DNA of 64,000 nt from Brevibacillus laterosporus LMG 15441. GTDB taxonomy: Bacteria; Bacillota; Bacilli; Brevibacillales; Brevibacillaceae. The DNA lies in contig NZ_CP007806.1 in assembly GCF_000219535.2 (NCBI RefSeq), forward strand, positions 2,018,501 to 2,082,500, given 5' to 3'. Shown here piece after piece: positions 1 through 64,000 of the stretch. A program made the translations under genes and the position numbers. A model generated the notes under the pieces. The model was given only the letters and a program-made list of their open reading frames with translations. It had not been told where the DNA came from and made no database searches. How positions within the stretch are numbered: position 1 is the first letter of the stretch; the number at the start of each line of letters is the position of its first letter.

Positions 1-476
1 TGGAATTGGATGCAAAACTGGTTAGTGAAGCCATCTATCGCGGCTGTGCCGTGAAAGCGGCGGTAGTAGCCAAAGACGAAACTGAGCAAGATATTCGCAT
101 GACCTTAAATGTAGGTCATACCTTTGGTCATGCTTTTGAGGCGTTAACTGGTTACGGTCAGCTTAATCATGGTGAAGCAATCTCGATTGGGATGGTTTTA
201 GCCGCCCGTTATGCAGAATCCATTGGAATGTCGCCAGAAGGTGTAGCAAAACGTACAAAAAGAGTGCTTGCAGCCTTTGGACTCCCAACTCAATGGCCAA
301 AAGAATTACATCCAGAAGATGTTTTACGGGCAATGCATTTGGATAAAAAGGGCGTAGCAGGTACACTTACACTTGTTTTGCCAACATCTATGGAGCATGT
401 AGAAATCGTGCCTAGGGTAAAAGAAGAAGATGTACTACGGTTTATGAGCGAAGAGTGGGAGGAATCACAAAAATGA
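1..476 (+). CDS. aroB: 3-dehydroquinate synthase, C-terminal part (5' end outside window)
   Basis: AroB converts DAHP to 3-dehydroquinate, the second step of the cytoplasmic shikimate pathway. Only about the last 158 codons are present; the gene enters from the left edge. The visible part contains the family's metal- and substrate-site region: LNVGHTFGHAFE followed by LNHGEAISIGM, which carries the histidine ligands of the active-site metal. The TGA stop at 474-476 overlaps the aroH ATG in an ATGA arrangement, so the two are translationally coupled. The downstream order aroH-trp-hisC-tyrA-aroA is that of the B. subtilis aromatic supraoperon, which makes the assignment secure. Nothing unusual is visible in the portion present. 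Confidence 0.95.
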   Translation, partial: ELDAKLVSEAIYRGCAVKAAVVAKDETEQDIRMTLNVGHTFGHAFEALTGYGQLNHGEAISIGMVLAARYAESIGMSPEGVAKRTKRVLAAFGLPTQWPKELHPEDVLRAMHLDKKGVAGTLTLVLPTSMEHVEIVPRVKEEDVLRFMSEEWEESQK

Positions 477-844
477 GTAAGGTACGAGGAGTCCGTGGGG
501 CAACAACGGTCATCCGAAATGATAAAAGTGAAATCTTAGAGGCAACAGCAGAGCTTTTACGTGAAATGATTCATCAAAATAAAATTGAGACTGACGATAT
601 AGCAAGTGCTATAATCACGATGACAGAGGAGCTGGATGCTGTATTTCCAGCTCAGGCTGCCCGTGAGTTTTTAAAATGGGAGCATGTTCCCCTGATGTGT
701 GCAAAAGAAATTCCTGTGGCTGGGAGTTTAAAAAATTGTATTCGTGTTATGCTTCACATCAATACTGACAAGTCTCCACATGAAATTACGCATATTTTTC
801 TAGGAGAAGCAATTCGATTACGCCCAGATTTAGTAAAAGAATAG
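473..844 (+). CDS. aroH: Chorismate mutase, AroH type
   Basis: A 123-residue monofunctional chorismate mutase of the trimeric AroH (pseudo-alpha/beta-barrel) class, converting chorismate to prephenate for Phe/Tyr synthesis. The protein begins MSKVRGVRGATTV, the typical AroH N-terminus with the GATT segment, and contains the downstream ATREFLKWEHVPL-like block (here AAREFLKWEHVPLMC). The start at 473 is preferred over an in-frame upstream codon at 455 because it matches the family N-terminus and overlaps the aroB stop by 4 nt. Length fits the family (about 120-127 aa). The gene ends just before the trp promoter and leader, so aroH is the last cistron before the attenuated part of the supraoperon. 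Confidence 0.95.
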   Translation: MSKVRGVRGATTVIRNDKSEILEATAELLREMIHQNKIETDDIASAIITMTEELDAVFPAQAAREFLKWEHVPLMCAKEIPVAGSLKNCIRVMLHINTDKSPHEITHIFLGEAIRLRPDLVKE

Positions 845-873
845 TTGACAGTAGGGGCTAGGTTTTGTAAAGT
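845..873 (+). promoter_or_regulatory. Candidate sigma-A promoter of the trp operon
   Basis: TTGACA at 845-850 directly follows the aroH stop codon. It is separated by 17 bp from TAAAGT at 868-873 (4 of 6 matches to TATAAT). The position matches the internal trp promoter that lies between aroH and trpE in B. subtilis. Transcription would start near 880 and produce the leader that holds the TRAP triplets. Confidence 0.55.
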
Positions 874-906
874 AAGAGCAAGTTTTACAAGTTCAGAGCA
901 TGAAGG

Positions 907-988
907 TAGTTACGAGCAAGTTAGTAAGTTAGTCGAGAGCCGAGTAGAGTTGAGAAGAGATAGGTTGTATGAGACGAGGAGAGCTGAG
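907..988 (+). promoter_or_regulatory. TRAP-binding site: clustered GAG/TAG triplets in the trp leader
   Basis: Triplets of the (G/U)AG type start at 907, 914, 922, 930, 935, 942, 947, 952, 957, 961, 971, 976, 981 and 986, many at an exact 5-nt spacing (947-957 and 971-986). This is the recognition pattern of the tryptophan-activated RNA-binding protein TRAP (MtrB), which wraps about 11 such triplets. A small hairpin (TGGTTT 991-996 with AAACCA 1008-1013) lies between the last triplet and the terminator and could act as part of an antiterminator. The location between aroH and trpE is that of the B. subtilis TRAP attenuator. mtrB itself is not in the window. Confidence 0.85.
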
Positions 989-1012
989 ACTGGTTTCGTT
1001 ATGCTATAAACC

Positions 1013-1043
1013 AACACCCAGGACTCTTTCCTGGGTGTTTTTT
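1013..1043 (+). terminator. trp leader intrinsic terminator (attenuator)
   Basis: An 11-bp perfect stem, AACACCCAGGA (1013-1023) with TCCTGGGTGTT (1029-1039), loop CTCTT, continues into a T tract ending at 1043. It lies 25 nt after the last TRAP triplet and about 70 nt before trpE. It is therefore the attenuator terminator expected to form when TRAP is bound. Confidence 0.9.
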
Positions 1044-1111
1044 GTCTTACATATTATCCCATCTTCTATACGACCATCCTCTTCTATCAGAAGAAGAGAG
1101 GTGTGTTGTCC

Positions 1112-2656
1112 ATGTTAGAGCCCACATTTCAAGAGGTGCAGCACTATGCATCTACACACAATTTTATTCCCATTCGCCTTACTTTGTTAGCTGATCAGGA
1201 AACGCCGATCAGTTTGTATCAAAAATGTACGGAACAAGCAGCTTTTTTACTAGAAAGTGTTGAAGGAGGAGGACGCTGGTCTAGGTACTCCTTTATAGGA
1301 CTACGCCCCTTTTTGCGAGTAGAAGCGATAGACCAGCAGGTGACGCTTCTTAAAGAATCGGGGGAACGAGAGCAGTATAACCGCAATCCCATGGAAGTAC
1401 TACGAGAATTATGTCAGCAATATAGAGCGCCATCCATTGCTGAATTTCCACCGTTAACAGGAGGAGCAATCGGATATTTAGGATATAATACATTGCGCTA
1501 TGTAGAGACGCAATTGCCTAAGCATCAGAACCAACCGCTTGATATCCCGGATATGCATGTCGTTTTTGTAGATGAAATGCTGGTTTATGATCATGCAAAG
1601 CAAGAAATTCAATGCATGGTTCACATTAGAGTTTCTGAGGAGGACACAGAAGAATCGTTGCAGATAAAGTATGCAAAGGCTAGTGCCCGATTGGTCGCTT
1701 TACGTGATCACATCCTGCATACACCTATACCGAAGGACACAAGGCTACAGCAATATCAATTAAGTCAGCTAGACGAAGCGGTCAAAAAGCCAGAGACCAG
1801 CAGCCTGCAAAGTAACATGAGTCTCTCAGAGTATAAGACCATGATCTTAAAAGCAAAAGAGTATATTGCCAGCGGAGATATCTTTCAGGTTGTTCTATCT
1901 CAACGCATGACGATGAAGACGGATGTGGATCCATTTGCCGTTTATCGGATGCTACGAACGACGAATCCATCTCCTTACCTGTATTATCTACCATTTGGAT
2001 CAGCGACTTTGGTAGGGGCATCACCGGAAGTGCTAGTAAAGGTTCAGAACAAGAAGGTTGAGGTTCGTCCGATAGCTGGAACTCGCAAACGTGGAGCAAC
2101 GATCGAGGAGGATCTGGCGTTAGAGCAAGAATTGCTGGCTGATCCAAAAGAATTAGCGGAACATCATATGCTAGTTGATTTGGCCCGCAATGACGTAGGG
2201 AGAGTCTCCACATACGGTACGGTAAAGGTGGAAAACCCCTTACATGTAGACCGTTATTCGCATGTGATGCATATTGTCTCAGATGTGTCAGGAGAGATGC
2301 GTGAAGATTTGGATTGTTTTGATGCTCTTCTTGCCGCTTTTCCTGCTGGTACTGTATCTGGCGCTCCTAAATTGCGAGCGATGGAAATCATTGCAGAATT
2401 GGAACAGGATGCTCGTCACACATATGCAGGCTCGATTTGTTACTTCAGCTTTACTGGAAATTTAGACAGTTGCATTACGATTCGTACCCTGTTGTTTACA
2501 CAAAATCATGTGCATATACAAGCAGGAGGCGGCATCGTCGCTGATTCAATAGCGGAGCTAGAATATCAAGAAGCAATGAATAAGGCAGCAGCAATGGTCA
2601 AAGCGCTAGAAAAGGCAGAGCTGCATTTTCAACCAAAGGGGGTAGCGTTATGCTAA
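1112..2656 (+). CDS. trpE: Anthranilate synthase component I
   Basis: TrpE makes anthranilate from chorismate with ammonia delivered by a glutamine amidotransferase subunit. The 514-residue protein has the N-terminal tryptophan-feedback region with the LLES motif (AFLLESVEGGGRWSRYSF) and the C-terminal chorismate-binding domain ending in AGGGIVADS and EYQEAMNKA. The ATG at 1112 is chosen over an in-frame GTG at 1103: the Shine-Dalgarno AGAGAGG (1096-1102) is 9 nt from the ATG but abuts the GTG. No trpG gene follows, so as in B. subtilis the amidotransferase is probably shared PabA encoded elsewhere. The stop overlaps the trpD start by 7 nt. Expression should depend on the TRAP attenuator upstream. 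Confidence 0.97.
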   Translation: MLEPTFQEVQHYASTHNFIPIRLTLLADQETPISLYQKCTEQAAFLLESVEGGGRWSRYSFIGLRPFLRVEAIDQQVTLLKESGEREQYNRNPMEVLRELCQQYRAPSIAEFPPLTGGAIGYLGYNTLRYVETQLPKHQNQPLDIPDMHVVFVDEMLVYDHAKQEIQCMVHIRVSEEDTEESLQIKYAKASARLVALRDHILHTPIPKDTRLQQYQLSQLDEAVKKPETSSLQSNMSLSEYKTMILKAKEYIASGDIFQVVLSQRMTMKTDVDPFAVYRMLRTTNPSPYLYYLPFGSATLVGASPEVLVKVQNKKVEVRPIAGTRKRGATIEEDLALEQELLADPKELAEHHMLVDLARNDVGRVSTYGTVKVENPLHVDRYSHVMHIVSDVSGEMREDLDCFDALLAAFPAGTVSGAPKLRAMEIIAELEQDARHTYAGSICYFSFTGNLDSCITIRTLLFTQNHVHIQAGGGIVADSIAELEYQEAMNKAAAMVKALEKAELHFQPKGVALC

Positions 2657-3675
2657 CGACCTCCTTAGATAAGATTACCCGAAAGCAACATCTAGATCGT
2701 ACGCTGGCTCGATTAGCGATGGGTGAAATCATGGATGGAAAAGCAACACATGCACAGATCGGAGCATTTTTAGCGGCCCTCAGGGTAAAAGGTGAACAGG
2801 TTGAAGAATTGATTGGCTTTGCAGAAGCGATGCGTGAAAGGGTTAAAGCATTTCCTGTTGCTAAGCAAAACGTGATTGATACATGCGGCACTGGGGGAGA
2901 TGGTGCTTCTACCTTTAATATTTCAACTGCCTCAGCCATTGTAGCCGCTAGTGGCGGTGTTAGTGTAGCCAAACATGGAAATCGTGCTGTTTCTAGCAAG
3001 TGTGGCAGCGCTGATGTGTTAGAAGCACTAGGGATTCCGATTCAACTGACGCCTGAGCAAGCGGGAGAATGTCTGGAAGAAACCAACCTTTGCTTCTTAT
3101 TTGCGCCCCTTTACCATGAAGCAATGCGCCATGCGGCTATACCAAGAAAAGAGCTGGCGATACGGACGGTCTTCAATTTACTGGGGCCATTAACCAATCC
3201 TGCTCGGGCTGATCGCCAGTTATTAGGCTTGTACGATCGTGGATTGCTGGTTCCGATTGCCAAGACATTAAGTGAGTTAGGGGTATCCAGAGCCATGGTT
3301 GTTGCTGGACTAGACGGTTTAGATGAACTAACGATTACAGGGGAAAGCGAAGTAGCTGAATTAAGAGATGGTGAGGTATCGGCGTATCGACTTGACCCGG
3401 AGCGGTTAGGATTGAGGCTTGGGACCTCCGCAGAGCTTGCAGGGGGCGATGCAGCAGAGAACGCGCTAATCCTAGAGCAAATTTTTAAAGGTGAACGGGG
3501 TGCGAAACGCGATATTGTGCTGCTCAATGCAGGTGCCATTCTGTACCTCACGGATAACGTAAGTAGCTTGCAAAAGGGTGTCATCCGGGCTGCTGAGCTG
3601 ATCGACAATGGAAATGCAATACGTAAGCTTGAACAACTACGTCAGGTCATGAGGAGGGTTCATCATGCTTCGTAA
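2650..3675 (+). CDS. trpD: Anthranilate phosphoribosyltransferase
   Basis: TrpD transfers the phosphoribosyl group of PRPP to anthranilate, the second step of the tryptophan branch. The 341-aa protein carries the diagnostic PRPP-binding GTGGDGASTFNIST segment and the KHGNRAVSSKCGSADVLEALG block that shapes the anthranilate channel. The length is that of the family (about 340). The start overlaps the trpE stop and the end overlaps trpC by 11 nt, so translation is coupled through the operon. Nothing is missing. Confidence 0.97.
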   Translation: MLTTSLDKITRKQHLDRTLARLAMGEIMDGKATHAQIGAFLAALRVKGEQVEELIGFAEAMRERVKAFPVAKQNVIDTCGTGGDGASTFNISTASAIVAASGGVSVAKHGNRAVSSKCGSADVLEALGIPIQLTPEQAGECLEETNLCFLFAPLYHEAMRHAAIPRKELAIRTVFNLLGPLTNPARADRQLLGLYDRGLLVPIAKTLSELGVSRAMVVAGLDGLDELTITGESEVAELRDGEVSAYRLDPERLGLRLGTSAELAGGDAAENALILEQIFKGERGAKRDIVLLNAGAILYLTDNVSSLQKGVIRAAELIDNGNAIRKLEQLRQVMRRVHHAS

Positions 3676-4486
3676 AATTGTGGAGCAAAAAAAAGGAGAA
3701 GTGGCGATCCTGCGTCAAGGAACAAGTCTTCAACAGATGCTAACGGAGATGAAAGCACTGCCAGCTACTCGCGGTTTTGTCAACGCTCTTACCACAAGCC
3801 CTCGGAAGGTAAGCTTAATTGCTGAGGTAAAAAAAGCTTCTCCGTCAAAAGGCATCATTCGTGCTAATTTTGACCCTGTCGCTATTGCTGGGTCTTATCA
3901 GGAAGCTGGTGTGGATGCGATTTCAGTTTTAACGGACGAAACGTTTTTTCAAGGTGAACTAAGGTATCTACAGATGATCAAAGAATTGGTTCCCCAGCCG
4001 TTGTTACGCAAAGATTTTACTATTGATGAATATCAGATTGCACAATCAAGAGTGAGCGGAGCGGATGCTATTTTATTGATTGCAGCCATTCTGGATTCTG
4101 AACAAATCAAGCACTTTTATCAAATGGCAGTAGAGATCGGACTAGATGTGCTAATAGAGGTTCATGATCAAACGGAATTAGAGCAGGTGATGTCGGCAGT
4201 AGAGCCTATGCTGCTCGGCATTAATAATCGAGATTTGCGAACCTTCACCACGAATCTAGATACTTCCGTAGATCTCTTGAAGCTGATTCCTAGCGGCATT
4301 CCTGTCGTAAGTGAGAGTGGGTTAGCGACAGCGGAAGATGTTCATTTAGTCGGGATGGCGGGAGCGCGCTCCATTTTAGTAGGTGAGCAGTTCATGCGTC
4401 AAGAGGACGTAGTTCAAGCTGTTCGTGAGCTAATGCAAGATCAACATATGAAGCCTCAGGTGATTTCACGAGGTGACACAATATGA
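3665..4486 (+). CDS. trpC: Indole-3-glycerol phosphate synthase
   Basis: TrpC closes the indole ring, converting CdRP to indole-3-glycerol phosphate with loss of CO2. This 273-aa (beta/alpha)8-barrel protein contains LIAEVKKASPSKG with the catalytic lysine, LRKDFTIDEYQI, LLGINNRDL and the phosphate-binding SESGL and GEQFMR segments. It overlaps both neighbours (11 nt with trpD, 4 nt with trpF), so it lies inside the translationally coupled trp series. The C-terminal extension of about 15 residues after the barrel is slightly long and otherwise ordinary. Confidence 0.97.
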   Translation: MLRKIVEQKKGEVAILRQGTSLQQMLTEMKALPATRGFVNALTTSPRKVSLIAEVKKASPSKGIIRANFDPVAIAGSYQEAGVDAISVLTDETFFQGELRYLQMIKELVPQPLLRKDFTIDEYQIAQSRVSGADAILLIAAILDSEQIKHFYQMAVEIGLDVLIEVHDQTELEQVMSAVEPMLLGINNRDLRTFTTNLDTSVDLLKLIPSGIPVVSESGLATAEDVHLVGMAGARSILVGEQFMRQEDVVQAVRELMQDQHMKPQVISRGDTI

Positions 4487-5184
4487 CCGCCTTAAAAATT
4501 TGTGGGATAAAAGATGCGAATACACTGGTCTTATTGCAGAAGCTTAGCGTGGAATATGCAGGTTTGGTGTTTGCCGAAAGTAAGCGCCGGGTGACAGTAG
4601 AGCAGGCTAGGACTCTAGTAGCAGAGGCTAAGACTTCAGCGGATGCAGAGGTTTTAGAAAATATGAACAGACCTTTCCCGCGTCTAGTAGGAGTTTTTGT
4701 GAATCCAGATGTATCTGAGCTTGATCGCATAGTGAACCAGGTCCCTCTGGACGTGATCCAATTGCATGGCCAAGAAACGCCAGAATTTTGTCAAATGGCC
4801 CAAAAACGCTTTGGCAAGCCTGTATGGAAAGCGATTGGCATCGGGACAGGGAGTGACTCCATTATAGAAAAGCTTGCCTCCTACAAAAATAGTGTGCAAG
4901 CCTACTTATTTGACACGCATGATCCAAAACAAGCGGGAGGTACGGGTAAAAAATTTGCCTGGGAACACATTCCCGATCTGCAACGAATGGTAGCTCCCTT
5001 ACAAGCAATCATTGCTGGTGGTATTTCAATAGAGAATGTAGAGACTTTACTTAGCAAATATGCACCAGCCTTAATTGATCTTTCCAGCGGTGTAGAGACC
5101 AATGGTGAAAAGGATGCTCACAAAATAACAATTTTAGCGGAAAGGGTGAAGCAGCATGGCACAAGCTACGAATGTACGAGATGA
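4483..5184 (+). CDS. trpF: Phosphoribosylanthranilate isomerase
   Basis: TrpF performs the Amadori rearrangement of phosphoribosylanthranilate to CdRP. The 233-aa protein starts [15 protein letters not shown], the classical KICGI motif with the catalytic cysteine. It shows the barrel segments [44 protein letters not shown] and [14 protein letters not shown]. The start overlaps trpC by ATGA, and the 3' end overlaps trpB by 29 nt. A short insertion of about 20 residues (around residues 48-68, [18 protein letters not shown]) makes it a little longer than the B. subtilis enzyme. Confidence 0.96.
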
Positions 5185-6370
5185 TTCTGTCCTACGATCA
5201 GGTCGATTTGGTGAATATGGGGGCAGATTTGTTCCTGAAACCTTAATGAAGGCATTAATCGAATTGGAGAAAAGCTTAGTGGAAGCGTTGGAGGATGAGA
5301 CCTTTCATGCAGAATTAAATCAATTTCTTCGCTTTTATTCGGGAAGACCGACTCCCTTTTATCATGCTGAACGTCTGAGTGAACATCTGGGAGGGGCACA
5401 CATTTACTTAAAACGAGAAGATTTAAATCACACAGGCGCTCACAAATTAAATAATGCCTTGGCACAAGCGTTACTGGCTAAACGAATGGGGAAGCAAGCT
5501 ATTATTGCCGAAACAGGAGCTGGCCAGCATGGGGTAGCGAGTGCAACTGTAGCCGCGCGTCTTGGACTTTCTTGCAAGGTTTTCATGGGAGAAGAGGATA
5601 TTAAACGCCAGGAGTTAAATGTTTTTCGGATGAAGCTTTTAGGAGCAGAGGTTATTCCAGTATCATCGGGAACAGCCACGTTAAAGGATGCTACCAATGA
5701 AGCAATTCGTTATTGGGTGAGTAATGTAGAAGAAACCTACTATGTAATTGGTTCGGCGATGGGACCTCATCCATATCCCTATATGGTGCGGGAGTTCCAA
5801 AAAATCATTGGAACAGAGACACGAGCCCAATCTCTGGAGCAGCTTGGGCGCTTACCTGATGAACTTATCGCATGCGTCGGAGGAGGGAGCAATGCCATTG
5901 GCTTTTTCTATCCATTTGTGGGGGATCAGGTGAGATTGACTGCAGTAGAAGCAGCAGGAGAAGGTGTGGATACAGACAAGCATGCGGCAACATTAACAAA
6001 AGGACGTCCAGGTATTATTCATGGCTCCCTAACATATCTGTTGCAGGATGATGATGGACAGGTGCAGGAAGCTCATTCCATTTCGGCTGGACTTGATTAC
6101 CCAGGTGTTGGTCCCGAGCATTCTTATTTAAAAGACCGCGGCAGAGTGGAGTATGTGGCAATTACTGATCAGGAAGCTTTAGAGGCTTGCCAATTGCTTA
6201 CGAAATTAGAAGGGATACTACCTGCCTTGGAAAGCTCACATGCTATAGCGGAGGTCATAAAGCGCGCTCCGCGGATGAATTCCGATCAAATCATCGCTGT
6301 ATGCCTTTCTGGACGCGGGGATAAAGACGTTCATACCTTACAAAACCATCTGAACAAGGAGGAGAATTAA
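5156..6370 (+). CDS. trpB: Tryptophan synthase beta chain
   Basis: TrpB condenses indole with serine using PLP. The 404-aa protein has the PLP lysine (K97) in [14 protein letters not shown], the ETGAGQHG catalytic glutamate loop, the [13 protein letters not shown] phosphate-binding loop, and the C-terminal CLSGRGDKD. It is the TrpB1 type, of typical length. The ATG at 5156 lies inside trpF (29-nt overlap) and trpA starts 2 nt after the stop, consistent with coupled production of the alpha2beta2 complex. Confidence 0.98.
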
Positions 6371-6371
6371 C

Positions 6372-7190
6372 ATGCAACATACCATGACAAGAATGGAAGA
6401 GCTGTTTGCTGATCGAACAGTAAAACGATTCATTCCTTTCATAACGGTAGGAGATCCTTCTTTAGATGTGACCTTTGAACTGGTTCACAAGCTTATTGAA
6501 GCAGGAGCTGATGTCATTGAACTTGGGGTTCCCTATTCTGATCCTTTGGCGGATGGGCCGATTATTCAACGAGCTTCACAGCGTGCCTTAGCACAGGGTG
6601 TGAAATTAAAAGACGCTATTCGATTAGGAGAGAGGCTACGTGCATCAGGGGTGAGCATTCCGCTGGTGATCTTTACATATTGTAATCCAGTCATGCAATA
6701 TGGTGTGGAACGTTTCTTTGCTGATTTGCGAGCGTATGGACTTGATGGTGCCATTATCCCGGATTTGCCGTTTGAGGAGAGTGCGGAGGCGCGTGGGGCG
6801 GCAAAGAAAAACGGAATACATTTGATTCAATTAATTGCGCCAACATCACAGGAGAGAATCGAGATGATCGGCAAAGAAGCAGACGGTTTTTTATATTGCG
6901 TATCGTCTTTGGGGGTTACTGGGGTTAGAGATAATCTTCCGTTTGAATTAGATGATTTAATTAAAACTGCTCGTGAAAATAGCAGTATACCTGTTGCAGT
7001 AGGGTTTGGGATTTCTTCTCCTGAACAAGTTCGCGCTGTTGCAGGTTATGCGGATGCTGTGATTGTGGGAAGCGCAATTGTCAGAGAGGTTGAGAAAAAT
7101 ATCGAGGCCCTCTCTAGTGAGGAGATGCGAAACAGCGGATTAGAACGTGTGAAAAAGTTTGTAAAATCCTTATCCAATGAGTTAAAATAA
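6372..7190 (+). CDS. trpA: Tryptophan synthase alpha chain
   Basis: TrpA cleaves indole-3-glycerol phosphate and channels indole to TrpB. The 272-aa barrel protein has the catalytic-site segments PFITVGDPS, ELGVPYSDPLADGP (catalytic aspartate), GAIIPDLPFEE and SLGVTGVR. It starts one codon after trpB with AAGGAGGAGAAT as ribosome binding site. It is the last trp gene; hisC follows after 30 nt without a terminator, so readthrough is expected. Confidence 0.98.
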   Translation: MQHTMTRMEELFADRTVKRFIPFITVGDPSLDVTFELVHKLIEAGADVIELGVPYSDPLADGPIIQRASQRALAQGVKLKDAIRLGERLRASGVSIPLVIFTYCNPVMQYGVERFFADLRAYGLDGAIIPDLPFEESAEARGAAKKNGIHLIQLIAPTSQERIEMIGKEADGFLYCVSSLGVTGVRDNLPFELDDLIKTARENSSIPVAVGFGISSPEQVRAVAGYADAVIVGSAIVREVEKNIEALSSEEMRNSGLERVKKFVKSLSNELK

Positions 7191-7220
7191 CAGAAACAAA
7201 AAAGCATGGGGTGAGGACAA

Positions 7221-8318
7221 GTGCTACCAAAAGAGCGAATTTTAAATGTTCCGGTGTACAAACCTGGAAAACCTATCGACGATGTAAAGCGCGAATTAGG
7301 ACTTACAGAAGTAATTAAATTAGCTTCTAATGAAAATCCATACGGTTATTCCCCAGTTGTAAAAGAAGCGATGCTTGCTGCTATGAATGATCTGGCTATC
7401 TATCCAGATGGTGGAAGTATGCAACTTCGATGGGAACTTGCAGAATTTTTAAACGTACAACCTGAACAATTGATTTTCGGAAATGGTTCTGACGAAATTG
7501 TACTAATGATCTCCCGTGCTTATCTGGAGAAGGGGACCAATAGCGTAATGGCTACCCCGACATTTTCTCAATACAGGTCTAATGTGACGGTAGAGGGTGC
7601 TGATTTACTCGAAATCCCTCTAAAGAATGGCGTTCATGATTTAGAGGCGATGCTAGCTGCAATCAATGAACAGACCCGAGTGGTTTGGGTATGCAACCCT
7701 AACAATCCATCTGGAACAATGAATACATCTGATGAGCTGCTCGCTTTTTTAGAAAAGGTACCAGCTAACGTATTAGTTGTATTGGACGAAGCTTATTACG
7801 AATATGTGGTGGATGAAAATTACCCTCAAACCATACCGCTCCTTGATAAATATAAAAATATGATTATTTTACGTACATTCTCAAAAATCTATGGATTGGC
7901 GGCTCTGCGTATCGGGTATGGTATAGCTAATCCAGAGGTCGTCTCACATCTGAATCATGTGCGTGGACCGTTCAATACAGGTTCCCTGTCGCAAGTCGCA
8001 GCACGTGCAGCGATTTCAGATCAGGAATTTGTGACACAATGTAGCCAGAAAAATCGTCAACAAATGAAGCGAATCACAGATAAATGTGATGAACTAGGCT
8101 TACACTATTTCCCTTCTCAAACCAACTTTGTTTTATTGGAGGTAAAGAGAGATTCAGACGAGGCCTTCCAATACTTGTTGAAAAAAGGAATTATCACTCG
8201 TTCAGGCAATGCGCTCGGTCATCCCGGTTATCTGCGTGTCACGATAGGAAATAGCGAGCAAAACGATAAGCTGTTAGCAGCTTTGGAAAGTCTAGTGACA
8301 GAAGCTGCTAAAAAATAG
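7221..8318 (+). CDS. hisC: Histidinol-phosphate / aromatic amino acid aminotransferase
   Basis: A 365-aa PLP-dependent class I/II aminotransferase. In the B. subtilis supraoperon HisC serves both histidinol phosphate and aromatic amino acid transamination, and the same position here suggests the same dual role. The sequence has the SNENPYG substrate-binding start, CNPNNPSGT, LDEAYYEY and the PLP lysine K222 in TFSKIYGLAALRIGYG. The start is a GTG at 7221 preceded by GGGGTGAGGA. It is separated from trpA by 30 nt. A terminator-like hairpin follows the stop, so tyrA and aroA may be partly uncoupled from the trp part. Confidence 0.95.
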   Translation: MLPKERILNVPVYKPGKPIDDVKRELGLTEVIKLASNENPYGYSPVVKEAMLAAMNDLAIYPDGGSMQLRWELAEFLNVQPEQLIFGNGSDEIVLMISRAYLEKGTNSVMATPTFSQYRSNVTVEGADLLEIPLKNGVHDLEAMLAAINEQTRVVWVCNPNNPSGTMNTSDELLAFLEKVPANVLVVLDEAYYEYVVDENYPQTIPLLDKYKNMIILRTFSKIYGLAALRIGYGIANPEVVSHLNHVRGPFNTGSLSQVAARAAISDQEFVTQCSQKNRQQMKRITDKCDELGLHYFPSQTNFVLLEVKRDSDEAFQYLLKKGIITRSGNALGHPGYLRVTIGNSEQNDKLLAALESLVTEAAKK

Positions 8319-8368
8319 CGAAATAAAAAAATAATAGGGCAAAAATAGAAAGAAAAGTAGTAGAGCAG

Positions 8369-8389
8369 GCCGGTCAACACCGGCTTTTT
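8369..8389 (+). terminator. Intrinsic terminator between hisC and tyrA
   Basis: Stem GCCGGT (8369-8374) with ACCGGC (8379-8384), loop CAAC, then TTTTT. Flanking AGTAGA and TCTACT can extend the stem on both sides of the T tract. It would end or reduce trp-hisC transcripts before tyrA. Confidence 0.8.
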
Positions 8390-8482
8390 CTACTATCTAT
8401 ATGAACTCCTTTGTTCTCATGCAAAATATGAGGACAGGTATAGACGAAAAATAGAGAGATTCTTTGGAGTGGAGCGGAGAAT

Positions 8483-9583
8483 ATGAATAGAACAATTGCC
8501 ATTCTGGGAGTTGGATTAATAGGAGCTTCCATTGGACTTGCGTTGCGTCAGAACCCTCTCAACAGAATTGTCGGGTTTGATTTACACCAGGAACAATTGG
8601 ACAAGGCAATAGATAAAGGAGTTATCCATTCTGGAAGCACAGACCTGCAACTTGCTGTGCAGGAAGCGGATATTATCTTTATTGCAGCTCCCGTAGAGCA
8701 AATCCATCATCTTATGCGATCAGTTGCTCAATTGCGTTTAAAAGAAGGAACGATTATTACGGATGTAGGGAGCACTAAATATCAGGTAGTACAGAGTGCG
8801 CGCATTTTACGTGAGAAGGGTGTTACGTTTATCGGGGGTCATCCCATGGCAGGATCTCATAAATCAGGAGTAGAAGCAGGAAATGAACGTTTGTTTGAAA
8901 ATGCATTTTATGTGCTTACACCAGATGAAGAGACACCTTTTGAGCAAGTTGAGCTTTTGCAGGAAGTGCTTGAGCCGTTACGTGCAAAGGTCATTGTGCT
9001 ACAGCCTGACGAGCATGATGAAATCGTTGGGGCAATCAGTCATTTTCCTCATTTGATCGCTGCTCTATTAGTCAATCAAGTATCGAAATACAACACACAA
9101 AAACCATGGTATCATCGATTAGCAGCAGGTGGATTTCGTGATATCACTCGTATTGCCTCTAGCAATCCTAAACTGTGGAGAGATGTATTATTAAGCAATA
9201 AGACATATCTGTTACAGATCGCTCGCGATTGGCAGGAGGATTTTACTGCGATTATCCATGCGCTGGAGCAGGAGGATGCAAACGAGATTGAGTCGTTTTT
9301 CCAAGATGCGCGTGAATTCCGTGACTCGATACCGGAACGACGCCCAGGGGCTATTCCAGCTCTACATGATTTATACATGGATATTCCTGACCATCCAGGT
9401 GAGATTGGTAGAATTACCACTTTACTGGGAAGTAAGGAAATTAGTATTACGAACATACAAATCAGAGAAACACGTGAGGACGAATATGGCGCGCTGCGAA
9501 TCAGCTTTCGCAATGAAACAGAGCTGGCAAAAGGCATAGAACTCCTTGGGTATTTTGATTACAATGTGTATCGCAGAGACTAA
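8483..9583 (+). CDS. tyrA: Prephenate dehydrogenase
   Basis: TyrA oxidatively decarboxylates prephenate to 4-hydroxyphenylpyruvate for tyrosine. The 366-aa protein begins with a Rossmann fold ([16 protein letters not shown]), has the [16 protein letters not shown] catalytic region and [11 protein letters not shown]. It ends with an ACT regulatory domain (about residues 295-365, [19 protein letters not shown]). The ribosome binding site is unusually rich in GAG triplets (GGAGTGGAGCGGAG at 8466-8479). It lies between a terminator and aroA in the conserved supraoperon order. Confidence 0.97.
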
Positions 9584-9612
9584 AAGAGGGAAGTAAAGAG
9601 AGGAGTAACGTC

Positions 9613-10896
9613 ATGTTAACCATTCAACCAGCTAAGAGAATACAGGGTGAAACACAAGTACCTGGAGATAAGTCGATTTCGCATCGGGCTGTCATGTTTG
9701 GGGCACTGGCAGAGGGAACCACGCATATAAGTGGTTTTTTACAAGGAGCAGATTGCTTGAGTACGATTGATTGTTTTTCCCGTATGGGCGTTGTAATAGC
9801 GCGAGAAGGTGATCGTGTAACAGTTCATGGGAAAGGCTGGTTTGGATTGCAAGAACCGGATCAAAAGCTTGATGTAGGCAACTCGGGTACCACCATTCGT
9901 TTAATGAGTGGTATTTTAGCTACGCAACCATTTCATTGTGTAGTAGAAGGAGATGAATCTATTGCGAAACGTCCGATGCGACGAGTAGTAGGTCCTCTAC
10001 GTGAAATGGGCGCCAAGATAGATGGCCGAAAAAATGGTGAGTTCACCCCGTTATCCATACGTGGAGGCGATTTGAAAGGCATAACTTATACTTCTCCAGT
10101 GGCTAGCGCGCAAATCAAGTCTGCTATTCTCTTAGCTGGCTTGCAAGCTGAAGGAACCACAACTGTTGAAGAACCAAGCGTATCGCGCGATCATACCGAA
10201 CGAATGTTGCGAGCTTTTGGTGTCCAAGTAACCCAATCTGGAAAGAGTGTCAGCGTGCAAGGTGGGCAAAAACTGATTGGTAGAGAGATCAGTGTACCAG
10301 GAGACATTTCATCTGCCGCTTTCTTAATTGCGGCTGTTATGATGCTGCCAGAAAGCGAGCTTCTGATTAAAAACGTAGGAATTAACCCAACACGTACTGG
10401 AATTATTGATGTAGTCCGGGCGATGGGTGGGACTATTGAATTACGCAATGAACGAGTAGTAAACGAGGAACCCGTAGCAGATATTTATGTAGCTCATACA
10501 AAATTGCATGGAACTGTTATTGAAGGTGATCTCATTCCGCGTTTGATTGATGAAATTCCTGTGATTGCTGTAATGGCTACACAAGCCGTAGGAGAAACGA
10601 TTATCCGGGATGCTGCAGAATTAAAAGTGAAGGAGACAGATCGAATTGCAACCGTGGCAAGCCAGCTAGGGAAATTTGGTGCAAAAGTTCAACCGACTGA
10701 TGATGGCATGATCATTACCGGAGAATGCGACTTACACGGCGCGGATATCAACAGTATGGGTGACCATCGTATCGGTATGGCAATGGCTATTGCGGGATTG
10801 GCATCACAAGGTGAAACAATTGTTCGACAAGCTGAAGCAATCGACGTATCGTTTCCTGGCTTTGCTACCTTACTTGCTTCCATTTGTCAGCGGTAA
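9613..10896 (+). CDS. aroA: 5-enolpyruvylshikimate-3-phosphate synthase
   Basis: EPSP synthase (named AroE in B. subtilis) joins PEP to shikimate-3-phosphate. The 427-aa protein has the substrate motifs [43 protein letters not shown], and LKVKETDRI near the C-terminus. Length and both globular halves are complete. It starts 29 nt after tyrA with AAAGAGAGGAG as ribosome binding site. It is the final gene of the supraoperon and is followed by a hairpin terminator. The sequence around the PEP site resembles the Gram-positive class; class typing was not attempted. Confidence 0.97.
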
Positions 10897-10939
10897 GTGT
10901 AGAGGATTTAATTCAATAAGTTAACAGCGTTTAGTAGGG

Positions 10940-10980
10940 ATAGCTTCTATCATCATTGGTAGGAGCTATTTCTTGTTTAA
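10940..10980 (+). terminator. Terminator after aroA
   Basis: A 12-bp stem with two G-U pairs, ATAGCTTCTATC (10940-10951) and GGTAGGAGCTAT (10958-10969), loop ATCATT, followed by a weak T-rich tail TTCTTGTTT. It marks the end of the aromatic supraoperon. Confidence 0.65.
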
Positions 10981-10993
10981 TGATAGATTTATA

Positions 10994-11019
10994 TGAAACA
11001 ATCGGGGGTCTTAGTCGAA
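10994..11019 (+). promoter_or_regulatory. Candidate ECF-sigma promoter upstream of the DUF4097-like gene
   Basis: TGAAAC (10994-10999), 16-bp spacer, CGAA (11016-11019). The -35 and spacing match the SigW/X/M-type consensus (TGAAAC-N16-CGTA/CGAC/CGTC) with one mismatch in the -10. An extended -10 of sigma-A type (TGCTACAAT, 11057-11065) lies further down, so control could be dual. Confidence 0.35.
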
Positions 11020-11108
11020 GATACGTCCAAGGACTGAGCCGATATCAAATGTGTTATGCTACAATTAAGCCAACGCACAAACGGATGTAGTTTAGAGAGG
11101 AGAAGTTC

Positions 11109-12257
11109 ATGCGTCAGCCGGAAGAAAAACAATCATCTTTACAATCCCACCGCTCGCGTCAAAAGCGGATAGGTCCTTGGCAGTTAGCCATAACTGTTTT
11201 AGCCGTAGGGATTGGTATTCTAGTAGATCAACTTTTTTATACGAACGTTTTAGCAACAGTCTTAAAGTTTTGGCCGTTGCTCCTAATTATCATTGGAGTT
11301 GAATTGATTTTCCGTCAATTATTCCAATCATCTGAGAATAGTCCAGGCTGGAAACTAGATGCTAGTAGCTTGATCCTAATGGTTGTGATTCTTATGGGAG
11401 CAAACGTTTACCAAGCTTTCTCTAATGGAAACATTATGGAGCTAGTAACGAATCGGCTTTATAAGGGGCCTGTGCAATTTGTTACAGTCATGGAAAAGGA
11501 TTTGGAAGTGGCTGATATGAAAACGCTTCGGCTTACAAATGATTTTGGCAAGGTTATGGTAGAGGGTGCGGCGGATGGACGTTTTCATATTCGTGTTGAT
11601 GGGAATGTGAAAGCTGATTCGAAGCAAGAGGCCCAGCAAAGAGCCAAGGATATAGAAGTAAGTGTGGAACAAGGACAAGAAACCAGTATAGAGATCAGAG
11701 ATAACTATAATAAGGCTAGAGATTTAACCTTATATGTGATGGTTCCCGAAAATACGGAGATTATCTCTGAGGTAAAAGCAGGTGTAACGGACATTAAGAA
11801 GGTAAGGAAAGCAGATGTGAAATCAGATGCAGGTAAGGTTACGGTTTCTGATATTACCGAACAGCTAAAAGTCAGTTCTAACGCAGGTGCTATTGAGGCG
11901 ACGAACATTTCGAATACAACACTCCGTTCAAATGTAGGAATGATTACGGTGAGCGGATCAGTGCAAGGAACGCTGGATGTAGGAAATGATGCCGGTAAAA
12001 TTAATGTATCAAGTGATGTAGTTCTCAATGGACCATGGCAACTGCACTCGGATTTAGGGGCTGTTATGATACATATCCCAAAAGAGAGTCAGGTGACCTT
12101 AACAGCAAGTACCAAGTTAGGAAGTATTACAGGGAATGAGTTAGAAGTTGAACGGAGCGGAGCAAGTGTCAAGACGGTCAAAACCTTGGGAGATGGGACC
12201 TTTCCGATCCAGGTATCAACTGATTTAGGAAGTATCACGTTTGATGCTACACGATAA
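11109..12257 (+). CDS. Membrane protein with LiaF/DUF4097-like beta domain
   Basis: A 382-aa protein of unknown exact function. Three hydrophobic segments are visible at about residues 23-42, 49-67 and 86-103, after a basic, soluble N-terminus; the FWPLLLIIIGVELIF pattern resembles LiaI/LiaF-type membrane domains. The rest (about 130-382) is a repetitive beta-rich region with recurring turns such as LTNDFGKVMVEG, VKSDAGKVTVSD, VGNDAGKINVSS and STDLGSITFDA, typical of DUF4097 adhesin-like beta solenoids. With a cytoplasmic N-terminus and three passes, the beta domain would face outward. LiaF-related proteins act in cell-envelope stress sensing, which fits the ECF-like promoter and the sigma/anti-sigma pair nearby. 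It stands alone between terminators. Confidence 0.75.
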   Translation: MRQPEEKQSSLQSHRSRQKRIGPWQLAITVLAVGIGILVDQLFYTNVLATVLKFWPLLLIIIGVELIFRQLFQSSENSPGWKLDASSLILMVVILMGANVYQAFSNGNIMELVTNRLYKGPVQFVTVMEKDLEVADMKTLRLTNDFGKVMVEGAADGRFHIRVDGNVKADSKQEAQQRAKDIEVSVEQGQETSIEIRDNYNKARDLTLYVMVPENTEIISEVKAGVTDIKKVRKADVKSDAGKVTVSDITEQLKVSSNAGAIEATNISNTTLRSNVGMITVSGSVQGTLDVGNDAGKINVSSDVVLNGPWQLHSDLGAVMIHIPKESQVTLTASTKLGSITGNELEVERSGASVKTVKTLGDGTFPIQVSTDLGSITFDATR

Positions 12258-12264
12258 TGAAATA

Positions 12265-12315
12265 AACCCCAGTAATGGAAAGAATTTTGTAAATAAAGCT
12301 CTCCTTACTGGGGTT
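12265..12315 (+). terminator. Terminator after the DUF4097-like gene
   Basis: A perfect 11-bp stem, AACCCCAGTAA (12265-12275) with TTACTGGGGTT (12305-12315), encloses a 29-nt loop and is followed by CTATTTCTTT. Confidence 0.7.
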
Positions 12316-12369
12316 CTATTTCTTTATAAAATACGTACTTTTCAAAAATATACTCACGATAAAAAGAGT

Positions 12370-12397
12370 TTGACAAGTTACTAAATATGGGTATAAT
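12370..12397 (+). promoter_or_regulatory. Perfect-hexamer sigma-A promoter of a candidate small RNA
   Basis: TTGACA (12370-12375), 16-bp spacer, TATAAT (12392-12397). Both hexamers are exact consensus, the best such pair in the window. No coding sequence follows before the strong terminator at 12456-12498. Confidence 0.75.
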
Positions 12398-12403
12398 TAG
12401 AAG

Positions 12404-12498
12404 TACAGTATGGTTTCTCTCCACTCCTATCCAAATATTTTGCACAAGTGTGCTACCGTTGATTGAATGCGCTTTCATTCGATCAACGGTTTTTTTTT
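12404..12498 (+). ncRNA. Candidate ~95-nt small RNA
   Basis: The interval from the predicted start (about 12404) to the end of a strong terminator forms a compact transcription unit without a credible reading frame. The 3' hairpin pairs CCGTTGATTGAATG (12456-12469) with CATTCGATCAACGG (12476-12489) and runs into nine T residues (12490-12498). The 5' half is unstructured and pyrimidine-rich (TTTCTCTCCACTCCTATCC around 12413-12431), a layout seen in Gram-positive trans-acting sRNAs that bind Shine-Dalgarno regions. An alternative is an attenuated leader of the gene at 12600. The rest of the 342-nt gap holds the terminator at 12265 and an imperfect inverted repeat at 12560-12579. Confidence 0.5.
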
Positions 12499-12559
12499 GA
12501 ATCGAATGGTCTGAAGCCTAAAATCTTGGGAATAATCATCGAAATTTCACATATGCTCG

Positions 12560-12579
12560 TAGTAAAGATAATCTTACTA
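12560..12579. repeat. Imperfect inverted repeat upstream of the 12600 gene
   Basis: TAGTAA-A-GAT / ATC-TTACTA arms separated by one base, ending 20 nt before the start codon. It could be an operator or a small hairpin; no known site was recognised. Confidence 0.35.
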
Positions 12580-12599
12580 AGATATAGAGGGGGACGAGC

Positions 12600-13736
12600 A
12601 TGGATGGGCTTCTCACGATAATTCGTAACGCTTCAGTTGTTACACAGCATGCGGTGAAACAAACGGATATTTGGATTCAAAACGGTAAAATTGTGCGCAC
12701 TCATCCAGATACATTGCGCAGAGAATGGAGTAGTGGACAAGCTAGAGTAGAAATTGATGCTTCCGATTATTATATTTTGCCTGGATTTTTGCAGGTAATG
12801 AAAGCACATTCACTCCATTATCGGCCTACCCAATCGTACGTTCAGCAGATCCAAATGCTAGTCGAACAAGGAATTACAACATTTATTGATACAATTAAGA
12901 TAGGCAAATGGATGGATAAGTCACAATGCATGTACCAGCTATCCCCCCATTACAATAGTCCACTTGATTATGCAGTTCGAATCGAAATCATGGCTTCTGA
13001 GTGCCATTACGATCGGATTCGGCAATTAATAAAACAAGGTTTCCGTCTCATCCAAATTGTAGTGTGTACAGTAGAAGAAGTGCACCGAATTAACTGGAAT
13101 AGCCTATATCCGCTCCTTCTGCAGGAGAGAGTGTCATTGCATTTGCACATTTTGGGTGAAACCATTTCCCAAGAAGATCGTCAAATTATCATAGAAGCAT
13201 GGTTGCAATATTGCCATTATGGAAAAATTCGCACCTGCATAAATGAAAATCAAACAAAAGACGTAATAAATGAAGCGATTTCTTTTTATCATCTCCAGCC
13301 GGTTGGGAAACTTGAAGAAAAACAGAAAGAGCATGGATGGATATTGAAGCACTTAAGAAATTGGTATTCGCACCATTCGTTATATGCTTCAATCAAGGAG
13401 TTAACTGTCCCATCACAATTTTGGGCGCGTGGACAAGCAGAGCGAATCCTGTCCTTAACAGTACGGCTAGCTTCGACGAACGTTGCAAAGCTGGCTGGCT
13501 GCTATCCGGTTAAAGGAAGCTTGTTGCCAGGTGCAGATGCTGATTTATTGTTCCTAAAAAAAGACAAATGGTTGACAAATCATTCTATTTCCACTATGCT
13601 CAATCTTAGCGAAGTATGTAATCCTGTGAGAGTTATGTCGAAAGGCGTCTTTATTTATCAGAACGGTACTCATCATTCGACAATTGGTGCAGGAAAACAT
13701 CTGAGGCCATTACGGCCATATAACTACGCGATGTAA
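12600..13736 (+). CDS. Degenerate amidohydrolase-superfamily protein
   Basis: A 378-aa protein shaped like cyclic amidohydrolases (hydantoinase/dihydroorotase group). The N-terminal composite beta domain (IIRNASVVTQHAVKQTDIWI, QNGKIVR) and the C-terminal part (ASTNVAKLAGCYPVKGSLLPG, ADADLLFLKK, NPVRVMSKGVFIYQNG) are well preserved. The catalytic core is not. Where active members have PGFIDxHxH, this protein reads LPGFLQVMKAH, so the metal-binding HxH is gone, and no carbamylated-lysine site or catalytic aspartate context is recognisable. It is probably a non-enzymatic or structural relative rather than a recent pseudogene, because the frame is intact. GAGGGGGACGAGC precedes the ATG. Expressed alone between terminators; function unknown. 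Confidence 0.7.
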   Translation: MDGLLTIIRNASVVTQHAVKQTDIWIQNGKIVRTHPDTLRREWSSGQARVEIDASDYYILPGFLQVMKAHSLHYRPTQSYVQQIQMLVEQGITTFIDTIKIGKWMDKSQCMYQLSPHYNSPLDYAVRIEIMASECHYDRIRQLIKQGFRLIQIVVCTVEEVHRINWNSLYPLLLQERVSLHLHILGETISQEDRQIIIEAWLQYCHYGKIRTCINENQTKDVINEAISFYHLQPVGKLEEKQKEHGWILKHLRNWYSHHSLYASIKELTVPSQFWARGQAERILSLTVRLASTNVAKLAGCYPVKGSLLPGADADLLFLKKDKWLTNHSISTMLNLSEVCNPVRVMSKGVFIYQNGTHHSTIGAGKHLRPLRPYNYAM

Positions 13737-13755
13737 CCCCGTCATGGGGTTTTTT
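13735..13755 (+). terminator. Terminator after the amidohydrolase-like gene
   Basis: AACCCC (13735-13740), loop GTCAT, GGGGTT (13746-13751) and T tract; the hairpin overlaps the TAA stop codon. Confidence 0.8.
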
Positions 13756-13919
13756 CATACTGTTCTTACTATGATGAAGTCCCCTGTTTTTCTTCTTAGT
13801 TACTCTACGTAGGCTACTTTTGCATAAGAAATGGTGAGTTGTAGAACGCGTCCCTTCAGAAGGGCTATGCTTTTCCTGAAGGCGGATTCTTCATCGCTGA
13901 AAAAGTTTATGCCTTTTCC

Positions 13920-13947
13920 GCAACTTTTGGTGATCTGCGTGGTCTAA
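13920..13947 (+). promoter_or_regulatory. Candidate ECF-type promoter upstream of the sigma factor
   Basis: GCAACTT (13920-13926), 16-bp spacer, TCTAA (13943-13947) resembles extracytoplasmic-function sigma promoters with an AAC-type -35 element. ECF sigma genes are commonly autoregulated, so a site here is expected, but the match is only suggestive. Confidence 0.25.
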
Positions 13948-14002
13948 TTTAGTGCATGGGTCACTGGGGAGTTTGGAATCGCTTAGGAGGTAAACCTAGT
14001 CA

Positions 14003-14596
14003 ATGACCGATTCCCAGTTAATTCGCGAAATAAAAGAGGGCAATATTGAGAGTTATGCCGAGCTGATACGTCGGTATGAAAGGAAAATCTTGACCTTTGT
14101 TGCTCATATGCTTCGCCAAGCACATCTGGAGCATATAGCCGAGGACATTTGTCAAGAAACCTTTTACAAAGCGTATAAAAGCCTTCATTCTTTCCGAGAT
14201 GTGGAAGCTACATTTTCAACATGGCTGTATACCATTGCTCGCAACACCGTATTGAGTGAATTGCGTAAAAGTCGTAACGCTGACGTTTATTTGGAAGATA
14301 GTGTCCAGGTTCCAAGCATTTCTTTTGAACGGCTCCCTGAACAACAATTGTTGCAAACAGAGCGTGAGGATCTGGTGAGACAAGCGATTAATAATCTTCC
14401 CGAAAAACAACGGTCGGCGCTTATTTTACGTGAGTATGAGCAACTGGATTACAATGAAATTGCCAAAATCCTCGATCTTACGGTTAGTTCGGTTAAATCT
14501 CTTTTATTTCGGGCTAGACAAAGCATTAAATTACAATTGGAATCCTATTTTATCGATTCTCAATTGGAAGAAGCTGAAGGGATGAGTAAGCGATGA
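14003..14596 (+). CDS. ECF-family RNA polymerase sigma factor (SigW-like)
   Basis: A 197-aa sigma-70 family protein with only regions 2 and 4. Region 2 spans about residues 18-90 (core binding YERKILTFVAHML, DICQETFYKAYKSL, and -10 recognition TFSTWLYTIARN). Region 4 spans about 125-185 with the helix-turn-helix LDYNEIAKILDLTVSSVKSLLFRAR. Such factors redirect RNA polymerase to envelope-stress genes. TAGGAGGTAA lies 10 nt before the ATG. The stop overlaps the start of the next gene, a membrane zinc-finger anti-sigma factor, so the pair is co-translated. Which of SigW/SigX/SigV it corresponds to cannot be settled by eye, so no symbol is given. Confidence 0.92.
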   Translation: MTDSQLIREIKEGNIESYAELIRRYERKILTFVAHMLRQAHLEHIAEDICQETFYKAYKSLHSFRDVEATFSTWLYTIARNTVLSELRKSRNADVYLEDSVQVPSISFERLPEQQLLQTEREDLVRQAINNLPEKQRSALILREYEQLDYNEIAKILDLTVSSVKSLLFRARQSIKLQLESYFIDSQLEEAEGMSKR

Positions 14597-15243
14597 GGTG
14601 CGATGAAGCACAAGAAATGTTACATGACTATGCACAGGGTGATTTGCCAGAGTTATCGGAGCGCAGGCTTCAGAACCATCTGGCCTGTTGTGACTCCTGT
14701 CATTCTAAATATGATGTATTACTAGATAGCGACAAATTCATACAAATGCATAAAGATGACTACATAGCTAATCCACCTGCCACTTCGATTGTAGATGCCG
14801 TCATGGCACGCATTTTATCAGAAGAGAAATGGGCCATTCCGATTGGGAAAAAAGTGTTTACATTAACCGTGCGTATGCGACGTATTGGACTTAGTGTGGC
14901 CATGGTACTTTTAATGATATGTTCCTTCACTCTTTATCATAATTCAGATGACAATCTTAATTCGTTTGTACCTTATACTGCAAAAGCAGAAGCTCTGTCC
15001 TCTGATAATGTCAAATCTGAAGTAAGTACTGCCTCTGAATCAGATCAAAATGTGGTATTTCAGTCAATTGATTCTGGCGGTGAAACAACGGCTCCGTTAA
15101 TAAAACAACAAAAAGAGATGCGTGTTAATGTGATTACCTCTGATATGGAACCATCGTCGAATAAACCAAATTATAGTGTCATTTTAAGCTTTTTTGGGAT
15201 TTTAATTACGGTTTTGACTATGAGCTGGTTTACAAGAGCTTAA
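14593..15243 (+). CDS. Membrane anti-sigma factor with zinc-binding ZAS motif
   Basis: A 216-aa protein. The N-terminal cytoplasmic domain carries the zinc-associated anti-sigma motif H29-x3-C33-x2-C36 (HLACCDSC), expected to hold the adjacent ECF sigma factor inactive. A membrane segment lies at about residues 98-115. About 75 polar residues follow outside, and a second hydrophobic segment (about 193-212, SVILSFFGILITVLTMSWF) ends the protein. The two-pass form, placing a short TRA tail inside, is less common than the single-pass RsiW type. RsiW-like proteins are released by stepwise proteolysis; whether this applies is unknown. It overlaps the sigma gene by 4 nt and is followed by a terminator. 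Confidence 0.88.
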   Translation: MRCDEAQEMLHDYAQGDLPELSERRLQNHLACCDSCHSKYDVLLDSDKFIQMHKDDYIANPPATSIVDAVMARILSEEKWAIPIGKKVFTLTVRMRRIGLSVAMVLLMICSFTLYHNSDDNLNSFVPYTAKAEALSSDNVKSEVSTASESDQNVVFQSIDSGGETTAPLIKQQKEMRVNVITSDMEPSSNKPNYSVILSFFGILITVLTMSWFTRA

Positions 15244-15267
15244 AATCATATAAAATAAAGGAAAAAG

Positions 15268-15290
15268 GACCGTCATTTTGACGGTCTTTT
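15268..15290 (+). terminator. Terminator after the sigma/anti-sigma operon
   Basis: GACCGTCA (15268-15275) pairs with TGACGGTC (15279-15286), 3-nt loop, then TTTT. Confidence 0.85.
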
Positions 15291-15321
15291 ATCGCTTAGT
15301 TATAGAAATGGGGTGTTTCGC

Positions 15322-16269
15322 ATGCCAAAAAAATGGCTGCGTATCATTGAGGAAGCTGTTAATAAAATCGAAAATGATGAAATGGAACTTGGATTGCAAG
15401 TTTTACATAAAATAGGTGAACACGGCAAAGAAATTCCTGAAGTAATGTTCTGTTTGGCAGATGTCTGGTATGGACTTGGACATAATCAGGAAGCAATTAA
15501 GATCATTCGAGATTTGCTAGCAAATCCCACTATACCAAAAGAGATGGATCAGGAAGCCAAAATTATGGCTGCGGAGATTGCGTTAGACGAAGCAGACTAC
15601 GATGCTGCCCATGAATATCTGTATGCGCTTAAAGAGGAAGGCTATGAAGAGATTCAATTGTATCTCCTGCTGGCTGACTTGTATGCTATCCAGGATTTAG
15701 AAGAGGTAGCTGTAAAGTATTTAAAAATTGCTCACGAACGTGATCCAGATAATGAAGAATTGCGAGCGGCTTTAAGCGAGATGTATATGAAAACAGGCGA
15801 GGTGCAGGAAGCCATAAACCTGTTAGATGAAATTTCTGAAACCACGTTCCATGCGCTTGTATTAAAAGCACGTACATTTGCTCAGCAGGGTCAATTTGAA
15901 GAAGCCTATCAACTCTATACAAAGGCAGTGCAGTACGAGCAATTACCAGAGGTTGTATATGGCTGTGCTTTGATGTCTTTCTATACCGATAAATGGGAAG
16001 AAGCAGAGCGCTATATTCAGCTCTTGATTGCGATTGATGAAGAATATGTCATCGCCTACCCGCTGCATAGTGATATTTTATTATCCCAAGGAAAGACAGA
16101 AGCAGCGATTGATGCGCTGAAAAAGTATGTAGATCTTTCTGGTTTTGATGTAGAACATATCCGCCGTTTAACAGCTCTATTAATGCAGGCTGGTCGTTAT
16201 GAGGAATCAAAAGAATATCAGAAGTTATTGGAGCAATGGGATTTACAAGAAGAGACAAACGAAGAATAA
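15322..16269 (+). CDS. ypiA: TPR-repeat protein, YpiA-like
   Basis: A 315-aa tetratricopeptide-repeat protein, helical throughout, with repeat signatures such as ADVWYGLGHNQEAIKIIRDL, AALSEMYMKTGEVQEAINLL and ARTFAQQGQFEEAYQLYTKA. It lacks a signal peptide or membrane segment, so it is cytoplasmic. The position after the aro genes and before ypiB/ypiF/qcr matches ypiA of B. subtilis, whose role is not well defined. The ATG at 15322 is preferred to the GTG at 15313 because GGGGTG (15310-15315) sits 6 nt before it. No enzyme domain is visible; a scaffold or chaperone-like role is inferred only from the repeats. Confidence 0.85.
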   Translation: MPKKWLRIIEEAVNKIENDEMELGLQVLHKIGEHGKEIPEVMFCLADVWYGLGHNQEAIKIIRDLLANPTIPKEMDQEAKIMAAEIALDEADYDAAHEYLYALKEEGYEEIQLYLLLADLYAIQDLEEVAVKYLKIAHERDPDNEELRAALSEMYMKTGEVQEAINLLDEISETTFHALVLKARTFAQQGQFEEAYQLYTKAVQYEQLPEVVYGCALMSFYTDKWEEAERYIQLLIAIDEEYVIAYPLHSDILLSQGKTEAAIDALKKYVDLSGFDVEHIRRLTALLMQAGRYEESKEYQKLLEQWDLQEETNEE

Positions 16270-16347
16270 ATCAGCAGGCTGAGTTGAAGGTAATCAAACG
16301 GCCTGATTGGACTTCATTAGCAGTTTTCTACTTCCCATGCCATTTAC

Positions 16348-16376
16348 AAAGCACAGTGAAAGCTGTGCTTTTTTTA
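16348..16376 (+). terminator. Terminator after ypiA
   Basis: AAAGCACAG (16348-16356), loop TGAAAG, CTGTGCTTT (16363-16371), with T residues continuing to about 16375. Confidence 0.85.
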
Positions 16377-16528
16377 TTTGTCGCATCACCTAATAGGCTC
16401 AATTGCATTCGAATAATGATTTGATATGTATCCAAGGTTTTCTTTATCAAAATGATTGGAGCAGGTTTAATCCGAGAATGAACTGGGCAACAATGGATGT
16501 AAATCTGCAAAGTAAGAAGGGATGCGCA

Positions 16529-17644
16529 ATGAAATTAGCTGAAGTACTCGTTTACGCTGATATTGCCCAATTACATCAGATTGCGAGACATTATGGTTAT
16601 CAGTGCGATCCGCATTCGAAAAACGAGTTGGTCACGACTTTAATGACCGGGCTGCGACATCAAAAGACAATACGAGCGGAGCTAGAGCAGCTTTCTTCGG
16701 CTGATCTGCACTTCCTGTTGCTGTTATTTCTGGATAAACGCGAGCGGTATACACTCGAGGATTTACTAGCAAAAGCAGCAATTGCACAAGTAGAGGAGTG
16801 TGAGGAAAAGAAGGAAGAGGCGCGTAAAAAAGTAGCGTTTGCCTTAAAACGAGGTTGGATGTTTCCCGCGAAGGGTAGGCTGCAAGGACAGTTTGAAATC
16901 CCAGTTGATATTCGTGAGCTGTATGTACAGACATGGATCCAGCACTTGCCTGGGATAAAAGTCCAGAATGAGGTCCCTAGTGCTTATCGTGATGAAGGAA
17001 CGGCTTTATTAGATGATATGCTGATTTTGCTCCGTTTCCTGCAAAATGAGCCTGTTCCTCTTACTCAAGATGGAGGCATGTACAGACGCTTTCAGGTACA
17101 GCTATTTCATTTTTTAAGCGTAAAAGAGGAACCACTTGCTCCACAGAAATGGCGTTTTGGATATGGATTGCATTTTGACCTATATCCAGACCGATTCTCG
17201 CTACTTTATGATTTTTGTTACCATAAAGGTTGGATTGCTGAGGATGGGAAGCACGTTTTTATCACACCGATTGGTTTAGAGGTTCTCCAACAAGGAATTA
17301 GCCTGCATACTCACAGTGATTGCATCCGTTTTTGGTTTCGTTTATATAAACGAGCGATTCCTAATCTTCCCTTGTTGGTTCAGTTGATAGCGATGCTAAC
17401 TTCTAATCAATGGTACTCCTCCCAACAGCTATCCGATTTGTTACTACCTTGGATGAAGTCTTTTTATTATGACAAACGCGAGGAAATCCTATCGAACCGT
17501 ATTTTAAAGATGATGGTTCATGTTGGATTGCTAAAGGTAGGACAATCGAGGGCAGGCGAGTGGGTTTATGAAAGAACGGACGTTTGCGAGGTTTGGCTGC
17601 GAGATTATAACGGTTTTGTCGATACCACCATATTAATGAAATGA
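16529..17644 (+). CDS. Uncharacterised protein with SAP-like N-terminus
   Basis: A 371-aa protein that was not recognised. The start at 16529 (MKLAEVLVYADIAQLHQIA) is chosen because AAGAAGG is 8 nt upstream; a longer frame from 16403 would overlap the previous terminator region and lacks a ribosome binding site. Residues about 8-45 (IAQLHQIARHYGYQ, KNELVTTLM) resemble SAP or Rho-N helical DNA-binding modules. The remainder is helical and mixed charge, with a segment about 85-115 rich in Glu/Lys and a C-terminal half that could hold winged-helix folds. No signal peptide or membrane segment. It sits between ypiA and an IDEAL-domain gene, 10 nt from the latter, so the two are probably co-transcribed. 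This gene is not part of the B. subtilis order. Confidence 0.7.
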   Translation: MKLAEVLVYADIAQLHQIARHYGYQCDPHSKNELVTTLMTGLRHQKTIRAELEQLSSADLHFLLLLFLDKRERYTLEDLLAKAAIAQVEECEEKKEEARKKVAFALKRGWMFPAKGRLQGQFEIPVDIRELYVQTWIQHLPGIKVQNEVPSAYRDEGTALLDDMLILLRFLQNEPVPLTQDGGMYRRFQVQLFHFLSVKEEPLAPQKWRFGYGLHFDLYPDRFSLLYDFCYHKGWIAEDGKHVFITPIGLEVLQQGISLHTHSDCIRFWFRLYKRAIPNLPLLVQLIAMLTSNQWYSSQQLSDLLLPWMKSFYYDKREEILSNRILKMMVHVGLLKVGQSRAGEWVYERTDVCEVWLRDYNGFVDTTILMK

Positions 17645-17654
17645 GGGACTAGTC

Positions 17655-17861
17655 ATGGAACAGTCCAAGTACTTGGGCAATGGTTTTATGTCGGGATTGC
17701 TATCGGAGATCATGATTGATCAGCAGGTGAGAGAATTTCGCAAGCGCACACTATATAAAGAGATTGATGAAGCATTGGCTGTAAAAAATAAGGAAAAGTT
17801 TCTAATGCTGACAAATGAATTGAAAGAATTACTAACATATGAGATAACTGAAACAGGTTAA
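17655..17861 (+). CDS. IDEAL-domain protein (YpiB C-terminal homologue)
   Basis: A 68-aa protein whose second half, about residues 36-58 (IDEALAVKNKEKFLMLTNEL), is the IDEAL domain, named for that literal motif. In B. subtilis the gene at this position, ypiB, encodes a UPF0302 domain followed by an IDEAL domain; here only the IDEAL part plus a short N-terminus is present. The frame is intact, has its own ribosome binding site (GAGGGAC, 7 nt before ATG), and ends before a terminator, so it looks like a real short gene rather than a fragment. The domain is thought to mediate protein contacts; the partner is unknown. Confidence 0.85.
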   Translation: MEQSKYLGNGFMSGLLSEIMIDQQVREFRKRTLYKEIDEALAVKNKEKFLMLTNELKELLTYEITETG

Positions 17862-17871
17862 AAAATGAGGA

Positions 17872-17895
17872 GCTCGCTTGTAAGCGGGCGTTTTT
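17872..17895 (+). terminator. Terminator after the IDEAL-domain gene
   Basis: GCTCGCTT (17872-17879) pairs with AAGCGGGC (17882-17889), one G-U pair, followed by GTTTTT. The loop is only two bases (GT), so the top of the stem probably opens. Confidence 0.75.
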
Positions 17896-17937
17896 CCTCG
17901 TTTTAGCTTAAGATAACGGGGAGAGGCGGTACGCACT

Positions 17938-18375
17938 ATGCAATGGAATGTAGAAGAACTGCAAGGATTTGAGGCAGTTAGACCTTATTATGATTCAGCA
18001 ATTTTACCGCATTACATATTTGACAAGAAGCTATCAATTGCAACAAATGCTACACGTATGGGTTACCTCTCTAGTCTGGCTATGGCTGTGGAACAACGAT
18101 TGAAGGGAAGAATCGTGTTGTTTCCCCTCATGTATCAGATAAAAGAGGATGCCGCAGGACCCAACGAGATTCAATTACCCAATGAATTTGACTATCATTT
18201 TATTTTACGTTTTTCTGGAATCGATGTTCATCTACCACAATACCAGGATGTAGACACTCATGTGGAGTTCTTAACGATCAGTGATGAAGATTTAGAGTCA
18301 GAGATTCGCTTTCAAATTACATGTGATGTTTTATATCAAGAGATTTTACAAATTTGGCAAAAACATAAAAGATAG
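17938..18375 (+). CDS. ypiF: DUF2487 family protein, YpiF-like
   Basis: A 145-aa soluble protein of unknown function beginning MQWNVEELQGFEAVRPYYD. It has no signal peptide or membrane segment. Its placement directly before qcrABC and after ypiB matches ypiF (DUF2487) of B. subtilis, and the length is right for that family. Conserved-looking blocks are LPHYIFDKKLSIATNAT and GRIVLFPLMYQI. The ribosome binding site is GGGGAGAGGCGG. A large hairpin follows the stop, and qcrA has its own promoter, so ypiF is probably not in the qcr transcript. Confidence 0.8.
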   Translation: MQWNVEELQGFEAVRPYYDSAILPHYIFDKKLSIATNATRMGYLSSLAMAVEQRLKGRIVLFPLMYQIKEDAAGPNEIQLPNEFDYHFILRFSGIDVHLPQYQDVDTHVEFLTISDEDLESEIRFQITCDVLYQEILQIWQKHKR

Positions 18376-18393
18376 ACTATTTTATAGAAATGT

Positions 18394-18453
18394 AAGAAAG
18401 GGAATTTACTTTTCGCCAGACAAGCCTAATTCTGGATGAGTAATCCCTTTCTT
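18394..18453 (+). terminator. Long imperfect hairpin after ypiF
   Basis: AAGAAAGGGA (18394-18403) pairs with TCCCTTTCTT (18444-18453). Inside, TTACT (18406-18410) pairs with AGTAA (18439-18443) and CCAGA (18416-18420) with TCTGG (18431-18435). The T run is poor, so it may protect the 3' end or terminate weakly. It lies in the 339-nt gap before qcrA; the remainder of that gap holds the qcr promoter and about 75 nt of leader. Confidence 0.5.
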
Positions 18454-18609
18454 TCCAATAACAGGGTGAAAAAGAGACGAAATGATAAGGATTTTTGGAT
18501 AACTCTTCCTTTTTCAACCTAATTTGCCTGAATTGTGTTGAATTTTTGACAAAATCTTAACATTATCAGTATTTTCGCAAAGCAATGGTTACTCTAAAGA
18601 GTCATATTA

Positions 18610-18638
18610 TTGACATTACTTGAGGGGTTAGCTATTAT
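18610..18638 (+). promoter_or_regulatory. Sigma-A promoter of qcrABC
   Basis: TTGACA (18610-18615), 17-bp spacer, TATTAT (18633-18638), about 75 bp before qcrA. A second, weaker candidate is TTGACA at 18546-18551 with TATTTT at 18570-18575 (18-bp spacer). Confidence 0.65.
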
Positions 18639-18714
18639 TGGTCTTGACCTAGTGTTTCCTATATGCATGTAGTCGAAATCTGAAAGAAATCTAACAGGAT
18701 AAGGAGGGAAATAG

Positions 18715-19230
18715 ATGAGCAAAAAAGAAATTTCCAGACGTACGTTTCTAAACTATGCGCTCATGGGAACTGGTGGTTTCTTGGCTGCAGGTATGATCAC
18801 ACCAATGATTCGCTTTGCCATTGATCCTGTGCTGAAAACTTCGGCTGCTGGAGATAAAGTTGCGGTTGGAAATGTAAGCGATTTTGGGCCGGAACCAAAG
18901 AACGTGAACTTTACTCTTCATACTAAAGACGGCTGGTATGAATCAGAAACAACAATGTCTGCCTGGATTCGCAAGCTAGAAGATGGTAAGCTGTTGGCAT
19001 TGTCGCCTGTCTGTAAGCACTTGGGCTGTACCGTGAGCTGGAATTCAAGTGAAGATTTTAAAAACGAGTACTTTTGCCCATGTCACTTTGGTAGGTATGC
19101 AATTAATGGAGAGCACATTCTGAATACTCCGCCAACTCAATCGCTTGATGAGTACGAAGTAGAAATTAAAGATGGTAAAGTTTACTTAGGTAAAATTGTA
19201 CCAAATCCACGTCCAGGGGTGAGCGGATAA
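18715..19230 (+). CDS. qcrA: Menaquinol:cytochrome c reductase, Rieske iron-sulfur subunit
   Basis: QcrA carries the [2Fe-2S] cluster of the b6c-type complex, passing electrons from menaquinol to cytochrome c on the outer membrane face. The 171-aa protein has a twin-arginine-like N-terminus (SRRTFLNY, residues 7-14) and a membrane anchor at about 14-36. The two Rieske boxes are C100-K-H102-L-G-C105 and C121-P-C123-H124-F-G; the Cys/His cluster ligands and the disulfide pair are all present. GGAGGGAAATAG precedes the ATG. It is first in qcrABC and one nucleotide from qcrB. The length equals the Bacillus homologues. Confidence 0.97.
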   Translation: MSKKEISRRTFLNYALMGTGGFLAAGMITPMIRFAIDPVLKTSAAGDKVAVGNVSDFGPEPKNVNFTLHTKDGWYESETTMSAWIRKLEDGKLLALSPVCKHLGCTVSWNSSEDFKNEYFCPCHFGRYAINGEHILNTPPTQSLDEYEVEIKDGKVYLGKIVPNPRPGVSG

Positions 19231-19231
19231 A

Positions 19232-19903
19232 ATGATACAAAAAATGTATGATTGGGTGGACGAACGCCTAAATATCACTCCTATGTGGCGTGATCTGGCT
19301 GACCATGAAGTACCTGAACACGTAAATCCCGCACATCACTTTTCAGCGTTCGTTTACTGTTTTGGGGGCCTTACTTTTTTTATTACTGTAATTCAGATTT
19401 TATCTGGAATGTTTTTGACCATGTATTATGTTCCAGACATCATTAATGCTTATGAGTCCGTAAAATACTTACAAACTGAAGTTGCTTTTGGTGTAATCGT
19501 TCGCGGTATGCATCATTGGGGCGCAAGTTTAGTAATCGTCATGATGTTCCTACATACCTTACGTGTCTTCTTCACAGGATCTTATAAAAAACCACGCGAA
19601 TTAAACTGGATTGTAGGGATGTTAATTTTCTTCGTTATGCTTGGACTAGGCTTTACTGGTTATCTTTTACCTTGGGATAACACAGCCTATTTCGCTACAA
19701 AAGTAGGGCTTCAAATCGCAGACTCAATTCCGATAATTGGACCTTATGCGAAAACTTTGTTAACGGGTGGAGAAATTGTCGGAGCGCAAACGCTTACTCG
19801 TTTCTTCGCTATCCATGTATTCTTCTTGCCAGCTGGCTTGTTGGGATTATTGGGTGCTCACTTTATTATGATTCGTGTACAAGGTATTTCTGGACCTCTA
19901 TAA
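19232..19903 (+). CDS. qcrB: Menaquinol:cytochrome c reductase, cytochrome b subunit
   Basis: A 223-aa cytochrome b6-type subunit with four membrane spans. It binds two b hemes through paired histidines (RGMHHWGASLVIV, FLHTLRVF, and FFAIHVFFLPAG with LLGAHFIMI) and, by analogy with b6, a covalent heme c through the cysteine in VYCFGG. The amphipathic N-terminus MYDWVDERLNITPMW and NPAHHFSAF are almost identical to the Bacillus protein. It begins directly after qcrA and is followed after 30 nt by qcrC, as in the canonical operon. Confidence 0.97.
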   Translation: MIQKMYDWVDERLNITPMWRDLADHEVPEHVNPAHHFSAFVYCFGGLTFFITVIQILSGMFLTMYYVPDIINAYESVKYLQTEVAFGVIVRGMHHWGASLVIVMMFLHTLRVFFTGSYKKPRELNWIVGMLIFFVMLGLGFTGYLLPWDNTAYFATKVGLQIADSIPIIGPYAKTLLTGGEIVGAQTLTRFFAIHVFFLPAGLLGLLGAHFIMIRVQGISGPL

Positions 19904-19933
19904 AACTAGTCTTCAACAATAGGAGGAATTAGC

Positions 19934-20728
19934 ATGGCAAAACAGGATAAAAATGCTACCTTCGTTGGAGACTCTCGGATCTCAGCGAAGCGCATGCCAA
20001 ATGTGTCACCTTCGTATTCTGACTATCCAGGAACCACTGAACCGTTTTGGCCAAACTTTCTGTTAAAAGAGTGGATGGTTGCTGCGGTTTGTTTGCTTGG
20101 TTTCTTGGTGTTAACGGTTTCACATGAATCACCACTAACAGCAAAAGCTGACCCAAATGATACTTCTTTTATTCCAGTACCGGACTGGTATTTCTTGTTC
20201 CTGTACCAATTATTGAAGTATCCATGGGCAGCAGGTGATCACGTACTGCTTGGCGTAATCGGTATTCCGGGCATTGCTTTTGGTGCTATGATTCTAGCGC
20301 CATTCCTTGATACAGGTAAAGACAGACGTCCAATTCGTCGTCCTGTTGCAACTGGACTTATGCTTCTGTCCTTGTTCTCCATCTTCTTCTTAACTTGGGC
20401 AGCTCATGACGAGCATGAAAAACAGTTAGCTAAGCTAGGTGGCGGTAGCGGCGGCGGTGGAGGAGGAGCTCCTGCTGCTGCAGCGAAGGCTGATCCGAAC
20501 TTTAAAGCTGACCCATTGTGGGCAGCAAATCAGTCTTGTATTGGGTGTCATGGTGGAAATCTTGAAGGCGGTATGGGACCTAATCTACAAAAAATTGGTT
20601 CAACCCTAAGCGCTGAGGATATCCACAAAACCATTGCAGAAGGAAAAGGTGATATGCCAGGTGGTATGTTTAAAGGATCAGATGAGGATCTGAAAAAACT
20701 GGTAGATTACCTAGCGAGTTTGAAATAG
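19934..20728 (+). CDS. qcrC: Menaquinol:cytochrome c reductase, subunit IV-cytochrome c fusion
   Basis: A 264-aa fusion. Residues 1-155 are the subunit IV-like membrane part with three spans and the quinol-site PDWYFLFLYQLLKYP (a variant of PEWY). A Gly/Ala-rich linker (about 168-185, GGGSGGGGGGAP) leads to a cytochrome c domain with heme motif C202-I-G-C-H206 and candidate axial methionines at 241 or 245. The fusion architecture is that of Bacillus QcrC. A terminator follows, closing the qcrABC operon. The linker is unusually glycine-rich. Confidence 0.97.
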   Translation: MAKQDKNATFVGDSRISAKRMPNVSPSYSDYPGTTEPFWPNFLLKEWMVAAVCLLGFLVLTVSHESPLTAKADPNDTSFIPVPDWYFLFLYQLLKYPWAAGDHVLLGVIGIPGIAFGAMILAPFLDTGKDRRPIRRPVATGLMLLSLFSIFFLTWAAHDEHEKQLAKLGGGSGGGGGGAPAAAAKADPNFKADPLWAANQSCIGCHGGNLEGGMGPNLQKIGSTLSAEDIHKTIAEGKGDMPGGMFKGSDEDLKKLVDYLASLK

Positions 20729-20738
20729 CAAAGCACGA

Positions 20739-20776
20739 AAGCTGGCTGATGACCTCGGTCAGCTTTTCTTATTTTT
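20739..20776 (+). terminator. Terminator after qcrC
   Basis: AAGCTGGCTG (20739-20748) pairs with CGGTCAGCTT (20756-20765) including two G-U pairs, followed by TTCTTATTTTT. Confidence 0.75.
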
Positions 20777-20916
20777 GGAGACTATACATAATAGACAGTT
20801 CGACACGCAACTGTAACACAATTCTTACAAACGTGTGTACATTGGTTGCAGATGGAAGTTGGTACATGTAAACTAGAGAGGTATCTTTTTACAGCTAATA
20901 GGGGTGACGTAAGGAA

Positions 20917-21528
20917 ATGAAATGGATGTGGCTCTGGTTTCTAGGATCATTGAAAAAATCGTGGTTTCTCTGGACATTGTTCTTCATTAACTTTTTCGGG
21001 ACAATCTACGGTTTTTACTGGTATAAGGACCAACTTGCAGATGTAGCTGCCTATAATTCGCCCTATTTGCTGTTATTTGTCCCAGATAGCCCTACTGGGA
21101 GCGGACTATTTACTCTAGTTATCTTCATGTATATATTGGGGCGAAATGTTCCAATATTGGAAGCGGTAGCATCAGTTACGAACTTTAAATACGGAATGTG
21201 GGCAGTTGGAGTTATTATTGCAGGCTGGTCCCTTGGCAACGAAGTTCGTTGGCAGGATTTGATGCTTTTAGCGTCCCATTTGGGCATGGCAGTAGAGTCA
21301 ATACTATATGCTCGTTACTATCAAATAACGTGGTTGGGGCTTGGAATAGCAGCGCTTTGGGTGTTAAATAACGATTTTCTCGATTACGTAATGGAAATTC
21401 ACCCGTACCTGCCAACACCACTGGTTCCATATACCGGTATCGTGGGCTTGTGCACGGTTGTTTTAAGCTTGCTTTCCATCGCGACTATTTATTATTTACA
21501 TACACGAGCGAATAAAAATCAGGTCTAA
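20917..21528 (+). CDS. ypjA: DUF1405 integral membrane protein, YpjA-like
   Basis: A 203-aa polytopic membrane protein of unknown function with about five to six hydrophobic spans (first at about 14-34, WFLWTLFFINFFGTIYGFYW; last at about 172-195). The motif NFFGTIYGFYWYKDQL and the position after qcrC match YpjA/DUF1405. Start at 20917 (GGGGTGA 9 nt upstream); an in-frame ATG at 20923 with TAAGGAA is an alternative. The end lies 48 nt before ypjB, with a terminator-like hairpin between them. Confidence 0.82.
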   Translation: MKWMWLWFLGSLKKSWFLWTLFFINFFGTIYGFYWYKDQLADVAAYNSPYLLLFVPDSPTGSGLFTLVIFMYILGRNVPILEAVASVTNFKYGMWAVGVIIAGWSLGNEVRWQDLMLLASHLGMAVESILYARYYQITWLGLGIAALWVLNNDFLDYVMEIHPYLPTPLVPYTGIVGLCTVVLSLLSIATIYYLHTRANKNQV

Positions 21529-21534
21529 TCTTGT

Positions 21535-21577
21535 CCTCCATTCCATAGTCTGTACTATGGGAAAGGAGGTTTTTTTG
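21535..21577 (+). promoter_or_regulatory. Terminator-like hairpin containing the ypjB Shine-Dalgarno
   Basis: CCTCC (21535-21539) pairs with GGAGG (21565-21569), and CCATAG (21543-21548) with CTATGG (21555-21560). Seven T residues (21570-21576) follow directly, then the GTG start of ypjB. The strand AAAGGAGG is both the 3' arm and the ribosome binding site. The same element can terminate transcription from ypjA or hide the start site in RNA. Confidence 0.65.
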
Positions 21578-22395
21578 TGCCAAAAAACATCAAAATGCTA
21601 CTGCTCTTATTGGTGGTGGGATTTCTATTATCCATGCCGATTAGTTACTTTGTGACAAAAATGAACCAACCGCCAGAAGAAAAACATTTGGCTGAATTAG
21701 ATAAGGTGGCAGGGGAGATGCTACGAGCTACTGAAAAAGGAGATTATGACACAGCAAAACTTAAAATAGAGAGGTTAGCTTCTCAATTTCCCAATGAAAC
21801 CCTTCCTATATCTTTACGGATTGAGAGTCTGAATGCTGTAACACAGTCCATTTTATCAGCCAAAAAAGCCTATACAAATCCAAAAACGACAGAGAATCGG
21901 TTGTTGTGGCATGCCACGCAGGTGAGAGTAGCTGTAGATGCTCTGAGCCATCAAAGGAGTCCTATGTGGCGCACTTATTATAATTCCTACTCAAAGCAAA
22001 TGCAGAATCTACTGCAAGCCGCTGTGGAGCGAGATACCGAGACCCTTCGAGCGCAATATGAAGAAAATTACCAGTTGTATTTAGCACTACGGCCTGCAAT
22101 GACGATCCAATTAAAAGAACAGGCAATGGATAAGGTAACACGTAAATATGAAGAAATAGCCAAGCATCTATTAAATCAAAAGCTGGATTGGCAAATAATG
22201 CGTTCTTCTATCAGAGAACTGAGTAGTACGATGCAGGAAGCGTTTGTTGGGGAGGATCAGACTGCTGTGGGATCATTTATGGATAACCCAGAATCAACAT
22301 ATCGTCTGATGGTTTGGATCTCGACATTAGTGACTGTTTCACTAGCATATGTAGCTTGGATAAAGTACTCTGCTATGAAGCAACGAAGAATCTAA
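21577..22395 (+). CDS. ypjB: Sporulation protein YpjB family
   Basis: A 272-aa protein with an N-terminal hydrophobic segment (about residues 6-24, LLLLLVVGFLLSMPISYFV) and a second near the C-terminus (about 243-262). The helical region between them, with the block LDKVAGEMLRATEKGDYDTA, would lie outside the cytoplasm. This layout and the position between ypjA and the ypjC-ypjD region fit the YpjB family, which is annotated as sporulation-related; the molecular role is not known. The start is the GTG at 21577 with AAAGGAGG 7 nt upstream. A bidirectional terminator follows. Confidence 0.75.
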   Translation: MPKNIKMLLLLLVVGFLLSMPISYFVTKMNQPPEEKHLAELDKVAGEMLRATEKGDYDTAKLKIERLASQFPNETLPISLRIESLNAVTQSILSAKKAYTNPKTTENRLLWHATQVRVAVDALSHQRSPMWRTYYNSYSKQMQNLLQAAVERDTETLRAQYEENYQLYLALRPAMTIQLKEQAMDKVTRKYEEIAKHLLNQKLDWQIMRSSIRELSSTMQEAFVGEDQTAVGSFMDNPESTYRLMVWISTLVTVSLAYVAWIKYSAMKQRRI

Positions 22396-22419
22396 TGCGG
22401 AATGGAACGATTCATCACG

Positions 22420-22455
22420 AAAAAAGACCTCCTCACAATCAGAGAGGTCTTTTTT
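22420..22455. terminator. Bidirectional terminator between ypjB and the YitT-family gene
   Basis: AAAAAAGACCTC (22420-22431) is the exact reverse complement of GAGGTCTTTTTT (22444-22455), so both strands give a stem ending in a U tract between two convergent genes. Confidence 0.9.
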
Positions 22456-22566
22456 GAAGTAATCAAGATGAGATCACTCATGGGATGCGTAGAGATTCGC
22501 AAGTATCCATGAGAACACCCAAAAGTCTTGATAATTCAAACTACAGATATAAGGCACAATGACATT

Positions 22567-23430
22567 TTATGTTTGGCGCAAGGGCTTTTTATTTTCATCA
22601 AATGTAAAACCCTCACCTAAAACTTCATGAACCTCGCTAACGATCACAAAAGCATGAGGGTCAATTTCATTCATAAGGTTTTTAAGACGAGGGACTTCAT
22701 TTCTGCTAACAACACAGTAGACAATCTCCTTCTCCATGCCTGAGAAGGCCCCTTTTCCATTTAGAATCGTGACACCTCGCCCTGTGGTCAGAATCTCCTG
22801 CGCTATTTTTTGAGGGTACTCCGATACGATCATTAAAGCTTTGCCAGCATATGCCCCGTCCTGGAAAAAGTCTATGACACGTGCAGCAATATAGACACAG
22901 ACCAAGGTATACATAGCGTTTTGAATAGATAAGTAGACCAGAGAGGCACCGACTACTAGAATGTCACCCATGAGTAAGGTGCGGCCCATACTGATCCCAA
23001 ACATTTTGTTTAATAAGCGGGCGATAATATCGACACCGCCTGTCGTTCCACCATAACGGAAAATAATTCCAAGCCCGCTGCCGATTGCTACTCCGGCAAA
23101 TAATGCAGCAAGTAAAGTGTCGCCCAATTTTTCATAATCTAAAATCATGCCAAATACTGACAGCGAAACAGATAAAGAAACCGTTCCCACAAGGGTGTAA
23201 AAAAAGCTGACCTTCCCTAACAACCGATATCCAATAAAGAATAAAGGAAGATTGAGTAATAGATACACAATCCCTTGATCAATAGCTGGAAAGGCTAGCT
23301 TGATCAGGATACTGATCCCTGTGATACCGCCTTCTGCCAGTCCGTTCGGAATGTTAAAAGCGTTAATGCCAAAACCCATGATGATAGAACCGAGGATAAT
23401 TGCCAATATGTTCTTTAAATGCAATTTCAT
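22567..23430 (-). CDS. YitT family membrane protein (YpjC-like)
   Basis: A 287-aa protein with five to six membrane spans in the first 180 residues (KLHLKNILAIILGSIIMGFG, IVYLLLNLPLFFIGYRLLG, and so on) and a soluble C-terminal domain of about 90 residues (DUF2179-like, with GKGAFSGMEKEIVYCVVSR). This is the YitT/YpjC/YqfU architecture; the transported substrate is unknown. The start at 23430 is chosen because AAAAGGAGAG lies just upstream on this strand; a 14-residue longer form lacks a ribosome binding site. In B. subtilis ypjC is in this position but on the same strand as its neighbours. Here it is inverted and transcribed toward ypjB. Confidence 0.88.
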   Translation of the reverse strand: MKLHLKNILAIILGSIIMGFGINAFNIPNGLAEGGITGISILIKLAFPAIDQGIVYLLLNLPLFFIGYRLLGKVSFFYTLVGTVSLSVSLSVFGMILDYEKLGDTLLAALFAGVAIGSGLGIIFRYGGTTGGVDIIARLLNKMFGISMGRTLLMGDILVVGASLVYLSIQNAMYTLVCVYIAARVIDFFQDGAYAGKALMIVSEYPQKIAQEILTTGRGVTILNGKGAFSGMEKEIVYCVVSRNEVPRLKNLMNEIDPHAFVIVSEVHEVLGEGFTFDENKKPLRQT

Positions 23431-23646
23431 GAAGGGAAATCTCTCCTTTTCCGGTAAATCAAAAGGTAGCAAACATGCTGACTGTACACAGGTAGGAAAA
23501 ACTTGCTTGTAACCCTAATCAGAGTCATTATAAAGGAGGTTTTTTGCCTTGTCTATTTATGATACACTTTAGCCAATGGGATTTTTGATTAATTGGCTTG
23601 CTTACATAGTTTGCTCGGTTTTGGGTCTAGTATGAGGGAGGAAAAA

Positions 23647-23979
23647 ATGGATAATAAAAAAACATTACAAGAAATTCAAGAAGAAGTGGATCAGTATATC
23701 TCTCAGTTTAAAGAAGGGTATTTTTCTCCGTTAGCTATGTTGGCTCGTATGACTGAGGAAGTAGGAGAGCTAGCTCGTGAAATTAATCATTATTATGGAG
23801 AAAAGCCTAAGAAATCAACTGAAGCAGAAAAAACCGTTGAAGATGAACTAGGAGATGTTTTCTTCATTGTCTTATGTTTTGCCAATTCTCTTGGTATCGA
23901 TTTGCAGGAAGCGTTCGATCGAATTATGCACAAGTTTAATACTCGTGACAAGGATAGATGGACCAGAATAGAAGAGTAG
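23647..23979 (+). CDS. ypjD: MazG-like nucleotide pyrophosphohydrolase, YpjD-like
   Basis: A 110-aa all-alpha NTP pyrophosphohydrolase-like protein. The metal-binding MazG pattern is visible: EEVGELAREI (ExxE) and, later, EDELGDVFFIVLC (ExxD). Such enzymes hydrolyse non-canonical NTPs to NMP and PPi. The ATG at 23647 follows GAGGGAGG; upstream in-frame codons lack this. Position before dapB matches ypjD of B. subtilis. dapB starts 11 nt after the stop, so they are co-transcribed. Confidence 0.9.
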   Translation: MDNKKTLQEIQEEVDQYISQFKEGYFSPLAMLARMTEEVGELAREINHYYGEKPKKSTEAEKTVEDELGDVFFIVLCFANSLGIDLQEAFDRIMHKFNTRDKDRWTRIEE

Positions 23980-23990
23980 GAGAGGGTAGG

Positions 23991-24794
23991 ATGGAAAAGA
24001 AAATTCGCGTTGCCGTAGCTGGCGCCAAAGGAAGAATGGGGCGCGAAGTGGTTAAAATGCTTGGACAAGATCCCTCTCTGGAGTTTGTTGCAGGGATTGA
24101 TTCAAAACTGACAGGTGTAGATGTTGGTGAAGTGTTAGGCGGTAAGCCACTAGGCGTACCAATGGTTGATTCCTTAGAGGAGGCCCTGCTCGCTTTTAAA
24201 CCAGATGTCGTCGTAGATTTTACTACACCTTCACAGGTTTACCAAAACATGCTTCTGTGTCTGAAACATGGTGTGAGACCAGTTGTAGGTACGACTGGTC
24301 TTAGTCCTGAAGAGATAGAAGAAATAAAACAAATATGTGTAGACAATGAGCTTGGAGCTATCATCGCGCCTAATTTTGCTATCGGAGCAATTCTATTGAT
24401 GAAGTTCGCTAGCATGGCAGCTAAATACATGCCGCATGTCGAGATTATCGAACTGCATCACGATCAAAAGCTTGATGCCCCAAGTGGAACTGCGATTAAA
24501 ACGGCAGAAATGATTGCTACAGCTCGTAATGATATCCAGCAAGGTCATCCAGATGAGAAAGAGATCCTTGATGGAGCACGTGGAGCGGATTATAACGGCT
24601 TCCGTATCCATAGTGTCCGTTTGCCTGGTATGGTAGCACATCAGGAGGTATTATTTGGAGCAATTGGACAAACCTTATCCATTCGTCATGACTCCATAAA
24701 TCGTGAATCATTTATGCCAGGTGTTCAAATGGCAATTAAGGCAGTTGTCTCGTTACAGACGTTAGTATATGGACTAGAACACCTTATTGATTAA
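23991..24794 (+). CDS. dapB: 4-hydroxy-tetrahydrodipicolinate reductase
   Basis: DapB reduces the dihydrodipicolinate precursor in the lysine/diaminopimelate pathway, needed for peptidoglycan and for spore dipicolinate. The 267-aa protein has the NAD(P)-binding GAKGRMGREVVKM at the N-terminus, the GTTGLSPEEI segment, the active-site ELHHDQKLDAPSGTA and the C-terminal SFMPGVQMAIKAV. The start at 23991 gives the standard N-terminus and follows AGGAGAGGG. It heads the conserved dapB-mgsA-bshB1-bshA run. Confidence 0.97.
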   Translation: MEKKIRVAVAGAKGRMGREVVKMLGQDPSLEFVAGIDSKLTGVDVGEVLGGKPLGVPMVDSLEEALLAFKPDVVVDFTTPSQVYQNMLLCLKHGVRPVVGTTGLSPEEIEEIKQICVDNELGAIIAPNFAIGAILLMKFASMAAKYMPHVEIIELHHDQKLDAPSGTAIKTAEMIATARNDIQQGHPDEKEILDGARGADYNGFRIHSVRLPGMVAHQEVLFGAIGQTLSIRHDSINRESFMPGVQMAIKAVVSLQTLVYGLEHLID

Positions 24795-24850
24795 TACCAA
24801 AAGAGTAGTGGTAAATAAGGATAGAATGAGTGACTGAGAGGGGATTTTAC

Positions 24851-25240
24851 ATGAACATCGCATTGATTGCACATGACCAGAAAAAAGAAGAGATGGTTCA
24901 GTTGGCTGTTGCCTATGAGGGGATTTTACAAAAGCATCATTTGTTTACGACAGGGACTACAGGGTTGCGCATTATGGAAAATACGAAATTGCAGGTAACC
25001 CGTTTTTTATCAGGACCATTAGGTGGCGATCAGCAAATTGGCGCTATGATTGCCAAAAACGAAATGGACGTCATCGTGTTTTTGCGTGATCCACTCACTT
25101 CTCAACCACATGAACCAGATATTCTGGCTTTATTACGATTGTGCGATGTTCATCGAATACCAGTTGCGACTAATCTAGCTACAGCAGAAATCTTGCTAAA
25201 AGCTGTGGAGCAGGGTAACATGGCTTGGCGGGAAATCTAA
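24851..25240 (+). CDS. mgsA: Methylglyoxal synthase
   Basis: MgsA converts dihydroxyacetone phosphate to methylglyoxal, bypassing lower glycolysis. The 129-aa protein starts [15 protein letters not shown] and holds the family blocks [23 protein letters not shown] (phosphate-binding) and [12 protein letters not shown] with the conserved active-site histidine and aspartate, followed by ATNLATAE. The ATG at 24851 follows GAGAGGGG. It is followed after 13 nt by bshB1, an order shared with B. subtilis. Bacillithiol made by the next genes helps detoxify methylglyoxal, so the pairing makes metabolic sense. Confidence 0.96.
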
Positions 25241-25253
25241 CAGGGGGAATATT

Positions 25254-25955
25254 ATGGAAGAGAATCACTTAGATATATTAGCCATTGGTGCTCATCCTGA
25301 TGACGTAGAGATTGGGGCAGCAGGTGTCTTGCTACGAGCCAATCAACAAGGGAAAAAAACGGGTATCCTTGATTTGACGTATGCAGAGCTTTCTTCAAAT
25401 GGGACAGTGGTACGTCGTCAAGAGGAGGCAGCCATTGCTTCTGAACATATGAAATTAACTGCTCGTTACAATTTTGGATTGCCTGATCGCGGACTCGAAG
25501 CAAACCGCGAAATGGCTATAAAAAAGGTTGTCGATCTTATTCGAAAAACTCAACCTAAAGTAGTTTTAGCTCCGTATTTTCATGATCGACACCCTGATCA
25601 TGAGAGCGTAAGCCGGATCGTAAAAGAAGCGATTTTTTCGGCAGGAGTCAAAAAATTCGTAGGCGAACGCGAATTACCCGCCTATCGTCCTGAGCAATTT
25701 TTTTATTACTTCATTAATAGTACCGCTACTCCTAGTTTCTTTGTAGATATCACAGAGCTGTATCCGCAAAAAATACAGGTGTTAGAGTCGTATCGAAGTC
25801 AATTCGAACAAGAAGAAGGAAGTGTAAGCACTCCGTTAAACAATGGCTATATTGAATTAGTAGAGTATCGGGAGCGTTTATTTGGACAACAAGCAGGAGT
25901 GAAATATGCAGAAGGGTTTGTGAGTGCCACACCTTTGGTGCTTTCATCCTTGTAA
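25254..25955 (+). CDS. bshB1: Bacillithiol biosynthesis deacetylase
   Basis: BshB1 removes the acetyl group from GlcNAc-malate in bacillithiol synthesis. The 233-aa LmbE/PIG-L family protein carries the zinc-binding AHPDDVEIGAAG motif near the N-terminus and the later HDRHPDHESVSRIV (HPDH zinc histidine). The ribosome binding site is CAGGGGGAAT. Position between mgsA and bshA is the same as in B. subtilis ypjG-ypjH. A perfect 8-bp hairpin without a T tract (25975-25982 with 25988-25995) separates it from bshA. Confidence 0.95.
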   Translation: MEENHLDILAIGAHPDDVEIGAAGVLLRANQQGKKTGILDLTYAELSSNGTVVRRQEEAAIASEHMKLTARYNFGLPDRGLEANREMAIKKVVDLIRKTQPKVVLAPYFHDRHPDHESVSRIVKEAIFSAGVKKFVGERELPAYRPEQFFYYFINSTATPSFFVDITELYPQKIQVLESYRSQFEQEEGSVSTPLNNGYIELVEYRERLFGQQAGVKYAEGFVSATPLVLSSL

Positions 25956-25974
25956 CAGTGGGAGACGCCCGAGT

Positions 25975-25995
25975 GCCTGTCAGCCGATGACAGGC
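25975..25995 (+). repeat. Hairpin between bshB1 and bshA
   Basis: GCCTGTCA and TGACAGGC form a perfect 8-bp stem with a 5-nt loop. No U tract follows, so it is unlikely to be a terminator; it may be an mRNA-stability or processing element inside the operon. Confidence 0.5.
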
Positions 25996-26027
25996 CATTT
26001 CCTGTGTAAAAAAAGGGAGGAATGAAA

Positions 26028-27146
26028 ATGAATATAGGTATTACGTGTTATCCTTCCTTGGGCGGTTCCGGTGTGGTAGCCACAGAGTTAGGCAAATTGT
26101 TGGCTGAGCGTGGACATAATGTACATTTTATTACAGCAGGCATGCCGTTTCGTTTAGGGAAGTTTCACCCCAATATATTTTTTCATGAAGTAGAAGTAAA
26201 TCAATATGATGTATTTAAATACCCGCCCTATGATTTAACATTAGCAAATCGGATGGCGCAGGTTGCACAAAATGAGAACCTCGATATTTTGCATGTTCAT
26301 TATGCTGTACCTCACGCATTATGTGCTTATTTGGCCAAGCAAATGGTAGGCGATCATTTGAAAATCATCACTACCTTACATGGCACAGATATCACGGTCC
26401 TTGGCTATGATCCAAGCTTACGCGATATGATTCGCTTTGGAATTGAAAAAAGCGATATGGTAACGGCTGTTTCTGCTGATTTAATCCGTGAAACACATGA
26501 TTCTCTTCAGGTAGATAAGAAGATCGAGCTTGTTTACAATTTTGTAGATAAGCGAAGATATTCACGTAAGGATGTAGCTGAGTGGCGGGCAAAATTCGCA
26601 CCTAACGGGGAAAAAATCATCATGCACATTTCCAATTTCCGTCCAGTCAAGCGTGTCCAGGATGTAGTAGCAGCGTTTCGCTATGTTCGTGATGAAATGC
26701 CTGCTAAATTAATTCTGATTGGGGAAGGTCCTGAGCAGTGCAATATCAGGAAACTAATTCAGGAGAAAGACCTCTGTGACGATGTTTTCTTTTTAGGAAA
26801 ACAAGATGACGTAGCAGAAGTTATTTCATTAGCTGACCTCATGCTACTACCATCCGAAAAAGAGAGCTTTGGATTAGTGGCATTAGAAGCAATGGCATGC
26901 GGCGTGCCTGTTGTTGCTTCCTGCGCCGGAGGTTTGCCAGAGGTGGTTTCACATGGTGAATCAGGATATCTATGTGAGATTGGCGATACAAAGCAGATGG
27001 CGATGTATGCTCGTAAATTGCTACAGGACGAAAAGCTGTACGAAAGTTTTCGTGTAGAAGGACTGCGTCGCTCTGAGGATAAATTTAGCTATGACACTAT
27101 TACATCCCAATATGAATCGTTATATGAGCAACTACTCTCTACATAA
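26028..27146 (+). CDS. bshA: N-acetyl-alpha-D-glucosaminyl L-malate synthase
   Basis: BshA transfers GlcNAc from UDP-GlcNAc to L-malate, the first step of bacillithiol synthesis. The 372-aa GT4 retaining glycosyltransferase (GT-B fold) shows GITCYPSLGGSGVVATELG at the N-terminus, LHGTDITVLG, SNFRPVKRVQDVV, and the EX7E motif in EKESFGLVALEAMACG. The ATG at 26028 is preferred over the one two codons earlier because GGGAGG (26015-26020) is 7 nt from it but only 1 nt from the other. Last gene of the mgsA-bsh run. Confidence 0.96.
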   Translation: MNIGITCYPSLGGSGVVATELGKLLAERGHNVHFITAGMPFRLGKFHPNIFFHEVEVNQYDVFKYPPYDLTLANRMAQVAQNENLDILHVHYAVPHALCAYLAKQMVGDHLKIITTLHGTDITVLGYDPSLRDMIRFGIEKSDMVTAVSADLIRETHDSLQVDKKIELVYNFVDKRRYSRKDVAEWRAKFAPNGEKIIMHISNFRPVKRVQDVVAAFRYVRDEMPAKLILIGEGPEQCNIRKLIQEKDLCDDVFFLGKQDDVAEVISLADLMLLPSEKESFGLVALEAMACGVPVVASCAGGLPEVVSHGESGYLCEIGDTKQMAMYARKLLQDEKLYESFRVEGLRRSEDKFSYDTITSQYESLYEQLLST

Positions 27147-27184
27147 AAGAGCAACCTTTATTTGCATCAAAGGCAATCAATTGA

Positions 27185-27222
27185 CGTAGCCAAGGCCTAA
27201 CGTGTGGTTAGGCTTTGCTACG
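27185..27222. repeat. Hairpin in the bshA-cca gap
   Basis: CGTAGC (27185-27190) with GCTACG (27217-27222) and GCCTAAC (27195-27201) with GTTAGGC (27207-27213) form a two-part stem with an asymmetric internal loop. There is no strong T run on either strand. It lies at the 3' end of the micro-ORF on the minus strand. Confidence 0.55.
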
Positions 27223-27276
27223 AAATGAAGTGAAGAATTGAGAGATAAGCACAGCAATTCCTAGTAAAATACGCAT
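27208..27276 (-). CDS. Possible 22-aa hydrophobic micropeptide
   Basis: On the minus strand an ATG at 27276 opens MRILLGIAVLISQFFTSFRS plus KA and stop. It is preceded by GGGGGTG with a 7-nt spacer, close to an ideal ribosome binding site, in an otherwise gene-free 200-nt gap. The peptide is hydrophobic in its first 16 residues with a basic tail, the general profile of small membrane peptides, including some type I toxins; no family was recognised. Chance occurrence cannot be excluded at this length. Confidence 0.3.
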   Translation of the reverse strand: MRILLGIAVLISQFFTSFRSKA

Positions 27277-27346
27277 ATCTTAGCACCCCCTATTTGAAAA
27301 GTAGATAGAAAAATGGATGTAGCAAGAAAGGACAGGAGGCGAGTAA

Positions 27347-28588
27347 ATGAAAGAAGAGGCGAAAAAGGTACTTAAAAAATTGGAAGAACACGGATACGAG
27401 GCTTATTTTGTCGGTGGTTGCGTCCGTGATTGGCTTCTTCACCGTCCTGTTCATGATATAGATATATGTACAAATGCCCATCCAGGAGACATTATGAAGC
27501 TGTTCCCCGACCATATTCCTACAGGATTACAGCATGGAACAGTTACTGTTAAGCAGGATGGCTATTTATTTGAAGTGACTACCTTTCGAACTGAGGGAGT
27601 ATATGAAGATTTTCGTCGACCAAGCGAAGTCACATACGTAAACGAAGTAGTAGAGGATTTGGCCCGTCGTGATTTTACAATTAATGCAATGGCGATGAAA
27701 TATAATAAAGAATTAATTGATCCTTTTTTTGGATTAGAGGATGTAAATGATCATGTAATCCGAGCAGTAGGTGATGCTAATCGCAGATTTCAGGAGGATG
27801 CATTACGACTGATTCGGGGAGTTCGTTTCGCTTCTCAGCTAGGCTTCCAGATAGAGGATGAAACAAGAAAAGCTATGAGGGATAATGCTCCATTGCTGAT
27901 CCACATTGCGGTTGAGAGGGTCCGCGAAGAATGCAATAAACTCATTGATAGCAGGCATCCTGATAAAGGCTTTCAATTTGCGAAACAAACAAAGATATTT
28001 CAGTCCATCCCTTTGTTACAACAATTATTTGATCAATCGACAATGCATTTATGGCGATTACAAACAGTGGAGAGCGTTATCCATAAATGGGTAGTGTTAC
28101 TTTTTGCGGCAGACTTCAGTTGGGAGCAGTCGCGTGAATTATGCCGATATTTAAAGATGTCCCGGAAAGAGGAAGAAACCATTACGTTTCTCATGCAACA
28201 GCTAATGCTCCTTCAGCCATTATGGGATCAATGTCAATCTATAGACTGGACCCGATTGATTATGAAGCATGGTCTAGAGCGATGCTATGACTTGGAAAAA
28301 GTGTTGGATGTCCTATGGTGGAACGATCTCTCAAATAAGAAGAATACACTTCAAGCTACTTTAGATAAGATGGCAGTAAAAACCTTGAAGGAATTAGCGG
28401 TAGATGGATCGGAAATCAGAAAGCTGAGTGATCAAAAACAAGGCCCTTGGATACAGAAAACCCTAGAATATCTCTGGGAGCGTACAGTAACTGGAGAACT
28501 TGCTAACGTATCAGAGGCCTTGCTGATAGCGGCTAAAGATTTTATACATGGTGAGATGGAACATCCTGCAAATGAAATGAAAAAATGA
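27347..28588 (+). CDS. cca: CCA tRNA nucleotidyltransferase
   Basis: Adds or repairs the 3' CCA end of tRNAs. The 413-aa class II polymerase-beta-fold protein has VGGCVRDWLLHRPVHDIDI with the metal-binding DxD pair, RRDFTINAMA, and the RRxxR-like VRFASQLGFQIEDETR. The C-terminal half is the helical tRNA-binding part. Length and motifs fit the Bacillus PapS/Cca enzyme. The ribosome binding site is GACAGGAGGCGAG. It precedes birA, as in B. subtilis. Confidence 0.95.
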   Translation: MKEEAKKVLKKLEEHGYEAYFVGGCVRDWLLHRPVHDIDICTNAHPGDIMKLFPDHIPTGLQHGTVTVKQDGYLFEVTTFRTEGVYEDFRRPSEVTYVNEVVEDLARRDFTINAMAMKYNKELIDPFFGLEDVNDHVIRAVGDANRRFQEDALRLIRGVRFASQLGFQIEDETRKAMRDNAPLLIHIAVERVREECNKLIDSRHPDKGFQFAKQTKIFQSIPLLQQLFDQSTMHLWRLQTVESVIHKWVVLLFAADFSWEQSRELCRYLKMSRKEEETITFLMQQLMLLQPLWDQCQSIDWTRLIMKHGLERCYDLEKVLDVLWWNDLSNKKNTLQATLDKMAVKTLKELAVDGSEIRKLSDQKQGPWIQKTLEYLWERTVTGELANVSEALLIAAKDFIHGEMEHPANEMKK

Positions 28589-28671
28589 CGTTTGGGTCTA
28601 CATAAGCGTTTCATGGATGTACGAAAAAGGAATAGAATCGTTATTTTTTGCGGCTATGACGGAGGAGACCT

Positions 28672-29649
28672 ATGAATATTAAGCAGGAAATATTACGCGC
28701 TTTTCGTAATCATCCACATGAATTTATTTCGGGTGAATATATAAGTCAAATTTGTAATTGTACGCGAGCAGCAGTATGGAAACATATTGAAGAGCTGCGT
28801 CAAGAGGGATATGAGTTTGAAGCAGTACGCAAATCAGGGTATCGACTTGTTTCCTCACCAGATTCATTATCGGCAGAAGAGATTTTGTCTGCCATGCATA
28901 CAGAACGTATTGGAAAAAATATAATTGCCTACGAAACGGTTGCAACAACACAGGCATTAGCCCATGAATTAGCTTCTAAGGGAGCGCCTGAAGGAACCCT
29001 AGTGGTAGCAGATCAGCAAACTGGCGGAAAAGGTCGGTTGGGTCGGGTGTGGAATTCACCAAAAGGGACAGGAATATGGATGAGCTTAGTGTTGCGTCCG
29101 GTTATCCCGATTGGGCGTGCTCCCCAAATGACGTTGCTAACAGCGGTTGCTATGGCGAGAGCGATCCAAGAGTTCCAAATCTCGGTTAAAATAAAATGGC
29201 CTAATGATATTTTTGTAAACGGCAAAAAAGTATGTGGAATTTTAACAGAGCTACATGCAGAGGCTGATCGTGTCAATTATTTAATTATTGGGATTGGCAT
29301 TAATGTGAATAATCAAGAGTCAGATTTTGATCCGGCTCTGCAAGAGGTTGCGACCTCATTACGTATAGCATTAGGTGAGCCAATAAAGAGATCTCAATTC
29401 ATTCAAGTATTTTGCCGTATATTTGAACAACTCTACCTGGCATATCTAAGCGAGGGATTTGGTCAAATCAAGGTCGAATGGGAAGCTTTGTCAATGTCCT
29501 TACATCGTCGTGTTACAGTCCGGACTCTGCAAGCAGAATTGGAAGGGGAAGCGACAGGGTTAAATGAAGAGGGAGTGCTCTTATTACGCGATGATGAGGG
29601 AGTCATGCACAAGGTATATTCTGCTGATATTGAGTATGGCGATACCTAG
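28672..29649 (+). CDS. birA: Biotin-protein ligase / biotin operon repressor
   Basis: A 325-aa bifunctional BirA. Residues about 5-65 form a winged helix (SGEYISQICNCTRAAVWKHI, EAVRKSGYRL) for DNA binding. The central catalytic domain has GGKGRLGRVWNSPKGTG (biotinyl-AMP loop) and IKWPNDIFVNGKKVCGIL. The C-terminal small domain is present. It attaches biotin to carboxylases and, with the helix-turn-helix, should repress biotin genes. GACGGAGGAG precedes the ATG. Confidence 0.95.
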   Translation: MNIKQEILRAFRNHPHEFISGEYISQICNCTRAAVWKHIEELRQEGYEFEAVRKSGYRLVSSPDSLSAEEILSAMHTERIGKNIIAYETVATTQALAHELASKGAPEGTLVVADQQTGGKGRLGRVWNSPKGTGIWMSLVLRPVIPIGRAPQMTLLTAVAMARAIQEFQISVKIKWPNDIFVNGKKVCGILTELHAEADRVNYLIIGIGINVNNQESDFDPALQEVATSLRIALGEPIKRSQFIQVFCRIFEQLYLAYLSEGFGQIKVEWEALSMSLHRRVTVRTLQAELEGEATGLNEEGVLLLRDDEGVMHKVYSADIEYGDT

Positions 29650-29656
29650 GAAATTT

Positions 29657-29665
29657 TGTTATACT
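29657..29665 (+). promoter_or_regulatory. Extended -10 promoter candidate after birA
   Basis: TG-T-TATACT (TG at 29657-29658, hexamer 29660-29665) lies just after the birA stop, with no good -35. It would transcribe the 180-nt structured region ahead of panB. Confidence 0.4.
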
Positions 29666-29699
29666 GCTTCTGAAGGCTATATCCTATTGGAATAGCACT

Positions 29700-29842
29700 T
29701 CCATTTAAGAAGTATGCTAGGAAAACAACTGAAACAAAAATCTGCTCTAAGCCTAAATGGACCGAGACAGAAGGAAGAAATTCTAATGGATACGTGCTTT
29801 ATTGCGTAAACACAACCTTCGCCTGCGGTGCGGAGGTTTTTT
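29700..29842 (+). promoter_or_regulatory. Structured leader with terminator upstream of panB
   Basis: TCCATTTA (29700-29707) and TAAATGGA (29754-29761) form a perfect 8-bp closing stem around 46 nt. Further on, AACCTTCGC (29814-29822) pairs with GCGGAGGTT (29830-29838), followed by T residues to 29842: an intrinsic terminator 75 nt before panB. This could be the birA terminator with a long 3' end, an sRNA, or an attenuator of panBCD. No known riboswitch class was recognised. Confidence 0.45.
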
Positions 29843-29917
29843 GGTATGTAGAAAGCACAACAAAGGTATGCCATTGGAATACATTCAAGACGGTATTGGG
29901 TGTAGGAGACAACGGGA

Positions 29918-30784
29918 GTGTCTGATGTGCAGGAAAAAAAACCGATAACGACGTCCAAGCTACGTCAAATGAAGCAGAACAAAGAGCCAATTACTATGCT
30001 TACGGCCTACGATTATCCCTCTGCAAAATTGGCAGAAGAAGCGGGAATAGACATCCTGCTAGTAGGGGATTCGCTAGGAATGGTTGTGCTAGGCTATGAA
30101 TCTACGGTGTCTGTTACCATGGATGACATGGTTCATCACACAAAAGCTGTTACACGCGCAGCAAAAACAGCCTTTGTTGTAGCGGACATGCCTTTTTTGA
30201 CATGCCATGGCTCTGTAGAAGAAGCCATTCATCATGCAGGCCGGTTAATTCAGGAAGGAAATGCAAAAGCCGTGAAGATTGAAGGGGGAGAAGAAATTCT
30301 TCCTATTGTCAAAAGATGCACAAAGGCTGGAATTCCTGTTATGGGTCATTTAGGGCTAACGCCACAGTCTGTCCATCAATTAGGTGGATATAAAGTACAA
30401 GGTAAGGATCTAGAATCTGCTAAGCAATTAATCACGGATGCGAAGGCATTAGAAGAGGCTGGAGCATTTGGAATAGTTTTGGAATGCGTACCAGCAGAAG
30501 TAACTGCAAAAGTTGCGGAAGCTGTGGAAATCCCTGTTATTGGTATTGGAGCTGGGGTACAATGCGATGGACAGGTTCTAGTGTTCCATGATGTACTTTC
30601 TTATGCTTCCAATTTAACGCCTAAATTTGTGAAATCATACGCCCAGATCGGTGACATGATTCAGTCAGCGATTTCTCAATACGTAATAGAAGTAAGAAGC
30701 AGACAATTCCCTGAACAACGCCATTCTTTTGCTGCATCCGAAGAAACGATTCAGCAATTATATGGAGAAGAGGTACGAGTATGA
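29918..30784 (+). CDS. panB: 3-methyl-2-oxobutanoate hydroxymethyltransferase
   Basis: PanB makes ketopantoate from 2-oxoisovalerate and methylene-THF, the first pantothenate step. The 288-aa TIM-barrel protein has [37 protein letters not shown] (metal-binding Asp), DMPF, and [19 protein letters not shown]. The start is GTG at 29918 (TAGGAG 9 nt upstream); a second in-frame GTG at 29927 is possible. The stop overlaps the panC start by 4 nt. Confidence 0.96.
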
Positions 30785-31638
30785 TCACGATTAGCACCAT
30801 CAAAGAACTACGTGAAGCGCTTTCTGTGCATAAAAGAGCAGGGAAAACAATCGGATTTGTACCAACGATGGGTTACTTGCATGATGGGCACCTCAGCTTA
30901 GTAGAGCGGGCAAAAAGCGAAACAGATGTGGTGGTCATGAGCATTTTTGTTAACCCGTTACAATTTGGTCCAAATGAAGACTATTCCGTTTACCCGCGAG
31001 ATTTAGCACGCGATCAGAAATTGGCAGAGAGTGCGGGAGTACACTATTTATTTACTCCTTCTGTAGAGGAAATGTACCCCCGTCCTATGCTGACGAATAT
31101 TTCTGTTCATAACATTACGGAAGCCTTGTGTGGTTTGTCGCGACCGGGACATTTTGATGGAGTGGCGACAGTGGTCAATAAGCTTTTTAATATTGTAGGC
31201 CCCCATAAAGCATTCTTTGGCCAAAAAGATGCACAGCAGGTAGCTGTTATTGAACAAATGGTTTATGATTTACAAATCCCTGTTCAGATTGTCCCATGCC
31301 CTATTCATCGCGAAAAAGACGGGCTGGCAATGAGCTCACGAAATGTCTTTCTTTCAGAGGAAGAGCGATCTCAGGCATTAATTCTCTCCAGAAGCTTGAC
31401 TCGTGCCGAACAGATGATTGCGAATCATCAAAGAGATGTAGACGTTATTTGTAACGAAGTACGTAATCTCATCCAAAGTCAGCCTTTAGCAGAAATAGAT
31501 TATGTAGAATTGAAACGTTATCCTGAAATGAGCGATATCGAATTTGTAAAAACAGGAGATAGAATTTTATTTGCACTTGCAGTAAAATTTGGTCGTGTCC
31601 GTTTAATAGATAACGTAATTCTTACGGTGATGGATTAA
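30781..31638 (+). CDS. panC: Pantothenate synthetase
   Basis: PanC joins pantoate and beta-alanine with ATP. The 285-aa nucleotidyltransferase-fold protein shows [19 protein letters not shown] (HIGH-type motif), [25 protein letters not shown] and the KMSKS-equivalent [12 protein letters not shown]. It is translationally coupled to panB (ATGA overlap). panD follows after 57 nt. Confidence 0.97.
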
Positions 31639-31695
31639 AGTGTGAACAAAAGATAATAGACATGAGAAGATTCACATAAAAGGGAGCGAATTTAG

Positions 31696-32079
31696 ATGTT
31701 TCGTACAATGATGACTGCTAAAATTCACCGTGCTACCGTTACGGAAGCAAATTTAAATTATGTAGGTAGCATAACTATTGATAAAGAAATTTTAGACGCA
31801 CTTGATTTACTGCCAAATGAGAAAGTGCAGATCGTAAATAACAACAATGGTGCGCGTTTAGAGACCTATATTATCGAAGGTGAACCAGGCAGTGGCGTTA
31901 TTTGTTTAAATGGAGCAGCAGCAAGGCTTGTCCAACCAGGGGATGTGGTTATTATAATTGCTTATGCGATGATGACAGATGAACAGGCACGCAAGCATAA
32001 GCCTAAGGTTGCCATTATGGACGAGCATAATAAAATCGCTCAATTATTAGCGGAAGAAGTTCACGCTACTATTTTATAG
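31696..32079 (+). CDS. panD: Aspartate 1-decarboxylase precursor
   Basis: PanD decarboxylates aspartate to beta-alanine. The 127-aa pyruvoyl proenzyme has the self-cleavage site G24-S25 in NYVGSITID, the upstream catalytic K9 ([12 protein letters not shown]) and the R54-like [13 protein letters not shown] region with NGAAARL. Standard length. It completes panBCD; a weak hairpin (GCTGG 32087-32091 with CCAGC 32100-32104) follows the stop. Confidence 0.97.
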
Positions 32080-32117
32080 AACAAGAGCTGGAAGGACTAC
32101 CAGCGCCATTTTTGCAT

Positions 32118-32175
32118 AGAGCCATCCCACTTGTGAGACAATGAGACTACTCACTCTGATAAAGGGGGTGGCTCT
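32118..32175 (+). promoter_or_regulatory. Hairpin that sequesters the ribosome binding site of the TPR gene
   Basis: AGAGCCATCCC (32118-32128) pairs over 11 positions (one G-U) with GGGGTGGCTCT (32165-32175), which contains the Shine-Dalgarno of the gene starting at 32177. Within the loop GTGAG (32133-32137) pairs with CTCAC (32150-32154). The paired form would block translation initiation. Confidence 0.55.
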
Positions 32176-32176
32176 T

Positions 32177-33646
32177 GTGTTTATTGAGGATTGGTTTGAG
32201 GAGTTACGTCAAAAAGTAGATCGTATTGAAAAAGAATGGGCAACAGCTTCTACAGAAAAGCAGGAACACCTGATACGACAACTAAAACAACTCCGAACAT
32301 GCAGTGATCAGGTGATTGATCTGTGGTTAAAATATGAAGAAAAGCTAAATGAAGCAATTCGGATGATAAAGCAAACGAGTAAGATACCCGCATCCGCTAC
32401 AGAAAGCTTGGTAAAAGAATATGATAAGCTGTCGGAAGCAAAGCAGCCACTTGAATTCTCTACACTTCTTGAGGATGAACAGCCACAAATGGAACTACAC
32501 AAGGAGCTATACGAAAAGGCAGAAGGATTTTATCATCTGCGGTTATATGAACAAGCTAAACAACACTTTGCTTCTTTCTTAGAACAAGCGCCTGATTGGG
32601 AAAGTGGACGCCTTTATTATGCCTACAGCCTATATTATTGTTGTGATTATGAACTCGCTCTAAAAGAATTTCGATTGTTGACACGAACGGCTGTTTCCCC
32701 TAATGTTGTTTCCATCAGTTTCAATGCCTTAGGGTGTATGTATGTACAAGAGCAAAAATGGCTAGAGGCCATACAGGCATTTGAAATGGCAATATCTGTC
32801 CGTCCTCAGTACACGGAGAGTAGATACAACCTGGCCATCTGTTATTTGGAGCAGGGAGACACGGAAAAAACAATGAAATTATGTGAACAGCTATTAGCCG
32901 AGAATGATCAGGATTGGCAAGTGGAAGTGCTCTATTTACGTGCTGTTCGTCAGCTATTTGCTCGATATCCACAAAAAGATATAGAGCGAATGCTGAAAAT
33001 GTACGATCCGAATCGAAATCTTGATTCGCCAACCTTATGGGAATTGGCTATGCTAGCAGAACAAGCTGGGTTTTATAGGCATGCGCTCAGTTGCTACCAA
33101 TTCCTTTTGGAACGTCAACCATTAGATGCTGGACTTTGGCATGCGATTGCTTGGAATAAGTGGCTGTTAGATGGTCCTAAGCAAGCGATGCCTGCTTTAA
33201 AAAAAGCACTTACACTGGCACCTGAGCATCCAGATTACTTATTTTCATACGGTTGGATGCAGCTCGCAACAGGTGAGATTACTTCAGCTCGGATCGCCTT
33301 TACAAAAATATTAAACGCCACAGAAAATCATCATCTTGGCCTACTGGGATTAATTTATGCCCATGAGGGAGAAGGAGCTTATGATCAAGCCAAGGATATA
33401 GCCACTACTCTCATTCAAAAACAGGATCAGTACTCACAGATGCTAGGGCATTATCAACTGGGAAAATTATCTCTTCAACAGGGAAACCAAATCGAGGCAA
33501 GTCAATATCTGGAGAAAGCACGCTCTTACAGCGATGTTGTCCCAGAGGTCAATCAATGGTGGGAGAGATGTAAGAACACAAAGGACCATGTGCAGGTTAC
33601 TACTAATCAAACAGCAGGAATTTCGACATCTACTGCCGAATGGTAA
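32177..33646 (+). CDS. TPR-repeat protein of unknown role
   Basis: A 489-aa protein. The first 110 residues are a charged coiled-coil-like region (FEELRQKVDRIEKEW and following), then repeated TPR units fill the rest (for example ALGCMYVQEQKWLEAIQAF, YNLAICYLEQGDTEKTMKL, QLGKLSLQQGNQIEASQYL). No signal peptide, membrane span or enzyme domain. The start is GTG at 32177 with AAAGGGGGTGG 6 nt upstream; a longer reading from 32141 has no ribosome binding site. It lies between panD and dinG, where B. subtilis has no equivalent. A scaffold role is inferred from repeats only. Confidence 0.75.
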   Translation: MFIEDWFEELRQKVDRIEKEWATASTEKQEHLIRQLKQLRTCSDQVIDLWLKYEEKLNEAIRMIKQTSKIPASATESLVKEYDKLSEAKQPLEFSTLLEDEQPQMELHKELYEKAEGFYHLRLYEQAKQHFASFLEQAPDWESGRLYYAYSLYYCCDYELALKEFRLLTRTAVSPNVVSISFNALGCMYVQEQKWLEAIQAFEMAISVRPQYTESRYNLAICYLEQGDTEKTMKLCEQLLAENDQDWQVEVLYLRAVRQLFARYPQKDIERMLKMYDPNRNLDSPTLWELAMLAEQAGFYRHALSCYQFLLERQPLDAGLWHAIAWNKWLLDGPKQAMPALKKALTLAPEHPDYLFSYGWMQLATGEITSARIAFTKILNATENHHLGLLGLIYAHEGEGAYDQAKDIATTLIQKQDQYSQMLGHYQLGKLSLQQGNQIEASQYLEKARSYSDVVPEVNQWWERCKNTKDHVQVTTNQTAGISTSTAEW

Positions 33647-33696
33647 AAAGAAAACAGTAGCAGCATGAGTTGTGAGTGTCAATAGAGGTGACGATA

Positions 33697-36585
33697 ATGA
33701 AGCAGTTCATCGTCGTAGATTTTGAAACTACGGGTAATCAGCCACGGCGGGGAGATTCCATCATACAAATCGGAGCTGTCGTGGTCGAGAATGGACAAAT
33801 AATAGAAAGTTACTCCACATTTGTAAAACCAGATAAACCAATCCCGCCATTTATTACTCAGTTGACGGGAATAACCGATGAGATGGTCAGTGACGCACCT
33901 TCTATTGAAGAAGTGCTTCCTGATTTATTGCGCCTTTTAGATGGGCGTACGTTTGTGGCACATAATGCAGCGTTTGACTTGAATTTTTTACAAGAAGCCC
34001 TGCTAAGTCAGGGCTATTATCCATTTGATGGGCCTATTTTGGATACAGTGGAATTAGCACGGGTATTATTGCCCATGCAAAGTGGCTATCGGCTAGTAGA
34101 GCTAGCATCTGATTTTGATATTCAGCATGAAAATCCACACCAGGCAGACAGTGACGCTATTGCTACTGCACACTTATTGTTACGATTGTTAGATATCCTG
34201 TATAAGCTTCCTCTTATTACAATTCAAGGATTGCAGATGATGATCTCTTCTTTCCGTTTTGATGTAGCGACCTTACTACGAGAAATTGAGATGGAGAAGC
34301 TCATGCACAGTTTTCCGATAGACGAAGCAGGCTCTTTTATAACTGCATCTTCTGCACCTGAGGAAACAAGCAATTATGATATCTATCGAAATCTTGGATT
34401 AAAACGACGAAAGAAATGGACGGAGAAGCAATCCGAACAGCCACCGATCCATTTTTCTTTTGAACCATTTTTCGAACGTATGGTTGCATTAGATGGCGAC
34501 GGGCTCGCACTTCATCATGAACACTATGAGAAACGTGAGTCACAGGAAGCGATGATGCATGCTGTATACCAAGCTTTTACTGATCAGAAGCATTTGTTAG
34601 TAGAAGCGGGTACAGGAACAGGAAAATCGTTGGGTTATTTGTTGCCAGGTATCCTATGGGCACGTATGCACAAACAGCAAGTAATCGTGAGTACGCATAC
34701 CATTCATTTACAGGATCAGCTTTTTGGCAAAGATATTCCTCTATTACAAAAAGCATTACCATTTTCCTTTCGAGCTGCTCAATTGAAGGGCCGAGGAAAT
34801 TACCTGTGCTTGCGAAAATTTGAACAAAGCATAGAGAGCCAGGAGGGGGCCACACAGGATATACAGCTAGCCAAAGCACAGATTTTAACATGGCTGACCG
34901 AAACGACTACAGGTGATGTAGAGGAGCTTAGTTTAAGTCCGAGTGGGCAGTCCTTTTGGCAATCAGTCAGAAGTGACACAGCCTCCTGTCTAAATCGAGA
35001 GTGTCCGTGGTTTAGCCGCTGTTTTTACTTCCAAGCGAAGCAGCAAGCAAAAGAGGCTGATGTGATTATTGTTAACCATGCCTTATTAATTGGTGATATT
35101 GATAAGGAGAATGGTGTATTGCCATCATTTGAGGTTGCAATTATTGATGAAGCGCATCAGCTTGATGAAGTAGCAAGTCAACATTTTGGGACACAGCTCT
35201 CCAGCGTAGAATTGTTTCAATTGGTAGAGCAGCTTGGAACAGAAGGAGAAAAGCAAATGCTACTCCTGCTAGCCAATGAGTTGAAAATGTGGCAACCAGC
35301 TGAAAAGGCAAGAATAGAACAGCACCTACAACAAATTAGGATTGAGCAGCAAATGCTAAAAGAGGCTGTTACGAACTGGCTACAACTCTTTTATCATTGG
35401 GGTTCTGAACGGGGTATGGATACAGGGGAATCTCAAAGAGCTACACTTCGATATAAAACAGAAGACTTTAAGAAAAAATATAAGAAGCTTGCAAAATCCA
35501 GCGATCTCATTTTACAAAAGTTAGGGAATGTAGCCAAGGAAATTGAACAACTGTTACGTATTCTGCCATCTTCTAATGGGGAAGCTCCGTACTCCTTACA
35601 GCGGTTGCAAACGGATGCAGCTGGTTTAGTAGAAGAAATCAGTCAAGTGGCTGTAAAGCTTCATTTTTTGTTAGTAGAAGAGCAGGATGAGTATGTAAGC
35701 TGGATGGAAATAGAAACAAGAACATCCCGCAAACAACTCTTTTTCTTTAAAACGCCACTAGATATAGCTGATACCTTGCGTACAACTTTACTGGAGCCAA
35801 AACGCAGTATTATTATGACCTCAGCGACACTGACAGTGAAGAATAGGTTTACTTACTTTATGGAGCGAATGGGTTTTGCTAATCTTCCAGAAGAACGGGT
35901 CGAAACACTCTCACTCCCATCGCCCTTTGACTATGCGCAACAAGGACTCATCCTGATTCCCTCCGATTTCCCTTCTGTAAACAAGGAAGGAGAACAGCGG
36001 TTTGTTGAAGCCGTAATTGCTGGCTGCGTTGATGCTGTTCGGGCAAGTGAGGGGCGGACAATGATTTTATTTACCTCATATAGCATGCTTAGAACTGTTT
36101 ATGAAGGAATGAAGAGCTTACTCGAAGGTGAAGAGTTTGAACTATTAGGCCATGGAGTAGATTCAAGTAATAGAAGCAAGTTGGTACGTCGCTTTCAAAC
36201 CGGGACAAAAACAGTGCTTCTGGGTACGAATAGCTTCTGGGAGGGTGTAGATATACCTGGAAATGTACTGAGCTGTCTGATCATTGTTCGTCTCCCTTTT
36301 CAACCGCCCAACCAACCACTTTTAGAAGGACGTTCGGAGCGGCTGAAGGCCGAGAAAAAGAATCCTTTTATGACGCTTTCCTTGCCCCATGCAGTTATTC
36401 GTTTTAAGCAGGGAGTGGGTCGATTAATACGTCAACAGACAGACAGCGGTGTTGTAATTGTATTTGATACACGCATCATTGAATCTAAATATGGTCGTAT
36501 GTTTTTGCAATCTTTGCCGCCTTATCAGGTAGAGACTGGTCCATGGACTACATTACGTGAGCGAATAGCTCCTTTTTTACAATAA
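33697..36585 (+). CDS. dinG: Exonuclease-fused DinG family helicase
   Basis: A 962-aa fusion of an N-terminal DEDDh 3'-5' exonuclease (about residues 1-180; IVVDFETTG, HNAAFDLNFL, and HQADSDAIATAHLL) to an XPD/DinG-type superfamily 2 helicase. Helicase motifs are VEAGTGTGKSLGYLLPG (Walker A), IIDEAHQLDEVA (DEAH box), TSATL, and the late LGTNSFWEGVDIPG and GVGRLIRQ. Four cysteines (RGNYLC, then SCLNREC and PWFSRC) are spaced C-x4-C-x5-C in the second cluster, as in iron-sulfur DinG/XPD enzymes. The ATG at 33697 follows AGAGGTGA; a GTG 21 nt upstream has no spacer. Role: genome maintenance at nucleic-acid structures. Position matches dinG of B. subtilis. Confidence 0.93.
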   Translation: MKQFIVVDFETTGNQPRRGDSIIQIGAVVVENGQIIESYSTFVKPDKPIPPFITQLTGITDEMVSDAPSIEEVLPDLLRLLDGRTFVAHNAAFDLNFLQEALLSQGYYPFDGPILDTVELARVLLPMQSGYRLVELASDFDIQHENPHQADSDAIATAHLLLRLLDILYKLPLITIQGLQMMISSFRFDVATLLREIEMEKLMHSFPIDEAGSFITASSAPEETSNYDIYRNLGLKRRKKWTEKQSEQPPIHFSFEPFFERMVALDGDGLALHHEHYEKRESQEAMMHAVYQAFTDQKHLLVEAGTGTGKSLGYLLPGILWARMHKQQVIVSTHTIHLQDQLFGKDIPLLQKALPFSFRAAQLKGRGNYLCLRKFEQSIESQEGATQDIQLAKAQILTWLTETTTGDVEELSLSPSGQSFWQSVRSDTASCLNRECPWFSRCFYFQAKQQAKEADVIIVNHALLIGDIDKENGVLPSFEVAIIDEAHQLDEVASQHFGTQLSSVELFQLVEQLGTEGEKQMLLLLANELKMWQPAEKARIEQHLQQIRIEQQMLKEAVTNWLQLFYHWGSERGMDTGESQRATLRYKTEDFKKKYKKLAKSSDLILQKLGNVAKEIEQLLRILPSSNGEAPYSLQRLQTDAAGLVEEISQVAVKLHFLLVEEQDEYVSWMEIETRTSRKQLFFFKTPLDIADTLRTTLLEPKRSIIMTSATLTVKNRFTYFMERMGFANLPEERVETLSLPSPFDYAQQGLILIPSDFPSVNKEGEQRFVEAVIAGCVDAVRASEGRTMILFTSYSMLRTVYEGMKSLLEGEEFELLGHGVDSSNRSKLVRRFQTGTKTVLLGTNSFWEGVDIPGNVLSCLIIVRLPFQPPNQPLLEGRSERLKAEKKNPFMTLSLPHAVIRFKQGVGRLIRQQTDSGVVIVFDTRIIESKYGRMFLQSLPPYQVETGPWTTLRERIAPFLQ

Positions 36586-36665
36586 AATCAGTCCCTTAGG
36601 AAAAACAAATCTAAAATGATTGTATGAATTTTACCCAAGCCATAAAGTAGGAGGGTAGCAGATCC

Positions 36666-37607
36666 ATGACTACAAAACGACATAACCTATGTCTAGTTAT
36701 TTGTATAGGCATGATGATCTTTGCATTATCCCAAACCGTTGAAGCAAGCCGCCCCATTGCGATAGCACATCAGCAACAGCATATTGAGGACCCCGATGCT
36801 GTTGAACAGGAGGAAGATTTTGTTGGACTTACCACTACTTTTTTCTCTTTACCAGAAGGAGAAAGTACGCTCATTCGCTTCCCTTCTGGTAAAACGATGC
36901 TAATTGATACAGGGAGCGAAAAAGATACGGAAAAATTGGTTTCCTTGCTACTTGAGCGCCATGTTACAAAAGTGGATTATCTGTTATTGACAAACGATTT
37001 ACCTACTCATATTGGCGGCTATGATAAGCTTGCGGAGAAAATTCAATTTGATAAGATTTACATGCCAAAATTGACAGCCTTCGTAATTCACAGTAATATC
37101 CATATATCTAGGGAAAAGCAAGTTGTGTATGTAAAGGAAAAGGATCAATTACTGGATGGGAAAGATGTGGTGATCACATTTTTACATCCCAGCGAGAACC
37201 TGTTTTTATCACCACAGGATAATTCGCTTGTGTTTTGTCTGACCCAAGGAGAGCTCCAGTTTTTGTTCACCAGTGCCATCAATGAAAAAGCAGAGGAGCG
37301 TTTGTTTGCTAAATACCCTTCTTTACTGCCGGCTGAAATCTTAAAGGTTGCGGCACAAGGCAGCAATCAGGCTTCTATTCAATCCTTCTTAACTAAGGTT
37401 GATCCCCAGATTGCTGTTGTGCAGACCGGTATTGTGCGTGAGCAATGGAAAGACTCCATGCGTGAGGTGGTGGAGCGTTTGGAGGAATCATGGGCAGATA
37501 CGTATGTGACTAGCCGGGATGGGTCAATTACCATTCTCTCTAACGGACAAGATTATAAGGTTTTAAAGGCAGTCAAGACCTCTACACGTGATAGACAACG
37601 AAGTTAG
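36666..37607 (+). CDS. Secreted metallo-beta-lactamase-fold protein lacking metal ligands
   Basis: A 313-aa protein with an N-terminal signal sequence (residues about 8-27, possible cleavage after VEA) and a domain like the C-terminal hydrolase of ComEC. Fold markers are present: LIRFPSGKTMLIDTGS (residues 69-84), LLLTN110-DLPT-H115-IGGY, and KVAAQGSNQASIQSFL. The catalytic HxDxDH is reduced to N-D-L-P-T-H, the later HHGS-type motif reads AQGS, and the usual GD after the second strand is SA. At most one metal ligand remains, so hydrolysis is unlikely. GGAGGG(TAGC) precedes the ATG. It is 2 kb from any competence gene; function unknown. Confidence 0.78.
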   Translation: MTTKRHNLCLVICIGMMIFALSQTVEASRPIAIAHQQQHIEDPDAVEQEEDFVGLTTTFFSLPEGESTLIRFPSGKTMLIDTGSEKDTEKLVSLLLERHVTKVDYLLLTNDLPTHIGGYDKLAEKIQFDKIYMPKLTAFVIHSNIHISREKQVVYVKEKDQLLDGKDVVITFLHPSENLFLSPQDNSLVFCLTQGELQFLFTSAINEKAEERLFAKYPSLLPAEILKVAAQGSNQASIQSFLTKVDPQIAVVQTGIVREQWKDSMREVVERLEESWADTYVTSRDGSITILSNGQDYKVLKAVKTSTRDRQRS

Positions 37608-37618
37608 GAGTGCAATTT

Positions 37619-38242
37619 ATGGGGAAAGTACCAAAAATTTCTGAAGCGGTCGTTCGCCGTCTGCCGATCTATTTGCGATATTTAACAAATCTACAGGAAC
37701 TACAGGTAAAAACGGTGTCTTCCCAACAGATGGGCAAAACAATGGATATTAATCCAGCCCAAATTCGAAAGGACCTGTCTGCATTTGGTGACTTTGGCAA
37801 AAAAGGCATTGGCTATGACGTAGATTACTTGATTGAAAAGATTCGTCATATCTTGAAATTGGACCAAGTGATCCATGTAGCGTTGGTGGGGGCCGGTAAT
37901 CTAGGTCAAGCGATTTCCAATTACAATGTGTATTTAAAAGATAACATGAAAATTGTTTCCATTTTTGATGCCGACCCGCAAAAAATAGGTAAGGATTTAG
38001 GTGGATTGGTCATTGAACCGATTGATAAAATGGAAGATATCATCAAGGAAAAACAAATTCGGATGGCGATAATTACGACGCCAGCCTCCGCCGCACAGGA
38101 AGTGGCAAATAAATTGATCGAAGCTGGAATAGAAGCGATCCTCAATTTTGCTCCAACAACCATTCGCACCGAAAAAGAAGTAAAAATTGATCATAACGAT
38201 TTGACTTCCAGCTTGCAAAGCTTAGCGTATTATTTAAACTAA
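37619..38242 (+). CDS. rex: Redox-sensing transcriptional repressor Rex
   Basis: A 207-aa Rex protein. An N-terminal winged helix (about 5-75; PKISEAVVRRLPIYLRYL, GKTMDINPAQIRKDLSAFG) is followed by a Rossmann NADH-binding domain with VALVGAGNLGQAI and a C-terminal swapped helix (DHNDLTSSLQSLAYYLN). Rex represses anaerobic and fermentation genes and is released by high NADH/NAD. The ATG at 37619 is 8 nt after TTAGGAG; a GTG at 37610 lies within it. It follows the preceding gene by 11 nt. In B. subtilis rex is elsewhere, so this placement is a local rearrangement. Confidence 0.96.
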   Translation: MGKVPKISEAVVRRLPIYLRYLTNLQELQVKTVSSQQMGKTMDINPAQIRKDLSAFGDFGKKGIGYDVDYLIEKIRHILKLDQVIHVALVGAGNLGQAISNYNVYLKDNMKIVSIFDADPQKIGKDLGGLVIEPIDKMEDIIKEKQIRMAIITTPASAAQEVANKLIEAGIEAILNFAPTTIRTEKEVKIDHNDLTSSLQSLAYYLN

Positions 38243-38279
38243 GTAATGACTAACAGATAAAGGGAGAGTGTCTACATTG

Positions 38280-39572
38280 ATGAAAATCATTACCAACGCA
38301 ACCGTAATTACTGTTAATGAACAAAATGAGGTTATTTATAATGGAGCGGTTGGCTTTGATGGGGGAAAAATTACATATGTAGGTAAAACGCCAGAGGATT
38401 TATCAGCATATGACGAGATCATTGATGGAACGAATAAATATCTAATGCCAGGATTTATTAATACACATGGTCACGTAGGTATGTCTCTACTGCGCGGATT
38501 TGCGGATGACCTACCTTTAAAACAATGGCTGGAAGATAAAATGTGGCCAATGGAAGGTCAATTTACAGCGGAGCATGTGAAATGGGGTACAGCTATTTCC
38601 ATTATCGAGATGATTCGTACCGGTACAACTACCTTTGTAGATATGTATGATCATATGGAAACAGTAGCACAGGAAGTGGAAGCATCCGGGATGCGCGGTG
38701 TACTATGCCGTGGGGTAATTGGTTTCTGCTCAGAAGAAGAACGCCAGCAGAAATTACAAGAAGCTGCATCTTTCGCATCACGTTGGAACGGAGCAGCCAA
38801 CGGTCGTATCCATACCATGATGTCGCCGCATGCACCTTATACGTGCTCTCCTGAGTACATCCAGCAAATCCTTGAGAAGGCTATCGAATTAAACGTACCA
38901 TTACATATCCATATGTCTGAATCAAAAGCAGAAGTAGAACAAAACGTTCAGGATTACGGTGTACGCCCTGTTGCTCACTTAGAAAATCTAGGTGTATTTA
39001 ATCACCCTACACTAGTTGCCCATGCAGTGCATTTAACGGATGAAGAAATTGATACATTGGCTAAATATAATGTTAAAGTAGCTCATAATCCAATTAGTAA
39101 CTTAAAATTGGCAAGTGGTGTAGCAAGAGTACCTGAGATGCTTGCGAAAGGTGTTTGTGTAAGTTTGGCAACTGACAGCTCAGCAAGTAACAACAACTTA
39201 AATCTATTTGAAGAGCTAAAATTAGCGGCTATCCTGCATAAGGGTGTTTCCTATGATCCAGAAGTGGTTCCGGCAGAAGAAGCGCTTCGTATGGCTACAC
39301 GTTATGCGGCAGATGCTGTGTTCCAAAAAGACAGCTTAGGGTCCTTAGAAGTAGGGAAAAAAGCAGATATGATTATGCTAAATGCTGCTCAAGCACATTT
39401 CCAACCGGCAAATGATCCGATTTCCCATGTTGTTTATGCAGCAAATGGCTATGATGTAACAGATACAATTGTTGATGGTCATTTCTTAATGAAAGATAAA
39501 GAGTTAATCACAATGGATGAACAAAAAGCAATCGCTGAAGTGAATCGTGTGTTTGCGCTATTAAAGCAATAA
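38280..39572 (+). CDS. mtaD: 5-methylthioadenosine/S-adenosylhomocysteine deaminase
   Basis: A 430-aa amidohydrolase of the TrzN/MtaD group that deaminates MTA, SAH or adenosine. Metal ligands are visible: LMPGFINTHGHVGMSLLRG (HxH), PLHIHMSES, VAHAVHLTDEEID and ATDSSASNNNLN (Asp). The substrate region DDLPLKQWLEDKMWPMEG is characteristic. The start is placed at the ATG 38280 (11 nt after GGGAGAG); TTG at 38277 is also possible. It stands alone after rex. The gap after it is described under the small ORF at 39670. Confidence 0.93.
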   Translation: MKIITNATVITVNEQNEVIYNGAVGFDGGKITYVGKTPEDLSAYDEIIDGTNKYLMPGFINTHGHVGMSLLRGFADDLPLKQWLEDKMWPMEGQFTAEHVKWGTAISIIEMIRTGTTTFVDMYDHMETVAQEVEASGMRGVLCRGVIGFCSEEERQQKLQEAASFASRWNGAANGRIHTMMSPHAPYTCSPEYIQQILEKAIELNVPLHIHMSESKAEVEQNVQDYGVRPVAHLENLGVFNHPTLVAHAVHLTDEEIDTLAKYNVKVAHNPISNLKLASGVARVPEMLAKGVCVSLATDSSASNNNLNLFEELKLAAILHKGVSYDPEVVPAEEALRMATRYAADAVFQKDSLGSLEVGKKADMIMLNAAQAHFQPANDPISHVVYAANGYDVTDTIVDGHFLMKDKELITMDEQKAIAEVNRVFALLKQ

Positions 39573-39605
39573 ACTCATAAAAGTCGCCTTTTCATATGAC
39601 AAAGG

Positions 39606-39634
39606 CTCCTGCCAAGTGGTTGATACGGCAGGAG
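39606..39634. terminator. Hairpin between mtaD and the minus-strand small ORF
   Basis: CTCCTGCC (39606-39613) and GGCAGGAG (39627-39634) form an 8-bp GC-rich stem. T runs are weak on both strands, so it is a possible convergent terminator rather than a clear one. Confidence 0.45.
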
Positions 39635-39669
39635 ACAGTGTAGTGTAGGTGTGTAGGCAGAGAAAAAAT

Positions 39670-39849
39670 TTAATCCGTCCGTTGCATCTCTGTTTGCCAT
39701 AAATCTGTAAGTGAGGAGTGACGAACAGAGAGCGTAGCGGTAGGTGGCAAGGTACGCAGCGGTGAGGACAGACCTACCCAGGATTCGTATAAATCGTGTT
39801 GTTCCCAACCCTGTTTTGGTAGGACAAGGCTCCTGTCGGTTTGATTCAC
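39670..39849 (-). CDS. Possible 59-aa protein
   Basis: On the minus strand a GTG at 39849 follows AAGGAGGTG with a 5-nt spacer, the best-matching ribosome binding site in this 410-nt gap. The 59-residue product begins MNQTDRSLVLPKQGWEQHDL, is rich in Leu, Thr, Ser and Trp, and has no membrane segment. No family was recognised. The gap otherwise holds the hairpin at 39606-39634 and the ribosome binding site region of the 39983 gene. It could be a short real gene convergent with mtaD or a chance frame. Confidence 0.4.
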   Translation of the reverse strand: MNQTDRSLVLPKQGWEQHDLYESWVGLSSPLRTLPPTATLSVRHSSLTDLWQTEMQRTD

Positions 39850-39982
39850 ACGCTCACCTCCTTGTGGTGTACTGATAGTATGGCTCCTTCTCATGACTCT
39901 ATAATTAGTAAGTTTTCCACGTGGTTCTAAAACCTTCTTGTATCTCATAATTGTTAGGAGATACGCAAGGGAGGGGTTACCC

Positions 39983-40693
39983 ATGTACGTGAAGCAACGG
40001 TATCTTTGGCTGTTGGTGCCAATATTAGCATGCTTATTTGGTTTGGGTGTATTATTGGGACAAGCAACAGACAAGCTATCTGTAGCACAAGATAGGACGA
40101 ACGAGCTGCATGACAAAAGTAGATGGAATGCCGATCAAAATCAAAATAACACCAATCTAAAACAATTGATTGATCAGCTTTTTGTAGAGAAAGCAACTCC
40201 ATTTGGAGTCAAGATACAGAATCAACCTTTTACAGGGAGCTATCGAGGCAATCACTTTCAACTAACAGGAGCATTACAGGGGAAAAAAGTGAAAATTGAA
40301 CGTAACAATCGAGGTGCTTCGCTCGTCATAGATAATGAACTACGGGATTTGAACGTACTGCCCTATGCCTTGTTTACACCATCTGAGCATGCCTCAATCT
40401 TGAAGGATCAAATCTCACAGCTACAGCCTGTCGCACTCGTTTCAAGAGATGAAGCAGGTTTGCGAGGGTATAGCGTTAGCCTACAGCCAGAAAAAGTCAA
40501 AGACCTTTTACGAGAATGGTTGGGACCTTCTTTTCCTGTAGAAAATGAACTTGTACAAATACAGCAATCAACTACAATTAACTATCAAATGTGGTATGAT
40601 GATGAAAGAAAACAGTTGAAGCGTATGGTCGTCTTGCTTCAGTTGAAGAACCAGAAGGGCGATAGATCAGATCAACTGATTTTTAATTTTTAG
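39983..40693 (+). CDS. Uncharacterised membrane-anchored protein
   Basis: A 236-aa protein with one N-terminal signal anchor (residues about 7-25, YLWLLVPILACLFGLGVLLG) and an extracytoplasmic, mostly beta/alpha domain. No Cys lipobox is present in a suitable place and no domain was recognised. Start at 39983 follows AGGGAGGGG; earlier in-frame codons lack this. It is followed after 18 nt by a YpmB-like gene, so the two are likely co-expressed at the cell surface. The ypmA gene that precedes ypmB in B. subtilis was not found here. Confidence 0.7.
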   Translation: MYVKQRYLWLLVPILACLFGLGVLLGQATDKLSVAQDRTNELHDKSRWNADQNQNNTNLKQLIDQLFVEKATPFGVKIQNQPFTGSYRGNHFQLTGALQGKKVKIERNNRGASLVIDNELRDLNVLPYALFTPSEHASILKDQISQLQPVALVSRDEAGLRGYSVSLQPEKVKDLLREWLGPSFPVENELVQIQQSTTINYQMWYDDERKQLKRMVVLLQLKNQKGDRSDQLIFNF

Positions 40694-40711
40694 GGAAGTA
40701 GGAGAATCATT

Positions 40712-41194
40712 GTGTGGAAACGCATCTTGATCATTTCAGCATGTGCGCTTGTTGTGCTAGGCGCATCCCTGTATCAGCTACTTTCCAGCTTATTGTCTGA
40801 GCGTCACACGTTAGAAGCAGAGGCCAGAGCATTAGTAGCAGAAAAAACAAACATTGCTGAGATCGATACGATAGAAGAATATCGAGGACGGGAAGCCTAT
40901 ATTGTAGTTACAGGCAAAAACAAGGTAGGAACTCCAGTGGTGGCTTGGTTTAGTAAAGAACACGTCACATTTGACTTGCTGGAAAAAGCTTTTCCTCGCA
41001 CAAAAGTTAAACAAGTAGCGGAAGCCTCTTATCCAGGAGCCCAGATCGAACGCATTGTACCTGGCTTAGAGGGTGATAAGAAGCTATGGGAAGTCACTTT
41101 AGTGGACAAGCAAAATCGTTACAACTACGTATATTATGATTTTTTGACTGGTCAAAAAATACGAGCATATACGTTAAATATTCCAAAATCATAA
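40712..41194 (+). CDS. ypmB: YpmB-like protein (DUF5590)
   Basis: A 160-aa single-pass membrane protein: anchor at about residues 4-24 (ILIISACALVVLGASLYQLL), then an extracellular PepSY/YpmB-like domain of two similar halves (EYRGREAYIVVTGKNKVG and EVTLVDKQNRYNYVYYD). The length and position before aspB match YpmB of B. subtilis, whose function is not defined. Start is GTG at 40712 after AGGAGAATC. A terminator follows the stop by only 4 nt. Confidence 0.8.
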   Translation: MWKRILIISACALVVLGASLYQLLSSLLSERHTLEAEARALVAEKTNIAEIDTIEEYRGREAYIVVTGKNKVGTPVVAWFSKEHVTFDLLEKAFPRTKVKQVAEASYPGAQIERIVPGLEGDKKLWEVTLVDKQNRYNYVYYDFLTGQKIRAYTLNIPKS

Positions 41195-41198
41195 GATG

Positions 41199-41226
41199 AC
41201 CCGTTCCTTCTGGAAAGGGTTTTCTT
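41199..41226 (+). terminator. Terminator after ypmB
   Basis: ACCC-G-TTCC (41199-41207) pairs with GGAA-A-GGGT (41212-41220) with one G/A mismatch, followed by TTTCTT. Confidence 0.65.
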
Positions 41227-41393
41227 ACTTTATCACCGTTTTTCTCTTCTTGAAATGGAATTGGTCGTAGTTCCAGCAAATACATAGCAAAAAGGTACCA
41301 TAAAAATGCTATACTTGGTTTCGTAACTGATAATAAAGCCGTTCTGAACGGAACAAATAAAAGTTTTTATGAGCAAAGAAAGGGGAGTTATTG

Positions 41394-41924
41394 GTGAAAT
41401 TACGTAAAGTACCTATGTTACTGTCACTGCTTGCCGCACTTACGCTCCTCTTTGGTGGCTGGTTTTTATACCAAAAGATGCAGATAGAAAGTCCATTACG
41501 AGAAAAGGCACAACAACTAACGTCGGCTACCTTGGTCGATTTTAAGATGAATAAAGAGCGTGTTGATATGAAGCTACAAGTCACAAATCCAGATAAATTT
41601 GTAGATGAATACCCGGAGCTGTTAAAAACACTTCAAGCCTATGCACGCGGGAAGGCTTTTGATATAATGCTTACCAATCAAGCTGATTCACTCAAGCCGG
41701 TCTGGAATGAGGGGCTATTTGGACTAACAGAGGCCATCGAAGGCAAGGCTTATAGTCAAATTCCTGCCATTTTAGCTCAAATGAAAGATCGTTATAAGCT
41801 TGATGAAGCATATGGACGCATTGACGATGCAAATGTTTATATTTTTTTGAAACGAGGAACTGATGAATACTACCAAATTATTCCTCGTAAACAGTCAACA
41901 AGCGAGGTGGTAAACCTTGGGTAA
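41394..41924 (+). CDS. Membrane-anchored partner of the short FtsH-like protease
   Basis: A 176-aa protein: short basic N-terminus, one membrane span (about residues 7-26, VPMLLSLLAALTLLFGGWFL), then about 145 residues outside with mixed alpha/beta character (VDFKMNKERVDMKLQVTNPD). No family was recognised. It overlaps the next gene, a short FtsH-like protease, by 8 nt, so the two are made together. FtsH proteins normally carry their own ectodomain between two membrane spans; the partner's lack of one suggests this protein may supply it. Start GTG 41394 with AGGGGAG 6 nt upstream; TTG 41391 is an alternative. Confidence 0.7.
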   Translation: MKLRKVPMLLSLLAALTLLFGGWFLYQKMQIESPLREKAQQLTSATLVDFKMNKERVDMKLQVTNPDKFVDEYPELLKTLQAYARGKAFDIMLTNQADSLKPVWNEGLFGLTEAIEGKAYSQIPAILAQMKDRYKLDEAYGRIDDANVYIFLKRGTDEYYQIIPRKQSTSEVVNLG

Positions 41925-43413
41925 AGAAATATTATTTGGTGTAGTACCAGCGGTTATCGTATTCTTGCTGTTTTTGGGCATTAATATTGGACCATTTTTG
42001 CTGTTTGGGGCCATTTTAGCAGGTACATACTTGTTGTTTTCCAAACAAGGTGGCATGCAGATTGGTTCCGGTAAAAGCAAAAGTGGCAGTCAGGTTGTGA
42101 AGAAATCCAATATTACCTTTGCCGATATCGGAGGACAGCAACGTGCAAAAAAAGAAATCAAGGAAGCCCTAGATTTCTTATTGCATAAGGATGCGATCGC
42201 TCAATACGGAATTCGTCCCTTAAAGGGTGTACTGTTAACGGGGCCTCCTGGAACAGGTAAAACGTTGATGGCAAAGGCCGCCGCCAATTATACGAACTCT
42301 GCATTTGTTGCAGCATCTGGCTCACAATTTGTAGAGATGTACGTAGGGGTGGGAGCTCAGCGTATTCGTGAATTGTTTAAGGAAGTTCGTTCTTTAGCAG
42401 AGAAAAACAATCAAGATAGCGGGATTATTTTTATTGACGAAATTGACGTTATTGGTGGAAAACGCGATGGTCAGCAGCAAAGAGAATATGACCAAACCTT
42501 AAACCAACTGTTAACCGAAATGGATGGTATGACAACAAGTGAAAAACCGCGCATACTCATTATGGCGGCAACGAACCGAAAAGATATGCTTGATGCAGCA
42601 TTATTGCGTCCAGGACGGTTTGATCGCCACATTCAGGTCGATTTGCCAGATAAACCAGCCCGCGAACAAATATTAACCATACACACAGAAAATAAACCAC
42701 TTGCACTTGACATAAAATTGGAAAAAGTGGCGCAAGAAACATTTGGGTTCTCCGGTGCCCAATTAGAAAGTGTGTGCAATGAGGCTGCTATTTATGCAAT
42801 GCGTGACAAATCAGATAAAGTGATGCAAAGCCATTTTTCGCTTGCTATCGATAAGGTAATGATGGGGGAAATGACCGATCGTGAAGCACCTCAGACTGAG
42901 AAGGAGCGGGTAGCGATTCATGAATTGGGACATGCTATTGTTAGCGAACGAGTACGTCCTGGCTCCGTGTCACAGGTAACATTAACCCCTCGCGGACAAG
43001 CATTAGGTTATGTACGTCAAAACCCAATGGACGATCATTATCTTTATACCCGTGACTATATGGAAGGGCAGATTATGGTTTGCCTTGCGGGTGCAGTGTC
43101 AGAAGAAATTTATTATGGCGGACGTAGCACGGGGTCTAAAAATGATTTTGAGCAAGCCCTGCAAATGGCGCAAGAAATTGTTCAAAGTGGTATGTCTAGA
43201 TTAGGGATTATTAATATGCAATATGCGGATAAAAATGCAATCCATCAAGAAGTACATTCTATCATTGAGGGATTGCTTGAAAAAACACGGTCTTTGCTCG
43301 GCGAACATGATTCAGTTTATCGCTATAGTCTACAGGTGTTATTGGAGGCTGAAGTGTTAAGTGGTGATCAATTCCGCGAAAAGCTGGCCGAAATAGATAT
43401 GGTAGTAGCGTAA
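41917..43413 (+). CDS. Short FtsH-like ATP-dependent zinc metalloprotease
   Basis: A 498-aa membrane AAA+ protease. Two hydrophobic segments at about residues 5-22 and 24-42 are separated by almost no loop, so the usual FtsH ectodomain is missing. The AAA module is complete: Walker A GPPGTGKT (109-116), pore loop FVEMYVGVGA (138-147), Walker B FIDEID (172-177), and the second region of homology TNRKDMLDAALLRPGRFDR. The protease has zinc motif HELGH (335-339) and third ligand D410 in STGSKNDFEQA. Canonical FtsH is about 600-640 aa, so this is a second, shortened paralogue rather than the housekeeping one. It overlaps its partner gene by 8 nt and is followed by a terminator. Confidence 0.88.
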   Translation: MGKEILFGVVPAVIVFLLFLGINIGPFLLFGAILAGTYLLFSKQGGMQIGSGKSKSGSQVVKKSNITFADIGGQQRAKKEIKEALDFLLHKDAIAQYGIRPLKGVLLTGPPGTGKTLMAKAAANYTNSAFVAASGSQFVEMYVGVGAQRIRELFKEVRSLAEKNNQDSGIIFIDEIDVIGGKRDGQQQREYDQTLNQLLTEMDGMTTSEKPRILIMAATNRKDMLDAALLRPGRFDRHIQVDLPDKPAREQILTIHTENKPLALDIKLEKVAQETFGFSGAQLESVCNEAAIYAMRDKSDKVMQSHFSLAIDKVMMGEMTDREAPQTEKERVAIHELGHAIVSERVRPGSVSQVTLTPRGQALGYVRQNPMDDHYLYTRDYMEGQIMVCLAGAVSEEIYYGGRSTGSKNDFEQALQMAQEIVQSGMSRLGIINMQYADKNAIHQEVHSIIEGLLEKTRSLLGEHDSVYRYSLQVLLEAEVLSGDQFREKLAEIDMVVA

Positions 43414-43415
43414 TG

Positions 43416-43449
43416 ACCGATGGATTCGTCTATCGGTTTTTCTTTTTGT
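43416..43449 (+). terminator. Terminator after the FtsH-like gene
   Basis: ACCGAT (43416-43421) pairs with ATCGGT (43432-43437), followed by TTTTCTTTTTG. The stem starts 3 nt after the stop codon. Confidence 0.7.
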
Positions 43450-43484
43450 CAATTAAAAAAGAATGGTCATGTTTCTCTTTCCTA

Positions 43485-43493
43485 CATACAATA
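43485..43493 (+). promoter_or_regulatory. Sporulation-type -10 element upstream of the 43527 gene
   Basis: CATACAATA matches the -10 consensus of both SigE (CATACAnT) and SigK (CATAnnnTA). A convincing -35 at the right distance is not seen (GTCATGTT ends 11 nt upstream), so this is suggestive only. Confidence 0.35.
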
Positions 43494-43526
43494 TCGTATT
43501 CATAACAATAAGGAAAGGAAAAGAAT

Positions 43527-44648
43527 ATGGCTAAACAAAACTTACAAAAGCAGAATATTAAAAACAGACAAAGGAAATTGAAAAAGAAAAACAAAGCTCT
43601 TCAAGAGTTAGATGCACTGGAAACAGCCTTAGTTAATAATTGGATTGATGATAGTTCCGATTTTTACTTCCAAGAGGAGGAGACCTCTATACCTCACTTG
43701 GCAAATGACGTGAAGACATTGCTACAGGAATCTTCTCAAATGGAAATCCGTAAGCCTAACCGCTCACTATCCAAAAAGCGAAAGCAACGAAAAGGTCGTC
43801 GAAAGCCAAAACGTTTATCTTCTAAGCGAAGCCCAACATATTCGGAACTTAAATTAGTGTCATCAAAAATTCCACAAAATCAGCAGCACTTCATTACAAA
43901 ATGGAATGATGAAGAAAAAAGTAATGACGAGGATTCACCTTATTCTGGCGTACCATCCTATTATGAGGACAGCGATTGCAAGCTTGTTGATGTAAAACCA
44001 AATATAGACGATCAAATTTTGTCTCAACTTCCGCATCAAGTTGCGCAATTTATGTTTACAATGCCAGAGGTTTTCGGGTTGACAGGGCATCATCTGCAAC
44101 CGTTGTCCGTATTGACTCGACATTTGCAAGATTTTTTAAACGCTGAGAAAAAAATAGAAGCTGAGCATGCAGTATCAAATCATTCAGATACTTCTGTTGT
44201 GGAAAATCAAATCGTTAACGATCCTCCAAGTGATCTTTCAAGTGGTTCTCCAAGCGATTCTCTAAGTGATCTTTTAAATGATCCTTCAAATGATCCTTCA
44301 AATGATCCTCCAAGTGTTCCATCTGAGGTGTCATTGGATCATCCACCGAATCAGTTGGAAATCATAGATCTACAACAAGTCGGAAAAGAAAACTTTACGT
44401 TACAACAAGGTCGCGTAAGAACAAGCTTGACAATCAATTTAACAGAACCCTTCCAAGAGAAGGATTATGTATTTATGGCAACGACAGATATACCTTTTTG
44501 TTTTGTCGTTGTAGAGAAGAAAGAATCGGATAAAGTGACTATTGAAATCTTACGTCAAATTGCTAATCGTGAGGTATCTGGACAGGTGGAATGGATTGCA
44601 ATTGGTACAAAAAGGGTAGAGGAGCAGGTAGTTGAAATAGTGCAGTAG
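43527..44648 (+). CDS. Repeat-containing, highly charged protein; possible spore-layer component
   Basis: A 373-aa protein that was not recognised. Residues 1-110 are very basic (KNRQRKLKKKNKALQELD, KKRKQRKGRRKPKR). A middle part (about 150-225) is ordinary and contains LPHQVAQFMFTMPEV. Residues 232-263 are eight tetrapeptide repeats of the DPSN/DPPS type. The last 90 residues form a beta-rich domain ending GQVEWIAIGTKRVEEQVVE. No signal peptide. The combination of a basic region, short repeats and a compact C-terminal domain, together with a SigE/SigK-like -10, is compatible with a spore coat or crust protein, but this is inference. Ribosome binding site AAGGAAAGG. Confidence 0.7.
   Translation: MAKQNLQKQNIKNRQRKLKKKNKALQELDALETALVNNWIDDSSDFYFQEEETSIPHLANDVKTLLQESSQMEIRKPNRSLSKKRKQRKGRRKPKRLSSKRSPTYSELKLVSSKIPQNQQHFITKWNDEEKSNDEDSPYSGVPSYYEDSDCKLVDVKPNIDDQILSQLPHQVAQFMFTMPEVFGLTGHHLQPLSVLTRHLQDFLNAEKKIEAEHAVSNHSDTSVVENQIVNDPPSDLSSGSPSDSLSDLLNDPSNDPSNDPPSVPSEVSLDHPPNQLEIIDLQQVGKENFTLQQGRVRTSLTINLTEPFQEKDYVFMATTDIPFCFVVVEKKESDKVTIEILRQIANREVSGQVEWIAIGTKRVEEQVVEIVQ
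44220..44315 (+). repeat. Eight tandem 12-bp units inside the 43527 gene
   Basis: Eight consecutive 12-bp units of the form GATCCTNCAAAT/AGT (starts 44220, 44232, 44244, 44256, 44268, 44280, 44292, 44304). Units at 44280 and 44292 are identical. They encode DPPS, DLSS, GSPS, DSLS, DLLN, DPSN, DPSN, DPPS. The array keeps the frame whatever the copy number. Confidence 0.9.
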
Positions 44649-44680
44649 CAATTTGACGAGCTTGAGATAATTACTAATGA

Positions 44681-44720
44681 GAAACACCATGGAGGCCATG
44701 GTGTTTCGGCCTTCTCTTTT
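44681..44720 (+). terminator. Terminator after the 43527 gene
   Basis: GAAACACCATGG (44681-44692) pairs perfectly with CCATGGTGTTTC (44696-44707), 3-nt loop, followed by GGCCTTCTCTTTTT. Confidence 0.75.
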
Positions 44721-44779
44721 TACTGGAGAAAAACCTCATAAATAAGGCAAGTGAATCAATGTCTGTGGATGCTAAAGGA

Positions 44780-45667
44780 TTAGCGCTTTGAAAATATGAC
44801 CACAATGTTTTTCTGGTTCTTTCCGGTAGGCACAAGATATGTTTGCTTTAATGTGTTGTTACTCTGAATGGTAAAGGTATAGTTCATTTGAGAGACATGC
44901 TTTTTCAACGCAGGGGCTTGTTCCTTTTGCTCTAGGCAAGCTTGTTCATTGAGGTCAGCATTGTCATGTTTTGTTTCGATTTGTTTTTCCGATAGCATTT
45001 TTTCTATTTCTTCTTTGTGAATGTTACTTACCATACTCCCAAGCAATTGTTGATAAAGGGCGGGATCATGTATGGTGAGGAGGGGATGAGTTGCTTCATT
45101 TGCGATCTTTTCGGGGGTTTGTAACTTCTTCTGGGAAATGCCCCCGTACATATAACAGGCTAAGCTGTTCATTTCATGAGATTGTTTCCATTCGTTGTAC
45201 AGCTCGGATGCCATTTTTTCCATGAAAGCAAGAAAGAGAGTGGCTTGTTTGGCAGCAAGACCGATAAGTATTTTTCGGGGATAAAGATAGGTTCGATCTC
45301 GCCCAGGACTTTTATCCACATTTTTTACCTTAAGCTGTCCAGATGGGAGCAGGTAGAGATTTTTCTTATCCGGATCACCTTGTTCAGAACTAATTTTTTT
45401 AAAGATGAAAAGTAGCTGTATTAGCTTCAGCAATAATTCTGTTGTTAAGATCTTCGTTTGTAGATATTCACGCGAATCCATTCCGGTTATTTGTTTCATT
45501 ACAATGTTATTGTTGTCGCAAATACTATTCATTAATTCGAATACAGCCCCTTGTTTCCCTGTTTCGATTGGTTGTATTGGGGGCGGATTTACTACTTCCA
45601 CATCTTGATTTTCTTTTGGGATTACCCAAATGAGAGCTAAGCATTTAAGAAAATTGGTATACTCCAA
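44780..45667 (-). CDS. Uncharacterised protein on the minus strand
   Basis: A 295-aa protein that was not recognised. It starts with a TTG (45667) after AAGGAGGGGAC. The N-terminus (FLKCLALIWVIP) is mildly hydrophobic but not a clear signal. The middle has YLLPSGQLKVKN and a helical stretch IGLAAKQATLFLAFMEKMA; the end has beta-rich TFTIQSNNTLKQTYLVPTG. It is convergent with the 43527 gene and divergent from aspB, and has no counterpart in the B. subtilis order. Base composition looks like its neighbours. It may be a spore or surface protein by location, but there is no direct evidence. Confidence 0.7.
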   Translation of the reverse strand: MEYTNFLKCLALIWVIPKENQDVEVVNPPPIQPIETGKQGAVFELMNSICDNNNIVMKQITGMDSREYLQTKILTTELLLKLIQLLFIFKKISSEQGDPDKKNLYLLPSGQLKVKNVDKSPGRDRTYLYPRKILIGLAAKQATLFLAFMEKMASELYNEWKQSHEMNSLACYMYGGISQKKLQTPEKIANEATHPLLTIHDPALYQQLLGSMVSNIHKEEIEKMLSEKQIETKHDNADLNEQACLEQKEQAPALKKHVSQMNYTFTIQSNNTLKQTYLVPTGKNQKNIVVIFSKR

Positions 45668-45885
45668 AAGGTCCCCTCCTTACTGCTACATGACAGTATA
45701 TTTGATACCTTTATTAGATGCACCAACTCCCATAGTCGTTCATAAAATAGTCGCTTGTACGTTTGATAATAGCCCTTAAGATTCTATAACGAAGAACTAT
45801 ACATCTATATCTATGTGTGATAGGCTAACAATAAAGTATTTGGCATTTTTTATAACACGACGTTACCAGGAGGTTCAGGTTTTCC

Positions 45886-47070
45886 ATGAAACTTGCAAAT
45901 CGAGTCACAGTTCTTTCTCCATCTTCTACTTTGGCTATTACGGCGAAAGCAAACGAAATGAAGCGGCAAGGGATTGACGTTGTTAGCTTTGGAGCGGGGG
46001 AGCCTGACTTTAATACCCCGGAACATATCATTGAAGCAGCCGAAAAAGCGATGCGCGAAGGAAAAACCAAGTATACTGCAACAGCCGGTATTCCTGAATT
46101 GTTACAAGCCATCAGCAACAAGTATCAGCAGGAATATAATTTGACTTACACCACCAAGCAAGTCATCGTGACCAATGGGGGAAAACATGCCTTATTCAAC
46201 TTGTTCATGGCGTTGTTAAACCCTGGTGATGAAGTGATTGTCCCGATTCCTTATTGGGTGAGCTATCCAGAGATGGTCAAGGTAGCAGAAGGCGTTCCTG
46301 TTTTTGTTGAAGGAAAGGAATCCAACAATTTCAAGGTGACAGCCGAGCAAGTAAAACAGGCTATCACCCCTCGGACACGTGCACTCATTATAAATTCTCC
46401 AAGTAATCCTACTGGCAGCATTTATACGCGTAAGGAATTGGAAGAAATTGTTGATGTTTGCTTGTCACATAATGTATTAATGGTATCTGATGAAATTTAT
46501 GAAAAGCTGATCTATGATGGTCATGAAGCCGTTACAGTAGCCTCATTTGGCAAAGAGGCCTATGAAAACACAGTGATTATTAACGGAATGTCGAAACCAT
46601 ACTCCATGACAGGCTGGCGGATGGGCTACGCTTTAGGGAATGAGAATTTGATTCGTGCCATGGTTGATTTGTCGAGTCATAGTACTTCTAACCCAACTTC
46701 TTTTGCTCAATATGGAGCACTGGCGGCATTGACAGGACCTCAAACTTCCTTGGAAATGATGCGTGGCGAGTTTGTGAAGCGTCGTGATCGTGTAGTCGAT
46801 TTATTAAATGAAATCGATGGTGTGAAATGCCTAAAACCAGAGGGAGCCTTCTATGTTTTCCCGAATGTTGCTAAAGCCATGGAAAAACAGGGCTTTACTA
46901 ATATAGATGACTGGAGTAAAGCGTTATTAGAACAACAAAAGGTAGCTTTAATCCCGGGTAGTGGCTTTGGATCTCCTGAAAATATTCGCATTTCTTATGC
47001 AACATCTATGGAACAATTGGAAAAGGGCATTGCTCGTATTAAGCAATTTGTGGAAGGAAAGTCTCTCTAA
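45886..47070 (+). CDS. aspB: Aspartate aminotransferase (type I, subgroup I-gamma-like)
   Basis: AspB interconverts aspartate and oxaloacetate with 2-oxoglutarate/glutamate using PLP. The 394-aa protein has FGAGEPDFNTPEHI, KYTATAGIPEL, INSPSNPTGSIY, SDEIYEKLIYDG and the PLP lysine K237 in NGMSKPYSMTGWRMGYA, plus RISYATS near the end. CAGGAGG precedes the ATG. It lies directly before asnS, as in B. subtilis, and supplies aspartate for asparagine charging and the lysine pathway. The terminator stem starts inside its last codons. Confidence 0.95.
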   Translation: MKLANRVTVLSPSSTLAITAKANEMKRQGIDVVSFGAGEPDFNTPEHIIEAAEKAMREGKTKYTATAGIPELLQAISNKYQQEYNLTYTTKQVIVTNGGKHALFNLFMALLNPGDEVIVPIPYWVSYPEMVKVAEGVPVFVEGKESNNFKVTAEQVKQAITPRTRALIINSPSNPTGSIYTRKELEEIVDVCLSHNVLMVSDEIYEKLIYDGHEAVTVASFGKEAYENTVIINGMSKPYSMTGWRMGYALGNENLIRAMVDLSSHSTSNPTSFAQYGALAALTGPQTSLEMMRGEFVKRRDRVVDLLNEIDGVKCLKPEGAFYVFPNVAKAMEKQGFTNIDDWSKALLEQQKVALIPGSGFGSPENIRISYATSMEQLEKGIARIKQFVEGKSL

Positions 47071-47084
47071 GGAGGGGCTTTTTT
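47058..47084 (+). terminator. Terminator overlapping the aspB stop codon
   Basis: AAAGTCTCTC (47058-47067) pairs with GAGGGGCTTT (47072-47081) with two G-U pairs, followed by T residues to 47084. The aspB TAA sits in the loop. Confidence 0.75.
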
Positions 47085-47113
47085 CCATGCCGAAAAAGAA
47101 GCAAGAACAAGCG

Positions 47114-47143
47114 TTGAAATTAGTAGAGCGAGGATAGTATAAT
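47114..47143 (+). promoter_or_regulatory. Sigma-A promoter of asnS
   Basis: TTGAAA (47114-47119), 18-bp spacer, TATAAT (47138-47143), 40 bp before the asnS start. The leader is too short for a T-box. Confidence 0.7.
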
Positions 47144-47182
47144 TGTAAGGGTTATCTGGTACAGATAAATGGAGGTCTTATT

Positions 47183-48475
47183 ATGTCATTAATTACAATT
47201 GGTCAGGTCGGGCAACATGTCGGGCAAGAAGTCAAGATAGGTTGCTGGCTATACAACAAGAGAAGCAGTGGGAAAATTCAATTTCTCCAACTGCGTGACG
47301 GCTCTGGATTTATCCAAGGGGTTGTAGTAAAAGCAGAAGTAAGCGAAGAAGCTTGGAACAATGCGAAAGAACTAACCCAGGAAAGTTCTTTGTACATAAA
47401 AGGAATGGTACGCGCAGACGATCGTGCTCCAAGCGGTTATGAGCTAACAGTAACAGGAGTAGAAATTATTCAAATTGCTCAAGATTACCCGATTTCTCTT
47501 AAAGAGCATGGGGTAGACTTCTTGATGGATAACCGTCATCTATGGTTGCGTTCTCCACGTCAACGTGCCGCGATGGCTGTTCGCTCCGAAATTATTCGTT
47601 CCGTGTACGAGTTCTTCCAAATCAATGGATTTTATAAAGTAGATCCGCCGATTTTGACACCTACATCTGCTGAAGGAACAACTAACTTGTTCCATACGAA
47701 ATATTTTGATGAAGATGCGTATCTCTCCCAAAGTGGTCAGTTATACATGGAAGCTGCTGCAATGGCTTTAGGACGTGTATTTTCTTTTGGTCCTACATTC
47801 CGTGCTGAGAAATCCAAAACACGTCGTCATTTAATTGAGTTCTGGATGATTGAACCGGAAATGGCATTCGTTGATCATGAGGAAAGCCTGCGCATTCAAG
47901 AAAATTTTGTATCACATGTGGTTCAGTCCGTATTAAAGAACTGCCAACGTGAGTTAAAAGCACTAGATCGCGATACTACGAAGCTGGAAAAGGTGAAAGC
48001 ACCATTCCCGCGCATTACGTACGATGATGCGATTAAGCTTCTTCAAGAAAAAGGTAGCGAGATTAAATGGGGCGACGATTTTGGCGCACCAGATGAGACC
48101 GCAATTGCTGAGCATTTTGATATGCCTGTTTTCATTACGCATTATCCTGCGGAAATTAAGGCATTTTATATGAAGCCACATCCAGAACGTCCAGAAGTGG
48201 TTCTTTGTGCAGACTTGATTGCACCAGAGGGCTATGGAGAGATTATTGGTGGTAGCCAGCGTATTGATGATCCAGAATTACTAGAGGCACGTTTTAATGA
48301 GCATAACCTCTCTGAAGAAACCTACAAATGGTATATGGACCTACGTAAATATGGAACAGCACCTCATTCTGGATTCGGCTTGGGTTTAGAAAGAACAGTG
48401 GCATGGATCTGTGGATTGGATCATGTACGTGAGACAATTCCATTCCCTCGTCTGTTGTATAGACTATACCCATAA
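47183..48475 (+). CDS. asnS: Asparaginyl-tRNA synthetase
   Basis: Charges tRNA-Asn. The 430-aa class IIb synthetase has an N-terminal OB-fold anticodon-binding domain (about 1-110; [35 protein letters not shown]). The catalytic domain contains the class II motifs [21 protein letters not shown] (motif 2 region) and [16 protein letters not shown] (motif 3). The length fits AsnRS. TGGAGGTC precedes the ATG. It has its own promoter and a strong terminator, so it is monocistronic. Confidence 0.96.
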
Positions 48476-48521
48476 TAGATTGTTTATCAATCAATAAACT
48501 TTTAATTTGTTAAATAGTAGG

Positions 48522-48558
48522 AAAACCTCTTGTTCAAAAATAAGAACAAGAGGTTTTT
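48522..48558 (+). terminator. Terminator after asnS
   Basis: A perfect 14-bp stem, AAAACCTCTTGTTC (48522-48535) with GAACAAGAGGTTTT (48544-48557), 8-nt loop, T-rich 3' arm. Confidence 0.9.
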
Positions 48559-48632
48559 CCTGTTTCCTATTGATTAAAACTACTTTGTTTAGGGAAGAAA
48601 AGGTTAGAAATGTAGAAAAGACGAAAAAACAG

Positions 48633-48662
48633 TTGAATATGAGAATGAAAATCATTTATAAT
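48633..48662 (+). promoter_or_regulatory. Sigma-A promoter of the iron-siderophore transporter operon
   Basis: TTGAAT (48633-48638), 18-bp spacer, TATAAT (48657-48662). The spacer and -10 are covered by a Fur-like box. The 331-nt gap holds the asnS terminator, this promoter, two Fur-like boxes and about 140 nt of AT-rich leader. Confidence 0.7.
48641..48659 (+). promoter_or_regulatory. Fur-like box 1
   Basis: GAGAATGAAAATCATTTAT matches the 19-bp Fur consensus at 14 positions by eye and overlaps the -10, so iron-loaded Fur would block transcription. Confidence 0.65.
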
Positions 48663-48677
48663 ACTCTTTGGATGATG

Positions 48678-48696
48678 GTTAATGAAAATCAATCTC
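48678..48696 (+). promoter_or_regulatory. Fur-like box 2
   Basis: GTTAATGAAAATCAATCTC matches the Fur consensus at 15 of 19 positions. It lies 37 bp downstream of the first box, inside the transcribed leader. Confidence 0.55.
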
Positions 48697-48806
48697 ATTT
48701 GTAATAATTTGTAATATAAACAATTACATAATTGATCCATAACACGAAAATAAAACGATTAAATACTAAAGATCGCATCAGTTGCTAATGTCATACGGGG
48801 GGAACT

Positions 48807-49763
48807 ATGAAAAAGAGATATTTATTTTTAGCATTAATCATCCTATCCATGTGCTCCTTATTTATTGGAGTTAAAAACATTACTCCACTTGACATTCTAA
48901 ATTTTAATAATGAGCAGGTTGAAATTTTCTTAATTAGCCGTGTTCCACGATTAGTTAGCATTATTGTGGCTGGTATTAGCCTTAGTATCTGTGGCTTAAT
49001 CATGCAGCAGATCACCCGTAATAAATTCGTATCTCCTACTACTGCTGGAACGATGGACTGCGCTCGATTAGGAGTGCTGGTATCACTCATGCTATTTACT
49101 ACGGAGAGTCCGATTGTAAAGATGATTGTCGCATTTATTTTTGCCTTAGGTGGCACCTTTATTTTTATGAAAATCCTTAGAAAAATAAAGTTCAAAGACA
49201 ATATCTTTATTCCATTGGTAGGTATTATGTTTGGTAATATTATCAGTTCTATAAGCACTTTCTTTGCTTATAAATATGACCTGATACAAAATATATCCTC
49301 ATGGTTACAAGGAGACTTCTCCATGATCATGAAGGGAAGATATGAGCTTTTGTATATTAGTATCCCGCTTGTCATTATCGCCTTTCTTTATGCGAATAAA
49401 TTCACGGTCGCAGGAATGGGAGAAGAATTCGCGGTTAATCTAGGACTCAACTATCAGCGTGTGATCAATATCGGATTAATCATCGTTGCTATGATTTCCT
49501 CTCTGGTATTGCTCACAGTCGGAATGATTCCATTCCTTGGTTTAATTATTCCGAACATCGTTTCCATTTATCGTGGGGATAATCTACGGAACAGTCTACC
49601 GCATACAGCCTTACTCGGAGCCGTATTTGTCCTAGCATGTGATATATTAGGGCGTATCGTAATTTTTCCTTATGAGCTCTCGATTGGACTTATGGTCGGA
49701 GTTATCGGCAGTGGAATCTTCCTGTATTTACTCATGAGGAGAAATGCATATGCAACAATGTAG
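48807..49763 (+). CDS. Iron-siderophore ABC transporter permease, YclN-like
   Basis: A 318-aa FecCD-family permease with about nine membrane spans. Diagnostic blocks are RVPRLVSIIVAGISLSICG, GLIMQQITRNKFVSPTTAG (usually NPLADP in cobalamin/ferrichrome relatives) and the cytoplasmic coupling region NLGLNYQRVINIGL. The order permease-permease-ATPase-binding protein and the sequence flavour match yclNOPQ, the petrobactin-type transporter of B. subtilis. ACGGGGGGAAC precedes the ATG. The substrate is inferred, not shown. Confidence 0.88.
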   Translation: MKKRYLFLALIILSMCSLFIGVKNITPLDILNFNNEQVEIFLISRVPRLVSIIVAGISLSICGLIMQQITRNKFVSPTTAGTMDCARLGVLVSLMLFTTESPIVKMIVAFIFALGGTFIFMKILRKIKFKDNIFIPLVGIMFGNIISSISTFFAYKYDLIQNISSWLQGDFSMIMKGRYELLYISIPLVIIAFLYANKFTVAGMGEEFAVNLGLNYQRVINIGLIIVAMISSLVLLTVGMIPFLGLIIPNIVSIYRGDNLRNSLPHTALLGAVFVLACDILGRIVIFPYELSIGLMVGVIGSGIFLYLLMRRNAYATM

Positions 49764-50706
49764 AAGAATGTTGGGCATCCTTGCGATGATCGCACTCGTC
49801 TTGATCGGATTATTTATTTTCTACAAGATAAATGCGAATAATTGGGATTATGTTCTTCCCAAACGCAGTAAAAATGTACTTGCTATCTTATTAACTGGGG
49901 GAGCGATTGCGTTCTCATCTGTTGTATTTCAAACGATAACGAATAACCGAATCTTAACTCCTAGCGTCATCGGATTAGATTCGCTGTATATGTTTATTCA
50001 AACATTGGTCATTTTCTTGTTTGGTTCTATGCACATCACAATCACGAATAACAACGTTAACTTTGTGCTTTCAGTAGGGCTCATGATTGTATTCTCAAGC
50101 ATTTTATTTAAAACGTTGTTTAGAGGTGAGGGCAGGAATATCTTTTTCTTGCTATTAGTGGGGATTATCTTTGGAACCTTTTTCTCCAGTCTATCCTCGT
50201 TTATGCAAATGTTAATTGATCCAAACGAATTTCAGGTCATTCAGGATAAAATGTTTGCCAGCTTTAACAGTGTAAACACAGATATCCTGATGCTATCTGT
50301 GATTGGAATAGCCTTAGCTTGTGGTTATATTTTTAAACAGTTAAAATTCCTCGATGTCTTGTCTTTGGGAAGAGATCAAGCGATTAATTTAGGAATTAAC
50401 TACGAGCGAGTTGTGAAAAGATTACTGATCGTAATTGCGGTGCTAGTATCTATTTCAACCGCATTAGTTGGTCCGATTACCTTTTTAGGATTATTGGTAG
50501 CCAATCTGGCACGGGAATTCTTAAAGGTGTATCAGCACAAGTATTTGCTTATTGGTTCTATGCTGATTAGTACCATTGCTTTAGTTGGCGGACAGTTCAT
50601 CGTGGAGCGGGTTTTTCAATTCTCGACACCGCTCAGTGTCATCATCAATTTTATTGGTGGTATGTACTTCTTATATCTGCTGTTAAAGGAGAATAAAGCA
50701 TGGTAG
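49750..50706 (+). CDS. Iron-siderophore ABC transporter permease, YclO-like
   Basis: The second FecCD permease, 318 aa, about nine spans, with AILLTGGAIAFSSVVFQTITNNRILTPS split over the first spans and the coupling region AINLGINYERVVKRLL. It would form a heterodimer with the preceding permease. The ATG at 49750 has GAGGAG 8 nt upstream, while the ATG at 49744 is only 2 nt from it. It overlaps the first permease by 14 nt and the ATPase gene by 7 nt. Confidence 0.88.
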   Translation: MQQCRRMLGILAMIALVLIGLFIFYKINANNWDYVLPKRSKNVLAILLTGGAIAFSSVVFQTITNNRILTPSVIGLDSLYMFIQTLVIFLFGSMHITITNNNVNFVLSVGLMIVFSSILFKTLFRGEGRNIFFLLLVGIIFGTFFSSLSSFMQMLIDPNEFQVIQDKMFASFNSVNTDILMLSVIGIALACGYIFKQLKFLDVLSLGRDQAINLGINYERVVKRLLIVIAVLVSISTALVGPITFLGLLVANLAREFLKVYQHKYLLIGSMLISTIALVGGQFIVERVFQFSTPLSVIINFIGGMYFLYLLLKENKAW

Positions 50707-51458
50707 AAGTTAAAAACGTCACAAAATTCTATGGAAATAAGCCTGTTGTTGAAAATATATCGGTGAAGATAAAAAAGGGAAGCATCACCTCCTTTATCGG
50801 TCCCAACGGTGCTGGAAAAAGTACATTGCTGTCCATGATCAGCCGCTTACTCAAGAAAGATGAAGGCGAGGTTTATATTGAAGGACAGGAAATAAGTAAA
50901 TGGAACAGCAATGATTTGGCCAAGAAGATTTCGATTCTAAAACAGTCCAACCATATTAATATTCGTTTAACCGTGAAAGAATTGATAAGTTTCGGTCGTT
51001 TTCCTTATTCACAGGGTAATTTATCACCGGAAGATTGGAAATATGTCGAAGAAGCGATTGCTTACATGGAACTGGAAGATATGCAGGATAAATATTTAGA
51101 CCAATTAAGCGGTGGACAAAGACAACGAGCTTACATTGCAATGGTTATCGCGCAAAACACGGATTATATCCTGTTGGATGAGCCACTTAATAACTTGGAT
51201 ATGAAGCACTCGGTGCAAATCATGAAAACCCTGCGACGGTTAGTAGCTGAATTAGGCAAGACGATCATCATTGTTATTCATGATATTAACTTTGCATCCT
51301 GTTACTCCGATTATATTGTTGCATTAAAAGACGGTAAAATCGTCAAAGAGGGCTCGACCCAAGAAATCATTAACCCTAGGGTCTTACAGGACTTGTATGA
51401 GATGGATTTCAATATCCAAAACATCGAGGGTAATGACATTTGTGTCTATTTCGCTTAA
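50700..51458 (+). CDS. Iron-siderophore ABC transporter ATPase, YclP-like
   Basis: A 252-aa ABC ATPase with Walker A GPNGAGKSTLLSM, Q-loop LKQSNHI, signature LSGGQRQRAYIAM, Walker B DYILLDEPLNNLDM and switch VIHDINFAS. It powers uptake by the two preceding permeases. Start at 50700 overlaps the permease gene. The substrate-binding protein gene does not follow directly: 403 nt of unusual sequence intervene. Confidence 0.93.
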   Translation: MVEVKNVTKFYGNKPVVENISVKIKKGSITSFIGPNGAGKSTLLSMISRLLKKDEGEVYIEGQEISKWNSNDLAKKISILKQSNHINIRLTVKELISFGRFPYSQGNLSPEDWKYVEEAIAYMELEDMQDKYLDQLSGGQRQRAYIAMVIAQNTDYILLDEPLNNLDMKHSVQIMKTLRRLVAELGKTIIIVIHDINFASCYSDYIVALKDGKIVKEGSTQEIINPRVLQDLYEMDFNIQNIEGNDICVYFA

Positions 51459-51576
51459 CAAAGAATTTCGCTGAAAACCAATTTACAAATCATACTGAGA
51501 ACGAAAACGGATGTAGTTGGATTCATGAAACAAAGAACCGAAAAAGGATGGCAAAACTGGCCTGCCGATGTGGGAA

Positions 51577-51748
51577 ACCTTCTTTCCTCCCTTTCTTAAC
51601 GTACGGAAGAGACCTACGGGTTGATTCCAAGCTGGGTAATACCCAATGACAAGCGTCCTGTCGTCACTCAAGCAAGGGGGATCACGGACCGCGTAGCAAT
51701 GTAAGGACGTGAATTGACATAGGACACTTGGAGGAAGAGAAAGAAGGT
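51577..51748 (+). other. Unexplained structured region between transporter ATPase and binding-protein genes
   Basis: The 403-nt gap contains a GC-richer stretch unlike the AT-rich spacers nearby. ACCTTCTTTC (51577-51586) pairs with GAAAGAAGGT (51739-51748) over 10 bp, closing a 170-nt domain. Inside, CCAAG (51627-51631) pairs with CTTGG (51727-51731), CGTCC (51654-51658) with GGACG (51705-51709), and TGGGT-AAT-ACCCA (51633-51645) is a local hairpin. No convincing ORF with a ribosome binding site covers it. A second hairpin, GGAAGA (51794-51799) with TCTTCC (51805-51810), lies before the next gene. Candidates: leader RNA, processing element, or a decayed insertion. Confidence 0.45.
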
Positions 51749-51861
51749 ACAAAGCAGGCACAGATAAGTTTTACCTTTGTTTCATTAGCTGAAGGAAGAG
51801 CAGATCTTCCTAGCATATGATCTGGTCTACATCTTGTTTCAAAAAATTTATAGAGGTGAGA

Positions 51862-52830
51862 ATGTTGAAGAAATTAGCAATGGTATTTGCTACATTTATG
51901 TTAGCATTGGTTACGGCGGCTTGCGGGTCAAATAATGCTACAGATAAAACATCTGGTGCTCAACCAGAAGCAGCAAAACAAGCAGCTCCTGTAGAAATTA
52001 CTGTAAAACACGAACTAGGTGAGACAGTAGTTAAGAAAAATCCACAAAAAGTCATTGTGTTTGACTTTGGTTCCCTTGACACTATGGATGCATTGGGCGT
52101 AGAACCAGCTGGTCTGCCACAAAAAAGCCTACCTAGCTATCTAGATAAATACAAAGATGAAAAATATATCAATGTTGGTGGTTTGAAAGAGCCTGACTTT
52201 GAAAAAATTCATGAAGCAAAACCTGATTTAATCATCATTGCTGGTCGTCAAGCCGATAAGTATGAAGAATTTAAAAAGATCGCTCCAACAATCTACATGG
52301 ATGTTGATGATAAGAAATACATGGAATCCTTCACTACTAAAGTAAAAACATTGGCTCAAATTTTTGATAAAGAAGCAAAAGCTGATGAAATGCTAGCTAA
52401 AATTGAAAAAGAAATTAAAGACCTAAATGAAAAAACAAAAGCTGACGAGAAAAAAGCTTTAGTTATTCTTGCTAACGATGGCAAAGTAAGTGCTTATGGT
52501 TCTACTTCTCGCTTTGGTATTGTTCATGATGTGTTTGGCTTCAAACAAGCAGATGATAAAATCGGCGCATCTACACATGGACAAAGTGTTTCTTTCGAGT
52601 ACATCTTGGAGAAAAACCCTGATTACATTTTCGTAGTTGACCGTACTGCGGCTATTAAAAAAGGTGAATCTTCTGCGAAACAAGTAATAGAAAATGAAAT
52701 TGTGAAGAAAACGAATGCAGTTAAAAACAATAAAGTCATTTACCTAGATCCAGGATACTGGTACCTATCTGGTGGCGGATTAGAATCTGTATCTGAAATG
52801 GTAAAAGAAACAGCTGCTGTTTATAAATAA
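51862..52830 (+). CDS. Iron-siderophore binding lipoprotein, YclQ-like
   Basis: A 322-aa FeuA/YclQ-type binding protein. The signal peptide ends in the lipobox LVTAAC (Cys at about residue 20), so it is anchored to the outer membrane face. The body shows ITVKHELGETVVKKNPQKVIVF split over the first strands, DTMDALGVEPAGLPQ, PDLIIIAGRQADKYEEF, and the C-terminal lobe NPDYIFVVDRTAAIKKG and DPGYWYLSGGGLES. It captures the ferric siderophore for the permeases upstream. Start ATG 51862 after AGAGGTGAG; TTG 51865 is the alternative. Confidence 0.92.
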   Translation: MLKKLAMVFATFMLALVTAACGSNNATDKTSGAQPEAAKQAAPVEITVKHELGETVVKKNPQKVIVFDFGSLDTMDALGVEPAGLPQKSLPSYLDKYKDEKYINVGGLKEPDFEKIHEAKPDLIIIAGRQADKYEEFKKIAPTIYMDVDDKKYMESFTTKVKTLAQIFDKEAKADEMLAKIEKEIKDLNEKTKADEKKALVILANDGKVSAYGSTSRFGIVHDVFGFKQADDKIGASTHGQSVSFEYILEKNPDYIFVVDRTAAIKKGESSAKQVIENEIVKKTNAVKNNKVIYLDPGYWYLSGGGLESVSEMVKETAAVYK

Positions 52831-52857
52831 AAAATAAAATAGCACTGAAGGAACGTT

Positions 52858-52900
52858 ACAGCTAGTAGAAATCCCCCTTTCTACTAGCTGTTTTCTTTTT
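52858..52900 (+). terminator. Terminator after the siderophore-binding protein gene
   Basis: ACAGCTAGTAGA (52858-52869) pairs perfectly with TCTACTAGCTGT (52880-52891), then TTTCTTTTTTC. Confidence 0.9.
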
Positions 52901-52974
52901 TCAGCTTTTTGTATGGCAAAGAAAGATCCTCCAATGGTTTATATGTTTTTTTACTAGGTGAATTTGCCTGTCCT

Positions 52975-52983
52975 TGTTATAAT
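52975..52983 (+). promoter_or_regulatory. Extended -10 promoter of dnaD
   Basis: TG-T-TATAAT (TG at 52975-52976, hexamer 52978-52983) lies 22 bp before the dnaD start; no strong -35 is seen. Confidence 0.5.
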
Positions 52984-53005
52984 AGGGGAGAGGTGAAAGC
53001 ACGAC

Positions 53006-53740
53006 ATGGATCGACAAATAAGACAATTGATACAAGAGGGTTCTACGTCCGTTTCTAATTTATTATTAAAAAATTATAAACGTATGTCGTTAGCGGACGA
53101 AGAAATGATGTTAATTATCCACCTCTTGTCATTTCAACAAGAAGGGAATCAATTTCCTACCTTATCGCAGCTTGAGGATCGGCTCTCCATGTCTGGATTG
53201 CGTTTAATACAATTGTTGCAGAAAATGATGAAGGATCAATGGATCAGCATTGATGAGAATGTTGATGAACAAACAGGTTTTCGTTCGGAAAGCTACAATC
53301 TTTCTGTTGTCTATGACCGTTTGTTTGAGTGTTTGAAACAAAGTTATCAAGTACAACGTGAAGCATTTAGTGATTCCAGACAGGAAGTGGCAGTAACGTC
53401 TCACATGGATATACCGGGTGGACCTACTGATACGATGCTATTTACACTAGATGAGGACCAGCAGCCAGATAATTTGTACACACAATTTGAACAAACATTT
53501 GGGCGACCGCTTTCTCCGATTGAGGTAGAGACATTACAAATTTGGGTGGAAGAGGATAGATATGCAGAAGAGCTAATCATAGCTGCCTTACGAGAGGCAC
53601 AGTCTGTTGGCAAGCTATTTATCCGCTATATTGACCGTATCTTATTGGAGTGGCAACGCAATCAGGTCTGCTCTGTTGAGGAAGCGAGAGAGTACAGTCA
53701 ACGATTTCGTCGCCAAGTAGCTGTAAAAGAGGGACGGTAG
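53006..53740 (+). CDS. dnaD: DNA replication initiation/restart protein DnaD
   Basis: A 244-aa DnaD protein. The N-terminal winged-helix oligomerisation domain (about 15-100; LLLKNYKRMSLADEEMMLI, FPTLSQLEDRLSMS) is followed by the C-terminal DnaD domain (about 145-225; EQTFGRPLSPIEVETLQIW, ELIIAALREAQSVGKLFIRY, ILLEW). DnaD loads with DnaB and DnaI at the origin and at stalled forks. The gene position after asnS matches B. subtilis, but nth, which normally follows, is replaced by the glycan island. Confidence 0.95.
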   Translation: MDRQIRQLIQEGSTSVSNLLLKNYKRMSLADEEMMLIIHLLSFQQEGNQFPTLSQLEDRLSMSGLRLIQLLQKMMKDQWISIDENVDEQTGFRSESYNLSVVYDRLFECLKQSYQVQREAFSDSRQEVAVTSHMDIPGGPTDTMLFTLDEDQQPDNLYTQFEQTFGRPLSPIEVETLQIWVEEDRYAEELIIAALREAQSVGKLFIRYIDRILLEWQRNQVCSVEEAREYSQRFRRQVAVKEGR

Positions 53741-53788
53741 GTTAGCAATCAGAGATCATCTAGGCTACAGTATAAAAAATAAATAAAG

Positions 53789-53862
53789 AAAAAACCCCTT
53801 TACGCAATCGATAAAAGGCTCTATGTTTTCATGCTCTTTACCGATGCGCAAAGGGGTTTTTG
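53789..53862. terminator. Long imperfect terminator hairpin after dnaD
   Basis: AAAAACCCCTTT (53790-53801) pairs with AAAGGGGTTTTT (53850-53861). The arms continue inward with mismatches (ACGCA-TCG against CGATGCG), giving a long stem. A and T runs on both sides allow termination in either direction. Confidence 0.8.
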
Positions 53863-53948
53863 TATTCCTTGGCTTTATAGTAGCCAGCCATTAAGAATAC
53901 CGAGTGAGAGCATTGCATGATTTGAATGAGAACAACCTAGTAGGTATG

Positions 53949-53978
53949 CACCTATCAGCCGGTTAAGTACATAGAATA
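53949..53978 (+). promoter_or_regulatory. SigK-like promoter of the glycan island
   Basis: cACC (53949-53952), 17-bp spacer, CATAGAATA (53970-53978), matching mACm-N16/17-CATAnnnTA. It lies 25 bp before the first gene of the island. Confidence 0.55.
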
Positions 53979-54002
53979 TAACATGTAAAGGAGGGAGAAC
54001 TA

Positions 54003-54443
54003 ATGGATAATCGAAAGCAGCTAGAACTGAATACTGAGGGAGGGCCTTCTGTTTTCTCGGCCATGTTTGATTTGCAAGCCTCAGGGGGCCAAAATGACTG
54101 CCGGGTGATCCCTGATGCCGTTTTATTGGAGGGACTATATCCAAAAAGGGCGAAAGAAAAACAAGAATTACTTAATCAATGGAAGGAAATGCAGCAGCGT
54201 TTAGATCAGTTGGAGAAGGAGCGAACCGTATGGCAAGAACAAATTAAAGAATATCAGAAGGTAATGGCTACGATGGAATCCAAAATGGCTGCGATGATAA
54301 ATCGATGGGAGATGTTACAGCACAATAGCGAAAAATGGAAACAACAAGTGGAGAAAGTAGTTCTTCAATGGAACAAGGAACGAGAACAAATTTATCAGAT
54401 CGTGCTTACCATTAAAAAGGAATGGGAATCAAACAGAGCATGA
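54003..54443 (+). CDS. Coiled-coil protein at the head of the glycan island
   Basis: A 146-aa soluble protein that was not recognised. The first 50 residues are non-helical (NTEGGPSVFSAMFDLQASGG), the rest is one long coiled coil rich in Gln, Glu and Lys (EMQQRLDQLEKERTVWQEQI and following). There is no signal peptide. TAAAGGAGGG precedes the ATG. It overlaps the first glycosyltransferase gene by 4 nt, so it is made with the enzymes. It could be a structural or scaffold protein of the spore layer. Confidence 0.75.
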   Translation: MDNRKQLELNTEGGPSVFSAMFDLQASGGQNDCRVIPDAVLLEGLYPKRAKEKQELLNQWKEMQQRLDQLEKERTVWQEQIKEYQKVMATMESKMAAMINRWEMLQHNSEKWKQQVEKVVLQWNKEREQIYQIVLTIKKEWESNRA

Positions 54444-55621
54444 GAATTGCAATCATAAGTCCTGGCCCTTTTTCTGTTCCACCTGTTCGAGGTAGTTCAG
54501 TTGAATTGGATATTGATGAGGTAAGTAAAAGATTAGCACTGTCTCATGATATCGAAATTTACACAAGAACCTGTGAAGATTACCCACGGTCAGAACTAGA
54601 TGGCAGAATCAAGTATATTCGGTTATCGTATCATGGACAAAAATCTTATATGAAGCAAGTAGCAAGTCGAATAAAAAAAAACAAGCCTGATTTAATTTTG
54701 ATAGAGAATCGTCCAAGTTTTGTTTCTATAGTGCGCAAGGCTTGTAAAGATATACCTATTGTACTAAATATGCATTCTCATGTATTTGCTTCACGTAAGG
54801 TGATTTCGCCTCTCCGTATGAAAAAAGTGAAAAAGCAGGTAGATTGTTTTATTACCAACAGTAACTATCTACGACAATATCTTATCAAGAAGCATGGTAT
54901 CTCAACACAGAAGATACACGCCGTTCACCTTGGAGTAGATGTTCCCACTTATTCACTGTCTAAGGAGGGGCAGAAGATCATTTCCGAAAAACGAGAATCC
55001 CTGGGTTATCAACCGCACCATCGCGTGATGATGTATGCCGGGCGATTAATGCGTGAAAAAGGGGTACATCTCTTAATTCATGCCTTCGAACAGATCGCTA
55101 AGCGAGACCAGCATGCACGTCTGCTCATAGTTGGCGGAAAAGGATATGGAAACAATGAGGAAAACAAATACGTACGCTATTTGAAAAAATTGGCTACACC
55201 CCTAAAAGAGAAGGTACGCTTTGTTAATTTTATCCCTTCGAAACAGATGCCAGAGTGGTATCATATCTGTGATATTGTAGCTACCCCATCCGTTTGGAAC
55301 GAGCCGTTTTGTCGGGTTAATATAGAGGGAATGGCGGCAGGAAAGCCTATTTTAACTACAACAAAAGGAGGAATAGGAGAGGTGGTTGAACACAATGAGA
55401 CCGGCTATCTCATTCCTCCTAAGGAATGGGTGAAAACCATACCAGACCTCTGGGAACAAATGTGGAATTCTGCCTCTTTCTTTACAACCTTTGGCTCTCG
55501 TTCGATATTACGAGCAAGTGAATTTACATGGGAAAAAACAGCTAATGAATATATGGAGGTTTTCTCTAAGGCAATTCAGATACGTGAACAGAAAAAACAG
55601 CGCCCACGCCAGAAAACGTAG
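54440..55621 (+). CDS. GT4 family glycosyltransferase, CotSA-like
   Basis: A 393-aa GT-B fold glycosyltransferase: MRIAIISPGPFSVPPVRGSS with the acceptor-side Gly-rich turn, MYAGRLMREKGVHLLIHAF at the start of the donor domain, and the EX7E motif in NEPFCRVNIEGMAAG. The sequence resembles CotSA-type spore coat glycosyltransferases. The start at 54440 overlaps the previous stop (ATGA); a reading from 54422 is possible but unneeded. The C-terminus is basic. A terminator overlaps the stop, so the next gene has its own promoter. Confidence 0.85.
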   Translation: MRIAIISPGPFSVPPVRGSSVELDIDEVSKRLALSHDIEIYTRTCEDYPRSELDGRIKYIRLSYHGQKSYMKQVASRIKKNKPDLILIENRPSFVSIVRKACKDIPIVLNMHSHVFASRKVISPLRMKKVKKQVDCFITNSNYLRQYLIKKHGISTQKIHAVHLGVDVPTYSLSKEGQKIISEKRESLGYQPHHRVMMYAGRLMREKGVHLLIHAFEQIAKRDQHARLLIVGGKGYGNNEENKYVRYLKKLATPLKEKVRFVNFIPSKQMPEWYHICDIVATPSVWNEPFCRVNIEGMAAGKPILTTTKGGIGEVVEHNETGYLIPPKEWVKTIPDLWEQMWNSASFFTTFGSRSILRASEFTWEKTANEYMEVFSKAIQIREQKKQRPRQKT

Positions 55622-55630
55622 GCGCTTTTT
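55599..55630 (+). terminator. Terminator overlapping the end of the first glycosyltransferase gene
   Basis: AGCGCC-C-ACG (55599-55608) pairs with CGT-A-GGCGCT (55617-55626) with one mismatch, followed by TTTT. The stop codon lies in the 3' arm. Confidence 0.75.
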
Positions 55631-55675
55631 ACATAGGCATCCGCCACTATTTGGGTAATTATGGCCAATCACCCA

Positions 55676-55703
55676 AACCGTTGTTTTCCCTGTGCATACA
55701 GTA
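55676..55703 (+). promoter_or_regulatory. SigK-like promoter of the nucleotidyltransferase operon
   Basis: aACC (55676-55679), 15-bp spacer, CATACAGTA (55695-55703). The -10 also fits SigE (CATACAnT). It is 33 bp before the next gene. Confidence 0.55.
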
Positions 55704-55736
55704 TAGATATCTCTATGGAACAGGGGTGAATGTCAT

Positions 55737-56798
55737 TTGAAAGGGTTAATTTTATGCGCTGGCCGTGGCACACGACTATATCCACTTTCCTATTCACAGC
55801 CCAAGACACTCCTACCTGTAGCTAATCTACCGGTGATCCAGCATTGTTTGCAAAAGTTACTTGATGTCGGTATTAGGGAAATAGGTATCGTGATTAGTCC
55901 AAACCAATTGCAAATACCCGCGTATGTTGGGAATGGACAAAAATATGGCGCAGTGATTAGGTATATTGAACAGCAGGAGCCATTGGGTATTGCCCATGCT
56001 GTTTCATTAGCTGAATCTTTTATAGCTGAAGATAAGTTTGCTTTGTTTTTAGGGGATAACTTAATGATGGAGTCCTTGCATAGTTTACACGACAGCTTCA
56101 CTAAGACAGATGCTTACGCTGCCGTTTTACTAAGCGAGGTAGAGAAACCACAGGATTTTGGCATAGCTGAAGTGCAAGGAGAACAAATCCAATCCATTGT
56201 TGAAAAGCCACAATTTCCTAAAAGCAATTTAGCTGTAATCGGAGCCTACTTTTTTACCCCTGCTATCTTTCAAGTAATTGCTGGATTACAACCATCTAAG
56301 CGGGGCGAATACGAAATTACTGATGCCATTGCCGCACTTTTACAGCAAGGTAAAAAGGTAGTACATTCTACAACCAAGCTACCTTATTCCGATGTAGGGA
56401 CGATGGAGAGATGGTTGGAGGCTAATCGCTGGATGCTAGACAAATCTATTGGAGATGAGGTGCAAGTAGGAGAGGGAAGTATGATTGATAACTGTGAGAT
56501 TATAGGGCCAGTGATGATAGGTGAAAACTGCCTATTGTCTAACTGCACAATTGGTCCTTATGTATGTATCCAAAATGGAGCGGAGGTAAGAAATTGCCAA
56601 AGAATTGAAAACAGTATTTTATTAGAAGACACCAAATTAGTAAATTTAGATTGTTATATTCATGACAGTATTTTTGGGCGCTCATCTTATTTGGTTGGGG
56701 GAGTACCTAATGTTTCACGACAGGATATGGGGATATTTATTATGAGTGATCATTCGACGATAACACTACCTGCGACAAGGAGAATTGGGGTTTCATGA
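55737..56798 (+). CDS. Sugar-1-phosphate nucleotidyltransferase (RmlA/StrD type)
   Basis: A 353-aa enzyme. The N-terminal nucleotidyltransferase domain has [20 protein letters not shown] (signature), [20 protein letters not shown] (metal site) and [17 protein letters not shown]. The C-terminal part (about 240-350) is a left-handed beta-helix with hexapeptides ([19 protein letters not shown]). This long form is seen in glucose-1-phosphate thymidylyl- or uridylyltransferases of the StrD group. It makes NDP-sugar donors for the island. Start is a TTG (55737) after AGGGGTGA. It overlaps the next gene by 4 nt. Confidence 0.85.
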
Positions 56799-57652
56799 CT
56801 GACATAGAAATAGAAGATAATGCAGTTATCCCCATGTTTACTGTCGTAATACCTACCTATAACCGATCGGATATGCTAAAAAAGGCGATAAAAAGTGTCT
56901 TGAAGCAGACCTGTGATGATTGGGAAATACTCGTCATGGATGATGCTTCTACGGATAGTACGGAGGAAATTGTCGCTAACACTTTTACTCATTCGAAGAT
57001 TCGATACTATCGTATGGAAAAGAATTCAGGCATATCGAAGGTCATGAATAAGGCATTGGGACTGACTCGCACTCCTTATCTGATTCAATTGGATTCCGAT
57101 GATTGGTTAGCCAAACGTACTTTGGAGAGGTTTAAACAAGTCATTTTGAAAAATCAACATAGTCAAAAAAAGGAAAAATGTGCGCTGTACTATGGAAATA
57201 TGAATGTGTGGCGTGTTTATAAAGGTAAATATCGTAAGCGAAAAGGCATTAGACATCGGCAAATTAGAGGGAAGTATGATTTTTTACAATATGATGGCTG
57301 GATGGTAGCACCGCGTTGTTATCGCGTGAATGCCTTGCAAGAGGTAGGGGGATGGGATACCTCGGACAAATATGGTGGCAGAATTATGGAAGATCGTCGA
57401 ATGATTTTACGCTTAATTGAAAAGTTTCCCGTTCAGCATATAGATAAAACGTTATATAACAGAACAAAGCATCGAAAACAATTGACAGAGCCAGGGTCGA
57501 TTCAAAAACGTAATTATTTACGGAGGCAGACGTATGAATATTATTTAAAGAGATGGGGGAATAAATATCGTGCTATTTTTGGCACGAGAGGACGTTTTCT
57601 AGTCATTAAACAGCTAGTGAGGCGCAAAAAGAAAAGAGGTCATCGCAAATGA
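56795..57652 (+). CDS. GT2 family glycosyltransferase
   Basis: A 285-aa GT-A fold enzyme: [39 protein letters not shown] (UDP-sugar binding), and the DxD metal motif in [10 protein letters not shown]. The C-terminal 60 residues are strongly basic (RKKKRGHRK at the end), suggesting membrane-surface or polymer binding. It overlaps both neighbours by 4 nt (ATGA at each junction), so the run is one translational unit. Confidence 0.85.
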
Positions 57653-58605
57653 GGAAAAAAGCTGTGGTGACTGGCTGCGCAGGATTTATCGGCTCTCATT
57701 TGACAGAGCGATTGCTGGCAGACGATTATGAAGTAATTGGTGTAGATAATATGCTTCTGAACTACCCATTGTCTTATAAGGAACGCAACATCAAGGATAG
57801 TTTACAGGATTCCCGATTTCATTTCATCAATCAACCCATTCAGGATGTTGACTGGTCTTATCTGTTAAAGGGTGTACAGTATATTTTCCACCTGGCTGCC
57901 TTACCTGGTGTGCGTGCAAGCTGGGGGGATGCTTTTCAGGAGTATGTTAAACACAATGTAACTGCAACCCAAATCCTATTAGAAGCTAGCCTTACTCATC
58001 AATCATTGCGAAAAATTGTGCTTGCCTCCTCCTCTTCTGTTTATGGAACAATGCAAGAAGGAGTAACACAGGAAACAGCTCCGCTTGAACCACTTTCCCC
58101 TTATGGTGTAACCAAAGTCTCCATGGAGTACTTGATGCAAGCTTATGTGAAAGCCTATCAATTACCAGTGGTTGCACTCCGCTATTTTACCGTATATGGC
58201 CCCAGACAGCGTCCTGACATGGCCTTTCATCGATTTTTTCGAGCTATGATGCACAAAGAGCCCATACAAATTTACGGGGATGGTAGTCAAAGCCGCAACT
58301 TTAGCTACGTACACGATGTGGTGGAAGCCAATCTGTTGGCAAGTGAGTTCGGTCAGGTGGGGAAGGTTTATAACATCGGTGGAGAAAGAGAAATTAGCTT
58401 GTTAGAGGCCGTTTCGCTTATGGCAAAGATCATGCAAGTGGAGCCGGATATTACCTTCACAATAGCAGAAAAAGGTGATTCGAGGCGTACCTGTGCTGAT
58501 ATATCCCTAGCAGCTCAACAGATTGGCTATCGTCCACATACCTCGTTGGAACAGGGGCTCTACCAGCAATTTCAGGATATTAAGAAGCTGTACCAGGGGG
58601 GATGA
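57649..58605 (+). CDS. NAD-dependent sugar epimerase/dehydratase
   Basis: A 318-aa extended short-chain dehydrogenase: [18 protein letters not shown] (NAD binding), [15 protein letters not shown], catalytic Ser in [14 protein letters not shown] (YxxxK) and [17 protein letters not shown]. The pattern is that of UDP-glucuronate or UDP-glucose 4-epimerases; with a UDP-glucose dehydrogenase in the same island, a UDP-glucuronate epimerase is the likeliest, but this is inference. It overlaps the GT2 gene by 4 nt and precedes a GT4 gene by 4 nt. Confidence 0.87.
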
Positions 58606-58609
58606 AAGC

Positions 58610-59707
58610 ATGCATCGTGTTCTTTTATATCGCCGAATTTATCTTCCAAGAAGTGAAACCTTCATTTACGAACAACTAATTGGACATACACAGGTGGAAC
58701 CACTAGTAGTTACTAGGAGTAACCCGATTAATGTGGATCAATTTCCTCATAAGTCAATCTACGTAAAAAAGAAATTAACAAATCTCCATCATTGGGTGAA
58801 GAGAAAACAGATTAAGATACTCCACGCTAGATTTGGAACAGGAGGGCTTGAATTACTACCGGTTGCCAAACGTTCCAAATTACCGTTACTGGTGTCATTT
58901 CACGGAACGGATGTATCCCGCCGGCCCAATGTTGATCCTAACTATAAACGACAATTAAAGCAGTTGTTTCGGAGAGGAAGCGCATTTACGGTAGTAAGTA
59001 AGCACATGAAAAAAAAGATAATAAAACTAGGATGCCCGAAACACAAAATAACGTTGCTACGATCAGGAATTGACCTTCAAAAATTTGCCTATCAGGCTAT
59101 GCAACCTGTTTGGAATCATTTCTATAAATTTTTAAGTATTGGGCGACTAGTAGAAAAAAAAGGAATGGATACGCTCATAAGCGCCTTTCGACATGTACAC
59201 AAGGTTTTTCCAAATGCTACGTTAACAATAGTAGGGGAAGGGGATCAGCAAAAGAAACTAAAAAAATTGATTAAGCGCTATAAGTTACAAAATAGTGTGG
59301 CGCTTAAAGGCGGTGTCAGCCACCTGCAAGTAGCCGAGGAGTTGGCTCGTTGTCATATGTTTGTACTTGCTTGCCAAACAGCGAAAGATGGCAATCAAGA
59401 GGGAATTCCTAATGTACTAATGGAAGCCATGGCTACAGGAAGGCCGGTTATTTCTACCAGCCATGCTGGCATTCCAGAACTGATAGAGCACGGTGTAAGC
59501 GGGTTACTTGCTCCCGAGAGGTCACCTCGCAAATTTGCCGAAATGATGATTCGTATGATCCAGGAAGAACAACGGTGGACAGAATACACCTTGAATGCAC
59601 GTGTGAAAGTGGAAAAACAACATGACATTAACAAGCAACGTAAGGTTTTGGAAAACGTATATATACGACTAATAAAAGAAAACAATAGGCACTTAGCAAC
59701 CAAGTAA
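58610..59707 (+). CDS. GT4 family glycosyltransferase
   Basis: A 365-aa GT-B enzyme with MHRVLLYRRIYLPRSETFIY, HARFGTGGLELLPVAKR, LVSFHGTDVSRRPN, SIGRLVEKKGMDTLISAF and the EX7E motif in EGIPNVLMEAMATGRPVI. It belongs to the same broad family as exopolysaccharide glycosyltransferases (WcaL/AmsK-like). The start at 58610 follows AGGGGGGATG; a longer frame from 58523 overlaps the epimerase without a ribosome binding site. Confidence 0.86.
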   Translation: MHRVLLYRRIYLPRSETFIYEQLIGHTQVEPLVVTRSNPINVDQFPHKSIYVKKKLTNLHHWVKRKQIKILHARFGTGGLELLPVAKRSKLPLLVSFHGTDVSRRPNVDPNYKRQLKQLFRRGSAFTVVSKHMKKKIIKLGCPKHKITLLRSGIDLQKFAYQAMQPVWNHFYKFLSIGRLVEKKGMDTLISAFRHVHKVFPNATLTIVGEGDQQKKLKKLIKRYKLQNSVALKGGVSHLQVAEELARCHMFVLACQTAKDGNQEGIPNVLMEAMATGRPVISTSHAGIPELIEHGVSGLLAPERSPRKFAEMMIRMIQEEQRWTEYTLNARVKVEKQHDINKQRKVLENVYIRLIKENNRHLATK

Positions 59708-59742
59708 CATGAATATCACCAAATCATGGCGGAGGTGTCAGC

Positions 59743-61053
59743 ATGAAAGTAGCCGTCATTGGAACTGGATATGTAGGAGTTACAACAGGGGTCGCACTAG
59801 CAATGGCAGGACATGAAGTGACGGGAGTGGATGTAGACGAAGAAAAGATACGCTTGTTGCAAACCGGCAAATCACCCATATATGAACCAGGTTTAGATGA
59901 AGCTCTGGTTGATGTAATAAGTAGAGGAAAGCTGGAATTTACAACTGATCATACAGTAGCACTACTTTCAGCTCAGATCATATTTATCTGTGTAGGCACC
60001 CCTTCCGATCAGGAGGGAAGGGCTGATTTACGTGTTTTTAAGGATCTAATAGATCAAGTTCACCACTTGCTTTGTCACGATGATGATGAACGCATATTAG
60101 TCATCAAAAGTACAGTACCTGTAGGGAGTAATGATCAAGTAGCGGAGCTTTTTTCCGATTGTCCACAGATACACGTTGTCTCTAACCCAGAATTTCTACG
60201 GGAGGGAAGTGCATTACAGGATTCATTACAGCCAGCTCGCATCGTAATGGGGGCCTCGTCTACTCAAGCTTTTGAACGATTAGAACAATTATACAAAAAT
60301 ATTGAAGCACCGCGGATTAAAACGAGTCGATTAAATGCAGAAATGATAAAATATGCCTCTAATGCTTTTTTATCGATGCGAATTTCTTTCATGAATGAAC
60401 TAGCACGACTAAGCGATAAGCTAGGAACAGATATTTCGATTATCGCTACTGGAATGGGTCTTGATTCCAGAATTGGTCCAGAATTTTTACGGGCCGGCTT
60501 GGGGTATGGGGGTTCTTGTTTCCCTAAGGATACTTCTGCTCTACTCTCAATAGCGGAAGAGAGAGATGAGCCATTGACTATTTTGTATCAAGTAGCTAAG
60601 GTGAATGAGCAACAGCCTACTTGGTTTTTGCAAAAGCTGGAACAACGCTTAGGAGACCTGGCTAACAAGCGAATTGCATTATTAGGATTATCTTTTAAAC
60701 CAAATACCGATGATATCCGAGAAGCTCCTGCACAGAAATTGCTAACGATCTTACGAGAAAAGGAAGCGCTCATCACTGCCTATGATCCTGTTGCTATGCC
60801 TAACATGCAACGCGTGTTTTCTGGTGAGCAGGTAACTTATACTCAAACACCTTATGAGGCTGTGAACGGAGCAGATGCGGTCATTCTTTGCACGGAGTGG
60901 GGAGAGTTTCTTGAATTAGATTATGAACGTGTGTACCACATTATGAGGAAGCCTCTGATCTTTGATGGTCGCAATGCATTACCCCACTCTGAATTAGGAA
61001 AAATTGGATTTGAATATGTAGGGATTGGAAATCAAGTGGGGAGCCTGGTGTAG
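59743..61053 (+). CDS. ugd: UDP-glucose 6-dehydrogenase
   Basis: A 436-aa enzyme that oxidises UDP-glucose to UDP-glucuronate. It has the N-terminal Rossmann motif VIGTGYVGVTTGVALA, FICVGTPSDQEGRADL, VSNPEFLREGSALQD, the catalytic cysteine in GYGGSCFPKDTSALL, and the C-terminal UDP-binding domain GLSFKPNTDDIREAPA. Related to TuaD/YwqF of B. subtilis. It supplies uronic acid to the island. GGCGGAGGTG precedes the ATG. A terminator overlaps its stop. Confidence 0.94.
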   Translation: MKVAVIGTGYVGVTTGVALAMAGHEVTGVDVDEEKIRLLQTGKSPIYEPGLDEALVDVISRGKLEFTTDHTVALLSAQIIFICVGTPSDQEGRADLRVFKDLIDQVHHLLCHDDDERILVIKSTVPVGSNDQVAELFSDCPQIHVVSNPEFLREGSALQDSLQPARIVMGASSTQAFERLEQLYKNIEAPRIKTSRLNAEMIKYASNAFLSMRISFMNELARLSDKLGTDISIIATGMGLDSRIGPEFLRAGLGYGGSCFPKDTSALLSIAEERDEPLTILYQVAKVNEQQPTWFLQKLEQRLGDLANKRIALLGLSFKPNTDDIREAPAQKLLTILREKEALITAYDPVAMPNMQRVFSGEQVTYTQTPYEAVNGADAVILCTEWGEFLELDYERVYHIMRKPLIFDGRNALPHSELGKIGFEYVGIGNQVGSLV

Positions 61054-61067
61054 AAGCCAGGTTTTTT
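61042..61067 (+). terminator. Terminator overlapping the ugd stop codon
   Basis: AGCCTGG (61042-61048) pairs with CCAGGTT (61057-61063), one G-U pair, then T residues to 61067; the TAG stop is in the loop. Confidence 0.8.
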
Positions 61068-61083
61068 CTATTGGTGCAAAGAA

Positions 61084-61112
61084 TTGAATCAGAGCTTCGC
61101 TTGGTGTACGAT
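61084..61112 (+). promoter_or_regulatory. Candidate sigma-A promoter of pepF
   Basis: TTGAAT (61084-61089), 17-bp spacer, TACGAT (61107-61112), 62 bp before the start codon. Confidence 0.4.
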
Positions 61113-61174
61113 GGAGAATAGTACCAGTTTTTCTGATGGCTCTGCCTATTTTCCATAAAAAGGAGTGTAATACC

Positions 61175-62989
61175 GTGAACAAAAGCAAAACATTACCCAA
61201 ACGTAGCGAAGTACCGGACCAATTCAAATGGAAGCTAGAAGACATTTATGCTTCCACTAACGATTGGGAAAAAGACGCAGAGCTAGCAAAAACCTTGATT
61301 CAGAAAGCGCAAAGCTTTAAGGGGAAATTGGCTGATTCTGGGAAGCAATTGTTAGAAGCGCTGACATTAATGGATGAGCTATCTCAATTGATAGAAAAAC
61401 TGTACGTGTACGCTCGCATGAGAAGAGATGAGGATAACGGAAACTCTACATACCAGGCTTTAACAGATCGGGCAACCTCTCTATCTACGCAGGTCTCCAG
61501 TGCATTGGCATATATCCAACCAGAAATTTTAGCAATAGAAGATGAGCGTCTCGAAGCTTTACTAAACGAAGAAAGTGGTTTAGATCATTACAGAAAATTT
61601 TTAGAAGTGGAGATCATTCGTTATAAGCCGCATACGTTGTCAGCAGAGGAAGAGGTCTTGCTTGCTGAAATGCGTGAGATTGCAGGTGCTCCTTCCAATA
61701 TTTTTACAATGTTAAACAATGCAGATATTAAATTTCCAATGGTCACAGATGAGAATGGTGAAGAGGTTGAACTAACAAAAGGTCGATACTCTCAATACAT
61801 GGAAAGCAAAGACCGACGCGTGCGTCACGATGCTTTCAAAGCCTTGTATGAAACCTACCGAAACCATAAAAATACAATTGCAGCAACACTGATTGCAAGC
61901 GTAAAACGTGATGTGTTCTATGCACGTACCCGGAAGCATTCATCCGCATTACAGGCGTCTCTATTTAACGATAATGTAGATCAATCCGTATACGACAATC
62001 TCATCGCCACCATCCATAAGAATTTACCTGAACTACAGCGTTATTTAGATTTACGCAAAAAAGTGTTGGGTGCAGATGAGCTTCACATGTATGATTTATA
62101 TGTTCCGATTGTAGCAGAAGCCAACATGGAAATTCCTTATGAAGAGGCTGTTAAAACAGTAGAGGACTCATTGGCTCCACTTGGTGAGGACTATGGAAAG
62201 GTGCTGCATGAAGGATTCACTTCCGGATGGGTAGACGTCTATGAAAATCAAGGCAAAACGAGCGGTGCTTATTCGTGGGGGACATATTCTGTTCATCCTT
62301 ACGTGCTAATGAATTATCAGGATAACCTCAATAACATGTTCACGTTAGCACACGAAATGGGCCACGTCATGCACAGCTATTATTCGCATAAAAACCAGCC
62401 ATACACCTATTCTCAATATCAGATCTTTGTAGCAGAGGTAGCGTCTACATTAAATGAAGCTCTGTTAATGCAGCATTTACTTGCTCAAACGACTGAAAAA
62501 GAAAAACGCATGTACCTGCTCAACTACTACTTAGAGCAGTTTAGAGCGACTGTTTTCCGTCAGACCATGTTTGCTGAATTCGAAAAAATGATTCATGCTA
62601 CCATTGAAGAAGGGCATGCGCTGACAGTAGACTCGCTTTCCAGCATGTATCGTGAGCTAAATGTGAAATATTTCGGAGACTCTGTGGTAATCGATGAGGA
62701 GATTGATCTTGAATGGGCAAGAATTCCTCATTTCTATAACAATTTCTACGTGTACAAATATGCTACAGGTTTCTCAGCTGCTACTTCTCTGTCGAAACAA
62801 ATTTTGGAGGAGGGGGAACCAGCAGTCGAACGATACTTGAACTTCCTATCTAGTGGTGGTTCCGATTATCCTATTGAATTATTGAAAAAAGCTGGAGTCG
62901 ATATGGCAAAACCAGAGCCGATCGAGGAAGCAATGGAAGTCTTTAAAGGCTTGTTAGATGAATTGGAGCAATTAGCTTTATCTAAATAG
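61175..62989 (+). CDS. pepF: Oligoendopeptidase F
   Basis: A 604-aa cytosolic M3B zinc metallopeptidase that hydrolyses short peptides. The zinc motif HEMGH is at residues 393-397 (LAHEMGHVMHSYYS), with the downstream glutamate in EVASTLNEALLMQHLL as third ligand. The N-terminal helical lobe (VPDQFKWKLEDIYAS, MDELSQLIEKLYVYARM) and C-terminal YKYATGFSAATSL are typical. Start GTG 61175 is 9 nt after AAAAAGGAG; an ATG-initiated longer frame from 61136 lacks a ribosome binding site. Monocistronic, with a terminator after it. Confidence 0.95.
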   Translation: MNKSKTLPKRSEVPDQFKWKLEDIYASTNDWEKDAELAKTLIQKAQSFKGKLADSGKQLLEALTLMDELSQLIEKLYVYARMRRDEDNGNSTYQALTDRATSLSTQVSSALAYIQPEILAIEDERLEALLNEESGLDHYRKFLEVEIIRYKPHTLSAEEEVLLAEMREIAGAPSNIFTMLNNADIKFPMVTDENGEEVELTKGRYSQYMESKDRRVRHDAFKALYETYRNHKNTIAATLIASVKRDVFYARTRKHSSALQASLFNDNVDQSVYDNLIATIHKNLPELQRYLDLRKKVLGADELHMYDLYVPIVAEANMEIPYEEAVKTVEDSLAPLGEDYGKVLHEGFTSGWVDVYENQGKTSGAYSWGTYSVHPYVLMNYQDNLNNMFTLAHEMGHVMHSYYSHKNQPYTYSQYQIFVAEVASTLNEALLMQHLLAQTTEKEKRMYLLNYYLEQFRATVFRQTMFAEFEKMIHATIEEGHALTVDSLSSMYRELNVKYFGDSVVIDEEIDLEWARIPHFYNNFYVYKYATGFSAATSLSKQILEEGEPAVERYLNFLSSGGSDYPIELLKKAGVDMAKPEPIEEAMEVFKGLLDELEQLALSK

Positions 62990-63013
62990 AAGCGTTGCAG
63001 GAACTCACAAAGG

Positions 63014-63036
63014 GAGGGTGTGTAACCCTCTTTTTT
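63014..63036 (+). terminator. Terminator after pepF
   Basis: GAGGGT (63014-63019), loop GTGTA, ACCCTC (63025-63030), TTTTTT. Confidence 0.85.
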
Positions 63037-63148
63037 GTTTGTAAACTACTACAGCTTGTCATATAGAAACACTAGCTAGAAGCAAGCAAGAATGCTGGTA
63101 TGTCAATACTTCAGTTGTGTGTCTGTTTCTTGAAGAGTAAGAAGATTC

Positions 63149-63178
63149 TTGGGTAACAGCCTTGTTTTCTGTTACAAT
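63149..63178 (+). promoter_or_regulatory. Candidate promoter of nagA with overlapping inverted repeat
   Basis: TTGGGT (63149-63154), 18-bp spacer, TACAAT (63173-63178). GTAACAG (63153-63159) and CTGTTAC (63169-63175) are a perfect inverted repeat across the spacer, placed like an operator. The 327-nt gap contains this, the pepF terminator and the cre-like site below; nothing else was seen. Confidence 0.4.
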
Positions 63179-63210
63179 AATAAGTGAGAAATCGCTTACG
63201 TAGACTTTTT

Positions 63211-63224
63211 TACAAACGCTTTCT
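63211..63224 (+). promoter_or_regulatory. cre-like site upstream of nagA
   Basis: TACAAACGCTTTCT matches 11 of 14 positions of the optimal cre sequence TGAAAACGCTTTCA. About 40 bp after the promoter, it would allow CcpA-mediated repression by roadblock. Confidence 0.35.
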
Positions 63225-63316
63225 CCATAATAATTCTAGGAAATGCGTATAAATTGGACGCCTAACCAAAAATAGACAGAGGCTTCCTGGAGTTTGAAAA
63301 ATAGGAGGAGTACACC

Positions 63317-64000
63317 ATGACTGTTACTCAAACACAAAAAATTATAAATGTGAATATTGTCACAGAAAAAGGTATTCTTGAACAGGCCATTCTCCTTATG
63401 GAAAACGGAAAAATTATCTATGTAGGCCCTGAAAATGGACAAGAAGCAGAATCTGTTTACGATGGAAAAGGTGCAACTCTAGCACCGGGATTCATTGATT
63501 TACATGTACACGGTGGTGCGGGATATGATTTTATGGACAGCACACAGGAAGCAGTTGATGGCATTTGTAGCTTCCATGCTAAGCACGGTACTACTGGTCT
63601 ATTGGCTACTACGATGACAGCTCCCATCGAACGTAATCTTGAAATATTGGAATTTTATTCAAATATAAAGGAGAACAAAGGTGCTAAAGTAGTTGGCGTT
63701 CATATGGAGGGACCGTTTATTAATCCAGTCTTAAAGGGAGCGCAAAATGGAGAGTGGATTGAGCCCCCAACACTTGCTAATATGCAAAAGGTTTTCTCAA
63801 TCGCCCGTCCAGGCCTAGTCAAGCTTATGACATTAGCCCCTGAGCTGGTTACTGAAGATGAGGTATTTGATCTACTGCGCGAACAAAAGGTCATTGCATC
63901 TGTTGGACACTCCTTACAAGATTATGATGGCGCATGCCAATGCTTACGCAAAGGGGTAAACCACGCGACCCATTTAGGAAATGCGATGAAGGGCTTGCAC
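63317..64000 (+). CDS. nagA: N-acetylglucosamine-6-phosphate deacetylase, N-terminal part (3' end outside window)
   Basis: NagA removes the acetyl group from GlcNAc-6-P in amino-sugar catabolism. The first 228 codons are present and open to the right edge. Visible active-site segments are LAPGFIDLHVHGGAGYDFMD (HxH), GVHMEGPFINP with the metal glutamate, ASVGHSLQDYDGA (His) and HATHLGNAMKGLH (His). TAGGAGGAG lies 7 nt before the ATG. nagB and a regulator usually follow but lie outside the window. Confidence 0.95.
   Translation, partial: MTVTQTQKIINVNIVTEKGILEQAILLMENGKIIYVGPENGQEAESVYDGKGATLAPGFIDLHVHGGAGYDFMDSTQEAVDGICSFHAKHGTTGLLATTMTAPIERNLEILEFYSNIKENKGAKVVGVHMEGPFINPVLKGAQNGEWIEPPTLANMQKVFSIARPGLVKLMTLAPELVTEDEVFDLLREQKVIASVGHSLQDYDGACQCLRKGVNHATHLGNAMKGLH

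Follow-up and report, generated by a model that had tools for sequence, protein, structure and literature searches.

A gene pair of Bacillota encoding an FtsH-type protease without ectodomain and a single-span membrane protein, a probable two-chain variant of FtsH

In this study, we analysed two overlapping genes in a window of 64,000 nucleotides (the whole stretch of DNA examined) from Brevibacillus laterosporus LMG 15441, the first of which encodes a membrane protein, referred to here as the partner, and the second a zinc metalloprotease related to FtsH (Table 1). An earlier note on this DNA had described the two frames as a unit with an overlap of 8 nt, and its coordinates proved to be correct. 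The same overlap was found in 98 of 105 locus rows, a count in which some genomes are repeated and each start was taken as the nearest start codon, and translation of the two genes may be coupled across it. Upstream of the partner gene a weak, possible extended -10 element was read by eye. An alignment of four Brevibacillus sequences shows it in three, namely in the sequence studied here, in that of B. laterosporus L063, which is near-identical, and in that of Brevibacillus daliensis, but not in Brevibacillus dissolubilis; a promoter scan gave no site at this position, and its site count equalled that in shuffled sequences. The protease gene is followed by a terminator-like stem-loop, one of two such sites in the region, a number that is not above the 2.7 found in shuffles. 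In the nearest named relative, B. laterosporus L063, the protease is 99 % identical.

Table 1. Features of the gene pair and its immediate surroundings (positions in the window)
Feature	Position	Strand	Details
Possible extended -10 element, weak	41307..41315	+	TGnTATACT, upstream of the partner gene, read by eye
Partner gene	41394..41924	+	176 aa; start GTG at 41394, stop at 41924; open reading frame and translation, AlphaFold model, relatives have homologues 5' of the protease
Partner membrane helix and juxtamembrane extension	41409..41513	+	residues 6-40; conserved L-F-G-G, Tyr26, Pro34
Predicted partner outer domain	41514..41885	+	about residues 41-164; b-b-a-b then a-a-b-b-b, AlphaFold model
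Overlap of partner end and protease start	41917..41924	+	8 nt; putative translational coupling
AAA+ zinc metalloprotease gene, FtsH/M41 superfamily	41917..43413	+	498 aa, without ectodomain; start TTG at 41917, stop at 43413
Predicted transmembrane helical hairpin of the protease	41920..42045	+	residues 2-43; turn replaces the FtsH ectodomain
AAA ATPase domain	42229..42642	+	residues 105-242; PF00004, 4.5e-42
Peptidase M41 domain	42892..43380	+	residues 326-488; PF01434, 4.1e-32
HELGH	42919-42933	+	within the Peptidase M41 domain
Asp410	43144-43146	+	within the Peptidase M41 domain
Terminator-like stem-loop	43415..43438	+	3' of the protease gene; 10-pair stem, T-rich tail

Two neighbours of the pair had been drawn into its interpretation. 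The frame at 40712-41194, which had been labelled ypmB, does belong with TseB according to Pfam (43.7 bits, cut-off 26.5), but its score of 54.8 bits against the NCBIfam TseB equivalog lies below the cut-off of 200. The neighbouring candidate spore protein carries a WIAG-tail domain; since the pair occurs also in other genera without such a protein in the flanks searched, we do not regard it as part of the unit.

By its domains, the protease is a member of the FtsH/M41 AAA+ superfamily, as matches to the AAA, AAA_lid_3 and Peptidase_M41 families were all obtained with Pfam. It contains GPPGTGKT, FIDEID, LRPGRFDR, HELGH and the distal Asp of NDFEQA, motifs whose roles we take to be the customary ones. 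In a search of solved structures the lowest E-values belonged to VCP/Cdc48-type ATPases, and the matches spanning both domains were to FtsH (2ce7, 8vw9, 7tdo). Against TIGR01241, the NCBIfam equivalog model of FtsH, the protein scores 448.3 bits, which is below the cut-off of 600. Two Peptidase_M41 matches are present in the source genome, one in a canonical FtsH (663-aa frame) and one in the protease described here. From the loci offered for pairing we formed 214 partner–protease pairs, 190 of them non-identical, while 13 loci, divergent ones and that of genome G233 among them, gave no pair. In all 190 the Walker A Lys, the Walker B Asp-Glu, the arginines of the second region of homology (SRH), HExGH and the distal Asp are intact, and the split-type protein is most naturally read as an active protease; homology suggests that it would assemble into a hexamer and degrade proteins in an ATP-dependent manner.

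The earlier note had also described a protease with all motifs whose two membrane spans are joined without the ectodomain, and this description agrees with the predicted structure: the AlphaFold model (26 alignment rows, mean pLDDT 76, pTM 0.49) has helices at residues 2-20 and 25-43, which are separated by a turn of four residues and followed by the AAA core. In canonical FtsH from the same phylum (ten rows) the AAA core starts at residues 157-173 and the two spans lie 68-81 residues apart, whereas in complete split-type rows the core begins 62-111 residues into the open frame and the hydrophobic part is a single hairpin-sized stretch. Five rows from two genomes (G402 and G407) are excepted from this range because their open frames extend upstream, and in four rows from three genomes the scan found only one strong span. 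The two types are also well separated by score, for in 27 genomes searched at a lower threshold complete split-type proteins reached at least 573 bits and canonical FtsH at most 438 bits. In a maximum-likelihood tree of 53 cores, all 37 split-type rows lie on one side of a branch with support 100/100 and length 1.17, and nine canonical FtsH rows together with seven other FtsH relatives lie on the other. The split-type rows fall into a group of 17 from the class of the window and a group of 20 from other classes (perhaps Clostridia, which is our guess), with supports of 88/34, which is weak, and 98/89; two class-wise groups are what vertical descent would be expected to give, the tree being unrooted. 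A degenerate local duplicate of FtsH preceded by a chance open reading frame would be in keeping with the score below the equivalog cut-off, but this explanation is refuted by the intact catalytic residues in 190 of 190 pairs and by the spread of the clade over the phylum, and we give it practically no weight.

The partner is predicted to cross the membrane once and to carry an alpha/beta domain on the extracytoplasmic side. Its AlphaFold model (34 rows, mean pLDDT 83) shows one long helix followed by the two alpha/beta segments listed in Table 1, and with the positively charged N terminus inside, the domain would sit outside the cell. This is in line with the previous description of one span and an outer domain of no recognised family: in searches of Pfam and NCBIfam no family reached its cut-off, and no SPFH domain was among the Pfam matches. 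Mean conservation is highest in the region of the membrane helix (0.50 for residues 5-34, against 0.33 for residues 35-97 and 0.42 for residues 98-164), as would be expected if the helix contacts the protease within the membrane. However, the best conserved single residues of the whole partner belong to the outer domain and not to the helix, namely Tyr149 (0.93), Arg165 (0.91), Asp144 (0.90), and Tyr73 and Glu113 (0.87 each), which counts against this expectation. A Foldseek search returned 1072 matches with E <= 10 and none with E <= 0.001. The best structural Z score, 6.5, was to the C-terminal part of pantothenate synthetases, and scores of 5.6 to EscJ, 4.9 to the MS-ring protein FliF and about 5 to C-terminal domains of CDF proteins were also obtained; below Z 8 a match in this listing can reflect no more than a widespread arrangement, and we treated all of these as such. 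The matches to EscJ and FliF would point to a ring-building-motif or ferredoxin-like fold in the first half of the domain, though neither is a confident one.

The term 'split FtsH' used in the earlier note would, if taken literally, require that the partner domain is the missing ectodomain. Three partner profiles compared with canonical FtsH ectodomains by hhalign gave 4.3, 1.2 and 0.4 %, and the unrelated YpmB, used as a control, gave 0.2, 0.4 and 0.1 % with the partners and 2.1 % with the ectodomain, so that homology was not detectable in this comparison. This makes gene fission appear unlikely as the source of the pair. A common origin of the two domains beyond the reach of sequence recognition is possible, but loss of the ectodomain together with the recruitment of an unrelated partner seems to be a better reading than a literal split. 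No natural fusion of partner and protease was present among the loci read. Genomes G407 and G402 have long frames (676 and 819 aa, respectively) that at first resembled fusions and were rejected as such because the partner there occupies a different frame, and in two further genomes both genes share one frame with a stop between them.

A protease without a partner would speak against a linked unit, as proposed previously, and such cases were therefore looked for. Among 59 genomes of relatives, 49 contain the protease at more than 500 bits and 48 of these the partner as found by sequence search; in the remaining genome a partner frame lies just upstream of the protease, and all 49 thus have an adjacent partner, which is more than chance pairing would give. 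In each of the ten relatives that lack the split-type protease, just one FtsH match reaches E <= 1e-60, and none is seen for the partner. Of 398 genomes sampled across the phylum, 276 are matched by the protease profile (E <= 1e-150) and 267 by the partner profile (E <= 0.001); both match in 259 genomes, the protease alone in 17, the partner alone in eight and neither in 114. Here 'both' means that the two profiles match anywhere in a genome, and adjacency was read in two sets of loci, in which the partner adjoins the protease on its upstream side in 19 of 19 usable loci and in 79 of 80. In genome G233 other genes separate the two.

In each of the 17 genomes with a protease match only, a one-span open reading frame of about 156-226 codons is found at the start of the protease. 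When the search with the partner profile was confined to the locus, 11 of these 17 frames gave weak matches (E 5.5e-15 to 0.0043) and six gave none. Divergent partners compared with partner profiles of Bacilli and of the other classes yielded 80.4, 61.4, 87.1, 27.6, 82.0 and 97.4 %, a comparison that covers 13 of the 17, arranged in three sets. The six profile-negative frames are likely, though not proven, to be homologous to the partner; the 17 divergent partners were accepted partly by position and architecture. A partner or partner-like gene is thus present in all 276 carriers of the sample, with homology unproven for six and adjacency established for the loci read, and the proposed linkage withstood this check. 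As for the eight genomes with a partner match only, the protease lies beside the partner but is cut by the contig end in four and broken over two frames in one, and the partner matches in two more are weak chance matches to other proteins. One genome (G271) contains a real orphan partner, which is followed by two genes read as encoding ribosomal proteins and not by a protease.

The surroundings of the pair, in which gene names are readings of translations, differ between the two groups of the tree. In the class of the window, the same amidohydrolase cluster lies upstream in 13 of 13 printed loci, the YpmB cluster is close upstream in 10 of these 13, and aspB or asnS clusters are found downstream in most. 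Among the 20 loci of the remaining classes, 15 are followed by a RecA cluster, in most cases with CinA-like genes in between and RimO- and PgsA-like genes upstream of the pair. The pair has thus remained intact in two unrelated conserved neighbourhoods, which is evidence for functional coupling. A direct coupling analysis was done on the 190 pairs (effective number 105) with the first 160 columns of the protease only. Of the 200 top inter-protein couplings, 17 connect the helix of the partner with the hairpin of the protease where 9.9 are expected, but the strongest couplings lie elsewhere, and while the real top scores exceed those of three pairing shuffles, phylogeny alone can cause such an excess.

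Taken together, we favour, with moderate confidence, the reading that the pair specifies a single AAA+ zinc protease, embedded in the membrane and composed of two chains, with the outer domain supplied in trans. The clade lacks the ectodomain, and its near-obligate neighbour has a membrane helix and a predicted outer domain, which is the reason for this proposal. According to this model, the protease would be an ectodomain-less paralogue of FtsH, hexameric by homology, that pulls substrates through its ATP-driven pore on the cytoplasmic face of the membrane for cleavage at the M41 zinc site. The helical hairpin would stand in for the two spans and ectodomain of FtsH, and the partner would add a third membrane helix and, in trans, the extracytoplasmic alpha/beta domain. 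This domain would most likely rest against the outer side of the hexamer, anchored by helix–helix contacts, and could select or gate membrane-protein substrates. The two-chain protease would work beside canonical FtsH and not in its place. More generally, the partner may function in substrate recognition, in the gating of access or in sensing the state of the envelope.

The near-obligate linkage of the genes would fit equally well with a partner that is a regulator, acting in the membrane as a sensor or inhibitor to turn the protease on or off with the state of the envelope and taking no part in substrate recognition. There is a precedent in SppA of Bacillus subtilis, a membrane protease whose membrane partner SppI is an inhibitor, as described in the excerpt consulted of PMC7568657, and the fast-diverging outer domain could be a ligand-sensing surface. 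However, a pure regulator would not require that the protease has lost its ectodomain, and the absence of this domain throughout the clade is better explained by structural replacement; we therefore consider a partner that only regulates to be unlikely. The genes might also be merely co-regulated, with the partner acting elsewhere in the envelope without touching the protease. Physical contact is something we infer, and the coevolution signal is weak; but retention of the unit in two unrelated neighbourhoods and the near-perfect co-occurrence of the genes make this explanation very unlikely compared with a two-chain protease.

It had further been suggested that the pair is a sporulation protease, and in this respect the data point both ways. 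SpoIVA was detected in 336 of the 398 genomes (330 over the family cut-off, six under it), namely in 269 of the 276 carriers of the protease and in 67 of the 122 non-carriers (Fisher odds ratio 31.5, a value that ignores kinship and has no control gene beside it). Among the seven carriers that lack SpoIVA, SigG is matched above its cut-off in five, and one SpoIVA-negative carrier (G338) is a genome of 61 % completeness. The pair therefore goes with endospore formers in this sample, and a protease dedicated to endospore formation, which would clear membrane proteins during engulfment or forespore maturation, is compatible with these counts. On the other hand, the comparison of carriers is uncorrected for phylogeny and made without a control gene of similar spread, the neighbourhoods are read as housekeeping genes, 67 genomes with SpoIVA do not have the pair, and genome G162, which is rated 100 % complete, keeps the pair although it has neither SpoIVA nor SigG over the cut-off. 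A role in sporulation is thus unproven, the pair appears in this sample to be neither required for sporulation in general nor strictly confined to endospore formers, and we regard a protease dedicated to this process as rather unlikely. For the two-chain protease itself we tentatively put forward, as a proposal whose chances we judge to be a little short of even, that it is an ancient FtsH-type architecture of Bacillota, an obligate two-chain machine in which a non-homologous single-span subunit provides, in trans, the extracytoplasmic recognition or gating domain, and that it has been retained above all by endospore formers, in which it would serve beside the housekeeping FtsH as a second, specialised degrader of membrane proteins.

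Canonical FtsH (TIGR01241; for example that of Thermotoga maritima or Escherichia coli) shares with the split-type protease the AAA and M41 domains with their catalytic motifs and the two N-terminal helices, but differs in having an ectodomain between the helices, in belonging to a separate clade and in the lack of pairing with a partner gene. SppA belongs to a protease family unrelated to FtsH/M41. The SppA–SppI pair of B. subtilis resembles the one described here in combining a membrane protease with a cognate membrane partner, while SppI is an inhibitor of its protease (PMC7568657, in the part consulted). A further parallel may be drawn with FtsH and HflK/HflC of E. coli, where a membrane AAA protease is likewise associated with single-span partners that have large outer domains, and where, in the excerpt consulted of PMC12067869, contact with HflK is made by the ectodomain of FtsH on the outer face. 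HflK and HflC are, however, SPFH proteins that cage a complete FtsH, according to the same excerpt (PMC12067869), and the partner studied here is a small alpha/beta protein that goes with an ectodomain-less protease. The mitochondrial i-AAA and m-AAA proteases are also relatives of FtsH, some with an altered N-terminal membrane architecture, but i-AAA, in the parts consulted of PMC12067869 and PMC9020784, combines one transmembrane helix with a matrix N-domain, whereas in the split-type protease two helices form a hairpin and the presumed outer domain is carried by a separate chain. The usual description of FtsH is that of a housekeeping gene present once per bacterium (PMC9020784, as far as the part consulted goes), and its layout is regarded as fixed. 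In the open-licence literature, including the consulted parts of PMC9020784, PMC5007114 and PMC12067869, we found no description of a Bacillota FtsH that lacks its ectodomain and is paired with a partner gene; an earlier one may exist elsewhere.

In the phylum as sampled, 276 of 398 genomes carry a relative of FtsH without outer domain, together with a partner that is almost never found apart from it, and the pair is probably a widespread variant of the FtsH-type protease with a trans-acting partner. This gives a function hypothesis for a partner family for which no Pfam or NCBIfam model exceeds its cut-off. If the proposed complex is real, FtsH would have an outer domain that can be exchanged as a module, the pair would offer a natural two-part system for probing the role of that domain, and a name could be given to a likely component of envelope quality control in spore formers. 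Our findings suggest that many spore-forming bacteria possess an overlooked two-part machine for the degradation of proteins.

Two kinds of unusual FtsH-like protein fall to be described beside the clade of ectodomain-less proteases to which the protease of the pair belongs. By eye, the 536-residue protein of L120, a locus from another genome, seems to have two spans placed close together with a short loop between them; in the maximum-likelihood tree of AAA-protease cores it sits on a long branch and not within the split clade. The FtsH-like proteins of the Obscuribacterales MAGs (L100, L101, L102, L104 and L105) are encoded by open frames of about 900–960 aa and have four or five predicted spans, and those from three of the five loci, which were placed in the tree, have a very long branch.

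Among the loci seen, L281 is the sole case in which partner and protease are separated; the ORFs lying between them include one for a putative Fe-S oxidoreductase. In L175, the partner gene is followed by apparent genes for ribosomal proteins L21 and L27. The pair is also present in L069 (NZ_CP064048.1), a record titled Anoxybacillus sediminis PCH 117; here the pair and its neighbourhood closely resemble those of Brevibacillus thermoruber (L071), and the organism name given to this record looks doubtful.

Coordinates of unusual FtsH-like, separated or unpaired genes and of neighbours of the pair
Feature	Location	Position	Strand	Remark
Third FtsH-like protein, 536 aa	L120 (genome G055)	6371-7981	-	
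Partner and protease apart	L281 (G233)	136-690 and 4089-5585		
Partner gene without protease	L175 (G271)	1489-2055	-	
'Candidate spore protein' ORF	window	43527-44648		adjoins pair; WIAG-tail domain NF012201
295-aa ORF	window	44780-45667	-	no family above cut-off
Apparent iron-siderophore ABC transporter set	window	48807-52830		between asnS and DnaD-like gene

The ORF adjoining the pair, which the earlier note regarded as a candidate spore protein, matches its domain model with 82.7 bits against a cut-off of 33 and carries a tandem repeat array with a 12-base unit at 44220-44320. Similar ORFs are found 3' of the pair, at a variable distance, in many Brevibacillus loci; the search of Aneurinibacillus and Ammoniphilus flanks yielded no match to it. 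The 295-residue ORF gave no family above the cut-off in Pfam and NCBIfam and, the window's own DNA aside, was matched among the loci searched only in B. laterosporus L063 (67 %) and B. daliensis L064 (39 %). Read from their translations, the transporter genes encode two permeases, an ATPase and a binding protein. In six loci from relatives (L106, L109-L111, L115 and L118), c14, a cluster of similar neighbour ORFs read as DnaD-like, directly follows asnS.
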